Assembly (NCBI GenBank): GCA_019683805.1
Contig: JADGHQ010000004.1
Span: 1-64,000 of the forward strand
DNA: 64,000 bases
Reading direction: 5' to 3'
Source of the DNA: Thermoleophilaceae bacterium
GTDB taxonomy: Bacteria; Actinomycetota; Thermoleophilia; Solirubrobacterales; Thermoleophilaceae
Made by a program: the position numbers and the translations under genes
In this document: positions 1 to 64,000 of the stretch, one piece after another
Numbering within the stretch: position 1 is the first letter of the stretch
How the letters are laid out: every line of letters begins with the position of its first letter
The notes under the pieces: model-generated
Databases searched by the model: none
What the model was told of the DNA's origin: nothing
What the model saw: the letters and a program-made list of their open reading frames with translations, nothing else

Positions 1-354
1 GGCGTGGAAGAGGAGGTTCTCGCGCGCGGAGAGCTCCCTGTAGAGGAGCGGATCGTGCCCCAGGAGGCCCACCCGTCCGCGCACCCTCCAGGCGTCGCGG
101 GGGAGCTCTGCGCCGAGCACGCGCACCGAGCCCTCGTGCGGCCGCAGCAGCGTCGCGAGCACCCGCAGCAGCGTCGTCTTCCCGGCGCCGTTCGCGCCGA
201 AGACGCCCAGCGTCGCGCCCTCGGGCAGCGTGAACGTCACGCCCGCGAGCGCGGTCCGCTCCCCGTAGCGGCGCACGAGGCCGGACACCTCCACGGCGGC
301 CGGCCGCGCAGGCGCGGCGGGCGCGGCGAGAGCCGGCATCGGGGCGTCACTCAC
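1..354 (-). CDS. ABC transporter ATP-binding protein (partial, 3' end outside window)
   Basis: This is the N-terminal part of an ABC ATPase; it runs off the left edge of the window. A Walker A motif of the form GANGAGKTT lies near residue 55, and the text after it (LLRVLATLLRPHEGSVRVLG) is typical of CcmA/DrrA-like export ATPases. The later stretch GHDPLLYRELSARENLLFHA resembles CcmA of cytochrome c biogenesis, but signature and Walker B are not in view, so the substrate is unknown. The chosen start is GTG, whose bases overlap the last 8 bases of moaB, suggesting translational coupling. An in-frame ATG lies five codons downstream. A heme-export role is possible from the family resemblance only. 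Confidence 0.8.
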   Translation of the reverse strand, partial: MSDAPMPALAAPAAPARPAAVEVSGLVRRYGERTALAGVTFTLPEGATLGVFGANGAGKTTLLRVLATLLRPHEGSVRVLGAELPRDAWRVRGRVGLLGHDPLLYRELSARENLLFHA

Positions 355-811
355 GCGCGAGGGTCTCCGCGGCGTGCCGAAGCGTCGGCTCCACCACCGG
401 CCACGACTGGCGCACGCCGCGCGGGGAGCCCGGGAAGTTCACGATCAGCGTGCGGCCGCGAACGCCGGAGACCCCGCGCGTGAGGATCCCGAGCGGCGTG
501 TGGCCGCGCGACTCGGCGCGGATCGCCTCGGCGAAGCCCGGCGCCTCGCGGTCGAGCACGTCGCGCGTCGCCTCGGGCGTGACGTCGTCGAGCGTCAGGC
601 CGGTGCCGCCGGTGGTGAAGATGAACGTCACGCGCTCGACGTCCGCGAGCCGCCTGAGCGCCGCGGCGATCGCCCCGCGATCGTCGCCGACCGTCTCGTG
701 GACGGTCTGGAGGCCCGCCTGCTGGCACAGCTCCACGAGCGCGGGCCCGGACAAGTCTTCGCCCTCGCCGCGCGCGCGCGAGCTCGAGATCGTCACGACT
801 GCCGCACGCAT
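347..811 (-). CDS. moaB: Molybdopterin adenylyltransferase-family protein (MoaB/MogA)
   Basis: The 154-residue protein belongs to the MoaB/MogA family, which adenylylates molybdopterin before metal insertion in molybdenum-cofactor synthesis in the cytosol. The family signature TTGGTG is at residues 66-71, followed by DDVTPEATRD, and the late segment VNFPGSPRGV matches the second part of the nucleotide-binding fold. The length is usual for a stand-alone MoaB. It starts 29 bases after the moaC stop and its end overlaps the next ABC gene, so moaC-moaB-ABC look co-transcribed. Whether it acts as MoaB or MogA cannot be told from sequence alone. Confidence 0.9.
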   Translation of the reverse strand: MRAAVVTISSSRARGEGEDLSGPALVELCQQAGLQTVHETVGDDRGAIAAALRRLADVERVTFIFTTGGTGLTLDDVTPEATRDVLDREAPGFAEAIRAESRGHTPLGILTRGVSGVRGRTLIVNFPGSPRGVRQSWPVVEPTLRHAAETLARE

Positions 812-840
812 GGCCCCGAGGTTATTGGCGCGGCGCCGGG

Positions 841-1329
841 CTAGTCGCCGCCGCGGCGCCAGTCGTGCCGCCCGCCGGCCTTCTCCAGCAGGCGGACCGC
901 CTCGATCTCGACTCCGCGCTCGACGCCCTTGACCATGTCGTAGACCGTGAGCGCGGCGACCGAGGCGGCGGTGAGCGCCTCCATCTCGACCCCGGTCTGG
1001 GCGCTCGTGCGCGCCTCGGCGCGGATCGTGGCGGCGCCCGTCTCGAGGTCGAGGGAGAGGTCGACGTCGACGAAGGTGAGCGGCAGCGGGTGGCAGAGCG
1101 GGATCAGCTCGGCGGTGCGCTTGGCGGCCTGGATGCCCGCGATCCGCGCGGTGGCGAGCACGTCCCCCTTCGGCGCGCGGCCGGCGGCCACGAGCTCCGC
1201 CGTCGCGGGCTTCATGCGCACGCGCGCCTCGGCCAGGGCGCGCCGCTGCGTCGGGGGCTTCCCGCCCACGTCGACCATCCGGGCGCGGCCGCGCTCGTCG
1301 AGGTGCGAGAGCCGCGGCTCGTCCGTCAT
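841..1329 (-). CDS. moaC: Cyclic pyranopterin monophosphate synthase MoaC
   Basis: MoaC converts the MoaA product (3',8-cyclo-GTP) to cyclic pyranopterin monophosphate, the first committed intermediate of molybdenum cofactor. The 162-residue length is standard. Family motifs are clear: LIPLCHPL at about 75-82, [11 protein letters not shown] at about 113-123 and YDMVK at about 129-133, which includes the catalytic lysine. The N-terminal [19 protein letters not shown] is the usual MoaC opening. The ATG lies 10 bases after the stop of the siroheme-type gene, so this is part of a leftward operon with moaB. No moaA is seen in the window. Confidence 0.95.
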
Positions 1330-1339
1330 CGCCGGCCGC

Positions 1340-2095
1340 TCAGACGTCGGCCGCGGCGAGCTGCTCGCCGGCGCTCCGCTGCGCCGCGGCGATCAGGTCG
1401 CGGACGTCCTGCTCGCGGCCCTGCCGCAGGAGCTCCACCGGGTCGGGGTCGCCGTTCACGATCGACTCGAAGAAGTCCTTGCGGTCCTGGTAGGTGGGCA
1501 GCGTGCCCTTGGCCCAGCCGCGCACCTCGTTGAGGAGCTCCGCGAGCCGCGCGTAGGGCTCGCCGTACTCCTCGGCGATCTGGCTCCTGATGCGCTTCGC
1601 GAGCGCCGGGCTCGCGCCCGCCGTGGAGATCGCGATGGCGAGCGGGCCGGAGCGGAAGATCGCCGGCAGGATGAAGTTGCACAGCGGCGGCACGTCCACC
1701 ACGTTCACGAGCATCGCGCGGCGCTCGGCGTCCTCGTACACGCGGATGTTCACGTCCGTGTCGTCCGTGGCGGCGATGGCGAGGAACGACCCCTCGAGGT
1801 CCTCGGGGCGGTACTCGCGCCGCTCCCACCGGATCGACCCCTCGCGCGCCAGCTCCTGGAGCGGCTCCACCGCCTCCGGCGCGACGAGCACCACGTCGGC
1901 GCCGCAGACGAGCAGGCCCTCGACCTTCTCGAGCCCCACCTCGCCGCCGCCCACGACGAGGCAGCGCCGGCCGCTCAGCTTGAGGCACGCCATGTAGAAG
2001 GGCGTGTCGAGCATCCCCTGGACGCAGCTCTGATCGCAGGTTCCCCTGCGAAGCTGGCAGACGCACTCCTTGCCTGCGTAGGCTTGAGCGGGCAT
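1340..2095 (-). CDS. Precorrin-2 dehydrogenase / siroheme synthase N-domain protein with Cys-rich N-terminus
   Basis: The 251-residue protein has the NAD-binding fold of precorrin-2 dehydrogenase (CysG N-domain/Met8/SirC). The dinucleotide motif [16 protein letters not shown] is at about 47-62, and the later conserved stretch [16 protein letters not shown] is the family hallmark. It should oxidise precorrin-2 to sirohydrochlorin, possibly with ferrochelation. Unusually, about 30 residues precede the fold and hold four cysteines (C11, C13, C20, C24; pattern CxC-x6-C-x3-C), which could bind a metal or Fe-S cluster; that is inference. The ATG is chosen because it gives the shortest start that keeps this extension. 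A GTG and a TTG lie just upstream in frame. moaC follows 10 bases downstream. Confidence 0.85.
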
Positions 2096-2187
2096 CGCCG
2101 ACAATGTAAGCACGTCCGCTGGGAAGGTCGAGGCGCAAGCGGGACCCGACGCCCGGCGCGGGCCCGCGCCCGGCCGCGCACGGCGGG

Positions 2188-3774
2188 TTAGGGGCGGGGC
2201 CTGCGGAGCGTCCTCGCCGCGAGGCGGGCGAGTGGGCCCGCGCCGCGGCGGAGCGCCCCGAGCTTCTGCGTGTCGCGCCCGTAGAGCAGGGTGGCGGACT
2301 CGCGCAGCGCTCGCCTGAGCGAGTCGTCGTAGGGGTGCCACCAGAAGTTGCGCGTGCGCGAGGGGTCCCAGGTCATCTGCTTGGGGCTCACGCACTCCCG
2401 GAAGCCGAGCTTGCCGTGCGCGCGGCCGAGGCCCGACTCCTTCACCCCGCCCCACGAGGTCTGGACGGCGCCGTGCGAGAACATGTGGTCGTTGATCCAC
2501 ACCATGCCGGCCTCGAGCCGCGCGGCGATGCGCTCGCCCTTGCCGCGGTCGAGCGTCCACACCGACGCGCCGAGGCCGAAGCGCGAGTCGTTCGCGAGCG
2601 CGATCGCCTCCTCCTCGGAGTCCACCGGCATGACCGGCACGACCGGCCCGAAGACCTCCTCGCGCATGATGCGCATGTCGTGCGTCACGTCGGTGAGCAC
2701 GGTGGGCGCGAAGAAGCGGCCGCTCATGCCGGGCACGTCGACCGGCCCGCCGCAGAGGCGCTTGGCCCCGCTCGAGACGGCGTCGTCCACGAGCTCGCGC
2801 ACCAGCTCGAACTGCCGCTCGGAGGCCATCGGGCCGATCTCGACGTCGGGCCGCAGCGGATCGCCGACGCGCAGCGCCTTGGCGCGAGCCACGAGCCCGT
2901 CGAGGAAGCGGTCCGCGACCTCGCGCATCACGTACACGCGCTCGATCCCCGAGCAGGTCTGGCCCGCGTTCGCGAAGCCGCCCCAGGCGCAGCCGGACAC
3001 GGCGTTCTCGATGTCGACGTCCGCGAGCACGATCTGGGCGTCCTTGCCGCCGAGCTCGAGCACCGAGCCCTTGAGCCGCTCGGCGCAGGCCGCCGCCACC
3101 CGCCGACCGACCGCGACCGAGCCCGTGAAGAACACCTTCGCCACGCTCGACTCGACGAGCGCCTGGCCGACGTCCCCGCCGCCGTGGATGCAGCGCACGA
3201 GCCCCTCCGGCACGCCGGCGCGCTCGAGCACCGCCTGGATCCGCTGCCCGATCAGCGGGGTGAGCGGGGCGGGCTTCAGCACCACGCCGTTGCCGCACAT
3301 CAGCGCGATCGCGACCTCGCCGAGCGGGATCGACCACGGGTAGTTCCAGGGCGCGATCACGGCCACGACGCCGAGCGGCTCCCAGCGGATCCAGGCGCGC
3401 TTCTGCAGCAGGTAGGGCTGCCGCATCGGCACCCGCTCGTCGGCGAGGATCGCCGGGCCGTTGTCGGCGATCCAGTGGAGCGCGTCGATCGTCGGCACGA
3501 GCTCCATCACGTAGGACTCGTCGATCGGCTTGCCCTGCTCGCGCGTGAGGAGAGTGGCGAGGCCCTCGAGGTCGTCGATGATCGCCTGCGCCGCGCGCCG
3601 CATGTAGGCGGCGCGGTCGGCCAGCGGGAGCTGCGCCCAGAACGGCTGCACCTCCGCCACCTCGTCGACGACGGCCTGGACCTGGTCGGGCGACGTCAGC
3701 GGGACGGATCCGAGGCGCTCGCCGGTGGCGGGGTTGAACGACTCGAGCTCTCCGGGGGCGGCCGTGATCTCCAT
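2188..3774 (-). CDS. Aldehyde dehydrogenase family protein
   Basis: A 528-residue NAD(P)-dependent aldehyde dehydrogenase. The catalytic set is complete: APWNYPW with N144, VLKPAP with K167, [10 protein letters not shown] at 216-225, the general base E240 in LELGGK, and the nucleophile C274 in NAGQTCSG. The GMVWIND segment near the C-terminus is also family-typical. An extra C-terminal tail of about 50 residues rich in Arg and Leu ([21 protein letters not shown]) goes beyond the core enzyme and could be an amphipathic anchor; it recalls the long-chain aldehyde dehydrogenases. The substrate cannot be named. It lies alone between rarA and the siroheme-type gene. Confidence 0.92.
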
Positions 3775-3794
3775 GCGCCGTGATTCTCGCGCCG

Positions 3795-5120
3795 CTAGCG
3801 GCCGCGCGCCCGCCTGATTCGCTCGAGGCGCTCCTGCAGCGCCCGCTCCTCGCCGTGGCCGGAGAGCTCGACGAACCTCTCGCCCTCGGCGCCGGCGGGC
3901 ATCAGCTCCTGCGGCGAGACGCCCTCGGGCCGGTCGTGCGGGTAGTCGTAGCCGACGCCGCGGCCGAGCGCCTTCGCGCCCGGATACGCCGAGCTGCGCA
4001 GGTACTCGGGCGGGGCGGCGCCGCCGTGCTCCCGCACCCACCGACGGGCGGCGCCGAGCGCCCGCTTCGCGGCGTTCGACTTGGGCGCGAGCGAGAGGTA
4101 GATCGCCGCCTGGGCCAGGTTGTACGCGCACTCGGGCATGCCGACGTGCTCGACCGCGTGCGCGGCGGCCACCGCAACCTCGAGCGCGCGCGGGTCGGCG
4201 TTGCCGATGTCCTCGCTCGCCAGGACCACCATCCGGCGCGCGATGAAGCGCGGGTCCTCGCCCGAGTCGAGCATCGTCGCGAGGTAGAGCATCGAGGCGT
4301 CGGGGTCGGATCCGCGCGTGGCCTTGATCCAGGCCGAGATCAGGTCGTAGTGGCGATCCCCGCCCTTGTCGTAGAGGAGGGCCTTGCGCTGCAGGGCGTC
4401 CTCGGCGAGCGCGAGCGTGACGCGCTCGGCGCCCGCCGTCTCCACCGCGAGCTCGAGCGCCGCGAGCGCCGAGCGCGCGTCGCCGCCCGAGCGCGCGGCG
4501 AGGAACTCGAGCGCGTCGTCGTCCACCGGCGGCGCGTCCGGGAGGCCGCGCTCGTCGGCGAGCGCCCGGCGCAGCAGGGCGAGCACGTGCCCGACCTCGA
4601 GCGCCCGCAACTGGTAGACGATGGAGCGCGAGATCAGCGCCGAGTTCACCTCGAAGTAGGGATTCTCGGTGGTGGCGCCCACGAGCACGACGAGCCCCTC
4701 CTCGACCGCAGGCAGCAGCGCGTCCTGCTGCGCCTTGTTGAAGCGGTGGATCTCGTCGAGGAAGAAGATCGTGCCCTCGCCGCTCGTCCGGCGGCGGTGC
4801 TCGGCGCGCTCGAGCACCTCGCGCACCTCGGCGCGCCCGGCGTTCACCGCCGAGAGCTCCTCGAAGGCCGCGCGCGCGTTCTGCGCGAGCAGGCGCGCGA
4901 GCGTGGTCTTGCCGGTGCCCGGGGGGCCGTAGAGGATCATCGAGTGGGGGCGGCCCTGCTCGATCGCGGCGCGCAGCGACGAGCCCTCGCCGAGCAGGTG
5001 CTCCTGGCCCACGAACTCGTCGAGCGCCGCCGGGCGCATGCGCACGGCGAGCGGAAGCTGCTCCGCCGGCACGGGCGTGCGTCCGCGCTGCTCCTCGTCC
5101 GTCTCGAACAGGCGCTCCAC
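3795..5120 (-). CDS. rarA: Replication-associated recombination protein RarA (MgsA family)
   Basis: This 441-residue AAA+ ATPase matches RarA/MgsA/WRNIP1, which acts at stalled replication forks. Walker [11 protein letters not shown] is at about 64-73, Walker [16 protein letters not shown] follows, and sensor 1 reads [15 protein letters not shown]. The C-terminal tetramerisation region contains [18 protein letters not shown] and the [18 protein letters not shown] motif shared by the family. The N-terminal [19 protein letters not shown] is characteristic. The start is GTG at the boundary of a degraded restriction gene. The next gene downstream is the aldehyde dehydrogenase, with a 20-base gap and no evident functional link. 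Confidence 0.95.
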
Positions 5121-5680
5121 GCCGAGATTGTCGCAGCGGCCGCCGGCCGATTCGCTGGCACGGCCCTTCCGTCCGCACGCGGCTGCGGTCCTTGACGCGC
5201 TGCCAGTCCCAGACCTCGTCGAGATGCTCGTACTCGACGCCGGTCCAGCAGCGTTCCGTCAACCATGACGCGCCTGCGGAAGAAGCGCGTGCGCGAGAGG
5301 TCGCCGCAGTAAAGGAGCAGAAAGGGCGGGGGAGTCTCGAAGTCGGCGCTCGCGGCGTACCCCTGGAGCTGCGCGACCGCACGCTCTAGCGAGGCGTCGC
5401 TCGCGACCGCGTCCGGACGCTTGATCTCGCAGAGGACGACGGGCGAGTTGCCGATCAGGTAGAGGCCATCGTAGTGGCCCCTCTCCGTCCGCGAGCGCAA
5501 CCGGTTGAGCGCGAGCCGCCTCTGCTCGAGGAAGTACTCGCCGTCCGCCTGGGCGCTGGTCCGCGGCGGGTATCCCAGCGCGCTCATGTCGGGCTCGAAG
5601 AGCTTCGAGTGGACCTCCGCCTCCGTGAAGCCCCGCTGCTCGCGGTTCGCGATATCGAGGCTCGGAAGCCGAATGTTCAT
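5121..5680 (-). pseudogene. Frameshifted N-terminal remnant of a type I restriction R subunit (HSDR_N-like)
   Basis: Starting at an ATG, the first about 145 residues look like the N-terminal nuclease domain of HsdR: LNRLRSRTERGHYDGLYLIG, then VVLCEIKRPD, giving an Asp...Glu-Ile-Lys nuclease core of the PD-(D/E)xK type. After VMVDGTLLD (near 5245) the frame loses sense, while the next frame carries on with TGVEYEHLDEVWDWQRVKDR. A single-base frameshift therefore splits it. The helicase and translocase domains are absent, since rarA begins directly where the remnant ends. No hsdM or hsdS is in the window. I call it a decayed gene; a sequencing error could explain the shift but not the missing two thirds. 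Confidence 0.65.
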
Positions 5681-5849
5681 TGGGCACGCCGCGACGCTAG
5701 GCGCGGCCCTGTGACGGCGCTGAGCGGATACGTCAAAACCGAGCGAATCAAGCGCGCCGATTCTGTCATCCACCCGCGACGGCGACCGGGAGCCCGGCTC
5801 CGACGGGCGCGCGTCGCCGAGAACGGCGGGCCGAGCCGGGTCTGCCCCA

Positions 5850-5855
5850 TATACT
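5850..5855 (+). promoter_or_regulatory. Leaderless -10 element (TATACT) before the M20 peptidase gene
   Basis: TATACT stands 9 bases before the ATG and no Shine-Dalgarno sequence is present, so transcription probably starts at or next to the start codon. No convincing -35 box is visible. Confidence 0.55.
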
Positions 5856-5864
5856 CGGCCGGTC

Positions 5865-7175
5865 ATGCCCGAGACAGCCGATCTCGAGCGGCGCAGCGTC
5901 GAGCTGCTGCAGCGGCTGATCCGCTTCGACACCGTCAACCCGCCGGGCAACGAGGAGCCCGCCCAGCTCTTCCTGAAGGAGACGCTCGAGGCGGCCGGCT
6001 TCGAGTGCAGGCTGCTCGAGCGGACGCGCGGGCGGCCGAACCTCGTGGCGCGCCTCCGCGGTCGCTCCGACGGCCCGCGGCTCGCCTACCTCGGGCACGT
6101 GGACACCGTGCTCGCGAACCCGGCGGAGTGGAGCGTCGACCCCTGGTCCGGCGAGCTCCGCGACGGCTGCATCTGGGGCCGCGGCGCGCTCGACATGAAG
6201 AGCCAGGTGGCGGCCGAGGTCGCGGCGGGCGCGGCGCTCGCCGAGGCGGGCTGGCGGCCCGAGTCGGGGGAGCTCCTGATCATCTCCGTGGTCGACGAGG
6301 AGGCGGGGTCCGAGGACGGCTGCGCGTTCCTCTGCGACGAGCACCCGGAGGTGGTGCGCTGCGACTACCTGCTGAACGAGGGCGGCGGCGAGGCGTTCGA
6401 GTTCGGCGGGCGCCGCCACTACGCGGTCTGCGTCGCTGAGAAGGGGGTGTTCCGCTTCACCGTCCGCACCAAGGGCCGCGCCGGGCACGCCTCGATCCCG
6501 CGCATCGGCGAGAACGCGCTGACGAAGCTCGCGCCGCTGATCGAGCGGCTGGCGGGCGCGCGGCCGGCGTTCGACCGAACCCCCGAGCCCGAGGCGTTCC
6601 TGCGCGGGATCGGCGTCGACGCGGACGGCGACCTCGAGGCGGCCCTGCGGCAGGTCGAGCGGGCCGACCCGCGCGTGAGCGTGCTGCTCGAGCCGCTCCT
6701 CGGCGTGACCTTCGCGCCCACGATGGCGCGCGCCTCGGACAAGATCAACGTGATCCCGTCGGTCGCGGAGGTGGGCGTCGACTGCCGCGTTCCGCCGGGC
6801 CTCGGCGAGGAGCACGCGCGCCGGCGCATCGAGGAGGCGCTCGGCCCGGACGGCTACGAGCTCGAGTTCCACGAGCAGGTGGTGGGGAACCGCTCGCCGC
6901 TCGAGTCGCCGCTGATGGACCACATCCGCGAGTTCGTGGAGCGGGAGGACCCCGAGGCGGACGTCGTGCCTACCGCGCTCCCGGGCTTCACGGACTCGCG
7001 CTGGTTCCGCGAGCGCTTCCCCGAGTGCGTGGCCTACGGCTGGTTCCCGATGCGAGCGATGGACATGTTCGAGTCGAGCCCGCTCGTCCACGGCGCCGAC
7101 GAGCGCATCCCCGTGGAGGACCTCGTGCTCGCCACGCGCTTCTTCGCCGAGCTTCCGCCGAAGGTGCTGCGATGA
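5865..7175 (+). CDS. M20 family metallopeptidase (ArgE/DapE-type)
   Basis: A 436-residue zinc hydrolase of the M20/ArgE/DapE/ACY1 family, predicted cytosolic. Metal and catalytic residues are present: GHVDTV with H78 and D80, GRGALDMK at 105-112 with bridging D110, and VVDEEAGS with the catalytic Glu and a ligand Glu at about 145-146. The dimerisation domain starts at about KGRAGHASIPRIGEN. A late His in LVHGADERIPVEDL completes the metal site. Substrates of the family are N-acyl amino acids or small peptides, and the exact one cannot be given. The DUF1385 gene overlaps its stop by 4 bases (ATGA), so the two are translated together. Confidence 0.9.
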   Translation: MPETADLERRSVELLQRLIRFDTVNPPGNEEPAQLFLKETLEAAGFECRLLERTRGRPNLVARLRGRSDGPRLAYLGHVDTVLANPAEWSVDPWSGELRDGCIWGRGALDMKSQVAAEVAAGAALAEAGWRPESGELLIISVVDEEAGSEDGCAFLCDEHPEVVRCDYLLNEGGGEAFEFGGRRHYAVCVAEKGVFRFTVRTKGRAGHASIPRIGENALTKLAPLIERLAGARPAFDRTPEPEAFLRGIGVDADGDLEAALRQVERADPRVSVLLEPLLGVTFAPTMARASDKINVIPSVAEVGVDCRVPPGLGEEHARRRIEEALGPDGYELEFHEQVVGNRSPLESPLMDHIREFVEREDPEADVVPTALPGFTDSRWFRERFPECVAYGWFPMRAMDMFESSPLVHGADERIPVEDLVLATRFFAELPPKVLR

Positions 7176-7984
7176 GCCGCCCGGGCCGCCGCGAGGAGAG
7201 GCTGCGGCTCGGCGGCATGGCGCTGCGCAACGGCCTGCTCGTGCACGGGCCGACGCACTGGGCCGCGGCCGTGCGCACGCGCGAGGGCGGGATCAGGGTC
7301 GCCTCCGGGCCGAAGCCCGATCTCGGCGGCAGCTCGGCCGAGCGCATCCCCGGTCTGCGCGGCGTAGCGAAGCTCGCGGAGGCGTTCGCGATCGTGCCGC
7401 TAGTCAAGCGGCGGCTGCCCGAGGCCCTGCTCCCGCTGGAGGACGCCGGGACGATCGCCGCGATGGCGGGCGCGTCCCTCGCGGGGCGGCTCGTCCGCCG
7501 GCGCTGGCGGCGCGGCCTCCGGGCCGAGTCGGCGGCCGCCGCGCTCGGCCTGCTCCCCGCGCTGCTCGTGCTGCGCGGCGGCGAGATCGCGGCGTACCAC
7601 GGCGTCGAGCACAAGGCGATCGGCGCCTACGAGGACGGGACCGACGCCGCCGCCGCGAGCAAGGAGCACGAGCGCTGCGGCTCGAACCTCGTGGCGCCGC
7701 TGCTCGTCTCGACGGCGCTCGGGAACCTGGCGGCGCGCCGGGCGGGTCTGCGCGGGCCGGCGGTCGACGCGGCGGTGGCGCTCGGGTCGGTCGCGGTGGC
7801 CGTGGAGGTGCTCGCGTGGGCCGAGCGCCACGGCGACACGCGCATCGCCCGCGCGCTACGCCGCCCCGGCTACGAGATCCAGCGGCTCGTCGGAACGCGC
7901 GAGCCCACGCCCGAGCAGCTCGAGGTCGGCGAGGCGGCGATCGCGGAGATCCTGCGCGTGGAGGAGCAGGCGGCGCGCGGGTGA
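7172..7984 (+). CDS. DUF1385 membrane protein
   Basis: The 270-residue protein carries the DUF1385 signature: YHGVEHKAIGAYE at about 142-154 and HERCGSNLVAPLL at about 167-178. Hydrophobic stretches at about 123-136 and 173-200 suggest membrane segments. The opening LGGMALRNGLLVHGP is also family-typical (metal-dependent-enzyme-like, but biochemical role unproven). The ATG overlaps the stop of the M20 peptidase. DUF1385 proteins in other bacteria often sit next to rpmE and prfA; that context is absent here. Confidence 0.88.
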   Translation: MSRPGRREERLRLGGMALRNGLLVHGPTHWAAAVRTREGGIRVASGPKPDLGGSSAERIPGLRGVAKLAEAFAIVPLVKRRLPEALLPLEDAGTIAAMAGASLAGRLVRRRWRRGLRAESAAAALGLLPALLVLRGGEIAAYHGVEHKAIGAYEDGTDAAAASKEHERCGSNLVAPLLVSTALGNLAARRAGLRGPAVDAAVALGSVAVAVEVLAWAERHGDTRIARALRRPGYEIQRLVGTREPTPEQLEVGEAAIAEILRVEEQAARG

Positions 7985-8030
7985 CGGCGGGCGGCCTGGG
8001 TGGCGCCCTCGCGGGCGCGCTCGCGGCGCC

Positions 8031-8423
8031 TCACCAGATCGTGTTCTGTGCGTCGAAGCGACGGAGCGCCGCGTCGCGCGTCACCAGCGCTGCTCCTCGT
8101 GCGCGCGCGGTCGCATAGATGAAGCGGTCAGCCGGATCGCCGCGCAGACCGTCGCGCCCAAGCAGCGCCGCGCGCACCGCGATCTCCGCGTCGGGAGCGA
8201 CCAGCTGGACGCGGTCGTCGGCGCCGAGGGCCGCGCGAACCCACTGCGCGACGGGACGGTCGAGCGCGATCCGGCGGTGCTCGCAAAGCATCGCCACCTC
8301 CCAGCAGCTCAAGGCGCTGACGGCGATCTGCGAAGCGCTGGAGATCGCGTCCGCGGCCGCCGCCGAGAGGCGGCTCGGAGCAGCCACCCACCACAGCCAG
8401 GCATGGGTGTCGAGCGCGATCAT
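8031..8423 (-). CDS. vapC: VapC-type PIN-domain ribonuclease toxin
   Basis: A 130-residue PIN domain with the acidic active site D5, E42, D99 and D117, the pattern expected for a Mg-dependent VapC toxin that cleaves RNA. The opening MIALDTHAWLWW is typical of the subgroup paired with Phd/YefM-like antitoxins. Its ATG overlaps the antitoxin stop by 4 bases, the usual arrangement for a toxin-antitoxin pair with the antitoxin first. The cleavage target is unknown. Confidence 0.92.
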   Translation of the reverse strand: MIALDTHAWLWWVAAPSRLSAAAADAISSASQIAVSALSCWEVAMLCEHRRIALDRPVAQWVRAALGADDRVQLVAPDAEIAVRAALLGRDGLRGDPADRFIYATARARGAALVTRDAALRRFDAQNTIW

Positions 8424-8650
8424 GCGCGCTCAGCGTCCCACGGCTCGTCGATCGGGGCGAGCAGCTCCTCGTCGTCGACCAGGAACTCGACCGATCCGGT
8501 GAGCGCCGTGGGGGCACCCATCGGCACGATCCGGGCGACCGCTCGCCCGTGCTTGGTCACCACGACGGACTCTCCACTCGCCTCGACCTCGTCCAGCACG
8601 CCGAGCAGCTCGGCCTTCAGCCGTGTAGCGGTATAGGTTCGCTCTGCCAT
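8420..8650 (-). CDS. vapB: Phd/YefM-type antitoxin of the VapC pair
   Basis: A 76-residue Phd/YefM-fold protein: TATRLKAELLGVLDEVEASG forms the DNA-binding and dimer part, followed by VVVTKHGRAVARIVPM. The acidic C-terminus (EFLVDDEELLAPIDEPWD) is the probable toxin-binding tail. It sits immediately upstream of vapC with a 4-base overlap. I chose the ATG preceding AERTY because TATGCT lies 10 bases before it. Two further ATGs are 6 and 15 bases upstream. Such antitoxins usually repress their own operon. Confidence 0.88.
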   Translation of the reverse strand: MAERTYTATRLKAELLGVLDEVEASGESVVVTKHGRAVARIVPMGAPTALTGSVEFLVDDEELLAPIDEPWDAERA

Positions 8651-8786
8651 GACCATGGTCAGCATACCGTGGTCACAAGCTTGGCAGCGCGGCCCGCACC
8701 CGGCCGATCCGCGGCGCGACCGTCTCCGCGTCCGGTGGGAGGACGCGCCGCGCCGTCCGCCTTCCGTCCGACCCGTTCGGCGCCCG

Positions 8787-8792
8787 TACCAT
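8787..8792 (+). promoter_or_regulatory. Leaderless -10 element (TACCAT) before the nicotinate phosphoribosyltransferase gene
   Basis: TACCAT ends 6 bases before the ATG, and no ribosome-binding sequence is present. It is a weaker match to TANNNT spacing than others in the window. Confidence 0.35.
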
Positions 8793-8798
8793 TCCGGC

Positions 8799-9896
8799 AT
8801 GGCCACCGAGGCGGCTCGCAGGCGGCTCGACCCGAGCGTCTTCCGGCTCCCCGTCGAGCGCATGCGCTCGGGCTACTACACCGACGCGTACTTCAACTAC
8901 ACGAAGGAGCTGCTCGAGGCGGAGGGCCGGCACCCACGCGTGACGATGCAGGTCTTCCAGAAGAACGAGTCCGTGCTCGGCGGCGTCGACGAGGCGATCG
9001 CCATCCTCAAGCTCTGCTCGGGCCGCAGGGCGGAGGACGGCTCCTGGATCCCGGGCTGGGACCAGCTCGAGGTCTGGGCGCTCCACGAGGGCGACGAGAT
9101 CGCGCCGCACGAGACGGTGATGACGATCGAGGGCGACTACTCGCTGTTCGCTCACCTCGAGACGCTCTACCTCGGCTGCATGGCCCGCCGCACGCTCGTG
9201 ATGAAGAACGTCCGCGACGTGGTCGAGGCGGCGGACGGCAAGCAGATCCTCTTCTTCCCCGCCCGACACGACCACTGGCTCGTCCAGACGGGCGACGGCT
9301 GGTCCGCGCACGTCGCCGGGGCGATCGGCGTCTCGACGGACGCGCAGGCGTCGTGGTGGGGCGGCCGCGGCGTGGGCACCGTGCCGCACGGGCTGATCGC
9401 CGCCTACGGAGGGGACACGGTGGCGGCGGCGAAGGCCTTCGCGCGCCGCTTCGCGGGCGAGATGAACGTGACCGTGCTGGTCGACTTCGAGAACGACTCG
9501 GTGCGCACGGCGCTCGCGGTGGCGGACGCGCTCGGCCACGACCTCTGGGGCGTGCGGCTCGACACCTCGGAGTCGCTCGTCGACCGCTCTCTCTGGCACG
9601 AGATGGGCGATTTCGACCCCCGCGGCGTCAACCCGGTGCTCGTCGAGCGCGTGCGCGAGGCGCTCGACCGCGCGGGGCACGATCACGTGAAGATCGTCGT
9701 GTCGGGCGGCTTCGACGTCGACAAGATCAGGTGCTTCGAGCGCGCGGGCGTCCCCGTCGACGCCTACGGCGTCGGCTCGTCGCTGCTGCGCGGCGCGAAC
9801 GACTTCACCGCCGACGTCGTGCGGGTCGACGGGCGCGAGTGCGCCAAGGTGGGGCGCCGGTACCGCCCGAACCCCCGGCTCGAGCTCGTGGAGTAA
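8799..9896 (+). CDS. pncB: Nicotinate phosphoribosyltransferase family protein
   Basis: A 365-residue type II phosphoribosyltransferase that should join nicotinate and PRPP in NAD salvage. Supporting motifs are SGYYTDAYFNYTKELL near the N-terminus, VMTIEGDYSLFAHLETLYLG, and the phosphate-binding region KIVVSGGFDVDKIRCFE with AYGVGSSLLRGANDFTADVV at the C-terminal end. The length is on the short side for PncB and close to the archaeal/actinobacterial form, so the related quinolinate or nicotinamide enzymes cannot be fully excluded. ftsH-like starts 34 bases later, preceded by AGGAAGGGGC, a ribosome-binding site. Confidence 0.85.
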   Translation: MATEAARRRLDPSVFRLPVERMRSGYYTDAYFNYTKELLEAEGRHPRVTMQVFQKNESVLGGVDEAIAILKLCSGRRAEDGSWIPGWDQLEVWALHEGDEIAPHETVMTIEGDYSLFAHLETLYLGCMARRTLVMKNVRDVVEAADGKQILFFPARHDHWLVQTGDGWSAHVAGAIGVSTDAQASWWGGRGVGTVPHGLIAAYGGDTVAAAKAFARRFAGEMNVTVLVDFENDSVRTALAVADALGHDLWGVRLDTSESLVDRSLWHEMGDFDPRGVNPVLVERVREALDRAGHDHVKIVVSGGFDVDKIRCFERAGVPVDAYGVGSSLLRGANDFTADVVRVDGRECAKVGRRYRPNPRLELVE

Positions 9897-9930
9897 TGAT
9901 CTCCCGACCGCGCGCCGATCAGGAAGGGGC

Positions 9931-11475
9931 ATGAGCCTGCCGGCGGCAATCGACCTCAGCGGCTTCCAGGACTGGGCGATCACCTGGCTGCCGATCATCT
10001 TCATGGGCCTGATCGTCCTGCTGATCGGGTGGACGCTCCGCTACATGCCGCGGACCAAGCCCCAGGAGATCAAGCCCGAGTCCGCCGAGTCGATCCGCTG
10101 GGACGATGTCGCCGGCGTCGAGGAGGCGAAGGAGGAGCTGCGCGAGATCGTGGAGTTCCTGCGCGACCCCAAGCGCTTCCGCAAGCTCGGCGCGAAGGTC
10201 CCGAAGGGGGTGCTCCTGCACGGCCCGCCGGGAACCGGGAAGACGCTGCTCGCCAAGGCCGTGGCCAGCGAGTCCAAGGCCAAGTTCTTCGCGCAGTCGG
10301 CTTCCTCGTTCGTCGAGATGTTCGCGGGGCTGGGCGCCGCGCGCATCCGCCGCCTCTTCCGCCAGGCCCGCAAGCACAGGCCCGCGATCGTGTTCATCGA
10401 CGAGCTCGACGCCGTGGGCGCCACGCGCGGCAGCGACATCTCCGGCGAGAAGGACCAGACGCTCAACCAGCTGCTCGTCGAGATGGACGGCTTCGGCGGC
10501 TCGGACGAGCTCGTGGTGATCGCCGCCTCGAACCTGCTCGAGAAGCTCGACCCGGCGCTGCTGCGCCCCGGCCGCTTCGACCGCCAGATCTTCGTGCCGC
10601 CGCCCGACCTGCGCGGGCGGAGGGAGATCCTCGGGGTCCACACGCGCAACAAGCCGCTCGCGGGCGGCGTCGACCTCGACATCGTCGCGCGCCAGACGAG
10701 CGGGCTCACCGGCGCCGACCTCGCCAACATCTGCAACGAGGCCGCGATCTTCGCGGGCCGCGAGCGGCGCGACACGATCCTCATGCGCGACTTCGAGGCC
10801 GCCCTCGAGCGCGTCGTGGCGGGCATGCAGTCGCGGCGGGTCATCAGCGACCACGAGAAGCGCGTGGTCGCCTACCACGAGGCCGGGCACGCGCTCTGCT
10901 CCGAGCTCCTGCCCTCGGTCGAGAAGGTCCACAAGATCTCGATCATCCCCCGCGGCCGGGCGCTCGGATACACGCTCAACCTGCCCGAGGAGGACCGCTA
11001 CCTGAAGTCGAAGGAGGAGCTGATCGACCACCTCGTAGTGCTGCTCGCCGGCCGCGTGGCGGAGCACGTGGTGTTCGGGCAGATCACGACGGGCGCCTCC
11101 GACGACCTGCGCCGCGTGAACGAGATCAGCCGCTCGATGGTCGCCGAGTACGGGATGGGCACCGAGCTCAAGTCCCGGCGGCTGCCGGTGGACGACTGGA
11201 GCGTCTCGGACGCCACCCGCCGCCTGCTCGACGAGGAGCAGGCCCACATCACCGACCTCGCCTACCGCCGCGCGCTCGCGCTGATCGTCGAGAACCGGCC
11301 GCTGCTCGACGCCTTCGCCGAGCACCTGCTGCAGGAGGAGGTGCTCGAGCGCGACGACATCGACCGCATCATGGCCCTCCACCGCGCGGACGTGCTGCGG
11401 AAGATGAGCGAGCAGCGCGGCGGCGAGGCGCAGGTCGCCGCGAGCGAGCGCCTCGAGCCGGACGCCGGCGAGTAG
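9931..11475 (+). CDS. Short FtsH-like AAA+ zinc protease with one membrane segment
   Basis: A 514-residue member of the FtsH family. One hydrophobic segment (about 15-36) is followed directly by the AAA+ domain: WDDVAGVEEAKEEL, Walker A GPPGTGKT at 98-105, Walker B FIDELDA near 155-161, and the second region of homology RPGRFDRQI. The zinc motif is HEAGH at 316-320, with a later FGQITTGASDDLRRV. Classical FtsH has two membrane segments around a periplasmic domain and about 640 residues; here the periplasmic domain and one segment are missing. The pore loop reads FVEMFAG and the next motif LGAARIRRLF. Probably a membrane-tethered quality-control protease. Confidence 0.9.
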   Translation: MSLPAAIDLSGFQDWAITWLPIIFMGLIVLLIGWTLRYMPRTKPQEIKPESAESIRWDDVAGVEEAKEELREIVEFLRDPKRFRKLGAKVPKGVLLHGPPGTGKTLLAKAVASESKAKFFAQSASSFVEMFAGLGAARIRRLFRQARKHRPAIVFIDELDAVGATRGSDISGEKDQTLNQLLVEMDGFGGSDELVVIAASNLLEKLDPALLRPGRFDRQIFVPPPDLRGRREILGVHTRNKPLAGGVDLDIVARQTSGLTGADLANICNEAAIFAGRERRDTILMRDFEAALERVVAGMQSRRVISDHEKRVVAYHEAGHALCSELLPSVEKVHKISIIPRGRALGYTLNLPEEDRYLKSKEELIDHLVVLLAGRVAEHVVFGQITTGASDDLRRVNEISRSMVAEYGMGTELKSRRLPVDDWSVSDATRRLLDEEQAHITDLAYRRALALIVENRPLLDAFAEHLLQEEVLERDDIDRIMALHRADVLRKMSEQRGGEAQVAASERLEPDAGE

Positions 11476-11478
11476 ACT
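11473..11478 (+). promoter_or_regulatory. Leaderless -10 element (TAGACT) before the epimerase gene
   Basis: TAGACT lies 8 bases before the GTG and begins with the TAG stop codon of the FtsH-like gene, so the promoter is packed into the end of the previous gene. Confidence 0.5.
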
Positions 11479-11486
11479 CGTGCGCC

Positions 11487-11891
11487 GTGTTCGGGCGCAT
11501 CGACCACGTCGGCGTGGCCGTCGAGGACCTCGACGCCGCCATCGAGCTCTACTCCCGCGACTTCGAGATGGCTGAGCAGCACCGCGAGACGGTGGAGGCC
11601 TTCGGCGTCGAGGCCGTGCTGCTCGAGGTGGGCGACGGCCACATCGAGCTGCTGCGGCCGCTCTCCGCGGACACGGGGGTCGGCAGGTTCCTCAAGCGCA
11701 ACGGTCCCGGGCTCCACCACGTGGCCTACGCGACCGACGACATCGAGGCGGCGCTCGAGCGCGTGAAGGCGGCGGGGCTGCGGCTGATCGACGAGCGGCC
11801 GCGCACCGGGATCCGCAACAGCCGCGTGGCCTTCCTGCACCCGAAGTCCACTGGCGGCGTGTTGACCGAGCTGGTGGAGCCGGCGCACTGA
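11487..11891 (+). CDS. mce: Methylmalonyl-CoA epimerase
   Basis: A 134-residue VOC-fold protein close to methylmalonyl-CoA epimerase, which interconverts the (R) and (S) isomers in the propionyl-CoA/succinyl-CoA route. The opening IDHVGVAVEDLDAAIELY, the internal metal ligand in GDGHIELLRPL, GPGLHHVAYATDDIEAAL, and the closing KSTGGVLTELVEP all match the family. GTG is the only plausible start. The next small gene begins one base after the stop. No mutase is in the window. Confidence 0.93.
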   Translation: MFGRIDHVGVAVEDLDAAIELYSRDFEMAEQHRETVEAFGVEAVLLEVGDGHIELLRPLSADTGVGRFLKRNGPGLHHVAYATDDIEAALERVKAAGLRLIDERPRTGIRNSRVAFLHPKSTGGVLTELVEPAH

Positions 11892-11892
11892 C

Positions 11893-12123
11893 ATGGCAGA
11901 CGACGTGAAGCGCGTCGACGTCGGCTTCTCGGGCGGTCAGGTGCTCGCCCTGCGCATGCTCGAGGAGACCTACCGCGGACTCCGCGAGGCCCTCGAGCGC
12001 GGGGACGGCGGCTGGCACGAGCTGCGGACGGAGGACTCCGAGGTGGCGATCTACCTCGGCGAGGTCGTCTACGTCCGGCTCGACACCGAGAGGCACAGCG
12101 TCGGCTTCAGCGGCCGCGGCTGA
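11893..12123 (+). CDS. Small conserved-looking protein of unknown function
   Basis: A 76-residue soluble protein, predicted alpha/beta, with no motif I recognise. It has a helix-rich middle (LALRMLEETYRGLREALERG) and a C-terminal strand region (VAIYLGEVVYVRLD). Interestingly, VGFSG occurs twice, at residues 10-14 and near the C-terminus. It starts one base after the epimerase stop, so it is probably co-translated with it. It is real by position and codon use, but function is unknown. Confidence 0.7.
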   Translation: MADDVKRVDVGFSGGQVLALRMLEETYRGLREALERGDGGWHELRTEDSEVAIYLGEVVYVRLDTERHSVGFSGRG

Positions 12124-12169
12124 GCCCTGGACGCCGCCCCCGGTCGCGCGCACGCGGCGGCGCACGTCG

Positions 12170-12175
12170 TATCCT
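12170..12175 (+). promoter_or_regulatory. Leaderless -10 element (TATCCT) before the PAP2 gene
   Basis: TATCCT is 8 bases before the GTG start, with no Shine-Dalgarno sequence between them. Confidence 0.5.
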
Positions 12176-12183
12176 CCGCCGCC

Positions 12184-12672
12184 GTGCTGCGGGCGGTCGA
12201 CATCGCGCTGCTCAGGCTCCTGCGGACGCACGGCCACACGCCCGTGCTCGAGGCGCCGCTGAAGGCCTACGCCCGGGCGGGGGAGCACGGCGGTCTCTGG
12301 CTCGTCCTCTGCGCGCTCGGCGCGGCCGCTGACCCGGCGCGGCGCGGCACCTGGCTGCGCGCGCTGCGCGCGGTCGCGCTGGCGTACGTCGCCAACCAGG
12401 CGATCAAGCTCGCGGTGCGGCGCCCGCGCCCGCAGCTCCCGGGCCTCCCGCCGCTCACGAGCACGATCACGCGCCTGAGCTACCCGAGCGCGCACAGCGC
12501 GACCGCGTTCGCCTGCGCTCGCAGCCTCGCCGGCCGGACGCTGCCCGCCGCGCCGCTCTACGCCGCGGCGGCGGCGATGGCGCTCAGCCGGCCCTACCTC
12601 GGCGTCCACTATCCCTCCGACGTCCTGGCCGGCGCCGCGCTCGGGGCGGCGGTGGCGGAGCTCGCGGCATGA
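12184..12672 (+). CDS. PAP2-family membrane phosphatase
   Basis: A 162-residue integral membrane protein with the three-part PAP2 signature: KLAVRRPRP, then SYPSAHS, then SRPYLGVHYPSDV, holding the catalytic histidines. Hydrophobic segments lie between them. Family members dephosphorylate undecaprenyl pyrophosphate, phosphatidic acid or similar lipids at the outer face of the membrane; which one applies here cannot be told. GTG start; the stop overlaps the ATG of ychF by 4 bases. Confidence 0.9.
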   Translation: MLRAVDIALLRLLRTHGHTPVLEAPLKAYARAGEHGGLWLVLCALGAAADPARRGTWLRALRAVALAYVANQAIKLAVRRPRPQLPGLPPLTSTITRLSYPSAHSATAFACARSLAGRTLPAAPLYAAAAAMALSRPYLGVHYPSDVLAGAALGAAVAELAA

Positions 12673-13748
12673 GGATCGGCATCGTCGGGCTCCCCAACGC
12701 GGGGAAGTCGTCGCTCTTCAACGCGCTCACGAACGCGGCCGCCGAGGCGGCGAACTACCCGTTCACGACGGTCGAGCCGAACGTCGCGGTGGTGCCGATC
12801 CGCGACGAGCGGCTGGTCGCGGTGGCGGAGACGCTCGGATCCGACCCGATCACGTTCGAGACGATCGCCTTCCACGACATCGCCGGGCTCGTGCGCGGCG
12901 CGCACAAGGGCGAGGGGCTTGGCAACCAGTTCCTCGCGAACATCCGCGAGACGGACGCGATCGTCCACGTGGTCCGCGCCCACGACGATCCGCAGGTGGT
13001 GCACCCGGACGGGCGCGTCGACCCGCTCGCCGACATCGAGACGATCGAGACCGAGCTCGTGTTCGCCGACCTGGAGCAGGCCGAGCGCCGGCTCGAGCGG
13101 GTGGGCCGTCAGGCGCGCTCGGGGGACAAGGCGCTCGTCGGGGAGGCCGACTGGCTGCGCCGCGTGATCGAGGCGCTTCAGGCCGGCCGGCCCGCCCGCT
13201 CGGTGCCGCCTCCCGAGGAGGCGCCCGACTCGCTGCGCAACCTCCAGCCGCTCACGGCGAAGCCCGTGCTGTACGTGGCGAACGTGGGCGAGGGCGAGAC
13301 CGAGGTGCCCGAGCCGATCCGCACGCACGCGGCCGCTGAGGGCGCGAAGGCGGTCGCGGTGAGCGCGCGGCTCGAGTCGGAGCTGTCGGAGCTCGACCCC
13401 GAGGAGGCGGCGATGATGCGGGAGGAGATGGGGGCGCCCGAGTCGGGGCTCGCCGCCGTCGTGCGCGGCGCCTTCGAGCTGCTCCACCTGATCCAGTTCT
13501 TCACGGCCGGCGAGGGCAAGGAGGCGCGCGCGTACGCGATCGAGCGCGGCACGACGGCCTGGGAGGCGGCCGGCGAGATCCACACCGACATCCAGCGCGG
13601 GTTCGTGCGCGCGGAGGTGGTGTCCTGGAGCGACCTGGTCGAGAGCGGCGGCTACGCGGGGGCGCGCGAGCGGGGCCTCCTGCGGCTCGAGGGGCGCGAC
13701 TACGAGATGCGCGACGGCGACGTGATGACCGTGAAGTTCACGCCCTGA
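12669..13748 (+). CDS. ychF: Ribosome-binding GTPase/ATPase YchF (OLA1 family)
   Basis: A 359-residue TRAFAC-class NTPase. G1 is GLPNAGKSS at 7-15, G3 is [20 protein letters not shown], the N/TKxD-equivalent NVGE motif appears in LYVANVGEG, and the C-terminal TGS domain ends in [13 protein letters not shown]. The family prefers ATP and binds ribosomes; it is involved in stress responses. Length and domain order are standard. It is translationally coupled to the PAP2 gene by a 4-base overlap. Confidence 0.97.
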
Positions 13749-13891
13749 AGTCACGGCGCGCATTCGCTGCTAGGGTCGTCTTCGTAAGTCCGGCGCACAA
13801 GAGCCGGAGAAGAAGTGCCGAAGCGCCCGCAGTCGATCGCCCCAGCGCATCCTCCGCGTTCGCAGTGCACACACGCCGTGGAGGAAATCGC
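13749..13891 (+). promoter_or_regulatory. Probable promoter and long 5' leader of the cold-shock gene
   Basis: No gene fits here. TAGGGT at 13771-13776 could be a -10 box. A small stem (CCGGC at about 13790 with GCCGG) and the GGAGG site near the ATG are the only other elements. A cold-responsive leader is inferred by analogy with csp genes. Confidence 0.35.
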
Positions 13892-14095
13892 ATGGCAACA
13901 GGAACCGTGAAGTGGTTCAACGACGACAAGGGGTTCGGCTTCATCACCCCCGACGGTGGTGGCAAGGATCTCTTCGTCCACCACTCGAGCATCAACGGCC
14001 AGGGGTTCAAGTCGCTGGCGGAGGGCGCTCAGGTGTCCTACGACGAGGAGGCCGGCGACAAGGGCCCGAAGGCCGTCAACGTCACCCCGCTCTAG
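13892..14095 (+). CDS. cspA: Cold-shock protein (CspA family)
   Basis: A 67-residue single cold-shock domain that binds single-stranded RNA or DNA. RNP1 is KGFGFI at about 15-20 and RNP2 is DLFVHHS. The ATG has a strong ribosome-binding sequence, GGAGG, 8 bases upstream, unlike many leaderless genes here. The upstream 140 bases carry no gene and, with a possible TAGGGT at 13771, would give a leader of about 110 bases, as is common for csp genes. It is monocistronic. Confidence 0.97.
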
Positions 14096-14125
14096 GCGGG
14101 GCGGCGGCGTGACGGGCGGCCGGCG

Positions 14126-14899
14126 CTAGCGTCCTGCCCTGCGCAGGGCGCGCAGGGCCAGCGCCAGCAGCACGGCCAGCAGGCCTGCGAGCGCGACGAG
14201 CGCAGGCCAGGTCGTGTGCCAGGTCACGTCGCCGACGAAGCCCTGCCGAACGGCGTTCATCACGCGCGTCACCGGGTTGATCCGGGCCACGTCCTGGATC
14301 CACCCGGTGAGCAGGCGCTGCGGCGCGTACGCGGTCGTGAAGAGCACGGCGACGAACATGCCGGCCTGCATCAGCGGCGCCGCGGCCTGCGTGCGGAAGC
14401 GGAGCGCGAGCGCGATCCCCCAGGAGGCGGCCGTCGCCGCGAAGCAGGCGGTGAGCGCAACCGCCAGCACGAGCCCGTCGACGCCCGGCCAGCCCGCGCC
14501 GAGCGCGAAGCCCACCGCCAGCAGGAAGGTCGTCGGCAGCAGCACGCGTACGGCGGCGGAGGCGACCATTCCCGCGAGCAGCACCGCGCGCGGGGCGGGC
14601 GAGACGAGCAGGCGGTCGAACCAGCCCTGCTCGATGTCGCGGGCCAGGTTGACGCCGGTGGCTGCGCCCGTGAAGCCGGCGCCCTGGAGCATCCCCACCG
14701 GCAGCGCGAACGTCAGGTACGACGAGGCGGTGAATCCGGGCAGCACCGCCAGCTTGCCGAACACGGCGGTCGTGCCGAGCACGAAGATCGTCGGCGCGAC
14801 GATCCCGGGTATCGCCGCGCCCGGCACGCGGATGATCTCGTTCAGGCCGCGGCGCGCGAGCAGCGCGACCTGCGTGAGCCTCGCCGAGCCGCGCCTCAT
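14126..14899 (-). CDS. ABC-2 type transporter permease (second of two)
   Basis: A 257-residue membrane protein with about six hydrophobic segments and the ABC-2 opening MRRGSARLTQVALLARRGLN. The internal sequence DIEQGWFDRLLVSPAPRAVL is the conserved cytosolic loop of DrrB-like permeases, and INPVTRVMNAVRQGFVGD is the typical late motif. Its ATG overlaps the stop of the preceding permease gene. With that permease and the upstream ATPase it forms a complete exporter. The substrate is unknown; family members export drugs, lipids or polysaccharides. Confidence 0.92.
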   Translation of the reverse strand: MRRGSARLTQVALLARRGLNEIIRVPGAAIPGIVAPTIFVLGTTAVFGKLAVLPGFTASSYLTFALPVGMLQGAGFTGAATGVNLARDIEQGWFDRLLVSPAPRAVLLAGMVASAAVRVLLPTTFLLAVGFALGAGWPGVDGLVLAVALTACFAATAASWGIALALRFRTQAAAPLMQAGMFVAVLFTTAYAPQRLLTGWIQDVARINPVTRVMNAVRQGFVGDVTWHTTWPALVALAGLLAVLLALALRALRRAGR

Positions 14900-15687
14900 C
14901 CCGCCCTCAGCCTCGCGCGCAGCGCGAAAGCGCTGAACCACGCCCCCACGGCGCCGACGATCGCCACGCCGCCGAGCCCCTTCAGGAACTCGCCGCCGGA
15001 CGCCCCGCGGATCACCGGGTAGCGCAGCGCCTCGGCGATCAGGCTCATCGGGTTGTAGTCCGCGACCGACCGCGCCGGCTCGAGCAGCAAGTGCCGCGGG
15101 AAGAAGGCGGACGAGAGGAACACGACGACGAACACGAGCGGGAAGACGCCCTGCACGACGCTCGCCCGCCCGCTCTTCAGCGCAAGCCCCGCCGCGATCG
15201 CGCCGAAGGCCGCGGCGGTGAGCGGCAGGAGCACGAGGATGGTGAGGATCCCGAGCACCCCGCCCTCGATGCGGGCGCCGAAGATCAGCCCGGCGGCCAC
15301 GAACCACAGAGCCGACAGCAGCCCGAGCGCCGCGGTGCCCGCAAGCCGCCCGACCACCAGCACCCAGCGCGACACCGGCGCCGCCACCAGCCTGTCGATG
15401 AAGCCCATCTCGACGTCGAGCGCGAGCGCGATCCCGCCGCTCACCCCGGCGAGCATGGTCGACTGGAGCATCGCGCCGGCGAGCTCGAAGTCGAGGAAGC
15501 CGTGGACGCGGGGGAAGCCCGGGATGTGGACCGCGCTGCCGGCGCCGCCGGTGTTGACGGCGAGCACGAGCGAGGGGAACACGACGACGGGGGCGAGGAA
15601 CTGCGGCCGGCGGAACGCCTGCTTGAGCGCGCGCCGGCTCAGCGCCGCCACCACCCGCAGCTGGGCGAGCAGGTGCGCGCGCCTCAT
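14896..15687 (-). CDS. ABC-2 type transporter permease (first of two)
   Basis: A 263-residue ABC-2 permease related to the next gene: DVEMGFIDRLVAAPVSRWVL is the DrrB-like cytosolic loop, and YNPMSLIAEALRYPVIRG the late motif. Six hydrophobic segments can be traced. It overlaps both neighbours by 4 bases, so ATPase, permease 1 and permease 2 form one translationally coupled unit. Two different permeases suggest a heterodimeric channel. Confidence 0.92.
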   Translation of the reverse strand: MRRAHLLAQLRVVAALSRRALKQAFRRPQFLAPVVVFPSLVLAVNTGGAGSAVHIPGFPRVHGFLDFELAGAMLQSTMLAGVSGGIALALDVEMGFIDRLVAAPVSRWVLVVGRLAGTAALGLLSALWFVAAGLIFGARIEGGVLGILTILVLLPLTAAAFGAIAAGLALKSGRASVVQGVFPLVFVVVFLSSAFFPRHLLLEPARSVADYNPMSLIAEALRYPVIRGASGGEFLKGLGGVAIVGAVGAWFSAFALRARLRAG

Positions 15688-16658
15688 CGTGCCGCGGGCT
15701 CCCGCTCGGGCTCCCGCTCGTCCCCGTCGCCTTCGAGCAGGTGGCCCGTCTTGGCGAGGAAGACGTCGTCGAGCGTCGGCCGGTGCAGGTCCAGCGACTC
15801 GACGGCGATTCCGGCGTCGTCGAGCGAGCGCACAACCGCGGCCACGTCCTCTGCGCCGCGCTCGAGCGCGACCGACACCGAGCCCCCGCGCTCGGGCCGC
15901 GGCTCGCCGAACCGCCGCAGCACCTCGTGAGCGCGGTCGGCCGCGCCGTCGGCGGGCCGCAGCACGAGCCGCGGCCGGCCCACCTCCGCCTTGAGCGCCT
16001 CGGGCGTGCCCTCCGCGGCCATCGCGCCCCCGTCGATGATGCCGACGCGATCGGCGAGCTGGTCCGCCTCCTCGAGGTACTGCGTCGTGAGGAAGACGGT
16101 GGTGCCGTCCTCGTTGAGCTTGCGCACCTCCTCCCAGATCGCCTGCCGGCTCTGGGGGTCGAGGCCCGTCGTGGGCTCGTCGAGGAAGAGGACGCGCGGC
16201 TCGTGCACGAGCGCCATTGCGAGGTCGAGCCGGCGGCGCATCCCGCCCGAGTAGGTGCCCACCCGCCTGTCCGCGGCGCGCGTGAGCCCGACGCGCTCGA
16301 TCAGCTCCGCCCCGCGCCTGCGCCCCTCCGAGCGCCGGATCCCGTGCAGCGCCGCCTGCAGCTCGATCAGCTCCACGCCGGTCATCAGCGGGTCGAGGGC
16401 CGCCTCCTGGAGCGCCACCCCGATCGAGCGCCGTACCGCTGCCGCCTCGCGCACCACGTGGAACCCCGCCACGCGCGCCTCGCCGCCGGTCGGCCGCAGC
16501 AGCGTGGTGAGCATCCTCACCGTGGTGGTCTTTCCGGCGCCGTTCGGGCCGAGAAAGGCGTAGATCTCGCCGTCGGCGACTTCGAGGTCGAGTCCCGAGA
16601 CGGCGACCACGCCGCCGCCGAACTCACGGGCCAGTGAGCGAGTCACGATCGCGGGCAC
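15684..16658 (-). CDS. ABC exporter ATP-binding protein (DrrA-like)
   Basis: A 324-residue ATPase. Walker A FLGPNGAGKTTTVRML lies at about 34-49, the signature TYSGGMRRRLDLAMAL and Walker B VLFLDEPTTGLDPQSR follow, and the switch His is in FLTTQYLEE. The C-terminal extension with DDVFLAKTGHLLEG is the DrrA-family tail. The GTG start is preceded by TAGGAT at 8 bases, so the mRNA is probably leaderless. It heads the three-gene exporter operon. Confidence 0.95.
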   Translation of the reverse strand: MPAIVTRSLAREFGGGVVAVSGLDLEVADGEIYAFLGPNGAGKTTTVRMLTTLLRPTGGEARVAGFHVVREAAAVRRSIGVALQEAALDPLMTGVELIELQAALHGIRRSEGRRRGAELIERVGLTRAADRRVGTYSGGMRRRLDLAMALVHEPRVLFLDEPTTGLDPQSRQAIWEEVRKLNEDGTTVFLTTQYLEEADQLADRVGIIDGGAMAAEGTPEALKAEVGRPRLVLRPADGAADRAHEVLRRFGEPRPERGGSVSVALERGAEDVAAVVRSLDDAGIAVESLDLHRPTLDDVFLAKTGHLLEGDGDEREPEREPAAR

Positions 16659-16666
16659 GGCCCGCC

Positions 16667-16672
16667 ATCCTA
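16667..16672 (-). promoter_or_regulatory. Leaderless -10 element (TAGGAT) of the ABC-2 exporter operon
   Basis: On the minus strand TAGGAT stands 8 bases before the GTG start of the ATPase gene, without a ribosome-binding sequence. Confidence 0.5.
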
Positions 16673-16691
16673 GAGACCGCCGCCGGCCGGC

Positions 16692-18125
16692 CTACGGGAC
16701 GCGCACGACCGGGCCCGCGAAGCCGTTGGCGCGCACGCGGTACAGGCCCGCCGCGCGCACCTTCACGGCGTAGGCCCCGGTTCGCGTGGTCCGCACCCGC
16801 CGCAGCGTGCGCCAGCCGCGCGCGCCGCGGCGCTCGACGATCACCCGCCAACGCGCGGGCCGCGGCGAGACGCTGCCGTAGAGCACGCTCGGGCGCCGCG
16901 TGAGCGCCGCCGCGAGCCGCGCGAGGAAGCTGCGCACAGCGGTCGCGCCCCCGTTGCCGTTCAGCCGCGGCCCGGTCGCGGGCCGCCTGACCTTCGTCGT
17001 CGTGCTGGCGAAGTACGCCCAGGTGTCGTCGAGCCCGAGCCGGGCGCGCAGCGTCGCGCCGGTCACGCGCGTGCGTCCGCGCGTGCCGATCACGTCCGCC
17101 TGCACGATCCGGGGCGAGGCCCCGCGCTTGACCACCGTCACGCGGCGGTAGCTCCCCTTCACGAGCGAGCCGAGCCGCGCCTGGAGCTGGTCGCGGGTGA
17201 GAACGATCCGCCAGGTGTGCTTGGGCGAGATGTCGTCGTAAGGGTCGTCCACCGAGGTCAGGTACGGCTGCGGCTGGGAGCCGTAGAAGACGTTCTGCAC
17301 GTCCTCGGTCTCCCCGCCGGAGGTCGAGAAGAAGTAGGTGACGGCGATCCTGCCGCGGTAGCGGAGCACCTCCCCGGCGGTGGCTCGCACGGCCGCGTTC
17401 GCGCTCGGCTGCTCGGCCCCCACGCCGCGGTACACCTGCGAGCGCGTGTCGGGGTACTGGTCGAAGAGCGCGCCGCCCGCGTCCGTCGCGAGCGCGTAGG
17501 TGCGCGCCGCCACCGCCTGGGCCTTGAGCGCCTCGGGCGCCCACGAGGCGGGCATCTCGCCCGGCACGACGCCCTGCACGTAGTCGTCGAGCCTCACCGC
17601 GTTCACGGCCACGAGGCCCCCGAACGTCGCCTCCTGGATCTCGATCGTGCCGCGATAACGCCCATTCGTAACGCCGTTCAGGGCGCGGCCGAGCAGGGTG
17701 ACCGCGCCGAGGTCGCCCGACACCTCGACCGGGCGCGAGTAGGTCTCGACCTTCTTGCCGCTCGAGGTGCGCAGCTCGTACGTGGCGAGCCCGGCCTTGC
17801 GGACGTAGTAGGTCTTGTCGGGGTCGAGCGCGTGCCCGGACGCCTCGGACGCGCCCGTGAAGAGGACCTTCGACCTCCCCTGCTGCAGGAGCACGCGGAT
17901 GGTGGCCGAGCCGGCGCTCGACAGCTGCGTGCCCCGGTAGTAGTGGGCGAGGATGTCGCGATAGCTCGCCCCGTGCCTGGCGAGGCCGTAGGCGCCGTAC
18001 TGGCTCATCCCGACCCCGTGGCCGAAGCCGCGGCCGCGGATCGCGTACTTGGTCGCGGCGTCGGCCGCAGGGGCCGCCGCGAGGGCGCAGGCGAGGAGGG
18101 TTCCGAGCAGGAGAGAGCGTCGCAT
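16692..18125 (-). CDS. Secreted SpoIID/LytB-domain protein
   Basis: A 477-residue exported protein. Residues 1-23 form a signal peptide (MRRSLLLGTLLACALAAAPA then ADAA). The mature part opens with IRGRGFGHGVGMSQYGAYGL and has the SpoIID core: VRLDDYVQGVVPGEMPASW, LKAQAVAARTYAL and FFSTSGGETEDVQNVF. SpoIID enzymes are lytic transglycosylases that cut stripped peptidoglycan; LytB is a modifier of autolysin. A C-terminal beta-sandwich-like segment of about 80 residues follows. There is no sign of sporulation genes, so a cell-wall role in growth is more likely. Confidence 0.92.
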   Translation of the reverse strand: MRRSLLLGTLLACALAAAPAADAATKYAIRGRGFGHGVGMSQYGAYGLARHGASYRDILAHYYRGTQLSSAGSATIRVLLQQGRSKVLFTGASEASGHALDPDKTYYVRKAGLATYELRTSSGKKVETYSRPVEVSGDLGAVTLLGRALNGVTNGRYRGTIEIQEATFGGLVAVNAVRLDDYVQGVVPGEMPASWAPEALKAQAVAARTYALATDAGGALFDQYPDTRSQVYRGVGAEQPSANAAVRATAGEVLRYRGRIAVTYFFSTSGGETEDVQNVFYGSQPQPYLTSVDDPYDDISPKHTWRIVLTRDQLQARLGSLVKGSYRRVTVVKRGASPRIVQADVIGTRGRTRVTGATLRARLGLDDTWAYFASTTTKVRRPATGPRLNGNGGATAVRSFLARLAAALTRRPSVLYGSVSPRPARWRVIVERRGARGWRTLRRVRTTRTGAYAVKVRAAGLYRVRANGFAGPVVRVP

Positions 18126-18327
18126 GTGGTCGGCAGTCGGAGGTATCGGCACCTTCCCCAACAACCCAAAGCCCTGCCGGTCGCGGTGCCCGGCTGTTCG
18201 GGTACTAGAGTCCCGCGCAGGTCGTGCGACAGGAGCACGAGGGGCCGTGCCCTCCCTGTCGTCGGGCCGACGACCGCGCGCCGGGTGTCGTCGGGATCGG
18301 TTGCAAGCGAGTCGTGAGAGAGGCGAG

Positions 18328-19797
18328 ATGAGCACAGTCACCAGGGAGCAGACCGTCGTCGACTCTGTCGAGAAGCGGCTCTACATCGGAGGCGAGTGGC
18401 GCGACGCCCGCGGCGGCGGGACGCTCGAGGTGGAGGACCCCGCCACCGCCGAGCCGCTCTGCGAGGTGGCCGACGGCACGCCCGAGGATGCGCTCGACGC
18501 GCTCGCCGCGGCGCACGAGACCCAGCGCGAGTGGGCTGCGGTGCCGCCGATCGAGCGCGGCGAGATCCTGCGGCGGGCGTTCGAGAAGATCATGCAGCGC
18601 CAGGAGGAGCTCGCTCTCCTGATGACCCTCGAGATGGGCAAGCCGCTCGCCGAGTCGCGGGCCGAGATCGCCTACGCGGCCGAGTTCTTCCGCTGGTTCT
18701 CCGGCGAGGCGACCCGCATCGAGGGTTACTACAAGGTCGCCGGGAACGGCGCCGGCCGCGTCCTCACGATGAAGCAGCCCGTCGGCCCGAGCATTCTCAT
18801 CACGCCCTGGAACTTCCCGATGGCGATGGGCACGCGCAAGATCGGCCCCGCCGTCGCGGCCGGCTGCACGATGGTCGTGAAGCCGGCAAAGCAGACGCCG
18901 CTGTCGATGCTCGCCCTCGCCCAGATCCTGGAGGAGTCGGGCCTGCCGGGCGGCGTGCTGAACGTGATCACGAGCTCCTCGTCGGGCGCGGTGATGGAGC
19001 CCCTGATCAAGGACCCGCGCGCGCGCAAGCTCTCGTTCACCGGCTCGACCGAGGTCGGCCGGGTGCTGATCGCCCAGGCGGCCGACCAGGTGCTCAAGGT
19101 CTCGATGGAGCTCGGCGGCAACGCGCCGTTCCTGATCTTCGAGGACGCCGATCTCGACGCCGCGGTCGAGGGCGCGCTGCTCGCCAAGATGCGCAACATC
19201 GGCGAGGCCTGCACGTCCGCCAACCGCTTCCACGTGGCCGGCGCGGTGGCCGACGAGTTCGCCGAGAAGCTCGCCCGCAGGATGGGCGAGCTCAAGGTCG
19301 GCCGCGGCACCGAGGAGGACGTGAAGGTCGGGCCGCTGATCGACGACAGCCAGCGCTCGAAGGTCGACGAGCTGGTGCGCGACGCGCTCTCGAAGGGCGC
19401 GACGGCGGTGGTCGGCGGCGAGCGCCTGGACGGAGCCGGCTACTTCTACAAGCCCACCGTGCTCGCGGGCGTGCCCGACGACGCGCGCGTCCTGAGAGAG
19501 GAGATCTTCGGCCCGGTGGCGCCGATCACCGCGTTCGAGTCCGAGGAGGAGGCGGTCGCGCGGGCGAACGACACCGAGTACGGCCTGGTCGCGTACGTCT
19601 ACACGCGCGACTTCAAGCGCGCGATGCGCGTGATCGAGGGCCTCGAGACCGGAATGGTCGGCCTCAACCAGGGGATGGTCTCGAACGCGGGCGCCCCGTT
19701 CGGCGGCGTGAAGCAGTCCGGGATCGGGCGCGAGGGCGGCCACGAGGGCGTCGAGGAGTTCCTCGAGACGAAATACGTGGCCGTGAACATGGACTGA
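18328..19797 (+). CDS. gabD: Aldehyde dehydrogenase, succinate-semialdehyde dehydrogenase-like
   Basis: A 489-residue aldehyde dehydrogenase close to GabD-type enzymes. Catalytic residues are complete: ITPWNFPM (N at 162), VVKPAKQTPLS (K at 185), SFTGSTEVGR, E261 in MELGGN, and C295 in GEACTSANR. EEIFGPVAPI and the closing FGGVKQSGIGREGG follow. It probably oxidises succinic semialdehyde to succinate, though related semialdehydes are possible. The ATG follows GAGAGAGGCGAG, a fair ribosome-binding region. A hairpin lies just after the stop. Confidence 0.92.
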   Translation: MSTVTREQTVVDSVEKRLYIGGEWRDARGGGTLEVEDPATAEPLCEVADGTPEDALDALAAAHETQREWAAVPPIERGEILRRAFEKIMQRQEELALLMTLEMGKPLAESRAEIAYAAEFFRWFSGEATRIEGYYKVAGNGAGRVLTMKQPVGPSILITPWNFPMAMGTRKIGPAVAAGCTMVVKPAKQTPLSMLALAQILEESGLPGGVLNVITSSSSGAVMEPLIKDPRARKLSFTGSTEVGRVLIAQAADQVLKVSMELGGNAPFLIFEDADLDAAVEGALLAKMRNIGEACTSANRFHVAGAVADEFAEKLARRMGELKVGRGTEEDVKVGPLIDDSQRSKVDELVRDALSKGATAVVGGERLDGAGYFYKPTVLAGVPDDARVLREEIFGPVAPITAFESEEEAVARANDTEYGLVAYVYTRDFKRAMRVIEGLETGMVGLNQGMVSNAGAPFGGVKQSGIGREGGHEGVEEFLETKYVAVNMD

Positions 19798-19799
19798 GC

Positions 19800-19824
19800 G
19801 CCCGCGGCTCACCCTGCCGCGGGC
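19800..19824. terminator. Hairpin between convergent genes
   Basis: GCCCGCGG pairs with CCGCGGGC across a 9-base loop. It sits at the meeting point of gabD and the DHFR-like gene and may end both transcripts, although no U-run follows. Confidence 0.4.
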
Positions 19825-20411
19825 CGGTAGGTGCAGATGAGCACGCCGGTCTTGGCCTGCGTCACCGACACCAGCTCGAGCGGTCGGGCGCGCCCGTCGC
19901 CGGGAAAGATCGTCTTGCCGCCGCCGAGCAGGATCGGCTCGATCATCAGGCGGTATTCGTCGACCAGGTCGTTCTCGACCAGCTGCCGGGCGAGCGACGC
20001 GCTACCCCACACCTGGATGCTCCTGTCGCCATCGCGGTCCCTGAGCCCTCGGATCGCACCGAGGACGTCCTCGCCGCCGATCAGCGTCGTGTTGCTCCAC
20101 CGGGACGCCGCCTCCTCGGGCGTCAGGGTCCGCGACACGACGTACTTCGGGATGGCGTTCATCTGGTCGGCGAACGGGTCGCCCGCCCGCTCCGGCCAGG
20201 CCGACGCCATCACCTCCCAGGTCCGTCGCCCGAACAGCAACGCCTCCGTCTGCGCCATGGCCTCCGCCACCGCCGCGCCCATGGCCTCCTCGTCGAAGAG
20301 GGGCATCGACCAGCCGCCGTGCCGGAAGTCGCCGTCGGTGTCCTCCTCCGGGCCGCCGGGAGCCTGCACGACGCCGTCGAGGCTGATGAAGTCGATGAGA
20401 GTGATTCGCAT
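19809..20411 (-). CDS. Dihydrofolate reductase-family protein (RibD C-terminal-like)
   Basis: A 200-residue protein of the DHFR/RibD-C reductase fold. The opening MRITLIDFISLDGVVQAPGG is the hallmark of this actinobacterial stand-alone family, and later VWGSASLARQLVENDLVDEY and PILLGGGKTIFP match the NADPH-binding part. True folate reduction is not implied. I chose the ATG at MRITL rather than the ATG 33 bases upstream because it fits the family. It opens a leftward unit next to a broken VOC gene. Confidence 0.9.
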   Translation of the reverse strand: MRITLIDFISLDGVVQAPGGPEEDTDGDFRHGGWSMPLFDEEAMGAAVAEAMAQTEALLFGRRTWEVMASAWPERAGDPFADQMNAIPKYVVSRTLTPEEAASRWSNTTLIGGEDVLGAIRGLRDRDGDRSIQVWGSASLARQLVENDLVDEYRLMIEPILLGGGKTIFPGDGRARPLELVSVTQAKTGVLICTYRPAAG

Positions 20412-20493
20412 GCAGATATGACGATGCAGCCCGCCAGAGCTCATCGCAAGCCGCGCGGAGTCGGCCGCTTCTGAGCGGCGTTACAGTCGCCGC

Positions 20494-20666
20494 ATGGCCT
20501 CTACCACCGACTCTCCCACCATCGTCAGCGGCACGGATTTCGTCTCGGTCCCGACGCAGGATCTCGAGCGGGCGCGGGCGTCTGCCACATGGCGTTCTTC
20601 GCGGATCCGGACGGCAACGCGCTGATGCTGCACCACCGCTACGCGCCGCGCACGCCGCAAGCCTGA
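20494..20666 (+). pseudogene. Collapsed VOC (glyoxalase/bleomycin-resistance-like) gene with internal deletion
   Basis: The first 28 codons read MASTTDSPTIVSGTDFVSVP followed by TQDLERA, the normal opening of a VOC protein. At about 20575-20582 the frame changes and the sequence continues, in another frame, as VCHMAFFADPDGNALMLHHR and YAPRTPQA, the normal VOC ending. Roughly 80 central codons are missing. The reading frame from the ATG ends early at a TGA. The gene is therefore a deletion scar with both ends still recognisable. Confidence 0.7.
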
Positions 20667-20770
20667 GCGCCGGCGCACGGCCCGCGCTGAGGGGCGTGTT
20701 GATCGCAGACGCCCATGGGCGCAAGATGAGCCTGAGTCCACGCGTCGAGACGACCAGTAAGGAGGGACTC

Positions 20771-21070
20771 GTGGCAGTGGCGATCAGAACCACCGATTTC
20801 CCCGAGGGGTTCGGCCCGGACATGTATGACCGCGTTCAGGCCGAGATGAACGTCGCGAGCGACCCGCCGGAGGGACTGGTGTTCCATTGGGCGGGCCAGG
20901 TCGACGGGAAGTGGACGGTCATGGACGTCTGGGGGTCGCGCGACGCCTATGACCGCTTTCGCGAAGAGCGCCTGTTCCCGGCGATCCGGACCCTGTCCGG
21001 CATGGATCCGGCCGGGGGTCCCCAGCCGACGATCGCCGAGTTCGCGGTCCACAACTACATCAAGCCCTGA
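20771..21070 (+). CDS. Small alpha/beta-barrel protein (ABM-like), function unknown
   Basis: A 99-residue protein with the pattern of a dimeric ferredoxin-like alpha/beta barrel: FGPDMYDRVQAEMNV as the first helix, GLVFHWAGQVDGKWTVMDVW as strands, and RDAYDRFREERLFPAIRTL as the second helix. Related proteins include monooxygenase-like ABM proteins and uncharacterised actinobacterial proteins; no catalytic residues can be named. The GTG start has AAGGAGGG 5-10 bases upstream, one of the strongest ribosome-binding sites in the window. Alternative upstream starts lack such a site. Confidence 0.75.
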   Translation: MAVAIRTTDFPEGFGPDMYDRVQAEMNVASDPPEGLVFHWAGQVDGKWTVMDVWGSRDAYDRFREERLFPAIRTLSGMDPAGGPQPTIAEFAVHNYIKP

Positions 21071-21201
21071 GCGACGCTCGGTCGTGGCGACCGAGGCTCA
21101 CGTCCCTACTCGTCCTGCTCGAACACGTCTCGCTACCAGTCGAGTGGGACGAGTCGAAACAGATCAGAGAACTCGTCTCACGGTGTCCGCGAGGGTCTCG
21201 G

Positions 21202-23589
<2,388 letters not shown>

Positions 23590-23773
23590 CGTGTCTCCAG
23601 CTGTTATGCGGAGCCGCCTTCGCGGTCCCCGCCGGCGTCGCCTGACTCGATCTAACCAGCTTCCAGCAGTACCTCTGGTTCTCCTTCGCCGGCGCGGTCG
23701 AGGCAACGGTCCGCCGTCTACCTGATCGGCGCCGCGTGGCCGGGGCCCTGAGGCGCTGCGATCGCCGGACGGC

Positions 23774-24184
23774 TCAGCGCAGCTCCTGGATGCGGATGAG
23801 GTTGCCCGCGGGATCGCGGACGGCGCAGTCGCGAACGCCGTACGGCTGCTCGGTCGGCTCCTGGACGACCTCGGCGTCGCTGGCCTGCAGCCGCGCGAAG
23901 GCGCCGTCGAGGTCGGCGGTGGCCAGGATGATGATCGCGTAGTTTCCCTTGGCCATCATCTCGGCGATGGTGCGGCGCTCGTCGTCGGTGATGCCGGGGT
24001 CGACGGCCGGCGGATGCAGGACGATGGACGTCCCAGGCTGATCCGGAGGGCCGACCGTGATCCAGCGCATCTTGCCCTGTCCGACGTCGTTGCGGACCTC
24101 GAAGCCGAGGGTGTCGCGATAGAAGGCCAGGGAGGCGTCCGGGTCGTCGTGCGGGAGGAAGGTCGAGTGAATCGTGAGGTCCAT
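23774..24184 (-). CDS. VOC-family protein (glyoxalase/bleomycin-resistance fold)
   Basis: A 136-residue VOC protein: FLPHDDPDASLAFYRDTLGF at the start and CAVRDPAGNLIRIQEL at the end. The first half lacks a clear metal-ligand His or Glu at the usual place apart from H6, so it may bind a ligand rather than catalyse. It lies between the AraC regulator and the UvrA-like gene, an arrangement I associate with small actinobacterial stress or drug-response units. Substrate unknown. Confidence 0.88.
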   Translation of the reverse strand: MDLTIHSTFLPHDDPDASLAFYRDTLGFEVRNDVGQGKMRWITVGPPDQPGTSIVLHPPAVDPGITDDERRTIAEMMAKGNYAIIILATADLDGAFARLQASDAEVVQEPTEQPYGVRDCAVRDPAGNLIRIQELR

Positions 24185-24194
24185 GACGGTCAGG

Positions 24195-24650
<456 letters not shown>

Positions 24651-24748
24651 GCCAAGTCGTCCCGGGCCTTCGATCCGGCGCTGCATTCCTTGGCGCAACC
24701 GGCACGCGCAGGATCGAATGCTGCGCGCAGACGTTGCCTGACGCGGCA

Positions 24749-26092
24749 CTAGCCGTGCGGCCGCGCCATCGTGCGCAGGTCGAGCGCCTTGTCGAGCGTC
24801 TCCTCGTCGACGCCCTTCTCGCGCGCGACCTCGCGGATCGTGCGACGGGAGGCGACGGCCTCCTTGACGATCTCGGTGGCCTTGTCGTAGCCGATGTAGG
24901 GGTTGAGCGCGGTGGCGATCGCCGGGGTCGACTCGGCGTAGCGGGTGGTCGTCTCCTCGTTCGCCTCGATGCCGTCGACGCACTTGCGCGCGAGCAGCGT
25001 GCTCGCGGAGGCGAGCAGCCGGATCGACTGGAGCAGGTTGCGCGCGATCAGCGGGATGCGCACGTTCAGCTCGAACTGGCCCTGCATGCCGCCGATCGTG
25101 ATCGCGGTGTCGTTCCCGATCACCTGCGCGCACACCTGGAGGACCACCTCGGGAATCACCGGGTTGACCTTCCCGGGCATGATCGACGAGCCCTTCTGGA
25201 GCTCGGGCAGCGAGATCTCGGCGAGGCCAGCGCGGGGCCCGGAGCCCATCAGCGCGAGGTCGTTGGCGATCTTCGTCAGCGACACCGCGACGACCTTGAG
25301 CGCGCCGGAGAGCTCGACGAGCGCGTCGCGGTTGCCCTGGGCCTCGAAGGGGTCGGCCGGCGCCTCGATCTGCAGGCCGGTCGCCTGCGAGAGCTTCGCC
25401 CGCACGCCCGCCGCGAAGTCGGGGTGCGTGTTGAGGCCGGTCCCCGTGGCGGTCCCGCCGAGCGGAATCTGGCCGACGCGGGGCAGCGCGGCCTCCACGC
25501 GCTCGCGCCCGAGGCGCACCTGAGCCGCGTAGCCCGAGAACTCCTGGCCGAGCGTGACCGGGACCGCGTCCATGAGGTGCGTGCGGCCGGCCTTGACCAC
25601 GTCCGCGAACTGCTCGGCCTTGGCGGCGAGCGAGTCGTGGAGCGCACCGAGCGCGGGAAGGAGCTCGTGCGTCGCCTGGTCCAGGGCGGCGAGGTGGACG
25701 GCCGAAGGGAATACGTCGTTCGACGACTGGCCCATGTTCACGTGGTCGTTGGGGTGCGCGCCCTCGCCCGCGAGGGTCGCGATCACCTCGTTCGCGTTCA
25801 TGTTCGACGACGTGCCGGAGCCGGTCTGGAAGACGTCGATCGGGAACTGGTCGTCGTGATCGCCGCGCGCGACCTCGTCGGCAGCGGTGGCGATCCGCTC
25901 GGCGAGATCGGGGTCGAGCTTGCCGAGCTCGGCGTTGGTGCGCGCGGCCGCCGCCTTGATGCGGCCGAGCCAGTGCACCACCGAAGCTGGGATGCGCTCC
26001 CCGGAGACGGGGAAGTTGTCCACCGCCTTTCGAGTCTCGCCGCCCCAGAGCTCCCTCGCCACCTGGCCTCCTTCTCGCGTTTCCGTCGCCAT
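24749..26092 (-). CDS. fumC: Fumarate hydratase class II
   Basis: A 447-residue FumC-type fumarase that interconverts fumarate and malate in the TCA cycle. Motifs: [18 protein letters not shown] at about 89-106, [43 protein letters not shown], and the superfamily signature [11 protein letters not shown] with the catalytic Ser in this loop. The length is a little short of the usual 460. Aspartase is the main alternative but these motifs fit FumC better. It stands alone on the minus strand. Confidence 0.95.
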
Positions 26093-26131
26093 GGCCTGCA
26101 GGCTATCCCAGGGCCGCCGGGCGCCGCCGTC

Positions 26132-26575
26132 TCAGCCATGCGCGCGGCCCGCGTCCCGCCCGCGGGCGAAGGCCCGCGAGCGCGCGAGACCCGCGCTCTC
26201 CTGATCCAGCCTGCGCATCAGCTCCTCGACCACGCCGGTGTTGTGCCCGGCGCCTCGGCGAGCCGCGCCGACGAGGTAGCCGAGCTCGAGCGCACTCTCG
26301 CCTTCCGGCCGGGCGCGCGCCCGTCCCGACAGCCTGCTCGCGGCCTCCACCAGCGTGCCACCGAGGAACTGCACGTCGCCGGGGGCGAACGTCCGCTCCA
26401 CGCAGCGCGAGAGCCGCACGCCGTCGATCGCCACGGGCCCCGGCGCTGAGCGCAGCGCCGCCACGATCGCGCCCGAGTCGGCCCGGCAGGCGGCGGGCAG
26501 CGAGTGGCTGCCGCCGCACGCGGCGAGCGTCGCGACGGCGGCGAGCCCGGCCGTGACCGGCGGCAGGCTGCGCAC
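26132..26575 (-). CDS. Putative small lipoprotein of unknown function
   Basis: A 147-residue protein starting with a lipoprotein signal: LAAVATLAAC with the lipobox Cys at 20. The GTG start gives a compact signal peptide. The mature part has two more Cys (in AACRADSG and SRCVERTF) that could form a disulfide and an Arg/Ala-rich helix region with LELGYLVGAARRG. I do not recognise a family. It lies 39 bases from fumC, on the same strand. Confidence 0.6.
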   Translation of the reverse strand: MRSLPPVTAGLAAVATLAACGGSHSLPAACRADSGAIVAALRSAPGPVAIDGVRLSRCVERTFAPGDVQFLGGTLVEAASRLSGRARARPEGESALELGYLVGAARRGAGHNTGVVEELMRRLDQESAGLARSRAFARGRDAGRAHG

Positions 26576-26781
26576 GGAGCGATCGTAAACCGCCCGAGGC
26601 CCGGGCGCGCAGGTCCCGTCCGCAGGCGTAGTGGCGCAGCGCGGCGCCCGTGCACGGGCTCGCGCGTGGAAGCCGTGCATTTCGGCGCGCGGCCGGCGTG
26701 GCGCGGCCAGCCCGTGGTCTGGTGGATTGCAACGTCCGGGAGGGACCCCGGGCGCGGCAAGATCGGAAGGAGCCTGGACCA
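26576..26781. other. Intergenic region without recognisable gene
   Basis: 206 bases between the divergently oriented lipoprotein and zinc-ribbon/PAS genes. Only GGAAGGAG at 26765-26772, the likely ribosome-binding site of the PAS gene, stands out. Confidence 0.4.
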
Positions 26782-27306
26782 GTGTCGACTCTTCTCGGCC
26801 GGAGGGCCCGTCCGTTCCTACCCGCGGTGCGGACCCTCCACGAGCGGGTTCGCTTCTGCTCGCGCTGCGCGTCGGTGTGGGAGGCGCGGTCGGGCCAGGA
26901 CGGCGAGCGCGCGGCCGAGCGCGTGTGCCCCGCGTGCGGCATGGGCGTGCTCCTGTCCGCCTCGAGCGACGCGCTGCCTGGCGAGGGGGCCGCCTTCGTG
27001 ATCGCCACCGACGATCTGCGCGTGAGCGCGGTCAGCAAGGCGGCGGAGCGCCTGTTCGGCGTGCCGGAGCCGGAGCTGATCGGGACGAGGCTCCTGCGCC
27101 TGATGACGAGCCCCGAGGGCGACGACGAGCTGGCGCTGCGCGTCTCGCGGGCGGCGTACGGCACGCGCGCGGTGCGGCCGATCCAGATCCGGCTCCTGCT
27201 CGGGCAACGGCCGGCGTTCGCGCGGCTCGACGCGCGCATCGCAAGCTGCGGGCCTCCCCGCGGGGCGCTCGTGGCGCTCGAGCCGCTCGCCGCGTCGCTG
27301 CCCTAG
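26782..27306 (+). CDS. Zinc-ribbon plus PAS-domain protein without output domain
   Basis: A 174-residue protein. Residues 25-52 make a CxxC...CxxC zinc ribbon (C26, C29, C49, C52). From about 68 to 172 there is a PAS fold: AAFVIATDDLRVSAVSKAAE, RLFGVPEPELIGTRLLRLM. No kinase, GGDEF or helix-turn-helix follows, so the signal must be passed to a partner protein. GTG is chosen because GGAAGGAG is 9 bases upstream. The MerR regulator follows on the same strand after 180 bases that can fold. Confidence 0.8.
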   Translation: MSTLLGRRARPFLPAVRTLHERVRFCSRCASVWEARSGQDGERAAERVCPACGMGVLLSASSDALPGEGAAFVIATDDLRVSAVSKAAERLFGVPEPELIGTRLLRLMTSPEGDDELALRVSRAAYGTRAVRPIQIRLLLGQRPAFARLDARIASCGPPRGALVALEPLAASLP

Positions 27307-27343
27307 CGGGCGCCTCGAACATTCGTCCAGTCGAAGCCCCGGG

Positions 27344-27441
27344 GCGAGCCGTGCGTCAAGAGACGCGACGATACGGCTCGCAGAACCAGCGCAACTCCGC
27401 CCGCAGCGCTTGCGTGCTGCGGGAAAAGAGGCGAAAACCTC
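27344..27441 (+). ncRNA. Candidate structured RNA (three hairpins) between the PAS and MerR genes
   Basis: GCGAGCCGT (27344-27352) pairs perfectly with ACGGCTCGC (27373-27381) and encloses GCGTC/GACGC with an AAGA loop; a 6-base bulge GACGAT lies on the 3' side. CCCGCAGC (27400-27407) pairs with GCTGCGGG (27416-27423). GAGG/CCTC with loop CGAAAA follows at 27428-27441. No known riboswitch core is recognised. It may be a leader of the MerR gene or a terminator array. Confidence 0.4.
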
Positions 27442-27486
27442 CGCGGTGGCGGCGCGCCCAGCGCCGTCCCGGGCGGGGACGGTGAG

Positions 27487-28368
27487 ATGAGCGGAATCAG
27501 GACCAACGCGGCCGCCGAGCTCCTCGGCGTCAGCCCCAACACGCTTCGCAGCTGGGAGCGCCGCTTCGGCTACCCGAAGCCCCGGCGCACCTCCGGCGGA
27601 CACCGGCAGTACGACCTCGCGGAGCTGGAGGCGCTCAGGCGCGCGCTGCTCGAAACGCACAACATCTCCTCGGCGATCGAGGTGGCGCGGCAGCGCGGCG
27701 AGGGTCCGACCTCCCCCGCGCGGCTCGTGGAGGCGTTCGACCGCTTCGACGAGACGATCGCCGACCGCACGATGGAGGAGAGCTTGGCGGTGCGCTCCGT
27801 CGAGCGCACCGTGGACGAGCTGCTGCTGCCGGCGCTCGAGACCGCGCGCGACCGCGAGGGCCGCGAGGCCGAGTACGAGCTCGCCTGCCGGTGGGCGACC
27901 GGCTGGCTGCACGCGATGCGCCGCGCGGCGCCCCCGGCGACCCGCCGGGAGGGGGTGCTGCTGTTCGACTCGAGCCCGATGCTCGACGTCGAGGCGATCC
28001 ACGTGCAGGCGCTCGAGCTCGCGCTGCGCCGCGCCGGGTTCCGCGTGCTGCTTCTGTCGATGGGCCTGGCCCACGAGCGCGTGTCGCGCGCGCTGCGCGC
28101 GCTCGATCCGGTGGCGATCGTGGTCTGCGGCGCCGGGGCGACCCTCGACGTGGTGGGCAGGCTCGTCTACTCGGTGCGCCAGGCGGACGCGCCCGCCCGC
28201 ATCTTCGAGTACCGCGACGCGATGCCCGTCTCCGGCACCCACTCCATCCCCTCGCTCGGCACGCGCCTCCACGAGGCCACGGCGACGATGAAGGCGCTCG
28301 TGGACGGGCGCCGGCCCGACGACGCCGCGGTCGAGCCGATCGCCCGCCTGAGCGCGCGCAGCGCCTGA
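27487..28368 (+). CDS. MerR-family regulator with degenerate cobalamin-binding-like domain
   Basis: A 293-residue protein. Residues 4-75 form a MerR helix-turn-helix (NAAAELLGVSPNTLRSWERR, then the wing with SGGHRQYDLAELEALRR). Residues about 78-150 look like the four-helix cap of CarH/LitR regulators (ACRWATGWLHAMRRA). The C-terminal 155-280 region has the alternating pattern of a B12-binding Rossmann domain, but the cobalamin motif ExHxxG reads E169-AIHVQA, so the His (H172) is there while the Gly is not. It may sense a modified cofactor or another ligand. Confidence 0.85.
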   Translation: MSGIRTNAAAELLGVSPNTLRSWERRFGYPKPRRTSGGHRQYDLAELEALRRALLETHNISSAIEVARQRGEGPTSPARLVEAFDRFDETIADRTMEESLAVRSVERTVDELLLPALETARDREGREAEYELACRWATGWLHAMRRAAPPATRREGVLLFDSSPMLDVEAIHVQALELALRRAGFRVLLLSMGLAHERVSRALRALDPVAIVVCGAGATLDVVGRLVYSVRQADAPARIFEYRDAMPVSGTHSIPSLGTRLHEATATMKALVDGRRPDDAAVEPIARLSARSA

Positions 28369-28377
28369 GCCCCGCGC

Positions 28378-29574
28378 TCAGCCCGCCGGAGCGGGCGGCG
28401 GCGTGAAGGGCACGGGCCGCGCGATCAGCCGGTGCGCCGCCGCCGAGCGCGTCCACGCGCGCAGCGCGTTGTAAGTGGCCCGCGGCTTGCCGTCGAGCGT
28501 GATCAGGCCCGTGTCCCAGTTCGGGCTGCCAGGAGGCGACACGAGCATGTACGCGAGCATCTGCTTGACGTAGCGGTTGCGCTGCGCCATCCGGAACGCC
28601 GCCTTCAGGTACGCCGCCTGGCGGCGGGTCGAGAAGGCGAAGCGGCCGCGCGTCAGGTAGCCGTACTCGGTCAGGTAGAGCGACGCGCCGGGCGGCGTGA
28701 TCAGCGCCCGGTTGGCCCGCAGGCGCGCCAGCGCGCTCGTGAGCCGCGGCAGCGTGGCGATCGTCACGTCGTCGGGCCCGCCGGTGCGCGTGCCGGGCGA
28801 CACCTCGTAGGCGTACGGGTGGTGCGCGTAGCCGTCGGCGCGCAGCGTGGCGCAGCGGCGGACGCGGCGGTACTGCCTGTTCGTGCAGGTCAGCGCGCGC
28901 AGGAACGCGAGCGGCGCTATCGACGAGCGGCCGCGCTTGCGGGGAGCGGTCTCGCCGATCAGCACCTTGGCGCGGGGGTCGACGGCCTTGATCGCGCGGT
29001 AGCCGCTCGTGTAGAGCGCGCGGTAGAGACGGGGCGCCGAGCCGAGCGGGTTGAGCCAGCTCTTCCAGTTCGGCTCGTTCCAGATCGCGTAGCGGTCGAC
29101 ACGGCCCCTGAAGTGCTTTGCGGCGTCGCGCGCGAAGGTCGCGAACTGGCGCGCGTTGGGCTTGTAGTTGCCGACGCGGTGGTTCGCCGTCGCCCAGCGC
29201 GGCGCGGGGCCGGTGAGCGTCAGCTCGACGCTGATGCCGCGCGCGGCGGCGCGGTCGATCAGGTAGTCGTAGCCGGCCCAGTTGTAGGTGAGCGTGCGCG
29301 GCCGCGTGCGCGCGCCGCCGCCGTCGACGATCCGGGACCAGATGACGTTGGCGCGGATGCGCGTCGCCCCGAGCGCCGCCGCCTTGTCGAGCGCCTTGTC
29401 GAAGTCGTAGTAGGAGCGGTAGACGAAGACGGGGTCGTCCTGCACGGCGACCTCCATCCCGCGTGCCGCGTGGGCGCTGCCCGCGCTGGTCAGCAGCGCG
29501 ATGGACGCCAGGAGCGCGGCGGCCGCGGCGAGCCGCCTGCGCGCGTGAACAGTCGTCTTCTCGGAATCGCTCAT
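28378..29574 (-). CDS. Secreted glycoside-hydrolase-like (clan A, TIM-barrel) protein
   Basis: A 398-residue secreted protein: twin-Arg-like start ARRRLAAAAALLASIALLTS and cleavage near SAHA-ARG at 36-39. The mature part has the clan GH-A pattern: ALGATRIRANVIWSR, then the acid/base Glu in IWNEPNWKSW (about E168) and the likely nucleophile Glu in LYLTEYGYLTRG (about E301). It resembles GH39/GH5-like proteins common in soil actinobacteria. Substrate unknown. It has its own transcript on the minus strand. Confidence 0.82.
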   Translation of the reverse strand: MSDSEKTTVHARRRLAAAAALLASIALLTSAGSAHAARGMEVAVQDDPVFVYRSYYDFDKALDKAAALGATRIRANVIWSRIVDGGGARTRPRTLTYNWAGYDYLIDRAAARGISVELTLTGPAPRWATANHRVGNYKPNARQFATFARDAAKHFRGRVDRYAIWNEPNWKSWLNPLGSAPRLYRALYTSGYRAIKAVDPRAKVLIGETAPRKRGRSSIAPLAFLRALTCTNRQYRRVRRCATLRADGYAHHPYAYEVSPGTRTGGPDDVTIATLPRLTSALARLRANRALITPPGASLYLTEYGYLTRGRFAFSTRRQAAYLKAAFRMAQRNRYVKQMLAYMLVSPPGSPNWDTGLITLDGKPRATYNALRAWTRSAAAHRLIARPVPFTPPPAPAG

Positions 29575-29655
29575 CGACCTACCCAACCCGTCGACTCCCG
29601 GCCGGTTGCGGCCGGGCCCAGGAGCGCGCGAGGGTATCGCGTCCGGGCGCGCTCC

Positions 29656-29661
29656 TACGAT
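29656..29661 (+). promoter_or_regulatory. Leaderless -10 element (TACGAT) before the MarR gene
   Basis: TACGAT stands 9 bases before the ATG; the spacer is CCCCCGCCG, with no ribosome-binding sequence. Confidence 0.5.
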
Positions 29662-29670
29662 CCCCCGCCG

Positions 29671-30105
29671 ATGCCGCGGCTCGAGATCGGTGACGCCCTC
29701 GCCCACCGGGCGCTCGAGGCGTTGCTGCGGGCGGAGGCGAGCGTACGGCGGACGCTCGCTGCCGAGCTCGAGCGCGAGGGTCTGTCCGCCGCCGGCTTCT
29801 CGGCGCTGGTGGTGCTGAACACCGCCGGCGGCGAGCTCGAGTTGCGCACGCTGCGCCGGCGGCTCGGCTGGAGCAAGGCGAACGCCACCGAGGTCACGCG
29901 CACCCTCGAGCGTCGGGGTCTCGTGGAGCGCGGCCGCATGCCGGACGACCGGCGGGCAGCGATCGTGCGCGCGACCCCGGAGGGGCTCGCCCTCGTGCGG
30001 CGGCTCTTCCCCGGGCACACGGCGCGCGTGAGCCGGGTCTTCTCGGCGCTCGACGAGGCGGAGAAACGCTCGCTCACCGAGATCTGCCGCAAGCTCGCGG
30101 CCTGA
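29671..30105 (+). CDS. MarR-family transcriptional regulator
   Basis: A 144-residue winged-helix regulator. LELRTLRRRLGWSKANATEV and TRTLERRGLVERGRMPDDRR form the recognition helix and wing, followed by AAIVRATPEGLALVRRLFPG. The N- and C-terminal helices form the dimer interface. Target genes are unknown; the divergent secreted glycosidase gene is a candidate because the two starts are 96 bases apart. Ligands of the family are usually small aromatic compounds. Confidence 0.9.
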   Translation: MPRLEIGDALAHRALEALLRAEASVRRTLAAELEREGLSAAGFSALVVLNTAGGELELRTLRRRLGWSKANATEVTRTLERRGLVERGRMPDDRRAAIVRATPEGLALVRRLFPGHTARVSRVFSALDEAEKRSLTEICRKLAA

Positions 30106-30129
30106 GCGAGGGACCGGGCCGGGGGTTCC

Positions 30130-30135
30130 TAGAAT
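30130..30135 (+). promoter_or_regulatory. Leaderless -10 element (TAGAAT) before ileS
   Basis: TAGAAT, a near-consensus -10 box, lies 9 bases before the GTG of ileS. No ribosome-binding site or T-box-like leader is present. Confidence 0.6.
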
Positions 30136-30144
30136 CCCGCCTCC

Positions 30145-33100
30145 GTGGCGCGCTACGACCCGGTTGACCCGCAGCAGTCCTTCCCGGCCCTTGAGGAGCA
30201 GGTGCTCCGGCGCTGGCGCGAGCGCGACGTGTTCCACGAGTCGATCCGCCGGCGCCAGGGCGCGAAGCTGTACGTCTTCTACGAGGGACCGCCCACGGCG
30301 AACGGCCTGCCGGGCTCCCACCACGTCCTCGCGCGCGTGTTCAAGGACGTCTTCCCGCGCTACCAGACGATGCGCGGCCGACTCGTCCACCGCAAGGCCG
30401 GTTGGGACTGCCACGGCCTGCCGGTCGAGATCGCGATCGAGCAGGAGCTCGGCTTCACCAAGAAGGATGACATCGAGCGCTACGGCGTCGCGGAGTTCAA
30501 CGCCAGGTGCCGCGAGGCCGTGCTCGCGTACATCGACGAGTGGAACGCGCTGACCGAGCGGATCGGGTTCTGGATCGACACCGACGACGCCTACTACACG
30601 CTCGACAACAAGTACATCGAGTCGGTCTGGTGGTCGCTCAAGCAGGTGTGGGAGCAGGGCCTGCTCTACGAGGGCAACAAGGTCGTCCCCTACTGCCCGC
30701 GCGACGGCACCGCGCTCTCGAGCCACGAGGTGTCGCTCGGCTACGAGGACGTGGTCGACCCGTCGGTATACGTGCGCTTCCCGGTCAAGGGCGAGGAGGG
30801 TGTCTCGCTGCTCGGCTGGACCACCACGCCGTGGACGCTGCTCTCCAACGCGGCGCTCGCCGTCCACCCGGACGTGACGTACGTGCGCGCGCGGCTCGGG
30901 GAGGAGCGCTTCATCCTCGCCGAGGCGCTCGTCGGGCGCGTGCTCGGCGAGGAGGCCGAGGTCGAGGCGCGCATGCGCGGCGCGGAGCTCGAGGGCACAG
31001 CCTACGAGCCGCCCTTCCCTTATATCTCCGACTTCGGCCCCCACAGCCACACCGTCCTGCTCGGCGACTTCGTGACGACCGAGGACGGCACGGGCGTCGT
31101 GCACACCGCGCTCGCCTTCGGCGACGACGACTTCCGCCTCGGCGAGAAGTACGGCATGAAGGTCCAGAACCCCGTCCGGCGCGACGGGACCTTCGACGAG
31201 CGGATCGAGCCGTTCGCGGGGCGCTTCGTGAAGGACGCGGACCCCGACATCGTCGAGGCGCTGCGCGCGAGCGGGCGGCTGTTCCGCGCCGAGGAGTACG
31301 AGCACTCGTACCCCCACTGCTGGCGCTGCGGCACGCCGCTCCTCTACTACGCGAAGCCGAGCTGGTACGTGCGCACCACCGCCCGCAAGGAGGACCTGCT
31401 CGCCGCGAACGAGGAGGTCACCTGGTACCCCGGGCACATCAAGCACGGCCGCTTCGGCGACTGGCTCGAGAACAACGTCGACTGGGCGCTGTCGCGCGAG
31501 CGCTACTGGGGCACGCCGCTGCCGATCTGGCGCTGCGCGGAGGGCCACGAGCACTGCATCGGATCGGTGGCCGAGCTGCGCGAGCTGGCCGGCGAGGTGC
31601 CCGACGACCTCCACAAGCCCTACATCGACGAGGTGACCTTCCCCTGCCCCAGCTGCGGCGGCGAGATGCGGCGCGTGCCCGAGGTGATCGACGTCTGGTG
31701 GGACTCGGGCTCGATGCCGTTCGCCCAGTGGCACGCGCCCTTCGAGAACGAGGAGGTCTTCCGCGAGCGCTTCCCGGCGGACTACATCTGCGAGGGTCTC
31801 GACCAGACGCGCGGTTGGTTCTACTCGCTGCTCGCGATCTCCACGCTCCTGTTCGGCCGCTCGTCGTTCAAGACGGTCCTCTGCCTGGGGCTGATCCTCG
31901 ACCCCGAGGGGCAGAAGATGTCGAAGAGCCGCGGCAACGTGGTGGAGCCGTGGGACGTGCTGAACACCTACGGCGCCGACGCCTTCCGCTGGTACTACTT
32001 CACCTCGAAGCAGCCCTGGGACGGCTACCGCTTCTCGCTCGAGACGGTCGGCGAGAGCGTGCGGCAGTTCCTGCTCACGCTCTGGAACGTCTACGGGTTC
32101 CTCGTCCTCTACTCGAACGTGAACGGCTTCGAGCGAGGCGAGCCGCAGGGGGGCGAGGAGACCGACCTCGACCGCTGGGCGCTCTCGCGCCTCCAGGCCA
32201 CCAAGCAGACCGCCATCGAGCGGCTCGACGACTACGACACGACCTTCGCGGGGCGGGCGATCGCGACCTTCGTCGACGAGCTCTCGAACTGGTACGTGCG
32301 CCTGTCCAGGCGCCGCTTCTGGAACGGCGACCCGGCGGCGCTGCGCACCCTCCGCACCTGCCTGATCGAGGCGTCGAAGCTGCTCGCCCCGCTCACGCCC
32401 TTCATCGCCGACGCGATCTACGAGAACCTCGACGGGTCCGAGCCGTCGGTGCACCTGACCGACTACCCCGAGCCCGACCCGGCGCTCCGCGACGAGCGGC
32501 TCGAGCACGACATGGAGGTCGTGCGGGACGCCGTCGAGCTCGGGCGCAAGGCGCGCAGCCAGGGCAAGGTGAAGCTGCGCCAGCCGCTGGGGGAGGCGGT
32601 GATCGTGGCGGCGGGCCGCGAGCGCGAGGCGCTCGAGCGCTTCGAGGCGCTGGTGCGCGAGGAGCTGAACGTGAAGGCGCTGCGCTTCGCCTCGCAGGCC
32701 GACGAGCTCGGCTCCTGGCGGCTCAAGCCGAACTACCGCACGCTCGGCCCCCGCTTCGGCAAGCGCATGCCGAAGGTGGCAGAGGCGGTCGCCGCGCTCG
32801 ACGCAGCGAGCGCCGCGCGCACGCTGCGCGAGGGCGGCACGGTGGGCGTGGTCGTCGACGGCGAGGAGCACCCGCTGGGCGCCGACGACCTCCAGCTCGT
32901 GCTCCAGCCGCTCGAGGGCTACCAGGTGGAGCGCGCCGGCACGCACGCCGTGGCGCTCAACCTCGAGCTGACCGAGGAGCTGCGCCGGGAGGGCATCGCG
33001 CGCGAGATCGTGCACGCGATCCAGAACGCGCGCAAGAGCTCGGGCCTCGACGTTGCGGACAGGATCGAGCTAAGGCTGGGCGGCAGCGCGGAGCTGCTCG

Positions 33101-33243
33101 CCGCCGTGCGCGCGCACGAGGACTACGTCACGGGGGAGACGCTCGCGACGAGCCTCGAGCTCGACGGCGCGCCGGACGGCGCCGGCGAGCGCGTGGAGAT
33201 AGAGGGGCAGCCCCTCAGGATCTCCGTCGCGCGCGCCGGCTGA
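30145..33243 (+). CDS. ileS: Isoleucyl-tRNA synthetase, type 2 (eukaryote-like)
   Basis: A 1032-residue class I synthetase that charges tRNA-Ile. The HIGH region reads GPPTANGLPGSHHVLARVFK and RKAGWDCHGLPVEIAIEQEL follows, the form seen in actinobacterial type 2 enzymes. KMSKS is at about 591-595. Zinc-type cysteine pairs (CWRCG and CPSCGG) and an editing domain with GWTTTPWTLLSNAAL are visible. The long C-terminal domain with ELTEELRREGIAREIVHAIQ is typical of the class. Type 2 enzymes are usually mupirocin-resistant. It is GTG-started, leaderless and apparently monocistronic. Confidence 0.97.
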   Translation: MARYDPVDPQQSFPALEEQVLRRWRERDVFHESIRRRQGAKLYVFYEGPPTANGLPGSHHVLARVFKDVFPRYQTMRGRLVHRKAGWDCHGLPVEIAIEQELGFTKKDDIERYGVAEFNARCREAVLAYIDEWNALTERIGFWIDTDDAYYTLDNKYIESVWWSLKQVWEQGLLYEGNKVVPYCPRDGTALSSHEVSLGYEDVVDPSVYVRFPVKGEEGVSLLGWTTTPWTLLSNAALAVHPDVTYVRARLGEERFILAEALVGRVLGEEAEVEARMRGAELEGTAYEPPFPYISDFGPHSHTVLLGDFVTTEDGTGVVHTALAFGDDDFRLGEKYGMKVQNPVRRDGTFDERIEPFAGRFVKDADPDIVEALRASGRLFRAEEYEHSYPHCWRCGTPLLYYAKPSWYVRTTARKEDLLAANEEVTWYPGHIKHGRFGDWLENNVDWALSRERYWGTPLPIWRCAEGHEHCIGSVAELRELAGEVPDDLHKPYIDEVTFPCPSCGGEMRRVPEVIDVWWDSGSMPFAQWHAPFENEEVFRERFPADYICEGLDQTRGWFYSLLAISTLLFGRSSFKTVLCLGLILDPEGQKMSKSRGNVVEPWDVLNTYGADAFRWYYFTSKQPWDGYRFSLETVGESVRQFLLTLWNVYGFLVLYSNVNGFERGEPQGGEETDLDRWALSRLQATKQTAIERLDDYDTTFAGRAIATFVDELSNWYVRLSRRRFWNGDPAALRTLRTCLIEASKLLAPLTPFIADAIYENLDGSEPSVHLTDYPEPDPALRDERLEHDMEVVRDAVELGRKARSQGKVKLRQPLGEAVIVAAGREREALERFEALVREELNVKALRFASQADELGSWRLKPNYRTLGPRFGKRMPKVAEAVAALDAASAARTLREGGTVGVVVDGEEHPLGADDLQLVLQPLEGYQVERAGTHAVALNLELTEELRREGIAREIVHAIQNARKSSGLDVADRIELRLGGSAELLAAVRAHEDYVTGETLATSLELDGAPDGAGERVEIEGQPLRISVARAG

Positions 33244-33274
33244 CGCCCCGACCCGCCGCGCCGCTCAGGTGCGG

Positions 33275-33604
33275 CTACGCCGCGAGCGCGGGCTCGAGCT
33301 CCTGCTCGAGGCGCTGCTTCGGAAGCGCGCCGATCACCTTGTGGGCGACCTGCCCGTTCTTGAAGAGGATCAGCGTGGGGATCGACAGGACGTCGTACTT
33401 CGCGGCCGTCTGCTGGTTCTCGTCGACGTTGAGCTTCACGATGCGGATGTCGTCGCGCTCCTGGGCGATCTCCTCGAGGCTTGGCGCGATCACGCGGCAC
33501 GGCCCGCACCAGGGCGCCCAGAAGTCGACGAGCACCGGCGTGCTCGACTCGAGCACCTCGGCGTCGAAGTTGTTGTCGGTCACGTCCTTGATGTTTCCGG
33601 CCAC
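33275..33604 (-). CDS. trxA: Thioredoxin
   Basis: A 109-residue thioredoxin: FWAPWCGPCRVIAPSLEEIA with active-site Cys33 and Cys36, NVDENQQTAAKYDVLSIPTL with the cis-Pro, and LILFKNGQVAHKVIGALPK. It reduces protein disulfides in the cytosol with thioredoxin reductase, which is not in this window. The GTG start is chosen because it leaves the usual short strand before the core; an ATG is not available in frame nearby. It lies 38 bases upstream of the glycosyltransferase stop, so a shared transcript is unlikely but not excluded. Confidence 0.95.
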   Translation of the reverse strand: MAGNIKDVTDNNFDAEVLESSTPVLVDFWAPWCGPCRVIAPSLEEIAQERDDIRIVKLNVDENQQTAAKYDVLSIPTLILFKNGQVAHKVIGALPKQRLEQELEPALAA

Positions 33605-33642
33605 TTTTCGATGCTCGCTTTCGCTTCGGTTTCCCGGTCGCT

Positions 33643-34383
33643 TCAAAAAGTATAGCGGCGGGCCGAGCGCTGCCTGAGCCGCAGCGCCGGCACCTTCCAG
33701 ACCGCCTCCAGGGCGATCCTCGGAGTCATCTTGGACGCCCCGCGCTCGCGCTCGCGGAAGGTGATCGGGACCTCCTCCACGCGGAAGCCCGCCTCGAGCG
33801 CGCGGTAGGTGAGCTCGATCTGGAAGCCGTAGCCGTCGGCGTGGACCGAGTCGAGGTCGAGCCGCTCGAGCACCTCGCGGCGGAAGCACTTGAAGCCGCC
33901 GGTGAGATCCCGCACCGGCACGCCGAGCACGCGGCGCGCGTACCAGCAGCCCCCGCGCGAGAGCAGGCGGCGGTGGAGCGGCCAGTTCTCGACGCGGCCG
34001 CCGTCGCAGTAGCGCGACCCGAGCGCGAGATCGGCGCTCTCGCGCGCCGCCGCCACCAGGCGCGGGACGTCGCGGGGATCGTGCGAGAAGTCGGCGTCCA
34101 TCTCCATCACGTACTCGGCGCCGCCCTCGAGTGCGACGCGGAAGCCCGCGAGGTACGCCCGGCCGAGGCCCTCCTTCGCCGTGCGGTGCAGCACGCGAAC
34201 GTGCTCGCTCTCTGAGGCAAGCCGGTCTGCGATCTCGCCCGTGCCGTCGGGCGAGCCGTCGTCCACCACGAGCACCGTGTGGTCGGCCGAGGCCTCGGCG
34301 AGCCGGGGCAGCAGCGCGCGCACGAACGGCTCGAGGTTCTCGGCCTCGTTGTAGGTGGGCAGGACGAGCCAGACGCCGGGCAT
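33643..34383 (-). CDS. Polyprenol-phosphate mannosyltransferase-like glycosyltransferase (GT2, DPM1-type)
   Basis: A 246-residue GT2 enzyme. The opening GVWLVLPTYNEAENLEPFVR, VVDDGSPDGTGEIAD, the metal motif EMDADFSHDP and the DLTGGFKCFRREVLERLDLD stretch are those of polyprenol monophosphomannose synthase. VPITFRERERGASKM closes the catalytic part. It should transfer mannose (or another hexose) from a nucleotide sugar to a lipid phosphate at the inner face of the membrane. No transmembrane C-terminal domain is present, as in short bacterial forms. Confidence 0.92.
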   Translation of the reverse strand: MPGVWLVLPTYNEAENLEPFVRALLPRLAEASADHTVLVVDDGSPDGTGEIADRLASESEHVRVLHRTAKEGLGRAYLAGFRVALEGGAEYVMEMDADFSHDPRDVPRLVAAARESADLALGSRYCDGGRVENWPLHRRLLSRGGCWYARRVLGVPVRDLTGGFKCFRREVLERLDLDSVHADGYGFQIELTYRALEAGFRVEEVPITFRERERGASKMTPRIALEAVWKVPALRLRQRSARRYTF

Positions 34384-34391
34384 GGCGCGCG

Positions 34392-34398
34392 TAGAGTA
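34392..34398. promoter_or_regulatory. Overlapping divergent -10 elements (TAGAGT / TACTCT)
   Basis: The plus strand reads TAGAGT at 34392-34397 and the minus strand TACTCT at 34398-34393. The minus hexamer is 9 bases from the glycosyltransferase ATG; the plus hexamer may serve the PolX gene. Confidence 0.45.
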
Positions 34399-34429
34399 AG
34401 GCCCCCAGCCGAAAGGAATCCTGAGGACC

Positions 34430-36175
34430 GTGCGCAACGCCGAGATAGCCGACGCCCTCGACGAGCTCGGGAGCCTCTACGAGCTCGACGGGGCGATCGT
34501 CCACCGGGTGGTGGCGTACCGGACGGCCGCCCGCTCGGTGCGCGACGCGCCGGTGTCGGTCGCGGAGCTCGCGAGGCAGGGGCGCCTCGAAGAGCTGCCC
34601 GGCATCGGCAAGACGCTCGCCGAGAAGATCGTGGCGCTGCTCGAGACGGGCACGATCCCGGCCGCCGAGAAGCTCAAGGGGAAGCTCCCGCCGGGCTTGA
34701 TCGAGATCACGCGCATCCCGGGCCTCGGCCCCAAGCGCGCGCGCCGGCTCTACGACGAGCTGGGCGTGGCGTCGCTCGACGACCTGCGCCGCGCCGCCGA
34801 GTCGGGCAGGATCCGGGAGGTCGCGGGCTTCGGCCGCAAGGCGGAGGAGAACATCCTGCTCGCGCTCGCCGCGGGCGCCGACGGGCGGCCGAAGCCGCGC
34901 ACGCTGCTCTCGCGCGCGCTCGAGATCGCCGAGGCGCTCGCCGGAGCGCTGCGCGAGCACCCGGCGGCGGATCGGGTCGAGATCGCCGGCAGCGCCAGGC
35001 GGATGACCGAGACCTGCAAGGACCTCGACCTGGTCGCGACCGCGCGCGACCCCGAGGCGCTCGCCGCCGCCTTCTGCGAGCTGCCGCTGATCGCCGAGGT
35101 CGTCTCCTCGGGCGCGGCCGGCGTCAGGGCGGTGACCAACAACGGCATGAGCGTGGACCTGCGGATCGTGCCCCCTGAGAGCTTCGGCAACCTGCTGCAG
35201 CACTTCACCGGCTCGAAGGCCCACAACGAGCAGCTGCGCGCGGACGCCGTGCGGCGCGGGCTGCACGTGTCCGAGTACGGCGTGCTCGACGACGCCACCG
35301 GCACGACGCGCTCCTGCGCGACCGAGGAGGAGGTCTACGAGCTGCTCGGCCTCCCGTACATAGAGCCCGAGCTGCGCGAGGGGCGCGGCGAGCTGCAGGC
35401 CGCGCGCGACGGCACGCTGCCCAGGCTCGTGCGCGTCGAGGACATCCGCGGCGAGCTGCACTGCCACACCACCACCAGCGACGGGCGCAACTCGATCGAG
35501 CAGATGGCGGAGGCCGCGAAGGCGCGCGGCTACGAGTACCTCGCGATCACCGACCACTCTGCCTCGCACGGCTTCGGCAACGACGTGCAGCCCGACGCGC
35601 TGCGGGCCCAGATCGAGCGCGTGCGGGCGCTCGACGCGCGCATGGACGGGATCAGGCTGCTTGCGGGCAGCGAGGTGAACGTGCTGCCCGACGGCTCGCT
35701 CGACTACGACGACGAGCTGCTCGCCGAGCTCGACTGGATCGTCGCGAGCGTGCACACCTCGTTCCGCATGGGCGAGCGCGAGATGACCGAGCGCATGATC
35801 CGGGCGATGGAGCACCCGCTCGTCGACGCGATCGGACACCCCACGGGGCGGCTGATCGAGCGGCGGGAGCCCTACCGGCTCGACATCGACGCAGTGATCG
35901 AGGCCGCGGTGCGGACCGGCACCTTCCTCGAGATCAACGCCAACCCGGACCGCCGCGACCTCGACGAGCGCAACGCCCGCCGCGCCGTGGAGGGCGGCGC
36001 GCTGGTGGTGATCGACTCCGACGCCCACGGCGTCGAGACGCTCGCGAACATCCGCTACGGCGTCGCGACCGCGCGGCGGGCGTGGCTCACAGCGGAGAGC
36101 GTGGCGAACACCCGCTCCTGGCCCGAGCTCGACGCGCTGCGCAAGCGCGGCCGCGCGCGGGCCGGCGGCCGCTGA
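34430..36175 (+). CDS. polX: DNA polymerase X family protein with PHP domain
   Basis: A 581-residue PolX. Helix-hairpin-helix motifs (LEELPGIGKTLAEKI at about 56-70 and ITRIPGLGPKRARRLYDELG) come first. The polymerase catalytic aspartates are D198 and D200 in KDLDLV and D242 in VDLRIV. The PHP domain begins at about 339: HCHTTTSDGRNS with H344 and H346, then AITDHSASHGF, SEVNVLPDGSLDYDD and IDSDAHG. It should fill short gaps in base excision repair and carry 3'-5' exonuclease or AP activity. GTG start with TGAGGA 4-9 bases before it. Confidence 0.93.
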   Translation: MRNAEIADALDELGSLYELDGAIVHRVVAYRTAARSVRDAPVSVAELARQGRLEELPGIGKTLAEKIVALLETGTIPAAEKLKGKLPPGLIEITRIPGLGPKRARRLYDELGVASLDDLRRAAESGRIREVAGFGRKAEENILLALAAGADGRPKPRTLLSRALEIAEALAGALREHPAADRVEIAGSARRMTETCKDLDLVATARDPEALAAAFCELPLIAEVVSSGAAGVRAVTNNGMSVDLRIVPPESFGNLLQHFTGSKAHNEQLRADAVRRGLHVSEYGVLDDATGTTRSCATEEEVYELLGLPYIEPELREGRGELQAARDGTLPRLVRVEDIRGELHCHTTTSDGRNSIEQMAEAAKARGYEYLAITDHSASHGFGNDVQPDALRAQIERVRALDARMDGIRLLAGSEVNVLPDGSLDYDDELLAELDWIVASVHTSFRMGEREMTERMIRAMEHPLVDAIGHPTGRLIERREPYRLDIDAVIEAAVRTGTFLEINANPDRRDLDERNARRAVEGGALVVIDSDAHGVETLANIRYGVATARRAWLTAESVANTRSWPELDALRKRGRARAGGR

Positions 36176-36736
36176 TCAGCGCAGGCTGCTCGCGTGCGAG
36201 ACGGGCGCGCCGTAGCGCTCCTCCTCGCGGGACCCGTCGAGCTTGCGGAACCACGGCGTGCGCACGAGCCGCGTGGGCTTGAACGGGGACGTGGGCTCGA
36301 CGTAGAAGCGGACCCCGTCGCGCTCCTCGATCGCCGCGACCGCCGCGGCCTGCTTGCGCCACACGAGCGCCGCGCCGAGCGCGAACCCGGACGCCACGGC
36401 CGGCACCTGCGGGATCAGGAACGCGAGGGCGCCCGCGACGAGCGTGAACGCGGCGAGGACCCACATCCGGTTGAAGAGGATGCGGCCCGGCTCGTGCTCG
36501 GGGATCGCGGTGGCGGTGCGGGCCTGCGCCAGCAGGCTCGCGATGCCGTGAGACACCGCCGCGCCGCGCCCGAGCCAGAGCCCGCCCACCGTCGCGATCG
36601 TCCACCAGCCGAGCCCGAAGTAGAGCAGGGTGGTGTCGTCCTTCGCGCGCGCGCCGGCGACCGCCACGATCACGAGCGCGGTGGCTGAGGCTGCGAAGAG
36701 CAGCACCGAGGTCCTGAGGAAGTCCGTGAAGCGCAT
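36176..36736 (-). CDS. Membrane protein of unknown function
   Basis: A 186-residue protein with about four membrane segments: residues about 7-28 (SVLLFAASATALVIVAVAG), 38-55, and two at about 90-125 (MWVLAAFTLVAGALAFLIPQ). A soluble basic tail of about 55 residues ends with FKPTRLVRTPWFRKLDGSRE. I do not recognise a family. The ATG overlaps the otsB stop by one base, so the two are co-translated. Confidence 0.75.
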   Translation of the reverse strand: MRFTDFLRTSVLLFAASATALVIVAVAGARAKDDTTLLYFGLGWWTIATVGGLWLGRGAAVSHGIASLLAQARTATAIPEHEPGRILFNRMWVLAAFTLVAGALAFLIPQVPAVASGFALGAALVWRKQAAAVAAIEERDGVRFYVEPTSPFKPTRLVRTPWFRKLDGSREEERYGAPVSHASSLR

Positions 36737-37548
36737 CAGGCCTCCGCGAGCGCGGACAGCACCTGCCGGAAGCCGTCGACGCCGTCGACCACCACGTGGG
36801 CGCGGGAGAGGATCGCCGCGGGCGCCTCGTCGGAGCGCACGCCCACCCGGACCCCCGCGCGCAGCGAGCCCCCGGCCACCAAGCGGTCGAGGGCGTCCCA
36901 GGCGTCGAGGTCCGTGGCGTCGTCGCCGCCGAACATCGCCGCCTCGACCGAGCGCGGGGACACGAGCTCCTCGACGGCCCGGCCCTTGCCGAAGGGCACC
37001 GGCGGGCGCACCTCGAGCACCTTGCGGCCCCAGTGGGTCGCGAAGCCTTCCTCCTCGGCCTCCCGCGCCAGCTCCTCGACGCGCCGGCGCGCCGCCGCCT
37101 CGTCCGGCGCGCCGCGCCAGTGGAACGCGGCGATCGGGCCCTTGTCCTCGATCCGGACGCGCGGGTTGCGCAGCGAGCGGTCGTCGTGCCTGCGCACGAA
37201 CTCGCGCACGCGGGGCGCCCAGCGCTCGAAGGCGTGGTTCGGGCGGGGGGTGCTCGCCCCCGGCTCGAGCATCTCGGCGCCGTGGCTGCCCACGTAGACG
37301 ATGCCGCCGACGCCGACCAGCCGGCGCGCCTCGGCCGCCGGGCGCCCGGAGACGCACGCCACACGGGCGTAGCGCCGCGCGATCGCGGCGAGCAGCCGCG
37401 AGGTCTGCTCGGGCACCCACGCGTCCTCGGCGCGGCTGACGATCGGCGAGAGCGTGCCGTCGATGTCGCACAGCACCGCGGCTCGTCGCGGGTCCTGCGT
37501 GAGCGGGCGAAGCGCCTCCTGCAGGGTTTCCGCAGTGTGTGCAGACAC
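36736..37548 (-). CDS. otsB: HAD-type trehalose-phosphatase-like protein (OtsB family)
   Basis: A 270-residue HAD phosphatase of the trehalose-6-phosphate phosphatase type. Motif I is LCDIDGTLSP with D28 and D30, ARVACVSGRPAAEARRLVG and VGSHGAEM follow, and GGDDATDLDAWDAL gives motif IV. I chose GTG at 37548, not the ATG 21 bases upstream, because that ATG overlaps the divergent TSUP start. CATACT is 7 bases before the GTG. No otsA is present. With gpgS nearby, a role in compatible-solute metabolism is possible, including glucosyl-3-phosphoglycerate dephosphorylation. Confidence 0.85.
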   Translation of the reverse strand: MSAHTAETLQEALRPLTQDPRRAAVLCDIDGTLSPIVSRAEDAWVPEQTSRLLAAIARRYARVACVSGRPAAEARRLVGVGGIVYVGSHGAEMLEPGASTPRPNHAFERWAPRVREFVRRHDDRSLRNPRVRIEDKGPIAAFHWRGAPDEAAARRRVEELAREAEEEGFATHWGRKVLEVRPPVPFGKGRAVEELVSPRSVEAAMFGGDDATDLDAWDALDRLVAGGSLRAGVRVGVRSDEAPAAILSRAHVVVDGVDGFRQVLSALAEA

Positions 37549-37554
37549 GAGCCG

Positions 37555-37561
37555 TAGTATG
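37555..37561. promoter_or_regulatory. Overlapping divergent -10 elements (TAGTAT / CATACT)
   Basis: TAGTAT on plus lies 7 bases before the TSUP ATG at 37568; CATACT on minus lies 7 bases before the otsB GTG. The two hexamers share five bases, so polymerase probably cannot occupy both at once. Confidence 0.45.
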
Positions 37562-37567
37562 CCCGCC

Positions 37568-37927
37568 ATGTTGTCGCGGGTGGCCCGCCTGGCGCTGCTC
37601 GGCACAGCGGCGGGCGCCTTCAGCGGTCTGTTCGGTGTCGGCGGCGGCACGATCATCGTCCCGCTGCTCGTGGTCTGGTTCGGCTATCAGCCGCGAGCGG
37701 CGACCGGGACGTCGCTCGTCGCGATCGTCGTCATCTCGCTGTTCGGAACGGTCGCCCACGGCGCGCTCGGCAACTTGCACTTCGCCGAGGGCGTGCTCGT
37801 CGGCGTCCCCGCGGTCGCGGGCGTGGTCGCCGGGGCGGCGGTCCAGCAGCGCGTCTCCCAGCGCATGCTCGCGGGCATCTTCTCGCTGCTGCTCCTGGCG
37901 TCGGCCGTGGGCTTGGTGGTGAGGTGA
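37568..37927 (+). CDS. Half-size TSUP (TauE/SafE) transporter subunit 1
   Basis: A 119-residue membrane protein with one half of the TSUP repeat: SGLFGVGGGTIIVPLLV near the start and GTSLVAIVVISLFGTVAHG later, four hydrophobic segments. The usual transporter is about 250 residues with two such repeats. The ATG at 37568 is preferred because TAGTAT is 7 bases before it; an ATG 9 bases upstream lies inside that element. Its end overlaps the second half gene by 4 bases (GTGA). Confidence 0.85.
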   Translation: MLSRVARLALLGTAAGAFSGLFGVGGGTIIVPLLVVWFGYQPRAATGTSLVAIVVISLFGTVAHGALGNLHFAEGVLVGVPAVAGVVAGAAVQQRVSQRMLAGIFSLLLLASAVGLVVR

Positions 37928-38307
37928 GCGCGGGCGACCTCGTGGGCGCCGTGGCGATCGGCTTCGCCGCCGGGGTGACGAGCGGCCTGCTGGGCGTGGG
38001 CGGCGGCGTGCTGTTCGTGCCCGGGCTCGTGATCTTCCTCGGCCTCGACCAGGTCGATGCGGAGGCGACGTCGCTGCTCGCGATCATCCCGGTGGCGCTG
38101 GTGGGCGCGTGGCGCCAGCACGGGTACGGCAACGTGCGGCTCCGCGACGGAATCGTCGTGGGAGTGCTCTCGCCGGTCGGCGTGGCAGGCGGGGCGCTGC
38201 TCGCGCACGCGCTCCCCGACCGCGCGCTCGCGCTGCTGTTCGCGGGGGTTCAGCTCTACTTCGCGTTCACGCTCGCGCGCCGCGCGCTGCGGCCCCGCGA
38301 GGGGTGA
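37924..38307 (+). CDS. Half-size TSUP (TauE/SafE) transporter subunit 2
   Basis: A 127-residue membrane protein with the second TSUP repeat: TSGLLGVGGGVLFVPGLVI, EATSLLAIIPVALVGAWRQH, four hydrophobic segments. With the preceding gene it would make one complete transporter, probably as a heterodimer. TSUP proteins move anions such as sulfite, sulfoacetate or sulfate-like organics. It is GTG-started, and the next glycosyltransferase could also start on its stop by GTGA. Confidence 0.85.
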   Translation: MSAGDLVGAVAIGFAAGVTSGLLGVGGGVLFVPGLVIFLGLDQVDAEATSLLAIIPVALVGAWRQHGYGNVRLRDGIVVGVLSPVGVAGGALLAHALPDRALALLFAGVQLYFAFTLARRALRPREG

Positions 38308-38387
38308 GGCTCCGCGCCCGGCGGGCCGAGGGGGATCGCGGCTGCCTTTATCGAGGCGCGCTGCAAACCTATGCGCTCGATGACATC

Positions 38388-39359
38388 GTGCTCTCGACCC
38401 GTGACGGCGACGTGAGCGGGGGCGCAGGGGCGGCCGTCGCCTGGGCCCAGGCGCGCACCTTCCACCACTCGCTCTTCACCGTCGAGCGCCTGCGCGCCGA
38501 GCGCCGGGCTTCCGTGTCGGTGTGCCTTCCCGCCCGGGAGGAGGCCGCGACGATCGGCGCGATCGTCGAGATCCTGGTCGAGCTGCGCGAGCGCGGAGTG
38601 ATCGACCAGGTGGTCGTGGTGGACGCGGCATCGAGCGACGGGACCGCGGAGATCGCGGCGAGCAGGGGCGCGGAGGTGCGCCAGCAGGCGGAGCTGCTCC
38701 CCGAGGCCGGCCCCGTGCTCGGAAAGGGCGACGCGATGTGGCGCTCGCTGAGCGTGCTGACAGGCGAGGTGGTGTGCTTCCTCGACGCCGACTCGCAGGA
38801 CTTCGGGCCGCACTTCGTGCTCGGGATGGTCGGGCCGCTCGTCTGCGGGCCGGAGGAGGTGCAGCTCGTGAAGGGCGCCTATCGGCGGCCGCTCAAGCTC
38901 GGCGAGGTGGCGCTGCCGGAAGGCGGCGGCCGGGTCACCGAGCTCACCGCCCGACCGCTGCTCAACCTCTTCTACCCGGAGCTCGCGGGGGTGCGCCAGC
39001 CGCTCGCCGGCGAGATCGCAGCGCGACGCTCGCTGCTCGAGCGGCTGCCGTTCGCGACGGGCTACGCGGTCGAGATCGCGCTGCTGATCGACGCCTACCG
39101 GGAGGTCGGGCTCGACGGGCTGGCGCAGGCCGACCTCGGCGCGCGCCAGAACAGGCACCAGCCGCTCGGCGAGCTCTCCGCGATGGCCTACGCCGTGCTG
39201 CGGGCGGTGGCGGAGCGGCTCGAGCGCGAGGGGCGGCTGCGCGGGGTCGAGGACAGGCGCCTGCTGCTGCCGCGCCCGGACGGCATCGAGCAGCGCGAGG
39301 TGCCGCTCGTCGAGCGGCCGCCGCTCGCCGACTTCCTCGCCGCCGCGCTGGAACGCTGA
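38388..39359 (+). CDS. gpgS: Glucosyl-3-phosphoglycerate synthase
   Basis: A 323-residue GT81-type enzyme closely following mycobacterial GpgS: VSVCLPAREEAATIGAIVEI, GKGDAMWRSL, the metal motif LDADSQ (D133, D135), QLVKGAYRRPL, GGGRVTELTARPLLNLFYPE, PLAGEIAARRSLLERLPFAT and GYAVEIALLIDAYREVGLDG. It makes glucosyl-3-phosphoglycerate from NDP-glucose and 3-phosphoglycerate, a step toward glucosylglycerate and methylglucose lipopolysaccharides. GTG 38388 gives the family-length N-terminus. GTG 38304 (4-base overlap with the transporter) and GTG 38412 are alternatives. Confidence 0.93.
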   Translation: MLSTRDGDVSGGAGAAVAWAQARTFHHSLFTVERLRAERRASVSVCLPAREEAATIGAIVEILVELRERGVIDQVVVVDAASSDGTAEIAASRGAEVRQQAELLPEAGPVLGKGDAMWRSLSVLTGEVVCFLDADSQDFGPHFVLGMVGPLVCGPEEVQLVKGAYRRPLKLGEVALPEGGGRVTELTARPLLNLFYPELAGVRQPLAGEIAARRSLLERLPFATGYAVEIALLIDAYREVGLDGLAQADLGARQNRHQPLGELSAMAYAVLRAVAERLEREGRLRGVEDRRLLLPRPDGIEQREVPLVERPPLADFLAAALER

Positions 39360-39377
39360 GCGGCCGGGGCGCGGGCC

Positions 39378-40202
39378 CTACGCCGCTCGGCGCGGCCGGA
39401 CGCGGCGGCGCTTCGCGTACAGGGCGGCCACGTCGGCCGCCTCGTGCACGGCGGCGCCGTCGCGACCGTCCTCGGGGAAGACGGCGACGCCCGCGCTCGC
39501 CCCCAGGCCCTCGAGCCCTGCCGCGGCCCTCGCCACCGCCTCCTCGGCGCGCGCGGCCAGCCGCTCCGCGCCCTCGCGGTCTGTCTCCGGCGCGAGCAGG
39601 CAGAACTCGTCGCCTCCCAGGCGGGCGACGGTGTCCTCCTCGCGCACGACGCCGCGCAGGGACGCCGCGACGTCGCGCAGGATCTCGTCGCCCGCCTTGT
39701 GCCCGAAGCGGTCGTTGACGGACTTGAAGCCGTCCATGTCGAGCGCGATGAGCGCGAAGGTGCGGCCCTTGCGCTTGTGGCGCGCCACCTCGTAGGCGAG
39801 GCGCTCCTCGAACGCGCGGCGGTTCGCGAGGCCGGTCAGCGGGTCGCGCAGCGCGGTCGCCCGCAGCGCGGCCTGCTCGCGCTCGAGCCGCGCGCGCATC
39901 GACTCGAGCACTCCCACGCTCGCTGCGACCACGACCGCGAGCAGCGGAAGGGACGGGAGCGAGCCCTCGCCGAGCGCCGACGGCAGCACCGCGGCGAACG
40001 CGGCGGCGGCAGCGCCGCCCCAGGCCTGCCCGCGCGTCCCGGCGGCGCGGGCGAGCAAGAGCGCCGCAGGCACGCACACCGCGGTGGCCTCCCCGCCGCC
40101 CGCGGCGGCCGAGAGCAGCGCCACGAGCGCCGAGACCACGAGCGTCCGCAGGAGCGCGCCCGCGCGCGGCCGGACGGTCGTCTGCGCTCGCTCTGCCGGC
40201 AT
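39378..40202 (-). CDS. Membrane-associated GGDEF diguanylate cyclase
   Basis: A 274-residue protein. Hydrophobic segments at about 20-53 and 60-95 make three or four membrane helices, followed by a short coiled linker. The GGDEF domain runs from about 113: RDPLTGLANRRAFEERLAYE, FALIALDMDGFKSVNDRFGH and ARLGGDEFCLLAP. The active site GGDEF is complete (196-200), and an RxxD inhibitory site (R187-D190) lies 5 residues before it. It should make c-di-GMP from two GTP. ATG at MPAERAQ is chosen; another is 42 bases upstream. Confidence 0.92.
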   Translation of the reverse strand: MPAERAQTTVRPRAGALLRTLVVSALVALLSAAAGGGEATAVCVPAALLLARAAGTRGQAWGGAAAAAFAAVLPSALGEGSLPSLPLLAVVVAASVGVLESMRARLEREQAALRATALRDPLTGLANRRAFEERLAYEVARHKRKGRTFALIALDMDGFKSVNDRFGHKAGDEILRDVAASLRGVVREEDTVARLGGDEFCLLAPETDREGAERLAARAEEAVARAAAGLEGLGASAGVAVFPEDGRDGAAVHEAADVAALYAKRRRVRPRRAA

Positions 40203-40272
40203 GCGCCGAGTCTCGCCGGCGGACCGGATGGGATGGGCACGCATTCACTGGCGCGCACCCGCAGGCGCCGCA

Positions 40273-40365
40273 CGGAGCGGCGAAGGAATCGAACCTTCCA
40301 AGCGCGGGGCTGCCACGCCCTGCCGGTTTTGAGGACCGGATCCGCCACCAGGCGGCTGCCGCTCC
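40273..40365 (-). tRNA. selC: Selenocysteine tRNA (anticodon UCA)
   Basis: On the minus strand an 8-bp acceptor stem (GGAGCGGC/GCCGCTCC), a 5-6-bp D stem (CCGCC...GGCGG), an anticodon stem CCGGT/ACCGG with loop CCTCAAA, a long variable arm, and a T-arm GAAGG-TTCGATT-CCTTC are visible over 93 bases. The anticodon is TCA. These features, 8-bp acceptor and long variable arm, are those of tRNA-Sec. CCA is not encoded. The base before the anticodon is C rather than the usual T. TAGGCT at 40375-40380 could be the promoter -10. Confidence 0.88.
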
Positions 40366-40374
40366 GCCGTCAAG

Positions 40375-40380
40375 CCTACG
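40375..40380 (-). promoter_or_regulatory. -10 element (TAGGCT) for tRNA-Sec
   Basis: On the minus strand TAGGCT lies 9 bases before the first base of the mature tRNA-Sec, consistent with a transcription start at or near the tRNA end. Confidence 0.35.
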
Positions 40381-40419
40381 CGCGCGCTGGCGGCGCGCCG
40401 AGCCCATGCAGCGGGACCC

Positions 40420-41304
40420 CTAGGGCAAGCCGTGCTCGAGCGCGCCCTTCACCCCCGCGTCGAGCGCGTTCAGGCGGTAGAGCGCGAGCGCCTCGGCCGA
40501 GCCGAAGCGCCGCCCAGGCAGCGCCTCGGGCCCGTGGTGGCCGAGCACGCAGTGGACGAGCGCGAGCGCCTTCCCCTCGGGAAGCGCGCGGCCCCGCTCG
40601 GCGATCATCGCCTGGCCGAGCGCGAGGTGGCCGATCAGCCTCCCCTGCTCGCTCAGCTCGATCCCCGCCCCGAGCCTGAACTCGCGCGTCTTGCCGAAGT
40701 CGTGGACGATCGCCGCCGTCAGCAGCAGGTCAGGGTTGAGGCGCGGGTGGAGCGCGCAGGCCTCCTGGGCGAGGGTCGAAACGGCGACGGTGTGCTCGAG
40801 CAGCCCGCCGAGGTAGGCGTGGTGGCCGCCGCGCGTGCACGGCGCGCGCCGCAGCTCCGCCCGGAACTGCGCGTCGTCGAGGAAGGCGTCGAGCAGCCGC
40901 CGATAATCGGGGTCGTGCACCTCGCGGGCGAGGTGCTCGAGGAACCCCTCGAGCTCGTCGAGGTCCCGGTAGGCGACGGGCAGGAACTCGGCGGGGTCGG
41001 CCTCGCCCGGCTCGGCGCGGCGGATGTCGGTGAGCTCGGCCGAGAGCTCGCCCCGGAAGCGCTCGACGCGACCGCTCACCCGCACGAGGTCGCCCCGCTC
41101 GAAGCGGCCCGCCGCGAAGTCGGCGTCGCGGAAGACGCGCGCGGGGAGGGCGCCCGTGCGGTCGCGCAGCTCGACGGCGAGATAGGGCGAGCCGTTGCGC
41201 GCCACGAGCCGGTCCTTGCGCGTGCACGCGAACACGCCGCGCAGCTCCTGCCCGGGCCGCAGCTCGGCGATCGCCCGCCGCGTCTCCTGCGCCGCCGCTT
41301 CCAT
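40420..41304 (-). CDS. yhaM: OB-fold/HD-domain 3'-5' exoribonuclease (YhaM family)
   Basis: A 294-residue protein. The first about 90 residues are an OB fold (ELRDRTGALPARVFRDADFA). The HD domain follows: HHAYLGGLLEHTVAV, with the HD pair in AIVHDFGKTREF, and HCVLGHHGPEALPG. This order is that of YhaM-type 3'-5' exoribonucleases. It should trim RNA or short DNA with metal ions. ATG start; the opposite-strand PAC2 gene begins 78 bases away. Confidence 0.88.
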   Translation of the reverse strand: MEAAAQETRRAIAELRPGQELRGVFACTRKDRLVARNGSPYLAVELRDRTGALPARVFRDADFAAGRFERGDLVRVSGRVERFRGELSAELTDIRRAEPGEADPAEFLPVAYRDLDELEGFLEHLAREVHDPDYRRLLDAFLDDAQFRAELRRAPCTRGGHHAYLGGLLEHTVAVSTLAQEACALHPRLNPDLLLTAAIVHDFGKTREFRLGAGIELSEQGRLIGHLALGQAMIAERGRALPEGKALALVHCVLGHHGPEALPGRRFGSAEALALYRLNALDAGVKGALEHGLP

Positions 41305-41369
41305 CGCCTGGATCTTGCGCGCCCGGTCGGACGCCCCGGATCGCTGGTGTGGCAGTCAGCGGCCTCCGG

Positions 41370-41375
41370 TACGGT
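41370..41375 (+). promoter_or_regulatory. Leaderless -10 element (TACGGT) before the PAC2 gene
   Basis: TACGGT lies 7 bases before the ATG, without a Shine-Dalgarno sequence. Confidence 0.4.
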
Positions 41376-41382
41376 GACTTCG

Positions 41383-42264
41383 ATGGACCACCTCATCTGG
41401 AGCGAGCGCCCGCGCCTGCGCGATCCCGCGCTCGTGTGCGCGTTCTCGGGCTGGAACGACGCCGGCGAGGCCGCCTCCTCCGCCCTCGAGTTCCTCATCG
41501 ACAGCTTCGGCGCCTACGAGGTCGCGCGCATCGACCCGGAGGAGTTCTTCGACTTCACGGCGGTCCGACCGACCATCCGCCTCGTCGGCGGCGCCACGCG
41601 CGTGATCGAATGGCCCGCGACGACGGTGAGCGTCGCGCACATCCCCGCCGCGGACCGCGACCTGGTCCTCCTCAAGGGCCACGAGCCGTCGCTGCGCTGG
41701 CGCACGTTCGCCGCGACGGTGATCGAGGTGGCGCGCAGCCTCGACGTGAGCCTCGTCATCACGCTCGGCGCGCTGCTCGCGGACGTCCCGCACAGCCGCC
41801 CGGTGTCGATCACCGGCTTCGCGTCCGACGAGCGGCTGATCGAGCGCATCGCGCTCGCGCGCACGGGCTACGAGGGGCCGACCGGCATCGTGGGCGTGCT
41901 CCACGACGCCTGCACGAAGGCCGGGCTGACGGCCGCGAGCCTGTGGGCGGCGGTCCCGCACTACGTCGCTGTCGCGCCGAACCCCAAGGCCGCGCTCGCG
42001 CTGATCCGCCGGTTCGAGGGGCTCGCCGGGATCGCGGTCGACGCGAGCGCGCTCGAGCAGGCGGCGGACGACTACGACCGCCAGGTGAGCGCCGCGGTGG
42101 CGAGCGACCCCGAGGTCAAGGACTTCGTCGAGCGACTCGAGGAGACGATGGACGAGGTGGACGAGATCGCGCCCCACCACCAGGACATCCCCTCCGCGGA
42201 CGCGATCGCGCGCGACTTCCAGCGCTTCCTGCGGCAGCGGCGCCGCGAGGAGGGCGGCCTCTAG
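41383..42264 (+). CDS. PAC2-family protein (proteasome-assembly chaperone-like)
   Basis: A 293-residue PAC2-family protein: PALVCAFSGWNDAGEAASSA at the start, LVLLKGHEPSLRWRTFAATV, LVITLGALLADVPHSRPVSI and PTGIVGVLHDACTKAGL. The C-terminal acidic helix ends with FQRFLRQRRREEGG. PAC2 proteins are widespread in actinobacteria and archaea, where they may assist proteasome or ATP-grasp partners; the function is not proven. No proteasome genes are in view. Confidence 0.9.
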   Translation: MDHLIWSERPRLRDPALVCAFSGWNDAGEAASSALEFLIDSFGAYEVARIDPEEFFDFTAVRPTIRLVGGATRVIEWPATTVSVAHIPAADRDLVLLKGHEPSLRWRTFAATVIEVARSLDVSLVITLGALLADVPHSRPVSITGFASDERLIERIALARTGYEGPTGIVGVLHDACTKAGLTAASLWAAVPHYVAVAPNPKAALALIRRFEGLAGIAVDASALEQAADDYDRQVSAAVASDPEVKDFVERLEETMDEVDEIAPHHQDIPSADAIARDFQRFLRQRRREEGGL

Positions 42265-42271
42265 CCGACGG

Positions 42272-45200
42272 CTACTTCTCGGCCGCCGGGCAGATGATCC
42301 GGTAGTCGCAGAAGGGGCACACCTCGTGCGAGGGCGTCGGCTCGAAGTCCTGCGCGAGGATGCCCTCCGCGATGGTCGCCACCGTCTCCCGCACGCGCTC
42401 GAGCTCCTCCTCGGAGTGCGCGACCGGCACCTTCTCGTTGTCGAGCACGTAGTAGTAGCTCTGCGCGGAGGTCTCGACCTCCCAGGCCTCGCGCGCGCCC
42501 ATCTGGTAGAGCGAGAGCTGCACGTCCTGGCGGAGCTCCGCCTCGGTCTTGGGCTTGCCGGTCTTGTAGTCGATCAGCTCGTAGCGGCCATCGGGCAGCC
42601 GGTCCACGCGGTCGACGCGGCCGCGCAGCAGGTGCGGGCCGAGCCGGAAGGCGAAGCCGCGCTCGAACCAGACCGGCTCTCCGGCGCGCTCGCGGTCGAG
42701 CTCCCAGTAGCGGCGCAGCGCCGCCACCGCCTTCTCGCGGAACTGCAGGTCGTCGTTCGCATCGCCGAAGCCCGAGCGCCGCCAGCTCGCCTCGAAGAGG
42801 CGCATGAGGTCCTCGAGCGGGCCGCCGCCAGCGGCGTGGAAGCGCTCGAGCACCTGGTGGACGACGATCCCGAAGCGCTGGTTGATCGTCGGCTCCTGCG
42901 GGATGCGGAAGACCCTCGCGAACTTGTACTTGAGTGGGCACAGCCGGTAGGTCTCGATGTCGGAGGCCGACAGCATCAGGCCCTCGCCGCGGCGCGGGAT
43001 GAAGGCCTCGAGCGACGGCTCCGCCTGGGCGGGCGGGGCGGCGGAGCGGCGGCGCTCGTCCCGCTCGGTGTCGCGCAGGTAGTCGTCGAGCGCCGAGGCG
43101 CGGAAGGCCTCGCGCTGCTCCGGCGTCGCCGCCTGGAGCAGCAGCTCGTTGACCTCGGGCAGAGCCTGCGACACCGACTGGCCGTCCTTCGCCCGCTCGA
43201 TCAGCGCGGCGACCTTCAGGAGCTCGAGGTAGCGGACCACGGACTGAGAGACGTCGAGGTAGGTGTCGAGCCGCATCTCGCCGAGCCGGGCGCCGGTGCG
43301 CGGGACGGAGTCGAGCAGCTCGTCGCGGAGCATGCGGTAGGTCGCGTGGAGACCCTCCGCGGGGCCGAACAGCTCCTCCTCGAAGACCTCCTCGGGGGCG
43401 TCCAGCGCGGCGCGCGCCTCCTCGTAGAAGGGCGACGGCCGGGCGCGCTCGCCCGACTCCGGCCAGGCGAGCACGAGCGTGCGGCGCGCGCGCGTCATGG
43501 CGACGTGCAGGAGACGCCTCATCTGCGCCTCGTGCGCGCGGCTGCGTTCCGCGGGGAGCCGCTCCTTGAGGAGCTCGTCGGGGATCGTGTCGGCCGGCCC
43601 CTGGCGGCGGGCGCCGGGCATCCGCGACGCCGCGAGCCCGAGCACGAGCACGTGGTCGAACTCGAGGCCCTTGGCCGCGTGCATCGTCATCACGTGCACC
43701 GCCGGCGGCAGGGTGCTCGGCGTCGCCTCCTCCTCGCGCAGCCCCGCCTCGGCCACCGCAGCGATGTAGCGGACGAAGTCGCGCGGGGTGGCGTCCGGCT
43801 GGCGGCGCATGTAGGAGCGCGCGATCTCCGAGAGCTTCGCGATGTTCACGAGCCGCTCGACCGTGTCGGCCTGCGCCGCGTATACCTGCTGGCGCCGCAC
43901 GCCCACGCGCTCGATCAGCCGGTGCACGAACGCGTCGGGACGCATCTCCTCGAACGCGGCGGACGCCGCGCGGTAGAGCCGGAGGAACTGGTGGGCGCGG
44001 TCGCGGCCCTCGGGAGAGAGCGTCTGCGTCTCGAGCGCCGCCCGGACGCCCGCGACCATGTCGAGCCTGCGCCTGCGTGCGAACTGGGTGAGGCGCGCGA
44101 TGTCGACCGAGCGCAGCTCGATCGGCGGCCGCGAGAGCGCCCGCACCGCGGCGCCCGAGTCCGCGGGAGACGCGAGCAGCCGCAGCCACGCGAGCAGGTC
44201 GCGCACCTCGGTGCGCTGGAAGTACGCCGCGGCGCCCGTGAGCCTGAAGGGCACGCCCCGCTCCTCCAGCGCCGCGGCGACCGTCTGGCCCTCGCTGCGC
44301 ACCGAGCGCACGAGCACGCAGATGTCGTCGGGGGACGCGCCCTCGGCGATCAGCCGCTCGGCGAGCGCCGCGGCGGCCTGCCCCTGCGCGCGCTCCGAGC
44401 GGCAGCGCCAGAAGCGCACATCGCCACCGCGCCTGCCCCGCAGCCGCTTCTCGATCCGGTCCGGGGCGCGCTCCACGACCGCGGCGGCGGCCCGCAGTAT
44501 CCGCCCGCCGGAGCGGTGACTGCGCTCGAGACGCACGACCTCGGCGCCCGGGTACTCGCGCTGGAAGTCGAGCAGGTTCTTGCTCGCCGCCGCGCGGAAG
44601 CGGTGGATCGACTGGTCGTCGTCGCCGACCACGGTGACGTTGCCGTGCTCCTGCGCCAGCGCGCGCAGCAGCACGCCCTGCGCGAAGTTCGCGTCCTGGT
44701 ACTCGTCGACGAGCACGTGCCGGAAGCGGCCCGCCACGCGCGCCCGCACGTGAGGCTTCTCGTGCAGCATCCGGAAGGCCTGCAGGAGCAGGTCGCCGAA
44801 GTCGAGCGAGCCGCTCTCCGCGAGCAGCCGGTCGTGGTCCGCGTACACCTGCGCGAACTCGAGCTCGCGCGCGGCGCGCGTGCGCTCCGCGTCGCCGCCT
44901 GTGCGCGCCGCCCGCTCGAGCCCGAGCGCCCAAGCGCGGTAGTCCTCGGCGGTCACCATCTCGTCCTTCAGGCGGTCGATGCGCGCAACGAAGCTCGCAA
45001 GCAGGGGAGCGGGGTTGCCGCGGATCTCGTGGCGGCGGAGCGTGAGGTCGTCGATCCGGTCGAGCAGGAGCGCCAGGCGGTCCGCCGGCGTGACGGGCGA
45101 GAAGAACGGGTCGAGCCCCGCCTCGAGCGCCTCCTCGCGGAGCAGGCGGGCGCAGAAGGAGTGGAAGGTGGAGACCCACAGCTCCTCCCAGGGCGCGGCG

Positions 45201-45424
45201 ATCAGGTCCTCGACGCGCTCGCGCATCTCGGCGGCGGCGGGCGCGGAGTAGGCGAGCGCGAGCACCGAGTCGGGCGGGACGCCCTGCTCCACGAGCCAGG
45301 CGAAGCGGTGGGTGAGCGCTCGGGTCTTTCCCGTGCCCGCACCGCCAAGCACGAGCAGCGGCCCGCCCTGGTGCGTGACGGCCCTGAGCTGGGACTCGCT
45401 GAGGCCGTCCAGTGGGTCTGTCAC
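42272..45424 (-). CDS. UvrD/PcrA-type helicase with C-terminal RecB-like nuclease (Fe-S)
   Basis: A 1050-residue superfamily 1A helicase. Motif I GGAGTGKTR is at about 27-35, VDEYQDAN gives motif II, VVGDDDQSIHRFRAA motif III, and VHVMTMHAAKGLEFDHVLV plus LLHVAMTRARRTL motifs V-VI. The last 250 residues are a PD-(D/E)xK nuclease: GRVDRVDRLPDGRYELIDYK with catalytic D and K, framed by cysteines (YRLCPLKYKFA and CPFCDYRIICPA) typical of a 4Fe-4S AddB/AdnA-like nuclease. It resembles actinobacterial AdnA/AdnB-type proteins in DNA break processing. GTG start; no second subunit beside it. Confidence 0.9.
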   Translation of the reverse strand: MTDPLDGLSESQLRAVTHQGGPLLVLGGAGTGKTRALTHRFAWLVEQGVPPDSVLALAYSAPAAAEMRERVEDLIAAPWEELWVSTFHSFCARLLREEALEAGLDPFFSPVTPADRLALLLDRIDDLTLRRHEIRGNPAPLLASFVARIDRLKDEMVTAEDYRAWALGLERAARTGGDAERTRAARELEFAQVYADHDRLLAESGSLDFGDLLLQAFRMLHEKPHVRARVAGRFRHVLVDEYQDANFAQGVLLRALAQEHGNVTVVGDDDQSIHRFRAAASKNLLDFQREYPGAEVVRLERSHRSGGRILRAAAAVVERAPDRIEKRLRGRRGGDVRFWRCRSERAQGQAAAALAERLIAEGASPDDICVLVRSVRSEGQTVAAALEERGVPFRLTGAAAYFQRTEVRDLLAWLRLLASPADSGAAVRALSRPPIELRSVDIARLTQFARRRRLDMVAGVRAALETQTLSPEGRDRAHQFLRLYRAASAAFEEMRPDAFVHRLIERVGVRRQQVYAAQADTVERLVNIAKLSEIARSYMRRQPDATPRDFVRYIAAVAEAGLREEEATPSTLPPAVHVMTMHAAKGLEFDHVLVLGLAASRMPGARRQGPADTIPDELLKERLPAERSRAHEAQMRRLLHVAMTRARRTLVLAWPESGERARPSPFYEEARAALDAPEEVFEEELFGPAEGLHATYRMLRDELLDSVPRTGARLGEMRLDTYLDVSQSVVRYLELLKVAALIERAKDGQSVSQALPEVNELLLQAATPEQREAFRASALDDYLRDTERDERRRSAAPPAQAEPSLEAFIPRRGEGLMLSASDIETYRLCPLKYKFARVFRIPQEPTINQRFGIVVHQVLERFHAAGGGPLEDLMRLFEASWRRSGFGDANDDLQFREKAVAALRRYWELDRERAGEPVWFERGFAFRLGPHLLRGRVDRVDRLPDGRYELIDYKTGKPKTEAELRQDVQLSLYQMGAREAWEVETSAQSYYYVLDNEKVPVAHSEEELERVRETVATIAEGILAQDFEPTPSHEVCPFCDYRIICPAAEK

Positions 45425-45570
45425 GAGCCAAGGATACGTGCGGGCCGCGCCGCCGCCGGCGACGGGGCGGGCTCCCGACAGCCGCCCAGCCGCACCCACG
45501 ATGCGCCACGGGCGGGCAGTCCCTCTCCCGCGGTAATGGTTCGGGGCCGAACGACCCGCCGCGGTCGGGC

Positions 45571-46515
45571 TCAGGGCCGGATCAGGGCGGTGTAGGCGTC
45601 CGGCCGGCGCGTCGTGAGGAAGGGGAACAGCTCGAGCCAGTCGCGCCGCTGGTCGAGGTCCAGGTCGGCGACGATCACGGCCGGCTCGTCGCGCGGCGCC
45701 TGCACGAGCACGCGGCCGTAGGGGTCGGAGATGAAGCTCGAGCCGTAGAAGTCGATCGAGGCGCCCTGCGGGTCCTCCTCGGTGCCGGTGCGGTTGATCG
45801 CGACCATGAAGGTGCCGTTCGCGATCCCGTTGGCCACGATCACACGCTCCCACAGCGGCTCGGTGTCGAATTCGGGATGCTCGGGCTCGGAGCCGATCGC
45901 CGTGGGGTAGACGAGCACGTCGGCGCCCGCAAGCGAGTACGCGCGCGCGAGCTCGGGGAACCACTGGTCCCAGCAGGTCGGGAAGCCGAACCGACCCTGC
46001 TCGAGCCCCACGACCGGGAAGGCGTCCTCGCCCGCCGGGCCCGGGCGGAAGTACCTGTCCTCGTGATAGCCCGCGGTGACGGGGATGTGGAGCTTGCGCG
46101 TGCGGCCGGCGAGGCTGCCGTCCGGGGAGAGCACGACCGCGGTGTTGAATCCGAGCCCGTCGTCGCCGTCCGCGCGCTCGTAGAGGGAGGCGTGCACCCA
46201 GGCGCCCGTCTCGCGCGCGAGCTCGGCGGCGAAGCGGCACGTCGGGCCGTCCGGCACGGGCTCCGGCTCCGCGCCCGCGGCCTCCGGGCCGCCCGGGGTG
46301 ATGGCGAAGTAGCGCGAGAGCGTCAGCTCCTGCAGGCAGACGAGCCGCGCTCCCTCGGCGGCGGCCATGCGCACGCCCTCCGCGAGCGCGGCCTTGTGCT
46401 CGTCGGGGTCGGGGTGCCAGCGCTGCTGGACCGCGGCGACTCTCAGCGGCTCGCGCTCGGGCGGGCGCGTGCGGGCGAGCGACGGCGGCGGCGTGTAGGC
46501 GGTGAGGAGCTTCAT
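45571..46515 (-). CDS. aguB: N-carbamoylputrescine amidase (carbon-nitrogen hydrolase)
   Basis: A 314-residue nitrilase-superfamily enzyme. The Glu-Lys-Cys triad is E63 (LVCLQELTLSRYF), K141 (RTRKLHIPVT) and C181 (FGFPTCWDQWFPE). The context GYHEDRYFRPGP and ADVLVYPTAIGSEPEHPEFD matches AguB. It should convert N-carbamoylputrescine to putrescine, CO2 and ammonia. The gene lies 10 bases after aguA, forming a two-gene operon for agmatine use. The N-terminus carries about 20 extra residues. Confidence 0.93.
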   Translation of the reverse strand: MKLLTAYTPPPSLARTRPPEREPLRVAAVQQRWHPDPDEHKAALAEGVRMAAAEGARLVCLQELTLSRYFAITPGGPEAAGAEPEPVPDGPTCRFAAELARETGAWVHASLYERADGDDGLGFNTAVVLSPDGSLAGRTRKLHIPVTAGYHEDRYFRPGPAGEDAFPVVGLEQGRFGFPTCWDQWFPELARAYSLAGADVLVYPTAIGSEPEHPEFDTEPLWERVIVANGIANGTFMVAINRTGTEEDPQGASIDFYGSSFISDPYGRVLVQAPRDEPAVIVADLDLDQRRDWLELFPFLTTRRPDAYTALIRP

Positions 46516-46525
46516 GAAGACGACA

Positions 46526-47545
46526 CTACGCGCCCGGCACGGGTACCTGCTGGGTGATGCAGTGGGGGCCGCCGCCGCCGAAGGCGAGCGTTCTGGCTGG
46601 GACGCCGACCGGCTCGCGCCCGGGGAATGCCGCCGCAATCCGGTCGAGCGCCTCGGCGTCCTCGCGCACTCCCGCCTGCGGGACGATGACCGCGCCGTTG
46701 CAGAGGTAGAGGTTCATGTAGGTCACGGCCACGGGCTCGCCCTGCACCTCCACGCGCGGCAGGAGCGGCATCTCGGTGACCACCAGGCCGGCCGCCTCCG
46801 CGCGAGAGCGATTCTCGAGCATGCGTGCGTGGTCGGGGTCGCCGGGCGGGGCGGACTGCAGGAGCAGCCGGCCCGGGGCGGTGAAGCACGCGATCATGTC
46901 GACGTGGCCGTCGGTGTCGCGGTCCTCCACCAGGCCGTCGCCGAGCCACACGACGCGCTCTGCGCCTAGCGTCTGCGCAAGTCCGCGCTCGATCTCCTCG
47001 CGCGAGAGGTCGGGGTTGCGGTTGGGGTTGAGGAGGCACTGCTCGGTCGTCACGAGGGTTCCCTCGCCGTCGCAGGCGATCGCGCCGCCCTCAAGGACGA
47101 ACGACGCCCGCACGAGCTCCGCTCCGACGTGCTCGACCAGCAGGCCTCCGACCGCCGCGTCCCGCTCCCACGGCGGGAACCTGCCGCCCCAGGCGTTGAA
47201 GCGGAAGTGGACGCCGACGCGCCGGGAGGGATCGGCCGGATCCGTGAGGAAGATCGGGCCCGAGTCGCGCAGCCACGAGTCGTCGATCGGAAGCTCGAGG
47301 ATCTCGACCCGGGCGCTGAGCGCGGCGCGCGCCTCAGCGGCGTCGGCCGGGGAGGCGCACACCATCGTGACCGGCTCGAACGCCGCGATCGCGTTCGCGA
47401 CGGCGGCGTACTCCCGCTTGGCGTCGGCGAGCGCGTCGCGCCACAGCTCGCGCCGGCAGGGCCACGCCATCAGCGTCCGCTCGTGCGGAGCCCACTCGGC
47501 GGGCATGCGAAGGCCCGTGCGCGCGCTGACGGGCGAGGTGGTCAC
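46526..47545 (-). CDS. aguA: Agmatine deiminase
   Basis: A 339-residue enzyme of the guanidino-group-modifying fold. MPAEWAPHERTLMAWPCRRE opens it, DSWLRDSGPIFLTD and FRFNAWGGRF bind the substrate, and the nucleophile C329 is in GGGGPHCITQQ at the C-terminus. DRDTDGHVDMIACF contributes other catalytic residues. Product: N-carbamoylputrescine from agmatine, used by the aguB product next to it. Together they produce putrescine. No speA is in the window, so agmatine may be imported. Confidence 0.95.
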   Translation of the reverse strand: MTTSPVSARTGLRMPAEWAPHERTLMAWPCRRELWRDALADAKREYAAVANAIAAFEPVTMVCASPADAAEARAALSARVEILELPIDDSWLRDSGPIFLTDPADPSRRVGVHFRFNAWGGRFPPWERDAAVGGLLVEHVGAELVRASFVLEGGAIACDGEGTLVTTEQCLLNPNRNPDLSREEIERGLAQTLGAERVVWLGDGLVEDRDTDGHVDMIACFTAPGRLLLQSAPPGDPDHARMLENRSRAEAAGLVVTEMPLLPRVEVQGEPVAVTYMNLYLCNGAVIVPQAGVREDAEALDRIAAAFPGREPVGVPARTLAFGGGGPHCITQQVPVPGA

Positions 47546-47734
47546 AGACGTGTTCTAGCGGTCCGCCCGCGAATCGCCAATGGCTCGAGCGCAGCACGCG
47601 TCGGCGGTCGGTGCTCCGAGGGGGCGGATCGCGCGCCCCTCGCGGCGGAAGCAGCCCACGCTGAAGCGAATCGCCGAGCCGGCTCCGGCGTCCCTGGCCC
47701 AGCCTGACCGGAGGGCGCGCGTCCCGCGGCGCAG

Positions 47735-47808
<74 letters not shown>

Positions 47809-47817
47809 GCGGCCGGG

Positions 47818-47823
47818 ATTCTA
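47818..47823 (-). promoter_or_regulatory. -10 element (TAGAAT) for tRNA-Ile
   Basis: On the minus strand TAGAAT is 9 bases before the first base of the tRNA, the same geometry as at ileS on the other strand. Confidence 0.5.
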
Positions 47824-47842
47824 GCGACGGTCTGCGGCCGTG

Positions 47843-48751
47843 TCAGGCCGCCGGCTGGCGGACGAGCCGCGCCGCGAGCTCGACCGCCTCGCGCGGGTCG
47901 TCGAGCTCGAACTCCACGCGGCAGCGGCCCTTCCTGATCCGCACCTTGACGTCGCGAGCGAGCGCGGCGGACAGCGCGTCCTCGGCCGCCGCGACGAGGT
48001 CTGAGAGGTCCGGGTGGACAACGACCTGCGGCCCGCGCGGATGGTTCTGGCCCGAACCTCGCTCGGCTCGCCGTGCCCGCTCCTCAGTCTCGCGCACCGA
48101 CCAGCCCTCCGCGCGCGCGGCGCGAGCCAGCCGGCGGCGCTCGGTCTGGTCCTTGCACATGAGCAGCGCGCGTCCGTGGCCCGCGCTCAGCTCGCCGGCG
48201 GCGATCATGTCGAGCGCCTCGTCGGGCAGATCCAGCAGACGGATCAGGTTGGACACCGCGACGCGGCTTCGGCCCACGCGCCGGCCGAGCTCCTCCTTCG
48301 TCACGCCGAGATCCTCGACCAGCGTGGCGCAGGCGCGCGCCTCCTCGATCGGGTTGAGGTTCTCGCGCGCCATGTTCTCGATCAGCGCGAGCTCGAGCCG
48401 CTCGCTGTCCTCTGTCGCGCGCACGATCGCGGGGATCTCCTCGAGGCCCGCCATCTTCGCTGCGCGGAGGCGGCGCTCGCCGGCGACCAGCTCGAAGGCG
48501 CCCCCGTGCAGCGGGCGGACGACGATCGGCTGCAGCACCCCGCGCGCCTTGATCGACTCGGAAAGGGCGAGCAGCGCCTCGGCGTCGAAGTCTCGCCGCG
48601 GCTGGTTCGGGTTCGGCCGGACCAGGTCCACCGGGAGCGCGCGGAGGCCTTCAGCGTCGCGCGGACTCCGCGGGAGGATCGCCGAGAGGCCGCGCCCCAT
48701 CCCACGCGCCGTACCGTTTCCCGTGGAACGCTGAGCCTCGATCTCAGGCAC
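47843..48751 (-). CDS. parB: Chromosome-partitioning protein ParB
   Basis: A 302-residue ParB/Spo0J. MGRGLSAILP near the start binds ParA, then LVRPNPNQPRRDFDAEALLA, the ParB box VVRPLHGGAFELVAGERRLR, IENMARENLNPIEEARA and the helix-turn-helix GVTKEELGRRVGRSRVAVSN. The C-terminal dimer domain ends at RLVRQPAA. It binds parS and loads SMC at the origin. GTG start; it overlaps the parA stop by 8 bases. A parS-like site lies within its first ten codons. Confidence 0.96.
   Translation of the reverse strand: MPEIEAQRSTGNGTARGMGRGLSAILPRSPRDAEGLRALPVDLVRPNPNQPRRDFDAEALLALSESIKARGVLQPIVVRPLHGGAFELVAGERRLRAAKMAGLEEIPAIVRATEDSERLELALIENMARENLNPIEEARACATLVEDLGVTKEELGRRVGRSRVAVSNLIRLLDLPDEALDMIAAGELSAGHGRALLMCKDQTERRRLARAARAEGWSVRETEERARRAERGSGQNHPRGPQVVVHPDLSDLVAAAEDALSAALARDVKVRIRKGRCRVEFELDDPREAVELAARLVRQPAA
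48716..48729 (-). promoter_or_regulatory. parS-like site 1
   Basis: The minus strand reads GTTCCACGGGAAAC, close to the general parS GTTTCACGTGAAAC (two differences). It lies inside the N-terminal codons of parB. Confidence 0.5.
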
Positions 48752-49502
48752 GCGCAGCGACCTCCTTCGCGAGCTTCAGATACGCGAGGGAGCCGCTGCA
48801 GTGGGGATCGTGCCGGGTCACGGGGACGCCGTAGCTCGGCGCCTCGCCCACGCGCACGTTGCGCGGGATCACCGTCTCGAACACGAGCTCGGGGAAGTGC
48901 TGTCGGACCTCGCGCTCGACATCCTGGCCGAGACGGGTGCGCGCGTCGTGCATCGTGAGGATCATCCCGGCGATGGTCAGCCTCGGGTTGAGCTCCCGCT
49001 GGATGAGGGAGAGGGTGTCGAGCAGGTCGGCGAGACCCTCGAGCGCGAAGTACTCCGTCTGGACCGGCACGATCACGCGATCGGCGGCGACGAGCGCGTT
49101 CACGGTGAGCGGCCCGAGCGACGGGGGGCAGTCGAGCACGGTGAAGAGGTAGCGCTCCCGCACGTCCCCGAGCGCGTCTCGGAGGCGCGTCTCGGAGCCC
49201 GCGACGCGCGGGAGCTCGACGCTCGCACCCGCGAGATCGGGAGTCGAGGGAACCACGTCGAGACCCTCGATCGCGGTCGGCCGCGCGAGCTCGGGGAGGG
49301 TGCCCTCGCCGCAGAGGCAGTCGTAGACCGACGGCTCGCAGTCCTTGGGCAGCCCGACGCCCACGGTCGCGTTCGCCTGCGGGTCGAGGTCTACGAGCAG
49401 CGTCGGATAGCCGGCCTCTGCCACGCAGGCGGCGATGTTCACGGCGGTCGTCGTCTTGCCGACGCCCCCCTTCTGGTTCGCGATCGCGTAGACCGTGCCC
49501 AT
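48744..49502 (-). CDS. parA: Chromosome-partitioning ATPase ParA (Soj)
   Basis: A 252-residue MinD/ParA ATPase: deviant Walker A NQKGGVGKTTTAVNIA with K11 and K16, VDLDPQANAT, LDCPPSLGPLTVNAL as Walker B, and VPVQTEYFALEGL. It has no N-terminal DNA-binding domain, as in Soj-type chromosomal ParA. It is GC-rich like its neighbours. TACCTT is 9 bases before the ATG, and GGGAG overlaps, so both leaderless and canonical initiation are possible. parB overlaps its stop. Confidence 0.96.
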   Translation of the reverse strand: MGTVYAIANQKGGVGKTTTAVNIAACVAEAGYPTLLVDLDPQANATVGVGLPKDCEPSVYDCLCGEGTLPELARPTAIEGLDVVPSTPDLAGASVELPRVAGSETRLRDALGDVRERYLFTVLDCPPSLGPLTVNALVAADRVIVPVQTEYFALEGLADLLDTLSLIQRELNPRLTIAGMILTMHDARTRLGQDVEREVRQHFPELVFETVIPRNVRVGEAPSYGVPVTRHDPHCSGSLAYLKLAKEVAARA

Positions 49503-49511
49503 GCGCTCCCG

Positions 49512-49517
49512 AAGGTA
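49512..49517 (-). promoter_or_regulatory. -10 element (TACCTT) before parA
   Basis: On the minus strand TACCTT lies 9 bases before the parA ATG; a GGGAG sequence overlaps the spacer. Confidence 0.35.
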
Positions 49518-49561
49518 GCGGCAGCGACGGTCGGAACGCGGATGGGTTCGGGTGGGAACCG

Positions 49562-50269
49562 TCAGGCGAGCGGTCTCTTCGCCGCCATCCCGGGTCGCCG
49601 CGGGAAGCGTGGCGGGGTGGGAGAGACCTTGCGGAACACGTGCAGGTGGCGGTTCCTCACGCCCTCGAACGGCTCGACGCGCAGAACCCGCTCGGGCTCG
49701 AGACCCAGGCGCGCGCAAGCCCGTGCCCCCGCACGCTCCTCGTCCGGATCCCGCGCCCCCTTCCAGGCCACGAAGACGCCTCCCTCGCGCAACAGCGGGG
49801 CCGCGTACTCGCAGACCACGGCTAGCGCCGCGACGGCGCGAGCCGTGACCGCGTCGTAGGCCGATGCGCCCTCCCCGGCGGCCCACTCCTCCGCGCGGGC
49901 GGGCACCGCGCGCGCATTGGGGAGCGCCGCCGCCGCCGCGAGGCGCTCGATCACCTCGCACTTGCGCCTGGCTGACTCCACGAGATCCACGCGCGCATCC
50001 GGGAGCGCCGCAGCCAGCACGAGCCCGGGGAAGCCGGCACCGGAGCCCAGGTCGGCGATCGCTTCCGCCGAACGCAGCTCGCCCACCTCGAGGCCGGCGA
50101 GACTGTCGGCGATGTGGATGTTGAGCGCGTCCAGCCCCGCCCGCACGGTCGTCGGCGGATCCGGCTCGGCCTCGAGCGCGGCGAGCAGCGCCGCCAGCGC
50201 GGCCGCCGCCGCGCCGCCGGGGGCAAGCCGGGCGACGGCGGACTCGAGCGTTTCCCGTGAAACGGTCAG
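49562..50269 (-). CDS. rsmG: 16S rRNA (guanine-527-N7)-methyltransferase RsmG
   Basis: A SAM methyltransferase for 16S rRNA: HIADSLAGLEVGEL precedes the SAM site IADLGSGAGFPGLVLAAALP, then DLVESARRKCEVIERLA and TARAVAALAVVCEYAAPLL. The first ATG/GTG/TTG in frame (GTG, 50146) would cut off about 41 residues that the family normally has. The upstream in-frame codons LTVSRETLESAVARL give the usual length with a CTG start at 50269. That start is inferred. The parS-like site 2 is precisely in these codons. Confidence 0.85.
   Translation of the reverse strand: MTVSRETLESAVARLAPGGAAAAALAALLAALEAEPDPPTTVRAGLDALNIHIADSLAGLEVGELRSAEAIADLGSGAGFPGLVLAAALPDARVDLVESARRKCEVIERLAAAAALPNARAVPARAEEWAAGEGASAYDAVTARAVAALAVVCEYAAPLLREGGVFVAWKGARDPDEERAGARACARLGLEPERVLRVEPFEGVRNRHLHVFRKVSPTPPRFPRRPGMAAKRPLA
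50250..50263 (-). promoter_or_regulatory. parS-like site 2
   Basis: The minus strand reads GTTTCACGGGAAAC, one base from the general parS GTTTCACGTGAAAC. It lies in the first codons of rsmG (TVSRET), about 1.5 kb from site 1. Confidence 0.65.
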
Positions 50270-50279
50270 CGCACCAGCG

Positions 50280-50957
50280 TCAGAGGCGGACCGGCGAGAC
50301 GACGAGCCGTCGGTCTGGCTCCTCGCCCTCGCTGTGAGTGGTCACCTCGCCCCGCCCGCTGAGGTAGTCGTGGACGATCTTGCGGTCCGCCGCAGACATC
50401 GGCTCGAGCTCCACCGGCCGCCTGAAGGCGAGCGCGTCCGCTACGGCGCGCTCCGCCTGCCGGTGGAGCACGGCCTGGCGCCGTTCCCGATAGCCGGCGG
50501 CGTCCACGACGACCCGCTTGCGCTCCTGCGTCGCCCGGTGCGCCACCCGCGCCGCCAGGTGCTGGATCGCGTCGATCGTGGCGCCGTGCCTGCCGATCAG
50601 GAGCCCGAGGTCGTCGCCCTTCACCGTCGCCCGGATCTCCTCCTCGGTCTCCTCCACCTCCACGCGCGCCGACAGCCCGAGGCCGAGCACGACGCGCCCG
50701 ACGAACGCCCGCACGCGGCCGACGGGGTCGTCCGGATCCTCGCGTCCAAGACGCCGCCACGCCTCGACATCGACCGTCGCCCGGACGCGGGCCGCGGCGG
50801 CGCCGTCCCCGCCCGACAGCGTCTCGAAGCGAACGCAGTCGGCAGTGAGCCCGGGGAACTCGGCCTCGAGCTCGAGCGCCGCGTTCCAGCGGGCCTCTCC
50901 CAGGCTGCTTCCCTCGGCCTCCGCCTCCGTGCGGCTGCTGTCAGGCTCAGCGCTCAT
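50280..50957 (-). CDS. jag: Jag/SpoIIIJ-associated RNA-binding protein (KH + R3H)
   Basis: A 225-residue protein. A KH domain at about 115-150 contains DLGLLIGRHGATIDAIQHLA, and R3H follows: VDAAGYRERRQAVLHRQAER, FRRPVELEPMSAADRKIVHD. The first about 80 residues are a Jag-N-like region. It is encoded just after yidC, as in many Gram-positive bacteria, and is thought to aid RNA-related cell-wall control. ATG start; rsmG follows downstream. Confidence 0.93.
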   Translation of the reverse strand: MSAEPDSSRTEAEAEGSSLGEARWNAALELEAEFPGLTADCVRFETLSGGDGAAAARVRATVDVEAWRRLGREDPDDPVGRVRAFVGRVVLGLGLSARVEVEETEEEIRATVKGDDLGLLIGRHGATIDAIQHLAARVAHRATQERKRVVVDAAGYRERRQAVLHRQAERAVADALAFRRPVELEPMSAADRKIVHDYLSGRGEVTTHSEGEEPDRRLVVSPVRL

Positions 50958-50968
50958 CGAGCGGGAGC

Positions 50969-51838
50969 CTACCGGCGGCGCCCCGTGCGCTTCTTCTTCT
51001 TGCGCGGCGACGGCGGCGGGGGCTTGCGCGTGCCGCCGCTCGCGCCGTCTGCTGCGGCGGGCTGCGCCCGGCGCTCCGACGCGCGCGGGCGCGCCGCGGC
51101 GCCGCGCCCGTTCCCGTCCTTGTGCGCCTGGCGGCCCGAGCCAGATGCCGCCGACGCCCCCGCCGTCAGTGGCTCCGGCGGCGGGAGGAAGCGGCGGATC
51201 AAGAGCTGCTGCCCGATCGTCCAGACGTTCGTGGTGATCCAGTACACGATCACGCCGGCAGGGAAGTTGATGACGAAGACGACGAAGAAGAACGGCAGCG
51301 CCATGAACAGCCGGCGCTGGTTCTTGTCCGTCATGGTCTGGGCCGACACCAGCGTCGACCCGAGCTGGCTCGCGACGTAGAGCACGATCAGTGCCGCGAG
51401 CGCCCCCGGCTTGTCCTTGACGGGCTCGGCGAGGTTGGGGATGAAGCCGAAACCGGCCTCGCCTGCGATGTCCGCTTTGAACTGGTCGCCCCGCAGCAGG
51501 TAGAAGAGCGAGATGAAGAAGGGGAACTGGAAGAGCAGCGGGAGGCAGGAGCCGAGCGGGTTGACCTTGTGCTCCTGGTAGAAGCGCATCATCTCCTGGT
51601 TCAGCCGCTGCTTGTCGTCCTTGAAGCGCTCCTGGAGCTTCTTGAGCTCCGGCTGCAGCCGCTGCAGCTCCTGCATCGAGCGAACCTGCCTGAAGGTCAG
51701 CGGCAGGATCAGCAGGCGGATGCAGAAGGTAAGTCCGACGATCGCCCAACCCCATGGGAGCCCGGCCTGGTCGTGCCAGAACTTGAGGATCGCGTCGTTG
51801 AAATCGATCAGCGGCTGGAGGACGTTTGCGAGATACAT
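50969..51838 (-). CDS. yidC: Membrane protein insertase YidC/OxaA
   Basis: A 289-residue Oxa1-type insertase. The five core helices are visible: GWAIVGLTFCIRLLILPLTF, the cytosolic hairpin MQELQRLQPELKKLQERFKD, NPLGSCLPLLFQFPFFISLF, and LFMALPFFFVVFVINFPAGV then WTTGQQ-like WTIGQQLLI. The conserved Arg is in CIRLLI. There is no lipoprotein signal. The long basic tail (KPPPPSPRKKKKRTGRRR) probably touches ribosomes. It starts one base from the yidD stop. Confidence 0.96.
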   Translation of the reverse strand: MYLANVLQPLIDFNDAILKFWHDQAGLPWGWAIVGLTFCIRLLILPLTFRQVRSMQELQRLQPELKKLQERFKDDKQRLNQEMMRFYQEHKVNPLGSCLPLLFQFPFFISLFYLLRGDQFKADIAGEAGFGFIPNLAEPVKDKPGALAALIVLYVASQLGSTLVSAQTMTDKNQRRLFMALPFFFVVFVINFPAGVIVYWITTNVWTIGQQLLIRRFLPPPEPLTAGASAASGSGRQAHKDGNGRGAAARPRASERRAQPAAADGASGGTRKPPPPSPRKKKKRTGRRR

Positions 51839-51839
51839 G

Positions 51840-52097
51840 TCAGTTTTGGCGGCGCGGCGGGGCGCTGAAGAGTGTCTGCTGCTCGACGGGATCGACGCCG
51901 CCGTGGCTCCACGGGTTGCAGCGGAGCAGACGCCAGGCGGCGAGCACGAGCCCCCTGAGTATGCCGTAGCGGGAGATCGCCTGCACCGCGTACTCGGAGC
52001 AGGTCGGGTAGTACTTGCAGCGTCGCGGCAGCGCCGGGGAGATCAGCTTCTGGTAGACCCTCACGGGCGCCACCGCGGCGGCCCGGAGCCCGGTCAC
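51840..52097 (-). CDS. yidD: Membrane protein insertion efficiency factor YidD
   Basis: An 85-residue YidD: YQKLISPALPRRCKYYPTCS, EYAVQAISRYGILRG, and RLLRCNPWSHGGVDPV, with the three conserved cysteines. It helps YidC. It overlaps rnpA by 4 bases. Length is usual. Confidence 0.96.
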   Translation of the reverse strand: MTGLRAAAVAPVRVYQKLISPALPRRCKYYPTCSEYAVQAISRYGILRGLVLAAWRLLRCNPWSHGGVDPVEQQTLFSAPPRRQN

Positions 52098-52489
52098 GCC
52101 GCTTTCTCCCGCTTCGCGAGCCCGGCCGACGCGAGCACCTCTCGCAGCGCGTCCTCGATCCCGGCCTCGCCCCGCTGCTCCGCGAGCCGCCCTGCGTCGG
52201 GTCGCGCGACCACGACGAAGTCGTGCCCTGCGGGCAGCTCTTCCGCAACCGCCCAGAACGCCTCGCGCAGCAGCCGCTTCACGCGCGTGCGCTCCACGGC
52301 GCCGCCGACCTTGCGTCCTACTGAGACGCCCAGCCGCGGTCCCTCGTGGTCGCCAGGGCGCGGAAAGGAATGCACGACGAGGTAGCGGCTCGCGTGCGAG
52401 CGGCCCTCGCGGTACACCCGATCGAACTCGGCACTGCGGGAGAGGCGCCGACGCCGGCCGCGGCGCACACCGTCGCCCGACGGCGCCAT
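52094..52489 (-). CDS. rnpA: Ribonuclease P protein component
   Basis: A 131-residue RnpA: RRLSRSAEFDRVYREGRSHA, LGVSVGRKVGGAVERTRVKR, LLREAFW. The RNR motif is in the ERTRVKRLLREAF helix. It helps RNase P RNA process tRNA 5' ends. It starts 2 bases after the rpmH stop and so shares a transcript. Confidence 0.96.
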   Translation of the reverse strand: MAPSGDGVRRGRRRRLSRSAEFDRVYREGRSHASRYLVVHSFPRPGDHEGPRLGVSVGRKVGGAVERTRVKRLLREAFWAVAEELPAGHDFVVVARPDAGRLAEQRGEAGIEDALREVLASAGLAKREKAA

Positions 52490-52491
52490 GG

Positions 52492-52626
52492 CTACGGCGT
52501 GAGCCGCTTGCGGCCCTTGGCGCGGCGGCGCTTGAGCAAGCTGCGGCCAGCGCGCGTGCGCATGCGGGCGCGGAACCCGTGCGTGCGTGCGCGCTTGCGC
52601 TTCTTCGGCTGATAGGTGCGCTTCAT
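52492..52626 (-). CDS. rpmH: 50S ribosomal protein L34
   Basis: A 44-residue L34: [20 protein letters not shown], then [20 protein letters not shown]. All positions agree with the family. GGGAGG before the ATG is a canonical ribosome-binding site. TATACT at 52656-52661 is a probable -10, giving a leader of about 25 bases. It heads the leftward operon. Confidence 0.98.
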
Positions 52627-52850
52627 GACTGGACCGGGCCTCCCGGGGAGGCACAAGTATAGGGACGGGGCCGAGGAGCGCCCTCCCCGGGTCGCCGAGC
52701 TCGCCCTGAAGGCTTTTCCCGCGATTTGCGGATACACGCCCTCGAACCCCGGCCGCTGTCCGGTCAGCGCGTTGTATGCTCGCCGCGCTCGGTCGTTGAC
52801 CGGCCTCCTCACGGGGACCCCCGGTCCCCATCAGATTCCCGCCGACCCGC
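52627..52850. promoter_or_regulatory. Divergent promoter region between rpmH and dnaA
   Basis: 224 bases between two divergent housekeeping operons. On minus, TATACT (52656-52661) is the probable -10 of rpmH. On plus, TATGCT (52775-52780) could serve dnaA. I see no clear DnaA boxes here. Confidence 0.5.
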
Positions 52851-54212
52851 ATGCCCCACGGGGCCTGTCGATCCGCCTTGCCCGCAGACCTAGAGACGAC
52901 CTGGAGCCTGATACGCCGCGAGCTGCGCGAGGAGGTCCCCGACTTCACCTTCCACATCTGGCTCGATCCGCTCGAGCTCGCCGCAGTGCGCGGCCGGAAG
53001 CTCTTCGTCAAGGCCCCCGATCACATCCGCACCTGGGTCCGCGAGCGCCATCGCGACCTCCTCCTCCGCGCGTCGCGGCGGGCGCTCGGAGACGGCGCCG
53101 AAATCGAGATCGTCGCCGACGACTGGGCGCCGGGCGAGCAGGACGACGAAGCCGCCGCAGCTACGCCGCGCGGCGAGGCGCTCAACCCCAAGTACACATT
53201 CGAGCAGTTCGTGATCGGCGACGGCAACCGCCTCGCCCACGCCGCGGCGCTCGCAGTCGCCGAGCAGCCCGCCCAGGCCTACAACCCCCTCTTCATCTAC
53301 GGGGACCCCGGGCTCGGCAAGACGCACCTGCTCCAGGCGATCGGCAACTACGTCCAGATGTATGGCGGCGGGCTGCGCGTCCTCTACGCGACCGTCGAGG
53401 ACTTCACGGCCGAGTTCGTCCGCTCGCTTCGGGCGGGCGACACAAGCGCCTTCCGCGAGCGCTTCCGCGAGGCCGACGTCCTGCTCGTCGACGACGTCCA
53501 GTTCCTCGCCGACAAGGTCCGCACCAAGGAGGAGTTCTTCCACACCTTCAACGCCCTCTACGAGTCGGGCAGGCAGCTCGTCCTGACGAGCGACCGGCCC
53601 CCGGCCGACCATGACGAGTTCGAGGCCCGGCTGCGCGAGCGCTTCGCCTGTGGCCTCGTGGCCGACATCCAGCCGCCAGAGCTCGAGGTGCGCATGGCCA
53701 TCCTGCGCAAGCGCGCCCGCCTGGACTCGCTCCACGAGGTTCCCGAGGAGACCCTCTACGAGATCGCCCGCGCCGTGAGCGCGAGCGTGCGCGCCCTCGA
53801 GGGCGCCCTGATCCGCGTGGTCGCATACGCCTCGCTCCGCGGAGAGAAGCCGAGCCCCGCGCTCGCCCGCAAGGTCCTCGAGACCCTCTACCCCGCCGGC
53901 CGGCCCGGTCGCCCGCCGAGCGTCGACGAGATCCAGTCCGCCGCCGCCGAGGAGTTCGGGCTCTCGCGGGACTCGCTGCTGGCCCACGACCGCCGGCCGG
54001 CCGTGGCCCTGGCCCGCCAGGTGGCGATGTACCTCGCGCGCGAGATGACCCAGGAGACGCTTCCGGCGATCGGCCGCCGCTTCGGCGGACGCAACCACGC
54101 CACCGTCCTCCACGCCCACCGCAAGATCGCCGCCGATCTCGAGAGCGACGCGCGCACCCGCGACGCCGTCGAGCGCCTCCGCCGCCGCCTCATGACCACG
54201 CCGCCGTTGTGA
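52851..54212 (+). CDS. dnaA: Chromosomal replication initiator DnaA
   Basis: A 453-residue DnaA. Domain I begins LETTWSLIRRELREEVPDFT; the linker is short and acidic; domain III has Walker A IYGDPGLGKTHLLQAI near 150, Walker B VDDVQFLADK and the arginine finger region; domain IV ends with GGRNHATVLHAHRKIAADLE, the DnaA-box-binding helix. The linker has only about 20 residues, less than in most. ATG gives 453 residues; TTG at 52878 (LPADLETTW) is an alternative that fits the family start better. Confidence 0.97.
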   Translation: MPHGACRSALPADLETTWSLIRRELREEVPDFTFHIWLDPLELAAVRGRKLFVKAPDHIRTWVRERHRDLLLRASRRALGDGAEIEIVADDWAPGEQDDEAAAATPRGEALNPKYTFEQFVIGDGNRLAHAAALAVAEQPAQAYNPLFIYGDPGLGKTHLLQAIGNYVQMYGGGLRVLYATVEDFTAEFVRSLRAGDTSAFRERFREADVLLVDDVQFLADKVRTKEEFFHTFNALYESGRQLVLTSDRPPADHDEFEARLRERFACGLVADIQPPELEVRMAILRKRARLDSLHEVPEETLYEIARAVSASVRALEGALIRVVAYASLRGEKPSPALARKVLETLYPAGRPGRPPSVDEIQSAAAEEFGLSRDSLLAHDRRPAVALARQVAMYLAREMTQETLPAIGRRFGGRNHATVLHAHRKIAADLESDARTRDAVERLRRRLMTTPPL

Positions 54213-54338
54213 CCGGTGCCGCTGCCACAATCCACAAGTCGTCCGTCGAGTTGCGCATGCCGCCGACCGCTCCGCAGCGCGTTTCTCGGCCCTTCGTTCA
54301 CATGTTCACAGCGCCAACCATTTCTTGAAGGTCGATAG
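54213..54338. other. Candidate oriC (dnaA-dnaN intergenic region)
   Basis: Only 126 bases. DnaA-box-like nonamers are CAATCCACA (54228-54236), TCGTTCACA (54294-54302) and ATGTTCACA (54302-54310), each with two or three differences from TTGTCCACA. An AT-richer stretch (ACCATTTCTTGAAGG) follows. The region is small for an actinobacterial oriC. Confidence 0.45.
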
Positions 54339-55448
54339 ATGAAGTTCTCACTAGAACGCGAGCGATTCCTGGGGAGCCTCGGCGTGGGAGTGCGCGGCGT
54401 CTCGACGCGCAGCGCGATCCAGACGCTCTCCGGAGTACTGCTCCGGGCCTCCGGCGGAAGCGTCGAGCTTCAGTCGACCGACATGGAGATCGGGGTCATG
54501 GTGCGCGTGGAGGCCGATGTCGAGCGCGAGGGCGCCGTCGTCCTTCCCGGCCGGCTGCTGCTCGACGTCGTGCGCTCGCTACCCTCGGACACCCTGTCGC
54601 TCGAGCACCGTGCCGCGGAGCAGGATGTCGAGCTCGTCTCCGGGCCTTCCCGCTTCCACCTACGCACGCTCCCGCTCGAGGACTTCCCGAGGCTGCCGGA
54701 GCCCGCCGAGTCTCCGATGCGGGTTCCGGCCGCCGCGTTCGTCGACACCGTCGGGCGCGTAGCGCGAGCCGCCTCGCGCGACGAGACGCGCCCGCACCTG
54801 ACGGGCGTGCTCGTGTCCGCCTCAGGCCAGGAGCTGCGGATGGTCGCGACCGACTCCTACCGCCTCAGCGTCAAGGAGACGAAGCTCGGCGAGCCGGTGC
54901 AAGGCGAGCTGGAGGCGAACGTGCCCGCGCGCACGCTGCAGGAGCTCGCCCGCGTCGCCTCCAGCTCCGGCGCGGAGGAGATCGGGATATCGGCTCTCGA
55001 CAACCAGGTGGTGTTCTCGCTCGGAGACGTGACGGTGTCCTCGCGGCTCGTCGAGGGTCGCTTCCCGAACTACCGCCAGCTCGTGCCGGAGTCGTTCGAG
55101 TACGAGCTCAACGTGAGCGCGGCCGAGCTGCTCGACGTCGTCCGGCGCGTCAGCCTCCTCGCCCAGAAGAACGCGCCGCTGCGGTTGTCCTTCACCGAGG
55201 GCGCGCTCGAGGTCTCGGCACAGACCCCGGACGTCGGCGAGGCGCGCGAGAGCCTCCCGGTTCCGTTCAAGGGCGAACCGTTGGAGATCGGCTTCAACCC
55301 CGAGTTCCTGCGCGACGGGCTCGAGAGCAGCGAGTCGGACGAGCTCAGGCTCAGGCTGATCAGCCCGCTGCGGCCGGGGCTGATCGAGTCCGGGGGGGAC
55401 GACGGCTCGTTCGTCTACCTCGTCATGCCGATCAGGCTGAACGTGTAA
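54339..55448 (+). CDS. dnaN: DNA polymerase III beta subunit (sliding clamp)
   Basis: A 369-residue beta clamp: TRSAIQTLSGVLLRASGG, LTGVLVSASGQELRMVATDS and YRLSV, VVFSLGDVTVSSRLVEGRFP and NYRQLVP, and the closing YLVMPIRLNV. Three clamp domains are present. GAAGG lies 9 bases before the ATG. It shares a direction and tight spacing with recF (3 bases), so they form an operon. Confidence 0.97.
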   Translation: MKFSLERERFLGSLGVGVRGVSTRSAIQTLSGVLLRASGGSVELQSTDMEIGVMVRVEADVEREGAVVLPGRLLLDVVRSLPSDTLSLEHRAAEQDVELVSGPSRFHLRTLPLEDFPRLPEPAESPMRVPAAAFVDTVGRVARAASRDETRPHLTGVLVSASGQELRMVATDSYRLSVKETKLGEPVQGELEANVPARTLQELARVASSSGAEEIGISALDNQVVFSLGDVTVSSRLVEGRFPNYRQLVPESFEYELNVSAAELLDVVRRVSLLAQKNAPLRLSFTEGALEVSAQTPDVGEARESLPVPFKGEPLEIGFNPEFLRDGLESSESDELRLRLISPLRPGLIESGGDDGSFVYLVMPIRLNV

Positions 55449-55451
55449 GCG

Positions 55452-56564
55452 ATGGACGCGGTGCGCGTCACCGGCGTCGCCCTGCGGAACTTTCGATGCT
55501 ACGCGCGCGCCGAGGCGCGCCTCGCCCCGGGCCTTACCGTCGTGGTCGGCGCCAACGGAGCGGGGAAGAGCAACCTGCTCGAGGCGCTCTACTTCGGCTG
55601 CACGGGCCGCTCGAGCCGTACCTCGAGCGAGCGCGAGCTGGTCCGCTTCGGCGAGCGTGTGGCGCGTGTGTCCGTTGATGTCGAGGCGCCGGATGGCGGC
55701 CATCGTCTCGAGGTCGGCTTCGAGCCGGGCGAGGCGAAGGTGATGCGCGTCGACGGCGCGAAGGTCGACTCCCTCGCCCGCGTCGACGTGCGCCCTCTCG
55801 TCAGCGTGTTCATGCCGGACCGTCTCGATCTCGTCAAGGGCCCCCCGGCTCTGCGGCGGGCGCACCTCGACCGCTTCGTTGCCGCCCTGTGGCCTGCGCG
55901 CGGGGACACGCGGCAGCGCTACTCCCGCGCGCTCGCCCAGCGCAACGCCCTCGTCGCGCGCGTGCGTGCGGGGGCGGCCTCGCCCAGCCTGCTCGACACC
56001 TGGGACGTCGAGCTCGCCCGCGCCGGGATCGCCCTGATGGCCGTGCGGGGCGAAGCCTTGACGAGCCTGTCAGAGCCGTTCTCGCAGCTCGCGGCGCAGC
56101 TCGGCCTGTCGGGCGAGGCGCGCCTCGGCTACCGCCCGCGCTCACGGGCGGCGACGGCCGACGAGCTCAGGGCCGAGCTGCGCGAGCGCAGGGAGGAGGA
56201 CCTCGCGCGCGGCTTCACGACGCACGGCCCGCACCGTGACGACCTCGAGCTCGCCCGCGAGGGGCGCCCGCTGCGGGCCTACGGGTCGCAGGGCCAGCAG
56301 CGCGCGGCGCTGCTCGCTCTTCTGTTCGCCGAGCGCGAGCTGCTCGCCGCCCGGGGCCGCCCTCCCCTGATGCTGCTCGACGACGTGATGTCCGAGCTCG
56401 ACTTCCCCCGGCGCGAGCGGCTGATCGAGCTGTTGCGCAGCGGCGGCCAGGCGGTCGTGGCGGCTACCGAGCCGGAGCACGTCCCTGGCTGCGGGGATCC
56501 GGACGTGGCGCTCCTCACGGTCGCGGAGGGAGCGATCGCTGCGCGCGAGCAGGTCTCGGCGTGA
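55452..56564 (+). CDS. recF: DNA replication and repair protein RecF
   Basis: A 370-residue RecF. Walker A is VVGANGAGKSNLLEALYF at 31-48, the signature YGSQGQQRAALLALLFAERE lies near 276-295, and LMLLDDVMSELDFPRRE is Walker B. It loads RecA on gapped DNA. The start is 3 bases after dnaN. The DUF721 gene overlaps its stop by 4 bases (GTGA). Confidence 0.97.
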   Translation: MDAVRVTGVALRNFRCYARAEARLAPGLTVVVGANGAGKSNLLEALYFGCTGRSSRTSSERELVRFGERVARVSVDVEAPDGGHRLEVGFEPGEAKVMRVDGAKVDSLARVDVRPLVSVFMPDRLDLVKGPPALRRAHLDRFVAALWPARGDTRQRYSRALAQRNALVARVRAGAASPSLLDTWDVELARAGIALMAVRGEALTSLSEPFSQLAAQLGLSGEARLGYRPRSRAATADELRAELRERREEDLARGFTTHGPHRDDLELAREGRPLRAYGSQGQQRAALLALLFAERELLAARGRPPLMLLDDVMSELDFPRRERLIELLRSGGQAVVAATEPEHVPGCGDPDVALLTVAEGAIAAREQVSA

Positions 56565-56872
56565 CGAGCTCCCGGCGCCCCGCCCCCCGTCCGCTCGCCC
56601 CGGCGCTCGAGCAGGTGCTCGAGCGCCTGGCGCCGCGCACCGTGCTCGCGCGCGCGCAGGGGCGCTGGGAGTCGCTAGTCGGCCCGACGGTCGCGGCCGA
56701 GTCGACGCCCGTCGCCGAGCGCGACGGCGTGCTCACGGTCCGCTGCTCGTCCTCGCTTTGGGCGCAGGAGCTCGAGCTGCTTGCGCCCCAGCTGCTCGCC
56801 ATGCTCGAGTCCGAGCTCGGCAGCGGCGCGATACGCAGGCTGCGGTTCGTCACCGGGTCGCGGCGGGCGTGA
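56561..56872 (+). CDS. DUF721 protein (DciA-like)
   Basis: A 103-residue DUF721 protein: ALEQVLERLAPRTVLARAQG and RWESLVGPTVAAESTPVAER, then LTVRCSSSLWAQELELLAPQ. Many actinobacteria carry it between recF and gyrB. DciA-type relatives help load the replicative helicase. GTG start coupled to recF. Confidence 0.9.
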   Translation: MTSSRRPAPRPLAPALEQVLERLAPRTVLARAQGRWESLVGPTVAAESTPVAERDGVLTVRCSSSLWAQELELLAPQLLAMLESELGSGAIRRLRFVTGSRRA

Positions 56873-56880
56873 TCACAACC

Positions 56881-56889
56881 TGTGGACAA
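56881..56889 (-). promoter_or_regulatory. Perfect DnaA box (TTGTCCACA) upstream of gyrB
   Basis: The plus strand TGTGGACAA is the complement of TTGTCCACA, the DnaA box form usual in high-GC bacteria. It lies between the DUF721 gene and gyrB, 8 bases after the former's stop. A related nonamer (CTGTTCACA) is at 56953-56961. Confidence 0.6.
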
Positions 56890-56992
56890 CCGCGCGGCCG
56901 CCCCTCCCCCACACGCCCCCGATTTGGCCTGATTTGCTGGGATTTTCGCCGTTGTGAACAGCCGTTTCCGGGGGTCCGTTTGCTACCCTTGA

Positions 56993-59512
<2,520 letters not shown>

Positions 59513-59528
59513 GGAAGTGAACGCCTAG

Positions 59529-62047
<2,519 letters not shown>

Positions 62048-62051
<4 letters not shown>

Positions 62052-62073
62052 GGGGCGCCGGGGCGCCCCTCAC
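62048..62073 (+). terminator. Hairpin at the gyrA stop codon
   Basis: GTGAGGGGCGCC pairs perfectly with GGCGCCCCTCAC with a 2-base centre. The TGA of gyrA is inside its 5' arm. No U-run follows, so it may be a factor-aided terminator or stabiliser. Confidence 0.55.
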
Positions 62074-62392
62074 GCGAATGCTGAACCTGATCGGAGGCGT
62101 TCCTCGACGGGCGGAAGCGTGTCCGAACGTCGGGCGAGTGGGACCAGCCCTCGCCTAGGCCATCCGACGGTGCGCGGGTTGGACTCCGCGAGACGGGTCC
62201 AGCTCCGAGCTAGCGGCCCTGCACCTCCAGGGTCCCGAAACTACCGTCGTACAAGATTCGGACCACCTCCTTTCCCTGGTAGCAGGGAATGTAAGCAGAC
62301 GCCCGGACGATTCCCCACGACGCTTGCGCGCCAGCTTCGTGCCCCGCGGCGCGCGGTCGCAAGGCTCCCGGGCGACGCGGTCGCGAGGCTCG
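62074..62392. other. Intergenic region of 319 bases
   Basis: Between the convergent gyrA and HNH genes. It holds a small hairpin (TTCCCTG...CAGGGAA, 62272-62289) and, on the minus strand, a 50-codon reading frame described separately. No known RNA is seen. Confidence 0.4.
62210..62362 (-). CDS. Possible small protein or decayed fragment
   Basis: A TTG-started 50-residue frame, downstream of and in the same frame as the HNH gene after its TGA stop. The second half looks protein-like: AYIPCYQGKEVVRILYDGSF. There is GGGAG 3 bases before the TTG. No match is recognised. It may be a small gene, a remnant, or chance. Confidence 0.25.
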   Translation of the reverse strand: MRPRAAGHEAGAQASWGIVRASAYIPCYQGKEVVRILYDGSFGTLEVQGR

Positions 62393-63007
62393 TCAGGCCG
62401 CGAGCGGGAGGTACTGGGCCCAGGCTTCCGGTATCCGCGGGGTCGCGACGTGCACGAAGATCGTCGAGTGCGGAGGCTTCGGCTGGCGCAGCGGATGCAT
62501 GTTCGCCTCCGTCGGGAGCCGGTCGCCCTTGCGCCGGTTGCAGGGCGCGCAGCAGGTGACGATGTTGTCCCACGTCGACCCACCGCCCTTCGAGCGGGGG
62601 ACGACGTGGTCCACGGTGAGCGCCGCGCGCTCGGCCCCGCAGTACTGGCACGTCCAGCGGTCGCGCGCGAACACCGCCCGGCGGGTGATCTTGCGGCTGT
62701 GGGCGTCACGCGGGATGCGCACGTAGGTCGTGAGCCGGATCACCAGCGGACGCGGCATCGTGAACGACTCCGCGTGCAGCGCCCACTCGCTCTCCTCGAT
62801 GATCTCTGCCCGCTGCTTCAGCACCAGCACCGTCGCGCGCCGGACGGTGCAGACGTTGATCGGCTCGTACGACGCGTTCAGGACGAGCACTCTGCTGCGC
62901 GTGCTGCTGCCGTGCCGTGGATGAGCCTCCGCCGGCACGGCGGCTGGAGCTGGTTGCTCGGCCCGGTCCTCTGAGAGGCTGGTGGTGACTTTGCGCCGCT
63001 TGGTCAC
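62393..63007 (-). CDS. HNH endonuclease family protein
   Basis: A 204-residue protein with an HNH nuclease domain: FARDRWTCQYCGAERAALTV, DHVVPRSKGGGSTWDNIVTC, CAPCNRRKGDRLPTEA. Zinc cysteines are CQYC and CAPC. The N-terminal half (LVLNASYEPINVCTVRRATV) is typical of the stand-alone actinobacterial HNH group next to housekeeping genes; their role is unproven. GTG start at 63007 is favoured because TACACT lies 9 bases upstream. Confidence 0.9.
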   Translation of the reverse strand: MTKRRKVTTSLSEDRAEQPAPAAVPAEAHPRHGSSTRSRVLVLNASYEPINVCTVRRATVLVLKQRAEIIEESEWALHAESFTMPRPLVIRLTTYVRIPRDAHSRKITRRAVFARDRWTCQYCGAERAALTVDHVVPRSKGGGSTWDNIVTCCAPCNRRKGDRLPTEANMHPLRQPKPPHSTIFVHVATPRIPEAWAQYLPLAA

Positions 63008-63016
63008 CTTGGCGTC

Positions 63017-63022
63017 AGTGTA
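63017..63022 (-). promoter_or_regulatory. Leaderless -10 element (TACACT) before the HNH gene
   Basis: On the minus strand TACACT is 9 bases before the GTG; no ribosome-binding sequence is present. It fixes the start among several possible ones. Confidence 0.5.
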
Positions 63023-63054
63023 CTGGGCGCCGACCACGCTCAAAACGCCTTCGC

Positions 63055-63912
63055 TCAGGGCCCTGCGCGGCCGGAATCGATGACCGGGGCCGCTGGATAC
63101 GAGCCCAGCACGCGCAGCGTCTCGACCCGCCGGCGCAGGCCGTCGAGCGCCGCCTGCACGCGCGGCTCGTCGCACGTCCCCTCGAGATCGGCGAAGAACA
63201 TGTAGTGGCCCAGCCGCACGCGCCGTGGCCGCGACTCGATCCTGGTGAGATTGATCCCGCGCTCCGAGAGCTCGCTGAGCACGGCCACGAGCGCCCCGGG
63301 CGACTCGTCGTTGAAGCCCCAGAACACGATCGAGGTCTTGCTCGGCTCGCCCATCGGCGGCGCGCCGGCGGGGGCGAGCCAGACGAAGCGCGTGACGTTG
63401 TCGGCGTGGTCGGCGATGCCGTCAGCGAGGACCTCGCAGCCGTAGAGCTCGGCTGCCATCCGCGAAGCGATCGCGGCCCAGGGCTTGCCGGCCGACGCCA
63501 CGGTCCGCACCGCGTCCGCGGTCGACGACGCGGGGGCGCGCTCGACGGTGGCGAGCCGCTCGCGCAGGAAGCGCGCGCACTGGGCCATCGCCTGGGGGTG
63601 CGAGAGCACGCGCTCGACCTGGTCGACGCGCACGCCCGGCGGCGAGACCAGGCAGTGGCGGATCTCGAGCACCACCTCGCCGGCGATCCTCACCTCGCTC
63701 GCCTCCGTGGCGAGCGCGTCGAGGGTCGCGTTCACCGAGCCCTCGATCGAGTTCTCGATCGGCACGACGGCGCGATCGACCTCGCCGCCCTGGACCGCCA
63801 TCACCGCCTCGTGGACGGTGGGATACGGCAGCTCCTCGACCTCTCCGGGCGCCGAGCGCCTCAGCGCCTCCTCGGCGTAGGTGCCCTCCGGCCCGAGGTA
63901 GGCGACGCGCAT
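63055..63912 (-). CDS. pheA: Prephenate dehydratase
   Basis: A 285-residue PheA that makes phenylpyruvate for phenylalanine synthesis. The N-terminus YLGPEGTYAEEAL, VVPIENSIEGSVNATLD, the catalytic TRF motif (T174-R175-F176 in NVTRFVWLAP) and an ACT domain with the regulatory ESRP (226-229) are all present. The ATG is the first start codon in the window, but the frame stays open upstream to the window edge; see findings. The ACT domain suggests feedback inhibition by phenylalanine. Confidence 0.96.
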   Translation of the reverse strand: MRVAYLGPEGTYAEEALRRSAPGEVEELPYPTVHEAVMAVQGGEVDRAVVPIENSIEGSVNATLDALATEASEVRIAGEVVLEIRHCLVSPPGVRVDQVERVLSHPQAMAQCARFLRERLATVERAPASSTADAVRTVASAGKPWAAIASRMAAELYGCEVLADGIADHADNVTRFVWLAPAGAPPMGEPSKTSIVFWGFNDESPGALVAVLSELSERGINLTRIESRPRRVRLGHYMFFADLEGTCDEPRVQAALDGLRRRVETLRVLGSYPAAPVIDSGRAGP

Positions 63913-64000
63913 CGTGCCGCTCAGGTACGCGCCGCCGCGAGCGCCGTCTCGATCGCCTCGAGCTCCTCGGGCGAGAGGTCGTACTCCGACTCGCCGTTGC

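Follow-up and report, generated by a model that had tools for sequence, protein, structure and literature searches.

A selenocysteine tRNA gene (selC), in which the U at position 33 directly before the anticodon is replaced by C, is located in the window, that is, the whole stretch of 64,000 nucleotides analysed here. U33 is near-invariant in tRNAs, where the U-turn of the anticodon loop depends on it. Judged from the sequences compared here, the gene is very probably the selC of a working bacterial Sec system, in which C33 is a genuine base that this lineage gained on its own and that still permits decoding. The anticodon loop reads C-C-TCA-A-A, and C33 appears as a G on the plus strand. The base before the anticodon had been called unusual by the initial annotation, and this is confirmed, with the qualification that it is a recurrent exception and no one-off.

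ARAGORN calls a tRNA-SeC (tca) over the full length of the gene on the minus strand, a strand that the initial annotation did not name, and the Rfam model RF01852 matches positions 40365–40274 of the same strand with 68.5 bits (E 7e-12; gathering score 47), above the curated cut-off and with the anticodon UCA in place. The fold comprises an acceptor stem of 8 bp, a D stem of 5 bp, an anticodon stem of 5 bp, a variable arm of 8 pairs and a T stem of 5 bp, and 32/32 pairs are standard. In an alignment of 18 related tRNA-Sec, pairing is found in 99.6% of the cells, and all five measures of covariation exceed all 500 shuffles. Furthermore, the D stem contains two G-C to C-G double changes that keep the pairing and that are present in the window's tRNA only, being absent from the relatives in this alignment. 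The intact pairs, the covariation and the compensated D-stem changes thus argue that the gene is no chance match and bears no sign of decay. The earlier reading as a tRNA-Sec with an 8-bp acceptor stem, a long variable arm and the anticodon TCA agrees with ARAGORN, with the Rfam score and with the fold; the feature is a genuine tRNA-Sec and a member of RF01852, and C33 makes it a variant and not a new kind.

In the genome, the tRNA-Sec core pattern has a single match, at this gene. Contig C7 contains another RF01852 match above the cut-off, which ARAGORN calls tRNA-Ser (tga) and which is not a tRNA-Sec. Within the window, an ARAGORN call of tRNA-Gly at 33966–34058 has no Rfam match, carries a non-T base at position 33 and lies inside a glycosyltransferase gene, and was discarded as a false positive.

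Table 1. The selC gene, its key positions and neighbouring or related genes in the window.
Feature	Position	Strand	Basis
selC, selenocysteine tRNA, anticodon UCA	40273..40365	-	ARAGORN; RF01852; pairing and covariation of the stems among relatives
Anticodon UCA, cognate to UGA	40330..40332	-	ARAGORN call; loop sequence
Position 33 of tRNA-Sec, C replacing the near-universal U	40333	-	Loop reading; U33 in relatives
OB-fold and HD-domain protein gene, upstream neighbour of tRNA-Sec	40420..41304	-	Pfam
GGDEF protein gene, downstream neighbour of tRNA-Sec	39378..40244	-	Pfam
moaB-like (347-811) and moaC (841-1329), molybdenum cofactor synthesis	347..1329	-	Supporting context only

Homologues of the OB-fold and HD-domain gene are present in the tRNA-Sec loci of 9–10 relatives, which marks this gene order as old; nothing ties the GGDEF gene, as assigned by Pfam, to Sec. 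Between 47.8 and 62 kb, the window contains parB, parA, gidB, the gene of a 60-kDa inner membrane protein, dnaA, dnaN, a recF-like gene, dciA, gyrB and gyrA, with dnaA approximately 12.5 kb from the tRNA-Sec, which bears out the initial description of the region as oriC-adjacent, although this neighbourhood has no evident bearing on the tRNA. The moaB-like and moaC genes, once held to fit a molybdenum enzyme carrying Sec, are present and consistent with such an enzyme, but molybdenum cofactor genes are common and by themselves therefore say little about Sec.

The remaining Sec-decoding genes are likewise present in the genome, a draft of 2.56 Mb in 134 contigs that is 95% complete. The selA, selB and selD genes are open and exceed their curated cut-offs, with 512, 310 and 381 bits, respectively. 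selA and selB lie on the same strand with a 4-base overlap and apparently form one operon. With selC, all four are brought together in one genome, and the gene set of the Sec trait is complete. Selenoproteins were searched for in the formate dehydrogenase (FDH) family only, via the molybdopterin domain and with stops read through. Among the molybdopterin oxidoreductases, one gene possesses a single in-frame TGA; when read through, it matches NF041513, the model of the actinobacterial formate dehydrogenase, with 1858 bits (cut-off 1400), and the FdhA frame is otherwise intact over approximately 1060 residues. The TGA is situated in the motif NQARI-U-HSSTV, and in the alignment with E. coli FdnG (PDB 1kqf) it falls on that protein's Sec (X). 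A predicted SECIS-like hairpin, GGTCCCC-GGTCT-GGGGACC, follows 11 bases past the fdhA TGA, and a hairpin after the FDH TGA is likewise predicted in two Nocardioides genomes with C33.

The initial annotation had proposed that the organism decodes UGA as Sec and had named selA, selB, selD and a Sec-containing fdhA as the genes to look for; the three sel genes and one such fdhA, whose TGA occupies the Sec position, are present and uphold that proposal. At the level of genes, Sec decoding appears complete. Sec decoding by itself is known biology, and neither this tRNA nor the Sec trait is out of the ordinary in this respect. The annotation's warning that gene models may be cut short at TGA applies foremost to fdhA: models of this genome that stop at UGA are too short, fdhA first.

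It is hardly credible that the tRNA gene is decaying and that C33 marks a lost Sec decoding. Such a loss would agree with the near-invariance of U33, the mutation of which reportedly lowers decoding (PMC3664417). It would also agree with the finding that the RNA model is not fully matched in 10 of 31 family genomes, from which the trait may have disappeared. Yet all stems of the window's tRNA are intact with compensated changes, selA, selB and selD are open, the FdhA frame runs otherwise uninterrupted and has the TGA where Sec is expected, and C33 persists through the Nocardioidaceae together with selA and FDH. A selA match exists in 50/50 C33 genomes tested, 49 of them over the cut-off and one a fragment near a contig end. 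FDH is matched in 45 C33 genomes, and in 42 of these a TGA lies inside the FDH piece, a count that includes one genome (G602) in which the TGA is far from the Sec site; in the window's FDH and in four other C33 FDHs that were read, it is located at the NQARI motif. By pattern search, the C33 tRNA is the sole matched tRNA-Sec in 23 of the 25 C33 genomes checked, and the same holds in the Nocardioidaceae with C33, among them the two complete isolate chromosomes L065 and L132. Since the pattern finds no second tRNA-Sec, C33 has no spare copy in those 23.

Some individual genomes depart from this arrangement. In Marmoricola sp. RYN_217, which carries C33, the FDH piece (G630:C80:16833-19514) has an in-frame TAG and no TGA; it starts at model position 175 and may be truncated or damaged. 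In Hafnia alvei GB001 (L101, NZ_FMIQ01000081.1), a second tRNA-Sec with C33 is located at 443-502, directly upstream of a second selA, and the genome also possesses an E. coli-like tRNA-Sec with U33. The open reading frames beside this C33 tRNA may resemble glycine/betaine reductase proteins, and the tRNA with its selA gives the impression of a distinct Sec system that may have been acquired. In the deltaproteobacterium SKS1.bin83 (L056, G584), there are two tRNA-Sec matches, one with U33 and one with C33, the latter without an ARAGORN call.

Among the relatives of the window's organism, U33 is found in all 29 from which a tRNA-Sec was extracted. Within its own family, 19 of the 20 matched tRNA-Sec have U33, and C33 occurs only in the window's. 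In a sample of the phylum, C33 is present in 3/151 genomes with a match, namely the window's genome, one with the tRNA of Dermacoccus abyssi and one with that of an uncultured actinobacterium. The window thereby falls within the Actinomycetota, but not in the class to which Dermacoccus belongs. Across 84,980 species genomes, the scan returned 85 C33 stretches, 70 of which are called tRNA-Sec by ARAGORN; the strict sequence pattern behind these counts overlooks deviating tRNA-Sec of the U33 and C33 classes alike. C33 tRNA-Sec are thereby found in approximately 70 other species of many phyla, with the Nocardioidaceae as the majority (Nocardioides, Mumia and Marmoricola), and the tRNA of Georgenia is nearly the same. 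The scattered cases comprise Streptomyces, Mycobacterium gastri, Olsenella, Limosilactobacillus, Desulfovibrio, Acidipila, Hafnia alvei, Caulobacter, Rhodanobacteraceae and Steroidobacteraceae, and one each of a spirochaete, an armatimonad, a gemmatimonad and a verrucomicrobium. In a sample of the Nocardioidaceae, 59 of the 68 matched tRNA-Sec contain C33. On these genomes, C33 is a recurrent and evidently tolerated exception to the U33 rule, nearly fixed in the Nocardioidaceae.

Two other accounts of the C33 hits were rejected. Misread tRNA-Leu(CAA) would need a stem register that never fits in a two-register comparison; in the Sec register, the true C33 hits have all 5 bp of the stem, and the remaining hits are chance. 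A tie between C33 and a particular 31:39 pair was likewise set aside: the U-A pair is present in nearly all C33 tRNAs, yet it is also the commonest pair among those with U33, and kinship confounds the comparison.

Only 9 edits separate the tRNA-Sec of the window from the closest U33 relative, against 27 for the closest C33 counterpart, so C33 was acquired independently here. The C33 tRNAs of Dermacoccus and M. gastri are also closer to U33 tRNAs than to other C33 tRNAs; with the window's, each is nearer to the U33 class. By these edit distances, C33 arose repeatedly, several times at a minimum. In the Nocardioidaceae, one tRNA-Sec (G654, L182) has U33 on a backbone that differs by only 3–5 edits from numerous C33 tRNAs in this family; its U33 may be a reversion, the ancestral state or an error, and it is treated as a candidate reversion.

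A sequencing or binning error in the draft, concealing an ordinary U33 tRNA-Sec, would fit a base without parallel in the window's family and a genome in 134 contigs. Such an error is very unlikely, for C33 recurs in the approximately 70 other species, and the same tRNA carries the lineage-specific compensated changes of the D stem, which mark a diverged lineage and not a noisy copy. Since two of the C33 genomes (L065, L132) are complete isolate chromosomes, a draft artefact offers no general explanation of C33, although a small probability of it persists for the single base in the window.

With C33 taken as a real base of a working selC, decoding would follow the established bacterial chain of SerRS, SelA with SelD, and SelB with SECIS (PMC13188914). 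SerRS would charge the tRNA-Sec with serine, SelA and the selenophosphate from SelD would convert the Ser-tRNA to Sec-tRNA, and SelB would deliver the latter to the fdhA UGA. SelB and the SECIS hairpin may position the tRNA-Sec beyond what the codon–anticodon loop alone achieves, and only one or few codons per genome would need this tRNA, which would relax the constraint on its loop. C33 is thus most likely tolerated because SelB and SECIS keep the complex in place on the codon and because this tRNA serves so few codons. Some cost is nevertheless to be expected, since mutation of position 33 is reported to degrade translation efficiency in yeast (PMC3664417). Relaxed constraint alone leaves the near-fixation in the Nocardioidaceae, unlike other families, unexplained.

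Two further explanations bear on this near-fixation. Some other organisms are known to edit C to U in their tRNA, and a deaminase that edits C33 to U33 after transcription, so that the mature tRNA obeys the rule, would have this precedent and would account for the fixation of a costly base. It is highly improbable, as C33 has many independent origins in different phyla, each of which would need the enzyme. Alternatively, C33 could be an adaptation that tunes UGA recoding, with less off-target reading of UGA/UGG or an altered competition with release factor 2. The near-fixation in the Nocardioidaceae (59/68), the repeated independent origins and the almost complete lack of reversions, with G654 as the one candidate, speak for it; the rarity elsewhere (3/151 in the phylum sample) and the occurrence in single species of most groups also fit a neutral or mildly harmful change that is tolerated. 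We regard adaptation as rather unlikely. It would imply that C33 is selected and has evolved repeatedly where SelB delivery permits it, and that tRNA-Sec is an elongator that regularly breaks the U33 rule in bacteria, and this broader claim is held with the same doubt.

The literature searched yielded no description of C33 or U33C for a bacterial tRNA-Sec; since this search covered open-access sources only and public genomes have contained such sequences for a long time, C33 may be noted elsewhere. As C33 occurs in the only matched tRNA-Sec of a family and has separate origins, it provides natural material on how far SelB and SECIS relieve the constraints on the anticodon loop. Meanwhile, it advises caution with tRNA annotation rules that require U33.

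Compared with other bacterial tRNA-Sec of RF01852, the window's tRNA shares the 8-bp acceptor stem, the 5-bp T stem, the long variable arm and the anticodon UCA, and differs in having C33 instead of U33. The missing U33 is a mark of nearly all tRNAs and does not define tRNA-Sec; because approximately 70 other tRNA-Sec share C33, in genomes with selA, it does not bar membership. With the C33 tRNA-Sec of the Nocardioidaceae and the scattered species, the loop CCTCAAA and the anticodon are held in common, as is the status of sole matched tRNA-Sec in most genomes, but at least 27 edits separate them from the window's tRNA, against 9 for its U33 relative, and indicate a separate origin. In the case of the enzyme, the fdhA TGA lies opposite Sec in E. 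coli FdnG (PDB 1kqf), whereas the FdhA of this genome belongs to the actinobacterial model NF041513. In eukaryotes, U33 is reported to be 100% conserved in 553 tRNA-Sec (PMC5330540). The eukaryotic initiator tRNA-Met naturally contains C33 (PMC9023262), but it is an initiator, unlike tRNA-Sec, which is an elongator delivered by SelB. The tRNA-Ser(CAG) of Candida albicans contains G33 (PMC4695839) and resembles the tRNA described here in that an exception at position 33 is tied to unusual decoding, but it has a purine at this position, serves the reassignment of a sense codon and belongs to a eukaryote.
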